The translations under genes and the position numbers were made by a program. DNA of 25,753 nucleotides, taken from IMG/VR virus record IMGVR_UViG_3300023172_000174, positions 1 through 25,753 of that record. The stretch is one strand, 5' to 3'. Under the pieces are notes generated by a model that saw nothing but the letters and a program-made list of their open reading frames with translations, did not search any database and was not told where the DNA came from. Of this stretch, positions 1 through 25,753 are shown piece by piece (positions within the stretch are counted from its first letter, which is position 1; each line of letters starts with the position of its first letter). This DNA comes from a virus.

Positions 1-3000
1 TACGACGCCATCTTCCAGCTATTGTTCTTCTCCTAGTGGCACCAGTAAGTCTGCCTCGTGCCATTCTAGTGTAAGTGGTAGTAGCAGTTGTAGTTTTAGG
101 TACATAATTTGAAAGATCGTTAATCTTAACATGTATAGTACCGCCAGAAACATGTCGATCTGGTAAACGAGTTTGATCTACCCAAAAATCACCAGTTGGA
201 TTAAGTCTGAGATATCCTTCACCTTGGAACACGTTGAATGGGTTTACATTGTAGTAACCACGTTCTTCATAATCGTATGGCGTTCTCCAAGAAATCATTT
301 CTTGTTTGAGAGTATCGTCGAGAACTGTAGTGTACTTCAACATCAACATATCGCCGCGTTGAACCACACTAGAGTCTCCTGGAGTTGCCATAGCAGTAGG
401 AGAGTTGGTTGCTACAGTTCTGCTGTATGCTGAATTAAAACTTGTTATTACAGTATCGTCAGAATCGTATAAGAAGTCATTGTATCTCTTATCTATTTTT
501 GGATATATTAAAGATTCATCGACATCTAGTGCTTGGGTGATCCAGTTAGGATCGTCAAGATAGTTTGGTCCAGTAGTAGATGCAGTAAGTGCGAGACCCT
601 TAGTGAAGTCATCTACAAAGAAACCAGTCTTAGATCGAAGCGATCCATCAGCACCCAACTCTACAAGATTCTGTGCTTCATTCTCAATAAAGGAAAGCGA
701 AACTGTTTCTTCTAGATTAGAAACTCTGTCACGCAAATCGTCGATATCTGACATCGTATAACGAGGATAACGATTAGCATTGATCATAACATCGCCAATG
801 TCTTTAGTGTTACCGCCCAACAAAACACTAAACAGAGGCATCTGATTTTCTTTCTGACTAGGGAAGGTTGGTTGTAATCCCTCTATGCCGCTGTTTACAT
901 AAATGATAGGTTTAAATGTATCCTTCGTATACGCAAGCGTAATTTGATCAATACGCTGGTTATAGTATTCAACACCATGGATTATTTCGTCACCGTCTCT
1001 AGGGTGTTCGATGTAGTTTGCAGCGCCCATATTATCTGCTGTTGGATCAAGTTTAGGACGGAAGTCGAAATAGTTGTGTAATGGGTACAACCTACCGTCT
1101 ATCCTAGATTGGTACGTTGGGATGTCTCCGTAATCAAACCAAGTAGAATCTAGCAAGTTGTAGGAGTTTGGAGAGAAATAATCTCCAGCACCGCTCCACT
1201 CAAAATATGCGATTTTTGCTCGGATATTAGTAACGCCCGATCCGGATCCAGATGGACGTAACTCTATTGGTCCATAATAGTTGTCTCTTTGACCACCGTC
1301 AAACTCAACTTGATGAGTCAGTTCAGTACCATTAGAATCGTTTTCATATGCCTCTAGGAGTTCAACACCGTCATAAAGAGGTGCGCCACCAACTGGTGCT
1401 TCGGCTGCCCCTTTGAAAGTGACGCGGAAAACGCTTCCGGTTTTTTCGAAAGTGAACCAATCTTCTCGGTATGTTTTTGTTTTAGGTGAAACTGGATTAG
1501 CAGGAGTGCCTTTCTGAACATAATAGAAAAGAGAGTATACATCTCCGAGGTTGCCACCTAGAGAAAGCAGGTCTTGAATCTTGCCAGGATTTGATACTGG
1601 GTTTATATCTGCAACAGGCACCGTAAAGACTAGATTCTGAGTAAGATTGATTAAAGTCCACTGCCCTTCGTCAATGTAAGATTCAAAAGGATTCAAAGAA
1701 GGAATAGCGAGTTCGTCACCAGCAGTATCGGATGTAATAGCAGATGAATGACGCAGCACAGTGTACTGAACACCACTAACCTGTTTAACTCGGAAATCTG
1801 ATATCTCGTACAATGAGATGTTATCTTCTGGTGCTTCAATGTATGTATTGCGAGGGTTGTCCCCATTACGATACACTATGATTCCATCAGAGGAGTCGCC
1901 TCCTTTTACAACCAGCTTTGCAGTGTTCCTAAAGTTTTTACCTGCATTCATGTTAATGTCATACAAGTGGATTCTGTAATGTACATCTGCTGCTTGAACA
2001 CTATCACTGGTGTTTACTTGCCCAGTGTTACGCAAAGATTTTATTCTGGCATATCCAATTACCGAACCATTGGAGTCAAAAAGAGAATATCGTTGTTGAG
2101 TGTTTAGGTTCGGAATACCAGAGGTGTCTGCCCAATTACCCAAATAACTTACAGAACTATCAACTGCTCTTGTGGCGGCATCGCTCAAAGCACCAACGTA
2201 GTTCTTATATGGTGTGACAGTTTTCTTATCAGAATCAGTAGTGATCGAAACTGGTTTCAGTACATCAAGGTTTTTCTCGAGTTGCTGTTCTAAGCGATAA
2301 CCATCTAAGTATGCTATTGGGTTATCACCAAATTCGCCAACTGGCATGTGGTATCGAATCTTATTCACTATCTGATTAGAGTCCCTTTCTTGAATCTCAA
2401 GGTTGAAAGGGTGGACAACAAACTTACCAGTTGTTTCTTCTTGGCGCTCTGCCAGACGCTTTTCGACTTGATTGAAACTATCCGTACCTTCTTTGATCTG
2501 TACAATTTTAGTTTCTCTAACGGTAGCGAAAGGCAAGAAGTCTAGATTATCAGCAACTGCATCTCTAGTTGCGAGTAACAATCGAATTCTAAATCTATCA
2601 GCACCAGGAGACGAAAGGTTCGGGCGAGCACCTTGGTTGTCATACAGTGCTTCATCATCAAGCACAGTAACCACATCTTGTACTACTTCAAAACCAACGT
2701 CGGCATTAGCGACTTCGCTATAAGGCGAAATGACTATTTGTTGCGCAGGTGCGTATACAAAGAATCCTTGAGTAAAGAAGTCTGCGCCCTGCATAGTAAA
2801 CATGACACCTTTGCCAGTAGGCGAAGGAACGTCCGAACGACCTGCCACAACTTGAAGGTCGTCCAATCCTGGACTTGTAAGGGTCTCGCCCAAACCAAAG
2901 GTCAATGGTGCAGTTTGAGTTTCTGTAGAGTTAGTTTTGTCCTGTCCAGCGTCGATGTATCTTCCATACAATACTGGGAAAGATCCTGTGCCATCAGTAG

Positions 3001-3382
3001 CATCAGTGACTTCTACGTGACTGACTACAAATTTTAGACCCGACGTTCCGGTCTTAGCAGCACCCGTAAAAACTGCGCCGAGATATTGTTTTGCTTCTTG
3101 AGGCAATACAGGATTAGTAACATCCGTTGTTCTGGCAACTACAACATAGTCGCGGATTTCAGTACCAGCACCTGAAGACTTAGGACTTACAGCAGCACCA
3201 TCTAAGAAAATATTTCGGGCGAACCGAGTAATCTGCGTTTGTAGAATAGTTTGTAACTGTGTAAGTTCACGTGCCTGCAAAGGGCGACCACTATTGAACA
3301 GGATACGTTGATATCCGGCACTATCAAGGAAGTCGTCCTTGTATACACCTTTGAAAGTATTTTCAGTAAACTGCTGAGGCAT
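1..3382 (-). CDS. DUF4815-like large virion structural protein (partial, C-terminus off the window)
   Basis: An open frame runs from ATG at 3382 to the left edge, giving at least 1127 codons with no stop, so the C-terminus lies outside the window. The start follows TAAGGAAAAC, a good ribosome binding site, and sits 11 nt after the gp8 stop, so it is the next gene of the same operon. The N-terminus contains FNSGRPLQARELTQLQ followed by LDGAAVSPK, which I associate with the DUF4815 family of large structural proteins in T4-like cyanophages. The rest looks beta-rich with no membrane segment; the visible end is Thr- and Arg-rich. From the family and its place next to gp8 it is probably a baseplate-periphery or fibre-attachment protein, but the exact role is unknown. 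Confidence 0.8.
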   Translation of the reverse strand, partial: MPQQFTENTFKGVYKDDFLDSAGYQRILFNSGRPLQARELTQLQTILQTQITRFARNIFLDGAAVSPKSSGAGTEIRDYVVVARTTDVTNPVLPQEAKQYLGAVFTGAAKTGTSGLKFVVSHVEVTDATDGTGSFPVLYGRYIDAGQDKTNSTETQTAPLTFGLGETLTSPGLDDLQVVAGRSDVPSPTGKGVMFTMQGADFFTQGFFVYAPAQQIVISPYSEVANADVGFEVVQDVVTVLDDEALYDNQGARPNLSSPGADRFRIRLLLATRDAVADNLDFLPFATVRETKIVQIKEGTDSFNQVEKRLAERQEETTGKFVVHPFNLEIQERDSNQIVNKIRYHMPVGEFGDNPIAYLDGYRLEQQLEKNLDVLKPVSITTDSDKKTVTPYKNYVGALSDAATRAVDSSVSYLGNWADTSGIPNLNTQQRYSLFDSNGSVIGYARIKSLRNTGQVNTSDSVQAADVHYRIHLYDINMNAGKNFRNTAKLVVKGGDSSDGIIVYRNGDNPRNTYIEAPEDNISLYEISDFRVKQVSGVQYTVLRHSSAITSDTAGDELAIPSLNPFESYIDEGQWTLINLTQNLVFTVPVADINPVSNPGKIQDLLSLGGNLGDVYSLFYYVQKGTPANPVSPKTKTYREDWFTFEKTGSVFRVTFKGAAEAPVGGAPLYDGVELLEAYENDSNGTELTHQVEFDGGQRDNYYGPIELRPSGSGSGVTNIRAKIAYFEWSGAGDYFSPNSYNLLDSTWFDYGDIPTYQSRIDGRLYPLHNYFDFRPKLDPTADNMGAANYIEHPRDGDEIIHGVEYYNQRIDQITLAYTKDTFKPIIYVNSGIEGLQPTFPSQKENQMPLFSVLLGGNTKDIGDVMINANRYPRYTMSDIDDLRDRVSNLEETVSLSFIENEAQNLVELGADGSLRSKTGFFVDDFTKGLALTASTTGPNYLDDPNWITQALDVDESLIYPKIDKRYNDFLYDSDDTVITSFNSAYSRTVATNSPTAMATPGDSSVVQRGDMLMLKYTTVLDDTLKQEMISWRTPYDYEERGYYNVNPFNVFQGEGYLRLNPTGDFWVDQTRLPDRHVSGGTIHVKINDLSNYVPKTTTATTTYTRMARGRLTGATRRRTIAGRWRR

Positions 3383-3393
3383 TTTTGTTTTCC

Positions 3394-4986
3394 TTACAGG
3401 TCAATAACGATTTTGACGTCTTCAGTTTGTTCGTCGTCGCGGACAATCGCTACTCTGTTATCTATGTAGATTACGGTTCCAGAGAATCTGTCTGCTTCTG
3501 CTGGTCTTAAGTTTGGTCCATTAGAATTAGGTACAATGTTACAGGTCCCCAAATTTCCTGTCTTGTTTCTATTCTCATAGAAAGTTAATGAGTGAGTAGC
3601 ATCACTTTCGAACATTTGGAAACCAGTTTCTCTAGTTTGATGACAATATGCGATTTGATTGGTGGCATCAAAATAGTCCAATATAGCAGCAGGTTCTACT
3701 GGCAGTCCAGTACCACTCTGCACAATTAATTGGTCGCCAGTCAAATCTCCGGCGAAACCAGCAGCACCAGTAACATACAATTTCTTATAGACTTGCGCTG
3801 TTACAGCAGTCGCAGCAGAATCTCTTCCAAGCGCAGGAACAAAATTACCGAACTGCGCTGAATCTTTTTGTGGATTCTTAATAATACCTACCTGACGGAA
3901 GTCATTACGAACATTAAAATCGTTGTTCTCAGTACCAGTCAAAGTTGTATGGAACATAAGGGCAGATGAATTCAGGTTAATAACTGGGTTGCTGCCCATG
4001 CCAGAATCACCGCCAACGATAATTGCTCGCGCTTTTGCTCCAGTACCGCCACCGCCATCAAAGTGAATACTGGCATTAGCATAGTTTTGACCAAAACGAT
4101 AAACGTCTGAGTCACCAATATTTCTTTTCATAACTACTTGGAACACTGATCCGTTAGCAACACGTGCAACTGCCTCAGCAGAATCACGACTCTTAACCAT
4201 TTTAGTACCAAGTTTGAAATTTGCATTAGGGAGGCGATGCGGTGTACCAATGATGTTTACGGTAGGAGCTGTTGTGTACCCAGTACCGCCAGAGTCTATT
4301 GCAATACCAACGATTTGTCCCCTTGTTGCACTATCTTGTATCTGCCATTGGTTTTGGCGAGCAGTCGTTGCGTTGATATATCGAGGATCTTGCTCTGAGT
4401 CGGCGAGGAACTTTTCTACTGGCATGTAGGCAGAAGTCAAAAACTTACGTGCTTCTGCTGCACCAATGGTGAACAGGAATTTCCAAACGTATCCATCTTC
4501 TTCGTTTGAAAACGGTAAAATTTGTCGTTTAGTTGGTTTATACAACGAAGGTTTTTGGTTGCCTTGATCGTCATAACCTGCTGACAAGCAAACGAAAACT
4601 GAGTTATCGTCAGTGATCACATAATACGGATATTGAATATCTCCAGTTGCGCCGATCGTAGTGTTAGAACTGTATTCGTTATCCCAAGCACTGTAAAAGT
4701 TACCGAAAGTCCAGTTGTATCTCGGTACAACGTATGAGATGTCAGTAATAAGTTTTAGAGACTGAAGCGATTCTTGGTATTTGATCACTTCATTATCAGA
4801 AGGGTTGGGAATCGGAGGCAGTCTTTCGCTTTGACCAGCACTAACTGAGTCCCACTCTTCTGCGCGACCAATACCCAAATAAAATCTATCAGAGTCAGTA
4901 CCCTGCGTCTTACCGATATTAAGATAAGACTGATAGATATTATCCAATATTTCTCTTTTGAATTTGTCTGATACTGTAGCCGCCAT
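3394..4986 (-). CDS. 8: gp8-like baseplate wedge subunit with an inserted Gly-rich beta module
   Basis: The protein has 530 aa against 334 aa for T4 gp8. The N-terminal half follows gp8: FYLGIGRAEEW (residues 35-45) matches the T4 ITFGRSEPW segment, VVPRYNW (86-92) matches VIPRRDW, and EEDGYVWKFLFTI (162-174) matches GDGYVWEYLFEI. T4 gp8 is a wedge dimer that joins gp7 and gp10. Most of the extra length is explained by residues about 225-325, which hold two beta-type units, one with GGTGYTTAPTV (233-243) and one with GGGGTGAKARA (311-321). Such units recur in marine phage virion proteins. It lies between the fibre-like gene and the DUF4815-like gene. The gp8 assignment is firm; the role of the insert is inference. 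Confidence 0.85.
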   Translation of the reverse strand: MAATVSDKFKREILDNIYQSYLNIGKTQGTDSDRFYLGIGRAEEWDSVSAGQSERLPPIPNPSDNEVIKYQESLQSLKLITDISYVVPRYNWTFGNFYSAWDNEYSSNTTIGATGDIQYPYYVITDDNSVFVCLSAGYDDQGNQKPSLYKPTKRQILPFSNEEDGYVWKFLFTIGAAEARKFLTSAYMPVEKFLADSEQDPRYINATTARQNQWQIQDSATRGQIVGIAIDSGGTGYTTAPTVNIIGTPHRLPNANFKLGTKMVKSRDSAEAVARVANGSVFQVVMKRNIGDSDVYRFGQNYANASIHFDGGGGTGAKARAIIVGGDSGMGSNPVINLNSSALMFHTTLTGTENNDFNVRNDFRQVGIIKNPQKDSAQFGNFVPALGRDSAATAVTAQVYKKLYVTGAAGFAGDLTGDQLIVQSGTGLPVEPAAILDYFDATNQIAYCHQTRETGFQMFESDATHSLTFYENRNKTGNLGTCNIVPNSNGPNLRPAEADRFSGTVIYIDNRVAIVRDDEQTEDVKIVIDL

Positions 4987-4998
4987 TATTTTTTACTC

Positions 4999-5823
4999 TT
5001 ATTGATTAATCCTAGTTTGAGATGCCGAATCAAAACCCATGGCAATCCAGTTGTTGCCGACCCACATTACTTCTACGCCACGAGCACCGTCTACAAAGAA
5101 AGAAGACCCCGAACCAAAGTTAGCAGGAGTCACCAAGGCACCAGCAGAAGTGGTGCTTACGAACTTTTTAGTTTGACCTGTATTAGTTCCGTCTGCCAGC
5201 GTCAAAGATATGTCTGATACTGCGGTGATCAAAGTAATTGGTACGCTTGGATCTGCGGCACCGTTTGCAGTCAATTGTTCGTTTCCACTAATAATATTAC
5301 AAGTAGAGCGCACCACACCACTGTTCAATGGTTGTAGCACCAAATCCACATCAGCAGAGTCACCAGCAACTGCGATCGCTGGTCCACTCGCCGAATCGCC
5401 GCTCTTAATGTTAATAAAGTTTGCTGAGTTTTCACCGCTCAACAACAACACTTCGTCGCCGTTAGAATCTAAGACCTGATTTATTTTAGGCGAAGTAAAG
5501 GTCTTATTTGTAACTGTTTGAGTTGCAGTGTCAACTACTACGTTTCCTGTGTGATTAGGCAACGTGATTGTTTTCATAGAACCGCTGGAGACGTCACCGA
5601 CAAATTTGGTCGGATATCCGCTAGAAGAATCTCCGAAGAAAATAGTACCATTTGTGTCAATATGAAAATCGTCGTGCGCTGCTACTGAATCGCCATACAA
5701 AGATTCAAAGATAGTGCTGAAGTTTGTATTAATTTTATCAGCAGCTGCTCTCAGCGTATCGCCAGTTCCGTCATTAGCAGTGGTGCCATTGAGTAGTTTT
5801 TGTCGATTCGTGACGTGTGCCAT
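4999..5823 (-). CDS. Fibre-like virion structural protein
   Basis: The protein has 274 aa. Near the N-terminus it carries NDGTGDTLRAAADKINTNF (about residues 17-35), a signature I recognise from short structural and fibre-like proteins of T4-like marine phages. The middle is Ser/Asp/Gly-rich with beta-type repeats, and the C-terminal region (VEVMWVGNNWIAMGF) resembles the end of small fibre or baseplate-decorating proteins. No enzyme motif is visible. It has its own TATAAATA late promoter 27 nt upstream of the start and a weak CGGAA ribosome binding site. Its place between the 509-aa wedge-like protein and gp8 suggests a baseplate accessory, possibly doing the job of T4 gp9, gp10 or gp11, but sequence alone does not decide this. 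Confidence 0.7.
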   Translation of the reverse strand: MAHVTNRQKLLNGTTANDGTGDTLRAAADKINTNFSTIFESLYGDSVAAHDDFHIDTNGTIFFGDSSSGYPTKFVGDVSSGSMKTITLPNHTGNVVVDTATQTVTNKTFTSPKINQVLDSNGDEVLLLSGENSANFINIKSGDSASGPAIAVAGDSADVDLVLQPLNSGVVRSTCNIISGNEQLTANGAADPSVPITLITAVSDISLTLADGTNTGQTKKFVSTTSAGALVTPANFGSGSSFFVDGARGVEVMWVGNNWIAMGFDSASQTRINQ

Positions 5824-5849
5824 TTTTCAGTTCCGTAAATTTATACTGT

Positions 5850-5857
5850 TATTTATA
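5850..5857 (-). promoter_or_regulatory. T4-type late promoter (TATAAATA) for the fibre-like gene
   Basis: A perfect match to the T4 late promoter octamer read on the minus strand, in the 41-nt gap between the 509-aa gene and the fibre-like gene. Transcription would start about 6 nt downstream and give a leader of roughly 20 nt. A second imperfect copy, TATAAATT, follows at 5838-5845. This would boost the last three genes of the operon. Confidence 0.65.
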
Positions 5858-5864
5858 CTGGTTT

Positions 5865-7394
5865 TTAGTTGTTATCACCAGGATTTAAGTTAGGATACTC
5901 GGTATATTGAATCAGATTTGGTGTATTAGATTCCAGCAAAGGTTCTCTATGGGACCCTTGCGTTGCCGCCCAAGCATCGTAACCACCAACGCCATGATAG
6001 ACGTTGCTATCATATGTAGAGTAGATGGTAGTTTGCAGTCCTGAACCGTTACTATCATATCCATACCATCTATCTTCGTCAAGAGGGTTGATAATGTTGG
6101 AGAGATCTGCATAAGTATCGTCCAATGTCCTTGCTTCAATATTGTCTGCTTGGTAAACTGAACGATACTGAGTATGCCAATTCTCTATGTTCCTTGGATG
6201 GTTCATATCATTAACTCGAGTTCTGATACGTTCGCCGTATGGTCCTGGTCCGATCTCAGTGATTGAAGTAGAGAACAATCCTGTTCCGTTGCGATCGTTC
6301 AAGAAATCAGTTGGCGTGAATCCAGAATCAAACTTATCGGCAACAAACTTACCGCCAACAAACTTCTGCATAATTTGAGCAGTAGAGAACACATCTATAG
6401 GTGGTGGTGGTTCGATAAACGATGGTTGCGGACCCAAGTTAAAATCAAAAATAGAATTAATTTGCACCTGGCCAGCAAGATACATACCAGCAGGGTGTAC
6501 AAATGTTTTGTAAGCATCTCTCCATACTGGTACACCAATTGGAGTAGAAATCAATATTCCATACAACTGATAGAAGGTATTATCAGTGATCCTCTTTAAA
6601 GTAAGTTCTGTTCCGATAGTAGAATAACTTCTTCTCGTTGCTTCTACCTTCAAATCTTGTCCTGGTGCCAGTAATGCTTTATTCGCCAGATAAGAAATTT
6701 TGCTATCGCTGTCTATAATTGGATTACCAGACCCGTCGCTATCAAACTTATTAGAAGCAGCAGGTTCTAGTAAAAGTCCAGCACTATCCAGCGTTTGTAA
6801 AACGATTGCCTGTTTAGCAAAATCAACAGTATAGTCTAAATCTTGACGCAACTGGATATAATCTCCATTGCTGTCTGTGACCGAAACTACAATATCGGAA
6901 CCTTTGAAGGTGTATGGGAAGTTTCTGCCTGTTGCTTCGCCATTACCTGCGAATATCATTTCTTCTTCGTTAGGGTCACCGACAAAAAAGACTTCGTCTT
7001 TGCCGTATCGGACTTCAATATCTAATCCATAAAATACACGGAAAAACTGTTTGATAGAAAATTCAGTACCTTTGGATCGGTACAGCAGATTAGAATATTG
7101 AAGTGAAGTTCTTTTGTCGTTGAAAGATTCGTAATAAGGTTTGCCCAGCAATAATTCGTTTGCAATAAAGTCCAACAGTTCAACTTTTGCGCCTGCAATG
7201 TCCCTATTAAGGAGAAGGTCGTTTAGCGTTTCTGCGACATTGCCTTCTTCTTCCAGTGTCTTGTAGTACTCTTGTAAGAATTTTACAAGTTTTGGGTACT
7301 TGTCGTCAAAGTGCCCAGGAAGAACATCATAAACATGATATTTGTCTAGGTCTAGATTGCGACGATATACATCTGTTAGAGTCTTATCTAACAT
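5865..7394 (-). CDS. Baseplate wedge-like structural protein in the gp7 position
   Basis: The protein has 509 aa. Its start overlaps the gp6 stop by one base (TAATG), so the two are translationally coupled. It occupies the slot of T4 gene 7, between gp6 and gp8, but is only about half the length of T4 gp7 (1032 aa). The N-terminal part contains DDKYPKLVKFLQEYY (residues 29-43), then YRSKGTEFSIKQFFRVFYG, a segment I associate with N-terminal anchoring domains of baseplate or fibre proteins in marine phages. The C-terminal third is rich in Tyr, Asn and Asp. No enzyme or membrane motif is seen. A wedge or periphery role is inferred from order; homology to gp7 is not shown. Confidence 0.7.
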   Translation of the reverse strand: MLDKTLTDVYRRNLDLDKYHVYDVLPGHFDDKYPKLVKFLQEYYKTLEEEGNVAETLNDLLLNRDIAGAKVELLDFIANELLLGKPYYESFNDKRTSLQYSNLLYRSKGTEFSIKQFFRVFYGLDIEVRYGKDEVFFVGDPNEEEMIFAGNGEATGRNFPYTFKGSDIVVSVTDSNGDYIQLRQDLDYTVDFAKQAIVLQTLDSAGLLLEPAASNKFDSDGSGNPIIDSDSKISYLANKALLAPGQDLKVEATRRSYSTIGTELTLKRITDNTFYQLYGILISTPIGVPVWRDAYKTFVHPAGMYLAGQVQINSIFDFNLGPQPSFIEPPPPIDVFSTAQIMQKFVGGKFVADKFDSGFTPTDFLNDRNGTGLFSTSITEIGPGPYGERIRTRVNDMNHPRNIENWHTQYRSVYQADNIEARTLDDTYADLSNIINPLDEDRWYGYDSNGSGLQTTIYSTYDSNVYHGVGGYDAWAATQGSHREPLLESNTPNLIQYTEYPNLNPGDNN

Positions 7395-9319
7395 TAGATA
7401 GTGTCTACCTTAATTGCTTTCGAGAAAGATTCTTCTTTGTCGAATCGAATAATATTATTAAGTTGAGCAGTTACAGCAGATTCGTTTGCTGGCACGCCAA
7501 ATATCTTTATGAAGTTTCTACCGCCAGGAATAGTCTGTACTGATAGATTTTCTATATGTACTTCTCCTCGAGCAGCATCATAGTAACCAACATTGCTGAC
7601 CATGACTTTGCCGCCAATCGTAACAAGTTCCAATACGTTAGAAGGTTTCCTGTCAAAAACCACAGGCACTCTTCCCTCTGGCGAAACTCTTATCCGATCG
7701 TTCACTTTGTTCCTTATGATACAAGTTTGATTTCTGAAGATAAACAAACTAGAGGTGATAGTGTGATCATTGGTAACAAGCGGGTCTCTAAGAGCTACAG
7801 GGAAAGTCAAGTCAAATTTTTGTTCTAAGTTAAATATAGGCAAGATTCTTCTGTTTAATTTTATATCTGATCTAGAAGAAAGCACTGAAGCATCAGCGGC
7901 ATCAATAGCAGTCAGCATATTCGACTTACGGAATACTTGGTCAAACTTACCAGTGTTCTCCAAGAAATATTGATCAATGGCATCAGTCACCAATGCGTTT
8001 ACTGTTGACTCGCTGAATCCAGTTAATGACGGATTGAATCTAAAAAATGTTTGGCATGATATAAAAGTCGTTTCTGGATCAGTAAACTTCAAGTCAAAAG
8101 AAGCGATTGAAAACTCGTCAGCAAGATCTAGGATACCTTGCCGGACGTCGGAAATAGTTGAGTTTGAAAGATTGTCTTTAAATACAATGGACGTAAACAC
8201 CGAACCATAATCTGGTTTAGGATCATCTTCGCCGCCCCAAGACTTAATGTCGTCAATAAACGAAGAATATTTTTTAAGTATCAATGCGGAGTAGTCGGTT
8301 GACGTTACCATTCTATTTTGCGCAGCATATTGATATGGCGCATTTATTCGCATAGATTCTATTGATTCTTTGTCTGCGCCACCAGAAGATCTTGACAATG
8401 TTGTGACTCCAACATCACCCTCATCTACCTCTACAGTAGAAGAAGTCGTAGTGGCAAAAGTAAAACTGGATGCAATTCTAAGGGCAGAAATTTCGTTAGC
8501 AATAATTCCATTCGTTCTTAAGTAATTGACTTCGATAACTTGTCCAGAAGTCGGTGCGGCACCCAAAGAGTTGCCGTTACCGAAAGTCAGTTCATACAGT
8601 CCATTGGGCGATTCCCTTAAAACATACAATCTAGATTGTTCGTTAATCGTAGTGGCATCAAGCAAGTTTACATACTGAGTAAAGTCGCCTCTATTATTTG
8701 CACTCTGCTGATTAGGATAAACTTTTATGATCGCAGTTGTGATGTCCATATTCTCATCTGGTATCACATAAACAGTATCTGTTACCTCTCCAACTATAAA
8801 TTGTTGATTGACTTCAATACCTTCAAAAACTTTAATAGGTAGGGATGGATCTGCTACTGGGGCGAATCTGTACACCTCTCCCGCAACTGAAGTCGCAGTT
8901 AACGACTCTCTGTTTGTAAAAGTATAGTCCACACCATCTTTAGTCCCACGGAGGACTAATTCTCCTGGCAACAAAGTTTGGGAGTTTTGAATTATAAGTG
9001 GATACCCAGCAGTGTTAACATTAAGAGTGATTGTACACTCCGGCGACTTTTTAGAATCGGGCACATAACCTAAAGATTCAGCAAGAGAAACTACTGATGG
9101 ACGCAATTGCGCAGTTACAAGGAAAGACTCGTTTAATGAAAAGTTTGCAATCAATCCATTAAGATGTGTGTTGTATGCCAACACATCCAAAATATTGGAT
9201 AAACCGGAACCTTCAAAATCATAATCGTTGAACTCTCCGCTATTTCTCAGAGAAGTCTTCAACGACTCTTTGATTGTATTAAAGTCTAGTTGCGCTGAAG
9301 TAATAGTAGTTGATGCCAT
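7394..9319 (-). CDS. 6: Baseplate wedge subunit gp6
   Basis: The protein has 641 aa, close to T4 gp6 at 660 aa. The N-terminus has SGLSNILDVLAYNTHLNGLI and LNESFLVTAQLRPSVVSLAESLGY, the helical pattern typical of gp6 and the related J-type baseplate wedge proteins. A later stretch, YAAQNRMVTSTDYSALI (near the middle), is the other conserved block of the family. gp6 forms the inner ring of the T4 baseplate as a dimer and contacts gp25 and gp53. The gene is directly downstream of gp25 with a TAATG overlap, which supports the assignment because gp25 and gp6 act together. No anomaly in length or frame was seen. Confidence 0.9.
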   Translation of the reverse strand: MASTTITSAQLDFNTIKESLKTSLRNSGEFNDYDFEGSGLSNILDVLAYNTHLNGLIANFSLNESFLVTAQLRPSVVSLAESLGYVPDSKKSPECTITLNVNTAGYPLIIQNSQTLLPGELVLRGTKDGVDYTFTNRESLTATSVAGEVYRFAPVADPSLPIKVFEGIEVNQQFIVGEVTDTVYVIPDENMDITTAIIKVYPNQQSANNRGDFTQYVNLLDATTINEQSRLYVLRESPNGLYELTFGNGNSLGAAPTSGQVIEVNYLRTNGIIANEISALRIASSFTFATTTSSTVEVDEGDVGVTTLSRSSGGADKESIESMRINAPYQYAAQNRMVTSTDYSALILKKYSSFIDDIKSWGGEDDPKPDYGSVFTSIVFKDNLSNSTISDVRQGILDLADEFSIASFDLKFTDPETTFISCQTFFRFNPSLTGFSESTVNALVTDAIDQYFLENTGKFDQVFRKSNMLTAIDAADASVLSSRSDIKLNRRILPIFNLEQKFDLTFPVALRDPLVTNDHTITSSLFIFRNQTCIIRNKVNDRIRVSPEGRVPVVFDRKPSNVLELVTIGGKVMVSNVGYYDAARGEVHIENLSVQTIPGGRNFIKIFGVPANESAVTAQLNNIIRFDKEESFSKAIKVDTI

Positions 9320-9840
9320 TATCGTAACCTATTCATGTTAACTCTTGCTGTAAATTCCCCTTGCTCATTTTCTATAGTAAACTCCACAATAACTGCGACA
9401 GTATTCCTAAGACTATTTCTGCTAAAAATACTGCCTGCTCCTTTTTTCACCAAATCGTCGCCATCAAAAAATTTAACATCCGTAACAGTGACTCTCGGTT
9501 CGTCTCTTCCCAGCGCATTGACTACCATTTGAGAAATAAGAGTTTCCGAATAAGTCTCCACTGTCTCAAAAAGCATAGCACGAAGGTTGGCGCCATATTT
9601 TGGTCTAAATGGTTTTTCGAGTCTATTGGTTAACAATATATTTTGCACAGATTGTATTACTGCTGCCGCATCACTTTTCTTAAACACGTCGCCTATGAAA
9701 CCCTCTGGCGTGCCATTGTTATAACTGGTCGGAGTGCCAGACTTAGCAGTAAAAGATAAGTCTATGTCGGAATATTGTATTTTTTTACCAGTGACAAGAG
9801 TATTGTCTTTTAATCCTGGTGTGACTCGTTTTAGTGCCAT
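9319..9840 (-). CDS. 25: Baseplate wedge subunit gp25 (gpW/gp25 family)
   Basis: The protein has 173 aa against 132 aa for T4 gp25. Residues from about 50 onward fit the gpW/gp25-like fold: DAAAVIQSVQNILLTNRLEKPF, then YGANLRAMLFE, then ALGRDEPRV and a C-terminal ENEQGEFTARVNMNRLR. This wedge protein seeds sheath polymerisation in T4 and resembles the equivalents in P2 and type VI secretion systems. The extra residues are mainly an N-terminal extension starting MALKRVTPGLKDN. A 34-nt gap separates it from the spike gene, with no strong ribosome binding site and only a degenerate late-promoter-like ACTAAATA. It overlaps gp6 by one base. Confidence 0.9.
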   Translation of the reverse strand: MALKRVTPGLKDNTLVTGKKIQYSDIDLSFTAKSGTPTSYNNGTPEGFIGDVFKKSDAAAVIQSVQNILLTNRLEKPFRPKYGANLRAMLFETVETYSETLISQMVVNALGRDEPRVTVTDVKFFDGDDLVKKGAGSIFSRNSLRNTVAVIVEFTIENEQGEFTARVNMNRLR

Positions 9841-9874
9841 TTGTTATTATAGTCCAACAGTCTGATAGTTCTAT

Positions 9875-12382
9875 TTAGTCGGTAATTTCTATAAGATCTG
9901 ACCCAGAAAGAGTTTGCCTGTTGAAATAAGTGCTAACCTTCATTTCAAAGGTTGCTTTAAAATCCTTTTCAATTTTAGGCATGACTACTATCAATTGTTG
10001 TGTCATAACTTTGTCAGGGCGAGTCATATCATAGTCCAAACTCAACTGATCATAAAAGAACGTATCCCTAATATACAACGCCAACTCAAAACCTGCGCTG
10101 TAGTCAATTTTACCGCGAGAGTTGTATAACGTGTATACGCAAGCACGACCTTCGTACTTCAATTGGTTAATAGGATAACCACCTTTTACAATAGACTTCT
10201 GAGTACCACCACCATCTTCTTTACGGTATGGTTCACGCCAGTATCTTGCTTTAGCATCTGCTTCCTTTTTACCGTCAACTGCTTCGCGGATACCATTGGC
10301 AGGATTATAGTATCCTTCCGTAACCTGTAATCGGAAGTTCTTAAATTCTTTTGCCGAAGAAATACCTTCCATCAACCATGCGTGTAGGTAAAACTGACGG
10401 GCAAGATCCTGCCTATCTTTTACTATGGGCACAAACTCAAGTGAAGTCTTAGATCCTGGTGCGCCAAAGAACTTCGACATTGTACTAGATTTTGACAATC
10501 GGGTTCTACTTGTAATCGGAGCATCCATCTTATCAGGATTATAAACTGGATCTGCTACGATAGTCCTAGTTGCCGCCTGTTTGTTTTTGGGCGTAAAGGT
10601 CTTAGAAGCACGTTCCAAAGGATTGCCGAGCAACGTGTAACCGAATCTAGGGGTCGGTTCGCTACTGCCAGTTCTTTTCATTTCATACGGTGCTGATGGT
10701 GCAGGATCTTTATATTTTTCAGATATTCTATTTTCGTCAAGCAAAGAACCGATACACAGCGGACCATTAGTTTGCATCTCAGGCGCAGTGGTTGCATCAG
10801 CAGCACCGTCCATTGTACGCAACTTTGATCGAATCTCTGCTGTACTCGGCGTCCAGTTAAAATAGTAACTGTATGTGTCATGTTTAGCGATTTTATCTTC
10901 TAATGCACCATCCTCGTCAATAACAACTTTGCGTACAGCAAATGGAGAAGTCTTGTTCCAAACTTCCCACCATTTAGTTGGATTGCCATAGTAATCATAC
11001 AGTGGTTCGTGCACAATCTCAGATTCTGGAGAAGTCATTGCATAACCTTGGTTCGGTCCCAGAGGTCCTGCTGCTACCCAGAAGTCTGGATCGGTATGCA
11101 CCGCTGATCCGTCAAAATTCATTGACTGTCGGACTACGTGATTTGCCTTTGCGTTCCACCCCCACTCATACTGATAGCTTGGTTTGATGCCAGTTCCCAT
11201 ATCGCTAGTGCCGTCATGGCGAGTTTCGCCAGTCCATGGTGGGTAGTCTCTAGTGGGAGGAGGAGGACTATAAGCACCACCAGCACCTGTACCACCAGCA
11301 ACTTTTGCAAGTTTAGCATTTATAGCATTCGTCGCGTGATCAGCGCGATAAGCATCATCTGCCTGTTCTGCTTTAGTGGCAAAGTTTGAAATGTGTGCAC
11401 TATGCGCCTCTTCAGAATATTTTGCATATTTGGCAGTCCATGCTTCTAACGCACGACCTACCAAGTTTCCGTGGAATACTGTGTTCTTTCCTTGCGTGTC
11501 GTCGCCGCCACCCGTAAACAATGAACCAAAGAAATGAAACTGCTCGCCGCCAATTTTACCTTTCTCTCCGATGAGACGTAGATCTTTGGAAGATATCACT
11601 GTGTTTTTACCAGCAGAAGTTGTAATATGTTCCTCTGCTGACATTCTAATGCCACGGCGAGCATTAGGTATAATATCTCTGTTAGACAAAATACGAAAAT
11701 CTTTTTTGGTAATTATCTTGTGTTCATGAGCAGTGAAGTCTACAACATCACCCCAAACCTTGGTGTCTTTGTTTCCACGAACGATAGTCTGATGCGCGTC
11801 ACCAGTTTCGGTGATATATGTACCATGTACCGAGTGATTGTGATTACCACCAACATCAACGTTGTAGGAACCACCGACCGTCAGATTATAGTTTCCGTTG
11901 ACCGTTAGATTGAGGTCACCGTCATATGTTAGATTACCTTCGCCCTGTACTATAACTTCGTGATCAGCACCGACAACCTGAATTTGATGGGTCCGAGAAG
12001 CAACTAGGACGGATCCGTCTTGTTTGAGTTCTACACCTGCGCCAGTATGATGCTTGATAAGGATTCTCTGATTCCCAGGAGTATCATCGATCTCAAAAGA
12101 ATGTCCGGAAGGTGTTTCATTTGCCTGATTAAAAGGAAAAATGGAAGTGGTACCAACTGGGACATCAAAACTAACACCCATGGTGCTCCCGCGCATCCAA
12201 AGATCATTGATTCTTACGCCACGTCCAGGAGCACTAACATTACTCGCAAACCAATTATATCGTAATGGGTATTCGCCAGTAGGATCCGCTGATCCGTCTA
12301 AAGGAACGCCAGTAGTGAGTTCTTTACCTTGTTCTTCAGGATTGCTTATACGATCCGTGACTTTATTAGATCCAGTTGTCAT
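9875..12382 (-). CDS. 5: Central spike: VgrG/gp5-type beta-helix fused to a degenerate Hedgehog/M15-like domain
   Basis: The protein has 835 aa. Residues about 91-125 (PSGHSFEIDDTPGNQRI onward) match the region that leads into the needle of gp5 and VgrG proteins. Residues about 154-212 form octapeptide-like beta-helix repeats such as GNYNLTVG and GSYNVDVG, as in the trimeric needle of T4 gp5. Residues 310-362 are Ala-rich with A-x(2-3)-A spacing and may be coiled or helical. Proline-rich linkers follow. The C-terminal part (about 650-785) has FRLQVTEGYYNP and LKYEGRAC, very like the VTEGW and LHYEGRAVD blocks of Hedgehog and M15-type peptidase folds, but the zinc-ligand His and Asp are replaced. 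The OB fold and lysozyme of gp5 are not here; they are in the 300-aa protein upstream. It overlaps the amidase gene by one base. Confidence 0.75.
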   Translation of the reverse strand: MTTGSNKVTDRISNPEEQGKELTTGVPLDGSADPTGEYPLRYNWFASNVSAPGRGVRINDLWMRGSTMGVSFDVPVGTTSIFPFNQANETPSGHSFEIDDTPGNQRILIKHHTGAGVELKQDGSVLVASRTHQIQVVGADHEVIVQGEGNLTYDGDLNLTVNGNYNLTVGGSYNVDVGGNHNHSVHGTYITETGDAHQTIVRGNKDTKVWGDVVDFTAHEHKIITKKDFRILSNRDIIPNARRGIRMSAEEHITTSAGKNTVISSKDLRLIGEKGKIGGEQFHFFGSLFTGGGDDTQGKNTVFHGNLVGRALEAWTAKYAKYSEEAHSAHISNFATKAEQADDAYRADHATNAINAKLAKVAGGTGAGGAYSPPPPTRDYPPWTGETRHDGTSDMGTGIKPSYQYEWGWNAKANHVVRQSMNFDGSAVHTDPDFWVAAGPLGPNQGYAMTSPESEIVHEPLYDYYGNPTKWWEVWNKTSPFAVRKVVIDEDGALEDKIAKHDTYSYYFNWTPSTAEIRSKLRTMDGAADATTAPEMQTNGPLCIGSLLDENRISEKYKDPAPSAPYEMKRTGSSEPTPRFGYTLLGNPLERASKTFTPKNKQAATRTIVADPVYNPDKMDAPITSRTRLSKSSTMSKFFGAPGSKTSLEFVPIVKDRQDLARQFYLHAWLMEGISSAKEFKNFRLQVTEGYYNPANGIREAVDGKKEADAKARYWREPYRKEDGGGTQKSIVKGGYPINQLKYEGRACVYTLYNSRGKIDYSAGFELALYIRDTFFYDQLSLDYDMTRPDKVMTQQLIVVMPKIEKDFKATFEMKVSTYFNRQTLSGSDLIEITD

Positions 12383-13881
12383 TAGAAATTTTTCTCCAGC
12401 ATATCAGGATCCTTAGTTAATACATCTGGTCCCGACCCCTCAAGTGCCTTCAGGATATCCTGAGGAGACAATGCAGGGTCGTTCGGTGGGTCTAGGTATA
12501 ATGATTGCTTGTTGAAATTATTGTACACATAGTCTCGTACATCAAATCCTGGGTCGTCTTGAGATATATCTACGTCCATATGCCCTAATGCTTGACCACC
12601 AGGATATTGATCAAAGAACGTTCGGAATATTTGATATAAACTATTATACTGTGATTGCGTAATACTCCTCGGGGAGATTTCCATTTCTATCGCTCTAGTA
12701 TCTGTGGGAACGTTGACGCCGCCCACTAGACACACGCCAATAGAATATGCATTATGTCCATTGGTTGGACAGTGACTGCCAGCACTATTCAAGGGGACGC
12801 CACGTTCTACTGCGCCATTGCGTTGAATTATTAGGTGATATGCGTTATCACCAGCACCTGTTAGAGTAGTTAGTTCTGACGCAGAAAGGTTCGCATTTGT
12901 AAAAGTTTCTGACCAGTGAACAATAATTTCAGAGATATCTCTTGTCATACTTGCCATCTCTGCTTCTAATTCTTCAACCGAAGAAATAAACTGACCTCCT
13001 GGTTGTATATTTTCTTCACCGATCTTATACGATTCCGGTCCTCGATACCCTATCAACTCAAAATCTTCTTCCTCAGTTAAACTTTGAATTGTGCCTTTTG
13101 TTTGCTCAGCGATACTTTTAAGCGGAGCGAGATCTCCTCCATTCTCACCTTGTATCGTGGCAGCAACTAGGTCGTTTGTGGTGGTATCTGATACCTCTGA
13201 AGTGTCAATAATTCCTGCAGCATCAGAAACAGCATCGACTATACTCTCCGCTGCTACAGTAGATTGCGGTCCTAAAATATTATTAGCAGAAACCAGACTT
13301 TGATTGCTTGTTATTTGATTAATAGTAACCGCAGCAGCATCGCTTATACTAGCAGGGTTTCCTAACGCATCTACTATAGCATTAGACCCAAGAGCATCAT
13401 TAATAATATTTTTCGTATCGTTTATTTGGTTTAGTGCAGCGTTTTGCACGAATCCTGGTAAACCTGCTGAAAATATAGAATCGTCTACTTTGTTCAGAAC
13501 AGAGTTTAATTTTTTATCGTATAATGCTTTTATTCCTGCAAGTTGATTTTCGACATTGACTTGAGGCGCACCGCCAAGTTTTCCTAAAATGTTGTTGCTT
13601 TGTAATACAGTCGACAATACTTGCTTGCTCATTCCTGGTGTAGACCCGACCATAACATCCGCAACTTGATCATAAAGATCGGTAGGGATATTTGATCTGT
13701 TCGTTAAAGAAACACCAGGATTATTTCCGATGAAATTGTTTATCAAATTGTTTATTTGAGTAACTGCTTCTTGTGGTAGATTACCACCAGTCATTGCTTG
13801 TAATGCAGCATCGGTTCCGTTCGATCTCGTCAAACCTTGTGCAATAAGTGTATTCAAAGAAGATACGTTAGCGATTGCCAT
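12382..13881 (-). CDS. Tail-associated N-acetylmuramoyl-L-alanine amidase-like protein
   Basis: The protein has 499 aa. Residues 1 to about 300 are Ala/Asn/Ser-rich, low in motifs and probably helical. Residues about 318-460 are an Amidase_2/PGRP domain close to T7 lysozyme: IIVHWSE (H322), NAYHLIIQRNG (Y348), GSH (H370), and SIGVCLVGG (380-388), which is identical to the T7 protein over those nine residues. The third block is GHMDVD (H434) then DDPGFD (D443). H322, H434 and D443 would bind zinc, with Asp in place of the T7 Cys. The Lys that sits two residues before that ligand in T7 lysozyme is Gln here (Q441). It would cut the amide bond between muramic acid and L-Ala. It lies between hub and spike genes with TAATG overlaps on both sides, so it is probably carried in the virion. 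Confidence 0.8.
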   Translation of the reverse strand: MAIANVSSLNTLIAQGLTRSNGTDAALQAMTGGNLPQEAVTQINNLINNFIGNNPGVSLTNRSNIPTDLYDQVADVMVGSTPGMSKQVLSTVLQSNNILGKLGGAPQVNVENQLAGIKALYDKKLNSVLNKVDDSIFSAGLPGFVQNAALNQINDTKNIINDALGSNAIVDALGNPASISDAAAVTINQITSNQSLVSANNILGPQSTVAAESIVDAVSDAAGIIDTSEVSDTTTNDLVAATIQGENGGDLAPLKSIAEQTKGTIQSLTEEEDFELIGYRGPESYKIGEENIQPGGQFISSVEELEAEMASMTRDISEIIVHWSETFTNANLSASELTTLTGAGDNAYHLIIQRNGAVERGVPLNSAGSHCPTNGHNAYSIGVCLVGGVNVPTDTRAIEMEISPRSITQSQYNSLYQIFRTFFDQYPGGQALGHMDVDISQDDPGFDVRDYVYNNFNKQSLYLDPPNDPALSPQDILKALEGSGPDVLTKDPDMLEKNF

Positions 13882-14906
13882 TATTCAGGAACCTCATCAA
13901 CAGGAGATATGAAGTTCAAGATACCTTCTTTACCGTCTTTAACATATGTCAAACCTTTGATTGGCGGATAATTACCAATCTCAGTTGCCATAGCAGGCAA
14001 GGTATCGTCGTACATACCGTTGGTCCCCTCAACCAGAACTTCGTCTAACATAAATTTAATACTCTTTGGCGTTGCGCTGTTTACAATACGCCAAGGATAA
14101 TGGTTTCGCTCATTATCTAGGTGATAAATGTCAGGGTCGTTTGGTATTCCTGGGAATCCATCAACTCTGGCATCATCTTCCTGTAACTCGCGAACTTGCA
14201 TGCCACCGATAGAGTGCGTAACTGTATCATAATACCATGCAACGATGTCGCTGAACACTGCAGTAATACCATCTACAGGTTTATACGTGCCGTTGACAAT
14301 CATCGGAGGAACAACTGGTGCATCTTTCCAAAGATACCCATACTTCCAAGATTCGGTAGAAGGTTCGCCCCATTCAGGTGCTTGTCCATATGGCGTCGGT
14401 GGCGGTGTTCTTCCTGGTGCGCCAGTTCCATCAGCACCAGTTTCAGGTTCATACCAAAAAGTATAGGTTTCACCAATGACTCTCTCGTACAAGAACTTTT
14501 CTTTACCTGTTTCATTGACGTGGTGAAACTCGTCCTCATACATATGGTCGCCTGCTTGGCCACCTTGCGCTTCCCACCACAACGGCATTTCCATTTCACC
14601 GTGAATATACAGCATACCAGTGCCGTAGGTAAGATGGTCTATGTCAGGAACTTCTTCCGTGAGCGATACCCAACCATCTGCACGATCTTTGTGTACTAGG
14701 CGACCATCATTTTTAGATGAACCGTGAGAATTTAGGGAACCGAATCGCTCGAAGTCACGGACACCGTATCTTCCGATATTAGATAAGTTCTCGATCAACC
14801 ACTGTTTAATTCTCTCAGCATGGATTGCTTCAAGTTCTCGTAACCCAATACGATCCAAAAAGTTTTTGATATACTGATTAATTTCGCTGAGGTTTATAGT
14901 TGGCAT
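13881..14906 (-). CDS. Conserved-position hub protein of unknown function
   Basis: The protein has 341 aa and I do not recognise the family. It starts with an amphipathic helical stretch (residues 1-50), is rich in Trp, Tyr, His and acidic residues, and has a Pro/Gly-rich loop around residues 160-180 (GAPGRTPPPTPYG). No signal peptide, membrane segment or catalytic motif was noticed. Both ends overlap neighbours by one base (TAATG): the OB/lysozyme gene upstream and the amidase gene downstream. Because every neighbour belongs to the central hub and spike, it is likely a structural hub or spike component, or a clamp holding the amidase. That is inference from position only. Confidence 0.6.
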   Translation of the reverse strand: MPTINLSEINQYIKNFLDRIGLRELEAIHAERIKQWLIENLSNIGRYGVRDFERFGSLNSHGSSKNDGRLVHKDRADGWVSLTEEVPDIDHLTYGTGMLYIHGEMEMPLWWEAQGGQAGDHMYEDEFHHVNETGKEKFLYERVIGETYTFWYEPETGADGTGAPGRTPPPTPYGQAPEWGEPSTESWKYGYLWKDAPVVPPMIVNGTYKPVDGITAVFSDIVAWYYDTVTHSIGGMQVRELQEDDARVDGFPGIPNDPDIYHLDNERNHYPWRIVNSATPKSIKFMLDEVLVEGTNGMYDDTLPAMATEIGNYPPIKGLTYVKDGKEGILNFISPVDEVPE

Positions 14907-15808
14907 TATCTCGCTCCAAGTCCTCCGTAAATTCCTTTCGCCTTGCCTATAGCACCACCAACGCTACAAGCAGTCCTAGGGTCGACATAATATTTAACTA
15001 GTTGCGCGACCTGTCCGTTACCTTTTTCTTCAATACCGTCAACTTTCTCTCCATACAAGTTGCCTTCTATCTCGCGTGCGCGCAAGACTTTGGACATGGC
15101 CATCGAACGAGCAGTTTTTAGTTCGTGAAGAACATATAGTAACTGCCCCTCAAAATCTTTATCGTCTCTAGTTGGTGCTAATCGACTTATATAAGCAAAA
15201 AATCTATGATACCGAGGACTGTTAGGTTGCCATCCAGCGATACCTATACCGTTCCCAGTTTGCGTAGGATCTAATCCGCTGACCTCTTGCAAAACACCTG
15301 TAATAGAAGATGCTTGTTTTGCGTTAAACCCATTATCTATAAAGTATCTAGCAACATCTCCTGCTGACGCTGGACCAGAATTTTGCACCTCTGGGTCAAT
15401 AGCGTCCGCATTAGATTGTTGAAACGAATACGTGAATGGATTGGTTGCCATATCTTCACGATTAGATGCTTGTACCGTAGTCGGAAACTCGATACGAGGA
15501 AGCGAACCCAAAACCAGTGGCAACTGAGAAGTAGCACCGTCTAAGAAAAATCCGAAAACTAGTGCACCAGGAAGTATCATGGTGCTAGTTCCTAATCCAG
15601 ACACGCCATATGTATCACCAGGATTCATAACTTGCGCCCAAGGAAGATCGCGCTGAGGGATACCAGACTCGTCAGCAACGTCAGTGTGGATACCATGTAT
15701 GCGAATCTTTACTCGTCCCTCTAATCCGTAGGGAGGAGTATTATCAATTACATTAGCAACAAACCAACGTACATTATCTCCGTAATATTCGTTTTCCCAA
15801 GTCTTCAT
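14906..15808 (-). CDS. 5: gp5-type OB-fold hub protein with a phage-lysozyme-2-like domain
   Basis: The protein has 300 aa. Residues about 11-106 match the N-terminal OB domain of T4 gp5: DNVRWFVANVIDN, GRVKIRIHGIH, IPQRDLPWAQV, and GALVFGFFLDG followed by LPLVLGSLP. Residues about 148-250 resemble the phage tail lysozyme family (Phage_lysozyme2): ARYFIDNGFNAKQASSITGVL, SGLDP, then GIGIAGW. In that family a Glu directly precedes the SG(L/F)xP motif. Here that position is V176 and a Glu sits one residue earlier (E175), and the usual GIAQW reads GIAGW. The protein therefore supplies the OB and lysozyme-like parts of gp5 without the needle. It follows the gp27-like hub gene with a TAATG overlap, as expected because gp27 and gp5 form one complex in T4. 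Confidence 0.8.
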   Translation of the reverse strand: MKTWENEYYGDNVRWFVANVIDNTPPYGLEGRVKIRIHGIHTDVADESGIPQRDLPWAQVMNPGDTYGVSGLGTSTMILPGALVFGFFLDGATSQLPLVLGSLPRIEFPTTVQASNREDMATNPFTYSFQQSNADAIDPEVQNSGPASAGDVARYFIDNGFNAKQASSITGVLQEVSGLDPTQTGNGIGIAGWQPNSPRYHRFFAYISRLAPTRDDKDFEGQLLYVLHELKTARSMAMSKVLRAREIEGNLYGEKVDGIEEKGNGQVAQLVKYYVDPRTACSVGGAIGKAKGIYGGLGAR

Positions 15809-17187
15809 TACGCAGTGCCTCCATCAAGGTCTGCAACTTTAGTTACAGATACAGCGACCTCGTGGGTGGTTGACTGAAAAATATTTCTACACTTATGTAT
15901 TAGATAAGTACCAGATAAATCTTTATTAAATTCTTCGTCGCCAGCAGTTTCAACGTTGGTGTTTTTAAAATTAATTTTTATTAAGTCGCCGACAGTAACG
16001 CCAGATGCGCCGTTTTCAAGTTGTGACCAAAACGAGATTCCTGGCAATATTAAGTCAATCATGTTTTTATTGAACAGACTCTTTACAGCATAATGCCTTA
16101 ATTTGTTGAGTGCTTCTGACTGATCGAACACATCGTGATAACTATTCCTGTATCCGTAGGTTCCATAAGAAGTTACGAGGTTTATATAACGGGCATCAAA
16201 CTCATCGAGTGTTTTAGTCTCGTTGTCGATAGTAAGTTTCTGTTCGTCATCAAAAACATTTTGTTTGCCTCCCTTCATCATACCACCTTCAGTGTCCATC
16301 TTCTCTATAAGATCGGTTACACCAAAATGCCTAGAATATCTTTGACTGCTAAACACATCATAAGAACTCATCATAGCACCAGCAGAACTTTCTGCTGCTA
16401 GTTTCAAGGTGTCTTGTAAGTTCTCAAATGAGATTTTCTTTACGATAAATGCCTGCTTCGAAATGTCTGCACCACCAGCAGATTGTCCTCTCGCCTGAGA
16501 ATATAGGACAGGAAGTTCTTCGTTCCAGATTTCTTTTTTGTACATATCCTCTAAATTACCAAAACGAATAACATCTTTGCCGCCATTTAATTGTTGATCA
16601 TAAATCGTTTGATATGCATAAAAAGGTGCGCCAATTTTAGTTGTTGCTCTGTCCATTAACCATTCAACTGCTTCTAAAGGACTAATGTATGGCGTAATAA
16701 TTCTTACAGGTGACTGCTTACTTTTTTGCCCGTCCATATAGTTTCTATCAGTTCGCACTTCTAAGTGGTTCTTTAGTATAGACTCAGATATATCTTCTAA
16801 TTTACCAGTGTAAGAACGAGAGATTTTTATAAACTGATCTTTGTATGCATGAGGCGCAATCAGGTTTAAATGGTACATTTCACTACGCTCACTCAGTTTC
16901 CTGACTTGAACAATAGATACGATGTTAAACTTTATATCTACCTTTGCTTGAGGTATTTCCGGAATCTGAATACTCAAGTCTATTTGCTCAGTGCCTTTCA
17001 ACTTTATTTCGTCAAACACACCAAGATCGTCAAATACCAGTATTTGTCCAGTAACATAAGGTTTTTCTAGATCTTCGAAAAAATCTATTTCGGCGATCAT
17101 TTGTTTTACGTCATAGTCATCGCTCAGTCTGTCTGCGCTGATTACTGCTTTCGTAATGACATATTCTTGTTGTACATTCTGTACCAT
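15808..17187 (-). CDS. 27: gp27-like baseplate hub protein
   Basis: The protein has 459 aa against 391 aa for T4 gp27. The N-terminal part has YVTGQILVFDDLGVFDEIKL (residues 44-63) followed by EQIDLSIQIP and a long beta-rich region, a pattern shared by gp27 and other trimeric hub proteins. The C-terminal GVTVGDLIKINFK and LSGTYLIHKCRNIF also fit tail hub proteins, which use such modules to connect tube and spike. In T4, gp27 forms a trimeric ring holding gp5. Here it is directly upstream of the OB-fold gp5 part, with a one-base overlap, and one base after the gp53 stop. Similarity to gp27 is by pattern and position and would need a profile search to confirm. Confidence 0.7.
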   Translation of the reverse strand: MVQNVQQEYVITKAVISADRLSDDYDVKQMIAEIDFFEDLEKPYVTGQILVFDDLGVFDEIKLKGTEQIDLSIQIPEIPQAKVDIKFNIVSIVQVRKLSERSEMYHLNLIAPHAYKDQFIKISRSYTGKLEDISESILKNHLEVRTDRNYMDGQKSKQSPVRIITPYISPLEAVEWLMDRATTKIGAPFYAYQTIYDQQLNGGKDVIRFGNLEDMYKKEIWNEELPVLYSQARGQSAGGADISKQAFIVKKISFENLQDTLKLAAESSAGAMMSSYDVFSSQRYSRHFGVTDLIEKMDTEGGMMKGGKQNVFDDEQKLTIDNETKTLDEFDARYINLVTSYGTYGYRNSYHDVFDQSEALNKLRHYAVKSLFNKNMIDLILPGISFWSQLENGASGVTVGDLIKINFKNTNVETAGDEEFNKDLSGTYLIHKCRNIFQSTTHEVAVSVTKVADLDGGTA

Positions 17188-17188
17188 G

Positions 17189-18076
17189 TTATGATCTCGC
17201 AGTCAACAAGGCATTCCATTCAGTCAGAACTTGACTTATAACATCAGGTTTAATAACTTTTATCGAACGCAACTCGTCGTTGGTTTCCCTCAATCTTTCG
17301 AAATATGATACAGATTTTCTGGTATCTACACTAGACCATATAAAAGGATAAGGTGCATCGTCTGAATAACTTGGTTGCACCCAATTACCATCAGCATCTT
17401 CGTAATGATGCGGGGCATCGTACTGGCGATAAGTTTGAACATTAGTCGTTCTTTCATACTGAGTTGTTGGCGTGAAATTATAATTTCCTGCTATGATGTA
17501 TTTCGCAGAAGCTTCGTCAATAGTGACAAGACTGCCTGTATTAATTCCTGGCAACACACCATCAGTAATCGTTGGAAACGGAGTGCCTTTAAAGTCGATA
17601 TGAAGTAACGCCAAGTCTTGATCTATTCGTACTATTTGACCTGCTCTTTTGTCTTGTTCAAACCATACATATGCTCCAACTTTGAAACTAGTAGATCGAG
17701 ACAACGGTTTGTTTGGTTCTGAATCTTCGCCTAGTTGTATCAAACTCACAGTACCAGTCGTGCGCACTGATAAATTCGGATAGTATTCTTGCGCTCTCCG
17801 GTATAGTTGAGAGTTAGCGATTGGCCAATGTTGTTCTCTCAGGTGATCATTCATCAACCAGAACGTCCAGTAATGATCTGACGTGCCATAAAGTTTGAAA
17901 GAAACTTGGTCAGGTCTTTCGCTGTTTTGAATTTGATAGTTCTGATAAAACGAGACATATTCTTTTATTTGATCTAGGATGTCAATATAAACACTTATGT
18001 TTTGAAACTTTGTGGATGTTTCGTTGTTGCCGAACTTGTATAATACTTCTGGGAATTTTCTAAAATAATTACTCAT
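17189..18076 (-). CDS. 53: Baseplate wedge subunit gp53
   Basis: The start is taken at ATG 18076 (MSNYFRKFPE), not the in-frame ATG at 18094. The later one is preceded by GAGGAGGGG at good spacing, begins one base after the upstream stop, and starts the conserved part. The 295-aa product follows T4 gp53 (196 aa) at both ends: RPDQVSFKLYGTSDHYWTFW and MNDH near residues 54-77, and ERLRETNDELRSIKVIKP near the C-terminus. The extra length is an inserted stretch at about residues 105-190, mainly beta-type, with VGAYVWFEQ. gp53 closes the wedge against gp6 and gp25. It is between the tube-cap gene and the hub gene in the operon. Confidence 0.85.
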   Translation of the reverse strand: MSNYFRKFPEVLYKFGNNETSTKFQNISVYIDILDQIKEYVSFYQNYQIQNSERPDQVSFKLYGTSDHYWTFWLMNDHLREQHWPIANSQLYRRAQEYYPNLSVRTTGTVSLIQLGEDSEPNKPLSRSTSFKVGAYVWFEQDKRAGQIVRIDQDLALLHIDFKGTPFPTITDGVLPGINTGSLVTIDEASAKYIIAGNYNFTPTTQYERTTNVQTYRQYDAPHHYEDADGNWVQPSYSDDAPYPFIWSSVDTRKSVSYFERLRETNDELRSIKVIKPDVISQVLTEWNALLTARS

Positions 18077-18077
18077 A

Positions 18078-18800
18078 TTAGAACCCCTCCTCAATCGCTG
18101 CTCGATCCAGTGTTCTAGATTCGGTCAGCGTTATGTTTATATCGGTTTCTAAGAATGCTACGTCTCCCCCATTTTCTTGCACCAAACTTTGTCCAGTTGG
18201 ATTATATGCTGCACTAAATGCTTCGATATAGCAAGGAGCGACCTTGGGCGCGAGAGGCGATAGTTCATTGTTGTAATACATTTCTATTTGGAAACGATTC
18301 GGGAACTTATAACCAAGGGATGTTCCTTTTACTTCTCCACCACCGATGCTTTCAGGATACATTTCTAATCTAAAAATTTTGATTATGTCTTTTATCGCTT
18401 GGGATTCAGCAGCATTGGTAGGAATCAATTTAAAGTTAAACTGAAATGAACGCAGACTAACCTGTTTGAACAAAGCACGAGTGTTTGGGTTTGGCGCAAC
18501 TTTAGTTCTATCCTGTACTGCTTGACCTACTTTCGGCATAAACTTTTTAATGGTCTCAGTACCAACCATCTCAAGGAGTCCGTCATCGGCAAGTTGTTCA
18601 AAGGCAGATCCTTCAAATCCATTTACCATCATACCTGCTGCGCCTGTCTCTACGTTCTCATATTGAACGCGATCAGCATACAAAGCGCCAGCAGGGAAAT
18701 ATAGGTTGACGACTGTGGACAATGGCGCATCAGTTTCGTCAACTAGGGTGAACCGTATTTCAGAAGGATATCCCTCGTCCTTTACTGGAAATTTAGCCAT
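18078..18800 (-). CDS. 48: gp48-like baseplate/tail tube cap protein
   Basis: The protein has 240 aa. The core at about residues 107-150, with FKQVSLRSFQFNFKLIP followed by ESQAIKDIIKIFRLEMYPE, is the pattern found in the tube-cap family of T4-like phages, where it reads roughly FRxFxFxFxFIP then a helix and MYP. The C-terminal FPNRFQIEMYY, then CYIEAFSAAYNPTGQ and DINITLTES, completes the tube-like beta structure. T4 gp48 has 364 aa, so this is a shorter form. It would sit between hub and tube and start tube assembly. gp54 is the main alternative, as both share this fold. It is the first gene of the long operon, with a late promoter 43 nt upstream and a weak GAGAG binding site. Confidence 0.7.
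   Translation of the reverse strand: MAKFPVKDEGYPSEIRFTLVDETDAPLSTVVNLYFPAGALYADRVQYENVETGAAGMMVNGFEGSAFEQLADDGLLEMVGTETIKKFMPKVGQAVQDRTKVAPNPNTRALFKQVSLRSFQFNFKLIPTNAAESQAIKDIIKIFRLEMYPESIGGGEVKGTSLGYKFPNRFQIEMYYNNELSPLAPKVAPCYIEAFSAAYNPTGQSLVQENGGDVAFLETDINITLTESRTLDRAAIEEGF
18082..18092 (-). promoter_or_regulatory. Ribosome binding site that decides the gp53 start
   Basis: The minus strand carries a GAGGAGGGG run here, ending about five bases before ATG 18076. It lies downstream of the alternative ATG at 18094, so the longer reading is unlikely. It is inside the end of the gp48-like gene, coupling the two genes. Confidence 0.6.
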
Positions 18801-18815
18801 GAAAACACTCTCGTT

Positions 18816-18823
18816 GATAAATA
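18816..18823 (+). promoter_or_regulatory. Possible late promoter for gp4 (GATAAATA, one mismatch)
   Basis: This is a plus-strand octamer differing from TATAAATA only at its first base. It would start transcription near 18829 and give gp4 a leader of about 26 nt. It lies opposite and inside the leader of the minus-strand gp48-like gene. It is the best candidate promoter for the lone plus-strand gene, but weaker than the minus-strand sites. Confidence 0.35.
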
Positions 18824-18842
18824 AGGTTGTTATTATTTCAGT

Positions 18843-18850
18843 TATTTATA
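18843..18850 (-). promoter_or_regulatory. T4-type late promoter (TATAAATA) for the gp48-to-DUF4815 operon
   Basis: A perfect octamer on the minus strand. The start would fall near 18837, giving a leader of about 37 nt before the gp48-like ATG at 18800. It is the only good promoter seen for the coupled genes down to about 5865. Confidence 0.7.
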
Positions 18851-18854
18851 TACA

Positions 18855-19358
18855 ATGCCGAGGACTTACAAGGGGAAGTACACAGTAAAACACCCCAGCA
18901 AGTACAAAGGGAATCTTGAGGAGGTCGTGTACAGGTCTAACTGGGAAAAATCAGTTATGATTTGGTTGGACAATAACTCCGAAGTTGCCAAATGGAACAG
19001 CGAAGATTTTATCATACCATACTACTACGACGTCGACAAAAGGTGGCACAAATATCACGTTGACTTCTGGATTAAGTTCAAAAGCGGAAACGTATTGCTA
19101 GTAGAGGTCAAACCTAAAAAGCAAACTCAACCGCCCAAGTCTAAGAACCCTCGTAGCAAACGCTCACTCAACGAAGCATTCGCATATATCAAAAACCGCA
19201 ACAAGTGGGAAGCAGCAGAGCAGGTGGCGAAGGATAATGGTTACAAATTCGCGATATGGACTGAAGATGAGTTGACGAAAATGAAAATCCTCAACAAGAC
19301 TCCAGGAAAACTGAAGAAACTAAAACCGCTCGCTCCGTTCAAGAAAAAGAAAAGTTAG
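18855..19358 (+). CDS. 4: Head completion protein gp4 (PD-(D/E)XK nuclease-like)
   Basis: The protein has 167 aa, near the 150 aa of T4 gp4, and lines up from the first Met: KYKGNLEEVVYRSNWEKSV matches the T4 KYRGDPKKITYRSNWEKFF region, and VEVKPKKQTQPP matches IEIKPKKETQPP. The nuclease-like core is visible as E31, D70 in HVDFWI, and E84 with K86 in VEVKP, as in TnsA-type and PD-(D/E)XK folds. In T4 it finishes the filled head before tail joining. The C-terminus is Lys-rich. It is alone on the plus strand inside the minus-strand cluster. Its TAG stop overlaps the stop of the tape measure gene by four bases, and no ribosome binding site is seen before its ATG. Confidence 0.9.
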   Translation: MPRTYKGKYTVKHPSKYKGNLEEVVYRSNWEKSVMIWLDNNSEVAKWNSEDFIIPYYYDVDKRWHKYHVDFWIKFKSGNVLLVEVKPKKQTQPPKSKNPRSKRSLNEAFAYIKNRNKWEAAEQVAKDNGYKFAIWTEDELTKMKILNKTPGKLKKLKPLAPFKKKKS

Positions 19359-22189
19359 AGTTTCCTTCCTCTATATGCCCCGCGAGCAGTTCGATCGCTC
19401 TTATCCATTGGAGAAGTCATTGGACCAGAGTTTATAGTTGTACTGTTGCTTACGTTTGAGTTTTGCGTAGGGGCAAATACAGCGTTGCCAGCTGCCGTAG
19501 CAGATTCTTGTTCTTTATTCATTTCTGCTTTTTTCTGTTCCATATCGAGGACGTTAGATCTCTGCGCAGATTCTTGATTACCGCCAACTAACTCTGGAGA
19601 TTTTGGCGTAATGCTGACTGCGTTTTCGATCTTACCACCAGTTTCCATGGCGATTTGTGCTGCCTCTTCTGGGGTGCTAGCAGTTCCTAACAGTTCGCCC
19701 GTCTCTGGATCAGTTACTGGATAACTAAACTGTTGCGCTGCCTCTGCTATATCAGGAGAGAAAGCATCTCCGTTCATCGCTTCCGGAGTTTCCTCTGGTT
19801 CTTTTGGTTCAAACGTGAAGTTCATTGAAGAGAAGAAGTTCTTGACCTTAGTTGCAAACTTCTCTTGATCTTGCAAGAACTCTTTAACTTGTTCTGGTGA
19901 GGCACCCGAATCAACCATTTGACGAACTTGTTCAAATACTTTAGGACCAACATCAAATTTTTCGTAGGTATCTTCTAATTGTTTAAACTCGTCAGTGACT
20001 AGGTTGTCTATAGTTGTACCAGTGTCAATATAGACATTTCCTTTAGCAGTGTCGTCGTCAAATCTGGCGGTTAACGAACTAGTCTTCTCTACGATTTCTT
20101 TCTCGCCGAACTCGTTAGTTTTGTACTCGCGCTCCGAACTGTTCGCTATAGCGACTACTTTATCTTGTCGAATCGAACTCGTGTGACCCGACATCCGTTG
20201 TGAATCGCCATCTTGTTCGTACTCAGAACCAGAATTAACAATAAACTCGGTATCGCTTGAGGTACGCACACCTCCTGCCACATCAGCTGAACTTTCCGGA
20301 GCGAATGGATAGAATGGACCAAACCCAACTTTGCCGACCAGAGGTACGTCAAACTCTATGCGAGGTATGCCGAATCCTTCAAACAAACCTTTGATTAACT
20401 TTTTAATTTTTCCAAAGTCAAACAAACCGCCGACCCACTCTTTGATGTCATTGAATCCTTCGATCAGTGGATCTAGTAACCCATCGAATGGAGAAGTTTT
20501 AAGATCTTCTATTTGAGGTTGGATGTCAGTATCAATTACAGGTTGGATATTATCGTATTCACCATCGTCTAAATCACTACCCGATGCGCCCATAAATAAT
20601 CCAGCTTGTGGCGTCCCTATAATACCACCACGCTTACCTGTCGCTGTATTAATTTTAGTGGGCGCAGGAGGTGCTTCTCCTATAACTCGACCACGTTTAC
20701 CAGTTTCTTTACTAACTTTGGTTGGTACGGGAGGTGCTTCACCTATAACTCGACCACGTTTCTCGGGCACTTTAGTTGGTTCAGATGCTTGAGCAGATGG
20801 TTCTGCTCCTTCTGCCTGTGGGAAAAGATCTGGTCCTCCCATTGCAATGGATGCAGTTCTCGCTGCGTTTATTTGCTTGAGTTCTTCTTCTGAAAAATCC
20901 GTTCGCGCAACACCATCTTCCTCAACAACCACTCCACCAACTTTTTTAGCAGTCTTACTAGTTTCCTGCTTCCCAGTAAAGTCGTCGAGTCGTTCCTTTC
21001 CTTCTTCGCTAAAGTCAGTATCGTCAGTATCAGAAGGTATTTCCATGCCACGCTTTGTGCTTTCTTCCTCTTCTTCGTCGTCACCGCCAAACCAATTTAG
21101 TGGGTTGAGTTTTGATGCAAACCCAAGTATACCGTCGACGATCATATCCTTTATTCCGATTACAAAATCTTTCACTGCGTCGACCATACTTCCAAATATA
21201 TCGGTAATAGAGAACGAATCTAGTATTTCAGCGGCACCATCGAAACCAAAGAAACCTAATATTCCTGATATCAGATCTTTTATCCAGTCCAGCGGGATTG
21301 TGAGAATCTTCATAATTCCTTTTATAAAACCTGCTACGCCGCCAAATATTTTATCAAGCAACGTGCCTTCTTGACTCTGGAATCCTTCAATGAAACTCAT
21401 AATACCAGAAACTAGAGCAGTGACAGCAGCAGCGATAGCAGCAATCGGTAGCAATATCGGTGCGAGAGCAGCGATTATAGGGGAAAGCATGGTCATGAGT
21501 CCGGTAAAGAGTCCGGTGATCATAGGCATGACCGTAGCACTAATAAATCCTAGAGTGGCGGTCAAGGCAGAACCAATCGCAGGTAATACGGTTTGAATAA
21601 GAGTTGTGCCTATCCTCATCAGGAACGAGAACAGTCCCTTTCCCAATAATTTGATGCCATTTAACAAGAACTTGCCCGCACCCGATATCAACTTACCTGC
21701 GCCAGTCAATGCTTTTGTTATACCACCAGCAAGTGTGGGGAATTTAGCAGCAAACAAAGACCAAGCGAGAGCAATTTTACCTGCCCACTCTCCAACGGTT
21801 GATACGAAATCTTCGACTGCTGTGAACAACCCAAGTTTTTCTGGGTTCATTCCGTCTTCGAATCCTTTTAAGAACGCACCCTTTATCTTTCCTGGTTTCT
21901 TTTCTCCGTCATCACCGCTTTCATCGCGCTGCCTTAACCTTTCTCGAGTATCATCATCTTTCTTTTGCCTATCTGCGATGCTTTCTTCTGTTTGAATAAG
22001 ATCTTGGAACCCTCTAGAAAGTGTTTCTGGGACAGTGTTCATAAATGTAAGCATGACACTGGTCAGTTCTTGCATTCTTTCCGACAGTTGTCCTACACGG
22101 TCAGATATCTCAAACTGAGCATCGAGATGAAGGTCTGAATAATCGTTCAGTTCTTTGAGTTCTGTTACGACGGTTTCTAAGGTTGCCAT
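19355..22189 (-). CDS. Probable tail tape measure protein (gp29-like role)
   Basis: The protein has 944 aa. The N-terminus is charged and helical (residues 1-105). Residues about 135-335 hold a long hydrophobic, Gly/Ala/Leu/Ile-rich region with several possible membrane segments, as in tape measure proteins that insert into the host membrane at injection. An acidic run (DDEEEEE) follows near residue 375. A tandem repeat of 21 residues beginning KRGRVIGEAPP spans residues 477-530. The C-terminal third is acidic and Gln/Thr/Ser-rich and ends in GAYRGRKL. It is directly downstream of gp26 and its frameshift extension, the same order as lambda G/GT and its tape measure. The T4 length determinant gp29 has 590 aa. 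The identification rests on composition and order; sequence similarity to gp29 was not established. Confidence 0.7.
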   Translation of the reverse strand: MATLETVVTELKELNDYSDLHLDAQFEISDRVGQLSERMQELTSVMLTFMNTVPETLSRGFQDLIQTEESIADRQKKDDDTRERLRQRDESGDDGEKKPGKIKGAFLKGFEDGMNPEKLGLFTAVEDFVSTVGEWAGKIALAWSLFAAKFPTLAGGITKALTGAGKLISGAGKFLLNGIKLLGKGLFSFLMRIGTTLIQTVLPAIGSALTATLGFISATVMPMITGLFTGLMTMLSPIIAALAPILLPIAAIAAAVTALVSGIMSFIEGFQSQEGTLLDKIFGGVAGFIKGIMKILTIPLDWIKDLISGILGFFGFDGAAEILDSFSITDIFGSMVDAVKDFVIGIKDMIVDGILGFASKLNPLNWFGGDDEEEEESTKRGMEIPSDTDDTDFSEEGKERLDDFTGKQETSKTAKKVGGVVVEEDGVARTDFSEEELKQINAARTASIAMGGPDLFPQAEGAEPSAQASEPTKVPEKRGRVIGEAPPVPTKVSKETGKRGRVIGEAPPAPTKINTATGKRGGIIGTPQAGLFMGASGSDLDDGEYDNIQPVIDTDIQPQIEDLKTSPFDGLLDPLIEGFNDIKEWVGGLFDFGKIKKLIKGLFEGFGIPRIEFDVPLVGKVGFGPFYPFAPESSADVAGGVRTSSDTEFIVNSGSEYEQDGDSQRMSGHTSSIRQDKVVAIANSSEREYKTNEFGEKEIVEKTSSLTARFDDDTAKGNVYIDTGTTIDNLVTDEFKQLEDTYEKFDVGPKVFEQVRQMVDSGASPEQVKEFLQDQEKFATKVKNFFSSMNFTFEPKEPEETPEAMNGDAFSPDIAEAAQQFSYPVTDPETGELLGTASTPEEAAQIAMETGGKIENAVSITPKSPELVGGNQESAQRSNVLDMEQKKAEMNKEQESATAAGNAVFAPTQNSNVSNSTTINSGPMTSPMDKSDRTARGAYRGRKL
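20600..20761 (-). repeat. 63-nt in-frame tandem repeat in the tape measure gene
   Basis: There are two full units (20699-20761 and 20636-20698) and a 36-nt partial third (20600-20635). They encode 21-residue units starting KRGRVIGEAPP, KRGRVIGEAPP and KRGGIIG, each with PTK and ATG/ETG-type ends. The DNA copies have diverged at synonymous positions, so this is an old expansion kept at protein level. Confidence 0.85.
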
Positions 22190-22216
22190 TTGTTATTCTT
22201 AGAGTTAGGTTTCCTT

Positions 22217-22224
22217 TATTTATA
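22217..22224 (-). promoter_or_regulatory. T4-type late promoter (TATAAATA) for the tape measure gene
   Basis: A perfect octamer immediately after the TGA stop of the gp26 frameshift extension (22225-22227). The start would be near 22211, leaving a leader of about 22 nt before ATG 22189. Confidence 0.65.
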
Positions 22225-22419
22225 TCACATTTTAGACAGTCTTCGTTGTTCTGCCTTCTCGTTTTCTTCTTTAATGTACTCGGTGAGGAGAGTAATATAG
22301 ATCTCCCTTTCCCACGGTAACATATTTTCTAACTCAGTCAACGAATAATTGTGATGCTGCATCAGGGCGAAGTTAGTCTTGTAATGGTTTACAAGATTAT
22401 CATGGGAAAGGGTTATCAG
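22225..22419 (-). CDS. Frameshift extension of gp26 (GT-type tail assembly chaperone segment)
   Basis: This 64-codon open segment lies in the -1 frame relative to gp26. It becomes continuous with gp26 exactly after the slippery T TTT TTC at 22419-22425, and no stop intervenes. It begins LITLSHDNLVNHYKTNFAL and contains SLTELENMLPWEREIYI before a Lys/Glu-rich end. It has no convincing start of its own: the first in-frame ATG is well inside and has no ribosome binding site. The slipped product would have 301 aa (237 plus 64). The position before the tape measure gene fits the G/GT chaperone pair of lambda-like and other long-tailed phages. It may correspond in place to T4 gene 51. Coding is well supported; expression by frameshift is a strong inference. 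Confidence 0.75.
   Translation of the reverse strand: MITLSHDNLVNHYKTNFALMQHHNYSLTELENMLPWEREIYITLLTEYIKEENEKAEQRRLSKM
22377..22396 (-). repeat. 8-bp hairpin downstream of the frameshift site
   Basis: A perfect inverted repeat, TCTTGTAA and TTACAAGA around a 4-nt loop, begins 22 nt after the slippery heptamer. It could stimulate frameshifting, although the spacing is longer than the usual 5-9 nt. The stem is A/U-rich, so its stability is modest. Confidence 0.45.
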
Positions 22420-22440
22420 AAAAAATCAGACAACCCTTTC
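22406..22440 (-). repeat. 9-bp inverted repeat enclosing the slippery site
   Basis: The arms GAAAGGGTT (22432-22440) and AACCCTTTC (22406-22414) are perfectly complementary. The 17-nt loop contains the slippery heptamer and the gp26 stop codon. It is not a terminator, because no U-run follows the second arm. Confidence 0.6.
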
Positions 22441-23129
22441 AGTTCTAGTACGTTATTCGTGGCGCACTTAATACAATCAAACTCTGCTGTATGTTTTAGT
22501 GCTGGACTTTCTTGAAGAAAATCTGTGATATTTTTTATTTGTGTAGCAGTCATTGAGTTTAAGAACTCAACTACTTCTTGTTGTGCAAGATCGGAAGTGT
22601 CGATCCTCTCTTCAGCAGTGATCACAGCGGTGACTGACTTTGCCACTAGGTCAATAGCAGCAGAAACATCATTACGAGCACCGTCGACGTCGCCCTCTAC
22701 CATAGAGTTGAATGTAGGGTATCTCATCTCTACTGAAATACTATCAGTAATTTTGATAATATTCTTTTCCCTCTCTACAGGAATCTCTAATTCTTCAAGA
22801 TTAATATGGTACTCGTTTGATTGCTCGCATTCTCTGCATCGAATATAAATTGTCGACATCTCGCCTACAGACTTCGAACGTAATTGTGTAAACAAATACT
22901 CAATGTCAAAAGTCGCAAGTTCTTGTACCACAATTTTTTCAGAAGGATCTAGGCAAGCAGTGATAGTGTCGCACATCGCCTCAAGGCATGTCTTGGGGTC
23001 TTTCGACTCGAATGCTTGAAGTAGAACTTTTTCTTCTTTTACGAGGTAGGGTCTGTATTTTACTTTTTGTCCCGTTGACGGGATATTCATAGTAAAATTC
23101 AAAGTTTCATTAATGCGTGGTAACGCCAT
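22416..23129 (-). CDS. 26: gp26-like baseplate hub / tail assembly chaperone (unshifted product)
   Basis: The protein has 237 aa and belongs by pattern to the T4 gp26 family (T4_baseplate). It has MALPRINETLNFTMNIPSTG at the N-terminus and YRPYLVKEEKVLLQAFES (residues 25-42). Two CxxC pairs, C98/C101 (RCREC) and C219/C222 (DCIKC), could bind one zinc. The start follows CGGAGAA at good spacing. The last codons are GAT TTT TTC TGA, so the stop directly follows a canonical -1 slippery heptamer. In T4, gp26 takes part in assembling the hub. By analogy with lambda gpG, the short form and the shifted long form would bind the tape measure protein. The upstream neighbour is the tube-family protein, 17 nt away. 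Confidence 0.8.
   Translation of the reverse strand: MALPRINETLNFTMNIPSTGQKVKYRPYLVKEEKVLLQAFESKDPKTCLEAMCDTITACLDPSEKIVVQELATFDIEYLFTQLRSKSVGEMSTIYIRCRECEQSNEYHINLEELEIPVEREKNIIKITDSISVEMRYPTFNSMVEGDVDGARNDVSAAIDLVAKSVTAVITAEERIDTSDLAQQEVVEFLNSMTATQIKNITDFLQESPALKHTAEFDCIKCATNNVLELKGLSDFF
22419..22425 (-). promoter_or_regulatory. Programmed -1 frameshift slippery site (T TTT TTC)
   Basis: The minus strand reads GAT TTT TTC TGA, so the heptamer T TTT TTC is in the correct phase, next to the zero-frame stop. After a -1 slip the frame continues as CTG ATA ACC and stays open for 64 codons. A 9-bp inverted repeat flanks the site and an 8-bp hairpin follows 22 nt later. Confidence 0.75.
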
Positions 23130-23146
23130 GATATTCTCCGATAATG

Positions 23147-23692
23147 TTATGATACTGTATAGTGACTAAAATCTACCGTAACAGTCAATTCTCCAACAGC
23201 GCCAGCTTGTTGGTTGTTAAATTCAATTTCATTGATTGCTGTAGGGTATGCACCTTCCAGCGTTATTGTGTATTTCTTTGCGCCAAGTTTATCTAGTTGA
23301 GAAATTTTTATTTCTTCAACATAGTTATCTCGGTATCCGACAGTGTACGGTGGCGTAGGATTAACTATCCTATCCATCCATGCTTGCCAATATTTTCGAG
23401 CAACATAATTTTGAGTGAGATAAAACGTCATTGACACTGCACTAAAAGTGTACCCAGAAGCAACCTTTATTGGTTCTAGACCTATCTGACGATCTAACGT
23501 CGCAAGAGTTTTAGAAGGCAAGGAAACTTGGGTACATAATTCGTTTACAGGTTGCGAAGGTTGGAAATCTACAAAGTCGCCGGATGGTGTGCTACCTGCC
23601 ACTAAAGGAAGTTTGACTTCCCATCGGTTGATATATGCTGGTCCGCTCTCTTGTTCAAATCTTCCGCGAAGGGTATTTGTACTAAAACTCAT
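23147..23692 (-). CDS. Tail tube-family protein (gp19/gp54-like)
   Basis: The protein has 181 aa. The C-terminal half has the tube pattern: QAWMDRIVNPTPPYTVGYRDNY, then KKYTITLEGAYPTAINEIEF (residues about 139-158), and AGAVGELTVTVDFSHYTV at the end, as in T4 gp19 and the tube-like domain of gp54. The N-terminus (RFEQESGPAYINRWEVKLP) also fits a tube monomer. Because it sits with baseplate genes rather than with sheath and portal genes, a tube-initiator role (gp54-like) is more likely than the major tube protein, but the sequence does not decide it. It overlaps the 201-aa gene by four bases (ATGA), with a TAGGAAAA binding site before the start. Confidence 0.7.
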   Translation of the reverse strand: MSFSTNTLRGRFEQESGPAYINRWEVKLPLVAGSTPSGDFVDFQPSQPVNELCTQVSLPSKTLATLDRQIGLEPIKVASGYTFSAVSMTFYLTQNYVARKYWQAWMDRIVNPTPPYTVGYRDNYVEEIKISQLDKLGAKKYTITLEGAYPTAINEIEFNNQQAGAVGELTVTVDFSHYTVS

Positions 23693-24294
23693 GTCTTTTT
23701 CCTAGCGATTTCTCTACTGTCTTTATAAACTCTTGATTCTGCTGCCTTACGCCATGAAGCGAGTGGTAAGTGTACAGCAACTTCCCATTCTGGCGCTGGC
23801 ACGTTTGCCATTCTACCATATATCTGATCGTAACGATATCGCTTGATGCATGCTTTATGTGCTCTCAGTTGCGTTCTAGATTTTAGATAATCATAATCTA
23901 TTTTCAAATATGTATTCCATCTAAACTCGCTTTGACTTGCACGATTAAGTAAATTGTAGAACAACCTTTGGCGCAAATCTATCGGGAGGTAATGTAGGTT
24001 CAATCCCATAAAACCGCCATCGTAGATATCCAACATAATCACCAAAGGGAACCTGTCAAAGTATGGCATTTTTTGCCTACCAACAGGATTGTAGCGAAAT
24101 AAGTACATCCTGCCTTTAAACTGATTCGCCGCCATCTTAATCGGTGGATTCCTGACAATGCTTTGGCGATCCACTTGTTCTCTATTTATTTCGCGAATCC
24201 TGTCGTAAAACCACTCTTGCGAAAGTTTAGAGTGTGCTTCGATACCATCTTGCTCAAGAAGGTCTTTGTATTTTTCGAACAGGTTCTCATCCAT
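23689..24294 (-). CDS. Conserved T4-like phage protein of unknown function
   Basis: The protein has 201 aa, is basic at the C-terminus and rich in Tyr, Arg and Leu. The central block, FKGRMYLFRYNPVGRQKMPYFDRFP then GGFMGLNLHYLPIDLR (residues about 58-108), is of a kind I have seen in T4-like genomes but cannot name with confidence. No membrane segment, signal or catalytic motif was found. It overlaps the tube-family gene by four bases and so probably belongs to tail or head completion. The start is unusual: a TATAAATA late promoter ends only six bases before the ATG, there is an in-frame stop just upstream, and no ribosome binding site fits. The transcript would be essentially leaderless. Confidence 0.7.
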   Translation of the reverse strand: MDENLFEKYKDLLEQDGIEAHSKLSQEWFYDRIREINREQVDRQSIVRNPPIKMAANQFKGRMYLFRYNPVGRQKMPYFDRFPLVIMLDIYDGGFMGLNLHYLPIDLRQRLFYNLLNRASQSEFRWNTYLKIDYDYLKSRTQLRAHKACIKRYRYDQIYGRMANVPAPEWEVAVHLPLASWRKAAESRVYKDSREIARKKT

Positions 24295-24300
24295 ACGATG

Positions 24301-24308
24301 TATTTATA
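24301..24308 (-). promoter_or_regulatory. T4-type late promoter (TATAAATA) abutting the 201-aa gene
   Basis: A perfect octamer on the minus strand. The expected transcription start, about six bases downstream, falls within a base or so of ATG 24294. It lies in the 26-bp space between two divergent genes. Confidence 0.6.
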
Positions 24309-24320
24309 CTAAATACTTAC

Positions 24321-24584
24321 ATGAAAATACATCATAAAATTTGGGAATGGATCAAGTCGCTCTTTATAGACCGATACGAGATCACCATCTATTTTCCTGG
24401 TCCCATTGAGGAACGTCAGGACGGTTCTAAGTTATTCAGCGCGAACCCTAAAACCTTTAAATGTAAAAGGAAACCACTAGTCAGCAAAGACAAGTGCGTG
24501 TTCCGTTTTACTACACTAGAAAAAAAGGTGTACAAAGTCGAGACAGTGGAACCTGTCGGATTTGACATTGTAAAGGTAAAATAA
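24321..24584 (+). CDS. Small protein of unknown function
   Basis: The likely start is ATG 24321, giving 87 aa (MKIHHKIWEWIKSLFIDRYE). Upstream in-frame ATGs lie inside the divergent 201-aa gene and are rejected. The protein is basic, with a Trp/Ile-rich N-terminus, a beta-type centre (YEITIYFPGP) and a C-terminal VETVEPVGFDIVKVK. I do not recognise a family with certainty; small proteins of this shape occur in marine T4-like phages. It is on the plus strand, convergent with gp32, and its stop codon overlaps the U-tract of the gp32 terminator. No ribosome binding site precedes the ATG. A weak TATACT at 24305-24310 is the only promoter-like element noticed. Confidence 0.6.
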   Translation: MKIHHKIWEWIKSLFIDRYEITIYFPGPIEERQDGSKLFSANPKTFKCKRKPLVSKDKCVFRFTTLEKKVYKVETVEPVGFDIVKVK

Positions 24585-24604
24585 AAAAGGGCACCGAAGT
24601 GCCC
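24583..24604 (-). terminator. Rho-independent terminator of gene 32
   Basis: Read on the minus strand, GGGCAC-TTCG-GTGCCC forms a 6-bp G/C-rich stem with a UUCG tetraloop, followed directly by TTTTTTATTTT. It begins 12 nt after the gp32 stop. On the plus strand there is no U-run after the stem, so it acts only on gp32 transcripts. Confidence 0.9.
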
Positions 24605-24615
24605 TGTCTTCCCAA

Positions 24616-25524
24616 TCAGTCAGCGTTCGCTAATTTCTGGAAGTAAGAGAAAGCATCCTCGTCTCCGTCATCACTTGCTTCTTCAGCAGTGGCAGCGGCA
24701 CTTACCTTGATCTCAGGAACAGCAGCAACTGGAGCAGGTGCTGGATCAGCAACTGTTTCCATCGCTACTTGCTGTTGAGGAGTATGGGCAGATTCGCCCA
24801 ACACTTCCATCAACTTTGCCTGAAGTTGATCAAACGACTTATAGTTCGCAGGATCGACAAAGGTAGAGATGTCATGCAACGAGTTAACTGCTGCTTGCAG
24901 TTGAACATCGTCACCGTCGAACAATGGTGAAGGTGCTTTAAACTCGGAACGATCATAATTACGATACCCTTCAACGTTGCGAATCTTCAGTTGGAAGTCA
25001 GCACCGTTCCACAGGTCAAACGGATCGACGGGAGTCTCTCCAGGAAACTGTGGTTGCATCAAGTCTTGGATCTTGTCAAAGATCTTTTTACCGAACTGAT
25101 ACATGAAGACTTTACCTTCATTCTCAGGAGCAGAAGGATCAGAGATTACCAAAATGTTAGTAACATAATGGAGTCGTCGTTTCTGCTTACGAACCTGTTC
25201 ACGATCTTCCTCGTTACCAGAGTTCCACAACTTAGAATTATACTCGCCGAGAGGATCCTGCTGACCCAGTGAGGTCAGAGACTTCTCGATGTACCACTTA
25301 CCAGTTGGTCCCTTGAACCCATGGTCCCAGTAGCGAACCCATGGTACTTCACTTTCGGAAGGAAGGAATCGAATGACTGCGTAACCATTGCCTGCCTTAT
25401 CGACAGTTGGTTTCCACATATTGGTATCTTCGGAACGTTCGGTTGAACCACCAGTTGCTTCTTGAGCAGCAGCAACCAGTTTATTGATGTCGTATCGACG
25501 TGATTTTAATGCGTTTAAGTCCAT
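24616..25524 (-). CDS. 32: Single-stranded DNA-binding protein gp32
   Basis: The protein has 302 aa against 301 aa for T4 gp32. It binds single-stranded DNA cooperatively in replication, recombination and repair. The N-terminus LKSRRYDINKL resembles the basic cooperativity segment. NILVISDPSAPENEGKVFMYQFGKKIFDKI (residues 123-152) is nearly the T4 sequence, followed by GETPVDPFDLWNGADFQLKI. The C-terminal tail is Ala/Pro-rich then acidic (EEASDDGDEDAF), as needed for partner binding. The protein has no cysteine at all, so the zinc ribbon of T4 gp32 is absent; the matching region (70-103) is GPTGKWYIEKSL and later residues. The start follows CGGAGAA. It has its own promoters and terminator and a hairpin in its leader. 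Confidence 0.92.
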   Translation of the reverse strand: MDLNALKSRRYDINKLVAAAQEATGGSTERSEDTNMWKPTVDKAGNGYAVIRFLPSESEVPWVRYWDHGFKGPTGKWYIEKSLTSLGQQDPLGEYNSKLWNSGNEEDREQVRKQKRRLHYVTNILVISDPSAPENEGKVFMYQFGKKIFDKIQDLMQPQFPGETPVDPFDLWNGADFQLKIRNVEGYRNYDRSEFKAPSPLFDGDDVQLQAAVNSLHDISTFVDPANYKSFDQLQAKLMEVLGESAHTPQQQVAMETVADPAPAPVAAVPEIKVSAAATAEEASDDGDEDAFSYFQKLANAD

Positions 25525-25532
25525 GTGTATTT

Positions 25533-25537
25533 CTCCG
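25533..25537 (-). promoter_or_regulatory. Ribosome binding site of gene 32
   Basis: CGGAG on the minus strand lies eight bases before ATG 25524. It is one of the strongest binding sites in the window, fitting high expression of gp32. Confidence 0.65.
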
Positions 25538-25569
25538 TATGTCTGAAATGTACAGTGTATTCAAAGTAT

Positions 25570-25591
25570 GTTGAGCAGTATAACGCTCAAC
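25570..25591 (-). promoter_or_regulatory. Hairpin in the gene 32 leader, possible autoregulatory element
   Basis: A perfect 7-bp stem (GTTGAGC with GCTCAAC) closes an 8-nt loop, right at the 5' end of the predicted sigma70 transcript and about 45 nt before the start codon. T4 gp32 is known to repress its own translation by binding a folded 5' element (a pseudoknot) and spreading toward the start. This hairpin stands in the same place; no pseudoknot partner was found. Confidence 0.5.
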
Positions 25592-25593
25592 CA

Positions 25594-25601
25594 TATTTAT
25601 A
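25594..25601 (-). promoter_or_regulatory. T4-type late promoter (TATAAATA) for gene 32
   Basis: A perfect octamer that overlaps the -10 box of the sigma70-type promoter by one base. The start would be near 25588, inside the leader hairpin. T4 gene 32 is also known to have more than one class of promoter. Confidence 0.6.
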
Positions 25602-25629
25602 TAATACTTGATTTTGAACAATATGTCAA
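25601..25629 (-). promoter_or_regulatory. Sigma70-type promoter for gene 32 (TTGACA, 17 nt, TATTAT)
   Basis: A consensus -35 TTGACA (25624-25629) and a near-consensus -10 TATTAT (25601-25606) are separated by exactly 17 nt. The -35 box overlaps the stop codon of the upstream gene. This would allow expression by unmodified host polymerase early in infection. Confidence 0.75.
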
Positions 25630-25753
25630 GCACTTTTTTCACGGTGAGGGAGTCGACTCCCGCCCCAAGAAATCATTATAACTCTCCTGCCTTTAAACAC
25701 AGGTGTCGCTTCATGCCAAAAGTAAGCAGGAAACACGACAGTTTCAAATGGTT
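25626..25753 (-). CDS. Probable 2OG-Fe(II) oxygenase, C-terminal fragment
   Basis: Only the last 41 codons are inside the window; the gene continues past the right edge. The frame reads PFETVVFPAYFWHEATPVFK then GRRVIMISW. This fits the end of 2-oxoglutarate/Fe(II) dioxygenases of the prolyl-hydroxylase type, where a His (the last iron ligand) is followed ten residues later by the Arg that binds 2-oxoglutarate, with a typical FPxxxxHxxTPV and GxR spacing. Such genes are frequent in marine T4-like phages, with unproven substrates. Its stop codon lies in the -35 box of the gp32 promoter. The other two minus-strand frames end sooner and resemble nothing. Confidence is limited by the short visible part. 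Confidence 0.6.
   Translation of the reverse strand, partial: PFETVVFPAYFWHEATPVFKGRRVIMISWGGSRLPHREKSA

Follow-up and report, generated by a model that had tools for sequence, protein, structure and literature searches.

A gp5-type tail spike divided between genes, with lysozyme and amidase active sites retained in different clades of related viral contigs

Comparison of a T4-type tail operon with T4 gp5 and with related contigs shows that the equivalent of phage T4 gp5 is divided between separate genes, with an amidase gene lying between its two halves. The operon was found in a fragment from one viral record, IMGVR_UViG_3300023172_000174, and we refer to the whole stretch analysed, 25,753 bases, as the window. 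Relatives across the sampled group share the split, which is therefore no peculiarity of one contig, and a T4-type spike thus need not be one chain. Splitting of gp5 is not in itself unique; what is new is the enzyme state, in which the glutamate of a lysozyme-like domain is lost and an amidase site kept, or the reverse. We found no published account in the open-access literature of a split gp5 with such a lysozyme-to-amidase change.

The tail operon lies on the minus strand of the window, and its genes are named from family match and place. It runs from a ssDNA-binding protein, DNA end protector, tail tube, a hub protein in the gp26 place and a tape-measure-like protein, through a gp48-like tail tube cap, gp53 and a gp27-like protein, to the split-gp5 block, gp25, gp6 and further baseplate genes. 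A head-closure / gp4-like gene (18855-19358) runs against this direction, on the plus strand. The gp27-like hub protein (459 aa; 15808..17187, minus strand, as are all features that follow) matches a phrog_350 tail protein at 1e-38, adjoins gp53/gp48, and is encoded directly upstream of a 300-aa protein (14906..15808) with an OB fold and a lysozyme-like domain, which is the N-terminal half of the gp5 equivalent. Next come p341, a protein of 341 aa (13881..14906); a 499-aa protein (12382..13881), in which an N-terminal part of 290 aa with no assigned fold precedes an Amidase_2 domain (12547..12942); and a spike protein of 835 aa (9875..12382), made up of an 80-aa N-terminal segment, a beta-helix and a C-terminal domain. 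The open reading frames and the DNA bear out the original prediction of four genes joined by TAATG overlaps, and TAATG is present at all four junctions when that between the gp27-like and OB genes is included. One-base overlaps also occur at gp25/gp6 and gp6/orf509, and are hence not special to gp5.

Placement of the OB half and the beta-helix half of gp5 in separate genes had likewise been predicted, and is upheld by three kinds of match. In Pfam, the 300-aa protein scores 39.4 bits with Gp5_OB (PF06714; cut-off 25) and 37.1 bits with Phage_lysozyme2 (PF18013; curated cut-off 28.2; residues 149-243, 15080..15364), and the 835-aa protein scores 22.0 bits with Gp5_C, above cut-off, and 23 bits with Gp5_trimer_C, below cut-off, the best-scoring stretch of the latter being residues 98-187 (11822..12091). 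Both proteins match phrog_430, at positions 15-108 and 334-520 respectively, and both match the T4 gp5 sequence itself, the 300-aa protein at gp5 residues 3-99 and the 835-aa protein at residues 376-519 (E 8e-7). Because the OB and beta-helix proteins each align with a different end of the gp5 profiles, and of T4 gp5 as well, the division of the chain is genuine, and these matches identify the 835-aa protein as a putative triple-stranded beta-helix. The amidase gene expected between the two halves is there as well, with Amidase_2 scoring 45 bits in the 499-aa protein. In the window and its kin, OB fold, lysozyme and spike are distributed over separate genes and not joined in one polypeptide. 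The four genes are real, because they occur in the same order in kin contigs and the dN/dS across the block is 0.05-0.20 relative to the nearest kin; a sequencing artefact as the cause of the split is not supported, given the identical split in these contigs. Genes for Gp5_OB were counted in four kin contigs of 52-152 kb in a first search and in seven of 61-152 kb in a second, with the contig of L014 in both. Each, those of 84-152 kb among them, has a single Gp5_OB gene over cut-off, at the block position, and neither a complete gp5 elsewhere nor a second Gp5_OB gene over cut-off was found in these contigs, none of which is a record certified complete. The weaker second matches to Gp5_OB are open frames of spike length.

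Kin came from searches of IMG/VR, first with the 300-, 341- and 499-aa proteins as queries and then with alignments, and 80 of more than 430 relatives were kept. These fall into clades that we label A to D; because gene content and active-site state, already known to us, were used to assign the labels, agreement between clade and trait is partly by construction, and a tree of the gp27-like protein provides an independent check. Clade A, which includes the window, has the order gp27, OB-Lys, p341, amidase, spike, kept down to 32-38% identity in p341, and its 300-aa protein has an invariant LGA[RI] at the C-terminus. Clade B is without p341, and the C-terminal domain of its spike is mostly a gene of its own, of ∼175-245 aa (445 aa in L094). 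Clade C consists of OB-Lys, an amidase of ∼500 aa, and a spike with its C-terminal domain, and clade D of OB-Lys, a middle protein of 700-750 aa, and a spike whose C-terminal domain is either fused or separate. The split order is thus kept across the related genomes surveyed, and in all sampled loci the amidase gene is located between OB-Lys and spike. Junctions in kin are 1-nt overlaps, 4-nt overlaps or gaps, such that translational coupling is common but not fixed.

Phages outside the group differ in how gp5 is encoded. T4 gp5/gp27 (PDB 1K28, 5IV5) resembles the window in having an OB fold, lysozyme, triple beta-helix and adjoining gp27-like hub gene, but it is one chain with an active T4L-like lysozyme (43% identical to T4L; PMC3004832) and with no amidase between its parts. 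The cultured Rhizobium phage RHph_I1_18 (MN988519.1) has the same split as the window, with a gp27-like protein, an OB-PF18013 protein of 300 aa, a 116-aa gene and a 635-aa spike; unlike the window, it has the lysozyme Glu, an M15 motif (HPTGRAVD) in the spike C-terminus, and neither amidase nor p341 between the halves. Methylophilales phage Melnitz is split too, into an OB-hydrolase gene of 346 aa and a spike gene of 667 aa with a one-base overlap, although its hydrolase is VanY-like (M15), its OB gene is ∼11 kb from the gp27-like gene, and there is no amidase. With the split also present in RHph_I1_18 and Melnitz, gp5 splitting already has precedents among deposited genomes, although we found no discussion of it in the open-access literature. 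It is not discussed in the available part of the Melnitz paper (PMC9004378), and a paper on pelagimyophages describes gp5 as highly divergent and says nothing further on it (PMC7029224). The gp5 proteins of Ochrobactrum phage vB_OspM_OC (808 aa) and Caulobacter phage Cr30 (701 aa) share OB, PF18013 and beta-helix with the window but are single chains in which the Glu is present, with an M15 domain inside that of OC and an M15-like end on that of Cr30. In Agrobacterium phage Atu_ph04 (MF403007.1; L005, L006) the OB-CHAP and spike genes are far from each other on the record (128 kb and 31 kb), and in phage C48C1 an OB fold and a short helix make up a protein of 196 aa. The hydrolase that follows the OB fold differs by lineage, being PF18013, M15 or CHAP. 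We note that the OB-CHAP and spike genes of Atu_ph04 are both annotated as baseplate hub and tail lysozyme.

The lysozyme-like domain of the window is related to that of phi29 gp13 (3CSQ/3CSR). It has no sequence match in the PDB, but an intact relative from clade C, L149, does match phi29 gp13, and the Glu of L149 aligns with gp13 Glu45 (45 being the count along the printed alignment), the suggested catalytic residue (PMC10394673). In a single MAFFT alignment this position is Val176 in the window (codon at 15281..15283, placed by alignment to OC, Cr30 and kin, and to gp13 via L149); it is Val/Ile in clade A and I/V/A/K/T/S/C/R throughout clades A and B. Glu is kept at the same position in clades C and D, OC and Cr30. 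The original prediction of a lysozyme-like domain on the OB gene therefore holds insofar as PF18013 is over cut-off, but the domain is of the phi29-gp13 type and not the T4 type, and is without the catalytic Glu.

The amidase columns were read from one MAFFT and one HMM alignment. T7 lysozyme (1LBA) is a relative of the window amidase and its best PDB match, and H322, H434 and D443 stand at the places of the T7 lysozyme zinc ligands; together with Y348 they are invariant in clade A. Asp replaces Cys130, as in AmpD. The equivalent of T7 lysozyme Lys128 is Gln in the window and variable among kin, such that amidase activity is not certain. The zinc ligands are intact in all clade A, B and C loci but L153, and are lost in 12/12 clade D loci, in whose middle protein the amidase domain is recognisable (33-63 bits for the best stretch) with residues other than His/His/Asp at the ligand positions. 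Among 63 loci, a count that includes the window and near copies, 44 have lost the Glu and have an intact amidase site, 12 have the Glu and have lost the amidase site, six have both, and one has neither. This last locus, L153 (752-3186), is on a 6-kb contig and is the sole surveyed locus with neither lysozyme Glu nor amidase zinc ligands. The gp27 tree, a quick search with 52 rows and several long branches in which L153 is not placed, has one change each for the Glu, the amidase site and p341. An independent-pairs test on this tree provides one pair only and hence has no power; with one loss each, the inverse pattern amounts to two events and carries no statistical weight. Furthermore, clade C keeps both enzymes, so retaining one does not force the loss of the other. 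Within each lineage the retained site is invariant and the other drifts, which matches what selection on one enzyme would predict.

We consider it probable that the amidase is the entry hydrolase and that the lysozyme and peptidase domains persist in a structural role. All four clades have the amidase-bearing gene, including loci in which its active site is dead, and it is thus an integral part of the block, so of the two "extra proteins" of the original prediction only p341 is an addition, specific to one clade. In the hub that we propose, a gp27-like trimer would hold the OB domain of the 300-aa protein, and the 835-aa protein would dock via its conserved 80-residue N-terminal segment and form the beta-helix needle, with a peptidase-fold domain that lacks its metal site at the end. 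The amidase protein would be carried at the hub and open the peptidoglycan at entry, and the Glu-less lysozyme domain is probably retained as a structural or wall-binding part. The lineage would have begun with both enzymes, as in the clade C state. More tentatively, at a little below even odds, we suggest that the contractile hubs of this large group of uncultured phages started with an OB-protein lysozyme and a separate hub amidase, lost either site by lineage, and kept the parts as scaffold, with the split enabling this; if so, the clades preserve the natural traces of wall cutting having passed from one enzyme to another within a puncturing device. Clades A/B, C and D offer a ready comparison for asking whether an active wall enzyme is needed in the hub and from which domain it comes, and the same comparison bears on the remaining function of an enzyme domain whose active site is dead. 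A further caution is that a "tail lysozyme" annotation may be based on a domain without the catalytic residue.

T4 gp5 is cut after the lysozyme at Ser351/Ala352 (PMC3004832), the same place at which the window is split between lysozyme and beta-helix, and it had originally been proposed that the gene boundary substitutes for this maturation cut. An ancestral cleaved gp5 would then have been split at its cleavage site, the boundary replacing T4-like proteolysis, and the break between hydrolase and beta-helix, at a place to which the splits of Melnitz and RHph_I1_18 correspond, is what such a history would leave. We nonetheless think it rather unlikely. The idea fits poorly because the lysozyme here looks inactive: the domain that such a cut would free is dead in clades A and B, where the catalytic Glu is gone. 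Moreover, no cut precursor is known in the lineage, the fused relatives OC and Cr30 present no evidence of cleavage, fused relatives use other enzymes, and the hydrolase behind the OB fold varies among lineages.

The second protein between the halves, p341, belongs to no family of Pfam, PHROGs or NCBIfam. Searches of the phage collection gave no match to it, nor did profile comparison with neighbouring genes or with the middle proteins of other clades; its AF2 model, with a pLDDT of 35, is uninformative. It is nevertheless a real clade-specific gene under purifying selection, with dN/dS of 0.13 and 0.10 relative to two kin, and was gained or lost once on the gp27 tree. Relative to the nearest kin, L008, dS is 0.65 in p341, 0.009 in the adjacent amidase and 0.06 in OB, a contrast that points to a recombined (mosaic) allele inside the hub block and suggests that recombination has exchanged p341. 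Fast adaptive evolution of p341 is not supported, as the divergence from L008 looks like that of a recombined allele and dN/dS with L008 is 0.13. In the L086 locus (1-2010) a p341-like domain ends a longer contig-truncated frame, of which 669 aa are seen. Either p341 or the amidase protein may sit in the virion hub. Alternatively, p341, the N-terminal part of the amidase protein, or both could act in assembly, perhaps by helping the spike to fold, and not remain in the virion. Many phage fibres use adjacently encoded helpers (PMC4576200), both proteins are encoded between the spike halves, and p341 is absent from three clades; we nevertheless find this doubtful, as the amidase gene is retained in every clade.

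The assignment of the amidase to entry must be weighed against a role in lysis. Amidases of the T7 lysozyme type are often lysis proteins, T7 lysozyme is the best PDB match here, and Amidase_2 occurs at one locus per kin contig where found, all of which would suit a lysis endolysin placed in the tail operon, with a hub that has no active wall enzyme. This seems quite unlikely to us, as the amidase carries the 290-aa extra part, is located between the gp5 halves in every clade, and persists as a gene where its site is dead. Furthermore, 5/6 kin contigs encode, far from the block, a small lysozyme of the T4 lysozyme type (PF00959) in open frames of 151-184 aa; it is a natural candidate for lysis, which therefore does not have to depend on the amidase. 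It is highly improbable that the PF18013 domain retains lysozyme activity through another acid, since the Glu that directly precedes the lost position in this well-conserved domain (Q174-E175-V176) is E, D, T, S, V, A or N in clade A kin and is not conserved.

The structural role proposed above for the peptidase-fold domain concerns spike residues ∼600-810 (9953..10585). AF2 modelling of spike residues 396-835 gives a pLDDT of at least 90 in most of the last 230 residues, and the top 23 rows of VIA-align with this model are all Hedgehog or M15 proteins (best Z 5.3, rmsd 3.3 over 109 residues). The best BFVD match is a Peptidase M15A (E 1e-7), with gp5-type proteins also among the best, and plain Foldseek against the PDB gave no significant match for the spike C-terminus. 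Together these provide moderate support for a predicted Hedgehog/M15 peptidase-like fold. The best fold matches are 3HO5, VanX (1R44) and Ply500 (2VO9), and their H-D-H metal ligands are missing in all four clades, the positions being mostly K/R, V and I/V/L; the same ligands are present in Cr30 and Melnitz. We note that the frame for this domain is in pieces in L099 (6740-7913), possibly through sequencing error, and intact in the near-identical L097, and that the separate C-terminal gene of L094 (11725-13062) ends in an extra SleB-type Hydrolase_2 domain (37.6 bits).

Follow-up and report, generated by a model that had tools for sequence, protein, structure and literature searches.

Does gp26 of this marine T4-like phage yield a single protein or, through a programmed -1 frameshift at its 3' end, also a longer one that continues into the overlapping open frame? 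The window, that is the whole stretch of 25,753 nucleotides of the IMG/VR record IMGVR_UViG_3300023172_000174 that was analysed, is a fragment and carries one gp26 and one extension, as we call the open frame entered by the shift. In the original prediction gp26 was read as ending in GAT TTT TTC TGA, with a heptamer in the phase for a -1 slip and a shifted frame open for 64 codons. Both the sequence, which at the 3' end of gp26 is GGG TTG TCT GAT TTT TTC TGA on the minus strand, and the coordinates are right, and the shifted frame is open up to the TGA listed in Table 1. The whole is best explained, with a probability of about 0.94 in our estimate, by a chaperone gene of the G/GT type which, as its sequence predicts, would give a short and a long form by programmed -1 frameshifting, the extension being the predicted C-terminal domain of a 301-aa long form (the TAC-NC or GT equivalent).

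Table 1 Features of the gp26 locus in the window (positions are those of the window)
Feature	Position	Strand	Remarks
Tail tube protein gene	23147..23692	-	Directly upstream of gp26; PHROG_45 tail tube, E=3.8e-30
gp26, predicted to be the short chaperone form (equivalent of TAC-N and lambda G)	22416..23129	-	237 aa, stop included
SD-like GAAAGGG inside gp26	22434..22440	-	Separated from the heptamer by 8 nt; proposed as a stimulator on the upstream side
Hairpin enclosing the slip site, 14 bp	22406..22440	-	z -4.5 versus synonymous shuffles in the window phage
Slippery heptamer TTTTTTC	22419..22425	-	Phase T TTT TTC; gp26 TGA (22416-22418) immediately 3'
-1 frame extension	22225..22419	-	64 codons, LITLSHDNLVNHYKTNFALMQHH...; stop TGA 22225-22227
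Downstream hairpin TCTTGTAA-ACCA-TTACAAGA, 8 bp	22377..22396	-	22 nt past the heptamer; possible stimulator
In-frame ATG within the extension	22360..22362	-	45-aa ORF; without ribosome-binding site
Tape measure protein gene	19355..22189	-	944 aa; next gene downstream, right after the extension; match to PHROG_58 (tail length tape measure), E=4.8e-12

The profile searches assigned gp26 to Pfam PF12322 (T4_baseplate, E=1.2e-55) and to PHROG_150 (baseplate hub, E=4.2e-54), and the extension to PHROG_634 (baseplate hub assembly catalyst, E=3.5e-27); Pfam gave no model for the extension, and NCBIfam gave no name for gp26 or for the extension. The tail tube gene also matched Pfam Phage_T4_gp19 (E=8.6e-5), under the curated cut-off. 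The order of the genes at the locus is thus tail tube - gp26/extension - tape measure, which is the order of the lambda genes V-G/T-H.

For the set of relatives, IMG/VR was searched with gp26 and with gp26 alignments and annotated phage records were added, which led to 276 loci with a readable gp26 end. These loci are kin, so that their counts are not independent; the set is not made of near-copies, because gp26 identity to the window gp26 reaches down to ~30%. A T TTT TTN heptamer in the gp26 phase, 7-34 nt ahead of the stop, was present in 276/276 loci, and the -1 frame was open into the same conserved domain in every one of them, so that the conservation foreseen for both elements is borne out; it is this conservation that decides that the observation is real. 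The extension has a length of 53-72 aa where its end is present (11 loci end earlier), 230 of the extension sequences are distinct, and the consensus from the slip site onward reads xxxLSHDxLxNYYxxNFxLMQHHxYSLTELENMxPWEREIY. The codons around the slip site are also constrained: in 230/230 distinct loci T is the last letter of the codon that precedes the slip codons, compared to 63% predicted by the codon use of gp26, and TTT serves as the first of the two Phe codons, again in 230/230, compared to an expected 72%. Within the 17 genes of the window (6,984 codons) only two in-phase T6 heptamers were found. The second one, TTTTTTC at 17077-17083 on the minus strand, is located near the 5' end of the gene at 15808-17187.

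We considered the possibility that the extension forms a small gene apart from gp26, with its own ATG, translated by internal initiation or by re-initiation after gp26, as it is annotated (gp51, baseplate hub assembly catalyst) in several public records. The extension had been predicted to be devoid of a start of its own, which is incorrect to the letter since an in-frame ATG is present at 22362, near the 'gp51' start chosen by annotators of several relatives, and some relatives exhibit an ATG only a few codons past the gp26 stop, as a separate gene would have it. This ATG has no ribosome-binding site and no conserved position, the first ATG being found at distances of 3 to 129 nt into the extension. 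The anti-SD energy in the window was -0.7 kcal/mol for the extension ATG versus -6.6 kcal/mol for the gp26 start. In the relatives, the first ATG of the extension had a mean of -0.84 kcal/mol with 3% of the values at or below -6, compared to -5.7 and 60% for gp26 starts. Four loci showed no visible ATG in the extension, at least two of them because the contig end clips it.

The 22362 ATG is, in addition, located 3' of conserved coding sequence. Over the 18 codons from the slip site to the usual ATG, the dN/dS ratio was 0.09 in the -1 frame, versus 1.9 when read as gp26 and 2.4 in the remaining frame (202 pairs with 80-99% identity), and purifying selection on these codons, which the original prediction had anticipated for the shifted frame, is therefore present from the slip site on and in the -1 frame only. 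The codons ahead of the usual ATG are kept as protein, in the same frame as the extension, which argues against a start at the ATG. (A dN/dS of 0.0 obtained for the remainder of the extension in more distant pairs was a saturation artefact and was discarded.) The profile of the predicted fusion matched T4 gp51 with an E-value of 1.2e-12, through the junction, and T4 gp26 with an E-value of 1.2e-20; the alignment with gp51 runs through the junction, and what lies ahead of the ATG is therefore part of the protein. A separate gene would also leave the invariance of the heptamer unexplained. A properly started gene for the extension is not supported, the 22362 ATG is unlikely to be its real start, and we consider independent translation of the extension very improbable. 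Among the annotated records with this layout, none of those fetched had a joined CDS, the extension being given as a separate gene or left unannotated; in the cyanophage-type records examined it would thus be misannotated, either way.

The same fusion could also arise from transcriptional slippage on the T run, producing mRNAs with one extra U. The run has 7 or 8 T in 114/230 distinct loci, which would suit this explanation, but it is exactly 6 in 116/230, window included, and a run of six is short for polymerase slippage. Moreover, the T TTT TTN codon phase and the SD-like element are conserved and transcriptional slippage needs neither, and we give it as slight a chance as the separate gene. 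That the -1 open frame is due to chance, or is the decayed remnant of a former fused gene, has in its favour that 64 open codons arose in ~0.7% of trials in which the stretch was modelled as a first-order Markov chain, but it is refuted by a frame open in 276/276 loci and under strong purifying selection and retains practically no probability.

Ribosomal frameshifting at the heptamer is therefore the reading kept here. The coding pattern, selection and homology were established by computation. In the mechanism that we infer for the cell, including how often the slip occurs and what the products bind, most ribosomes would halt at the TGA after TTT TTC and give the 237-aa short form. A minority would slip back by one base on T TTT TTC, with two Phe tRNAs in the P and A sites, and would then read CTG ATA ACC..., leading to the 301-aa long form GLSDFF/LITLSHDN... 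(the slash marks the junction). The slip would probably be stimulated by the SD-like stretch before the heptamer and by RNA structure after it. The helical domain added in the long form would be the counterpart of the C-terminus of T4 gp51, to which the extension is homologous as judged by profile comparison. If the parallel with lambda G/GT holds, the domain common to both forms would coat the tape measure protein and the additional one would recruit tail tube subunits. A single tryptic peptide is enough to test the prediction: the junction peptide expected for the window phage is GLSDFFLITLSHDNLVNHYK, and a product started at 22362 would begin with MQHHNYSL.

We then looked at the surroundings of the slip site for putative stimulators. 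In the 18 nt before the heptamer region, the mean anti-SD pairing energy was -5.9 kcal/mol, compared to -4.7 kcal/mol for synonymous shuffles and -1.9 kcal/mol for internal gp26 windows. The downstream RNA (+9..+69) was stabler than synonymous shuffles with a mean z of -1.60 ± 0.11, compared to -0.29 for the upstream control, and its shapes vary between clades. The downstream hairpin of the window phage (Table 1) recurs in the window's clade, with a compensatory change in 2 of its 8 pairs in the RNAalifold consensus, and its 22-nt distance from the slip site is far for a classical stimulator. The hairpin enclosing the slip site was rejected as a class-wide conserved element, since its register and pairing shift from clade to clade and z reaches only -0.74 over the whole class; the clade of loci L012-L015 exhibits, at the place of the 22406-22440 hairpin, a different hairpin in a different register. 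Such an enclosing hairpin could not stay paired with a ribosome on the slip site. A search of the region against Rfam gave no match.

The AlphaFold2 (AF2) model of gp26 had a mean pLDDT of 91.5 and that of the extension showed three helices with a pLDDT of 86.9. When the gp26 model was compared with PDB folds, the HK97 tail assembly chaperone 2OB9 ranked second with weak scores (E=0.39, prob 0.63, TMt 0.41), a match between model and fold that is only suggestive at this E-value. Searching PDB sequences with the gp26 and extension profiles gave no meaningful match. Weak matches of the extension to gp41 entries of the PDB were confined to its C-terminal helix and were taken as chance.

The frameshift device is of a known kind, to which this T4-like locus would add a member. 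As for lambda gpG/gpGT, a short protein would be accompanied by a minor -1 fusion, with the first gene carrying the slippery heptamer at its 3' end and the locus lying between the tail tube and tape measure genes; the G/GT analogy and the position ahead of the tape measure gene, both put forward in the original prediction, agree with the order PHROG_45 - gp26/extension - PHROG_58. In the G/GT-type class the fusion is made at a low fixed ratio, domain 1 binds the tape measure protein and domain 2 the tail tube, and both proteins are absent from the virion. A difference from lambda is the heptamer, here T TTT TTN, and none of the family matches was to gpG, the likeness being one of arrangement. 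A 2016 review described G/GT frameshifting as widely conserved in the tail assembly genes of long-tailed phages, 'except T4' (PMC5009743), whereas the phage of the window is T4-like. The lambda G/GT device would thereby reach a very abundant group of marine phages, within a lineage listed in that review as the exception. Frameshifting in TAC genes, with a GTTTTT motif, is also found in Vandenendeviridae and Andersonviridae (Pseudomonas phage Adele, PMC12846349), which are different phage families and were compared by description.

T4 carries 26 and 51 as two separate, divergent genes, which rules out a frameshift in T4 itself. The predicted-fusion profile matches gp51 across the junction and T4 thus appears to have as two genes, one short and one long, what these phages would make from one gene and a frameshift. 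Genes 26 and 51 of T4 would in this way gain a concrete common role, as the short and the long tail assembly chaperone. The T4 tail assembly chaperones are reportedly the subject of a study by Vladimirov, Gautam and Davidson (2022, Virology 566:9-15), and their genes are presumably 26 and 51. According to a later paper, which cites Vladimirov 2022, there are T4-like phages with a short gene next to a long, fused one in their gene set (PMC10885494). Another one credits Vladimirov 2022 with polyT slippery sites in the TAC-N genes that T4-like phages carry (PMC12846349), so that the frameshifting type may be described there and the present locus type may already be covered by that study.

The ten complete relatives with this arrangement each have one gp26 and one extension, adjacent to each other, and the long form is therefore not supplied by a separate full-length gene in these ten phages. 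For two of these phages gp26 comes out as two adjacent pieces, which form one open frame. None of the ten has the T4-style pair of separate genes. The frameshift layout was found in Aeromonas phages phiAS5 and 65.2, Vibrio phages PVA23 and VmeM-32, Sinorhizobium phage phiM7, Caulobacter phage Cr30 and Rhizobium phage AF3; Aeromonas phage AS-gz has the two-gene layout of T4. The earlier suggestion that T4-like gp26 loci share the device thus holds for the Kyanoviridae-type and several other T4-like groups, but not for T4 or for AS-gz, in which 26 and 51 are separate. We propose tentatively, at somewhat less than even odds, that the -1 frameshift is ancestral in T4-like phages and was kept in the marine Kyanoviridae-type, Emmerichvirinae, Chrysonvirus, Schizotequatrovirus, Emdodecavirus and Pootjesviridae, that T4 genes 26 and 51 arose by a later split into a short and a long gene, that the annotation of a separate 'baseplate hub assembly catalyst' gene is wrong, and that the hairpin enclosing the slip site adds a layer of control in the window clade.

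The T6 heptamer was absent in the three Ackermannviridae relatives examined (L285, L286 and L287), in which gp26 is followed by a protein-like -1 frame of 50-56 open codons. Their gp26 ends in ATTTTCAT or GTTTTCAT in place of T6 and the shift site must therefore be different.

Two minor observations were made in the window. The gp26 protein (22416-23129, minus strand) has two CxxC pairs, CREC and CIKC; T4 gp26 has cysteine residues at similar places (CTC and CPEC), which are absent from the aligned cyanophage versions of gp26. These cysteine residues might possibly form a zinc-binding unit, lost in one lineage. PHROG_430 (baseplate hub subunit and tail lysozyme) was matched by two genes, both on the minus strand, the gene at 14906-15808 covering positions 15-108 of the profile, in its N-terminal part, and the gene at 9875-12382 covering positions 334-520. 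Between them lie an amidase-domain gene (12382-13881, PHROG_822) and a gene at 13881-14906 for which no match was found, as if, in the 9875-15808 region, a gp5-like hub had been split and its lysozyme replaced.
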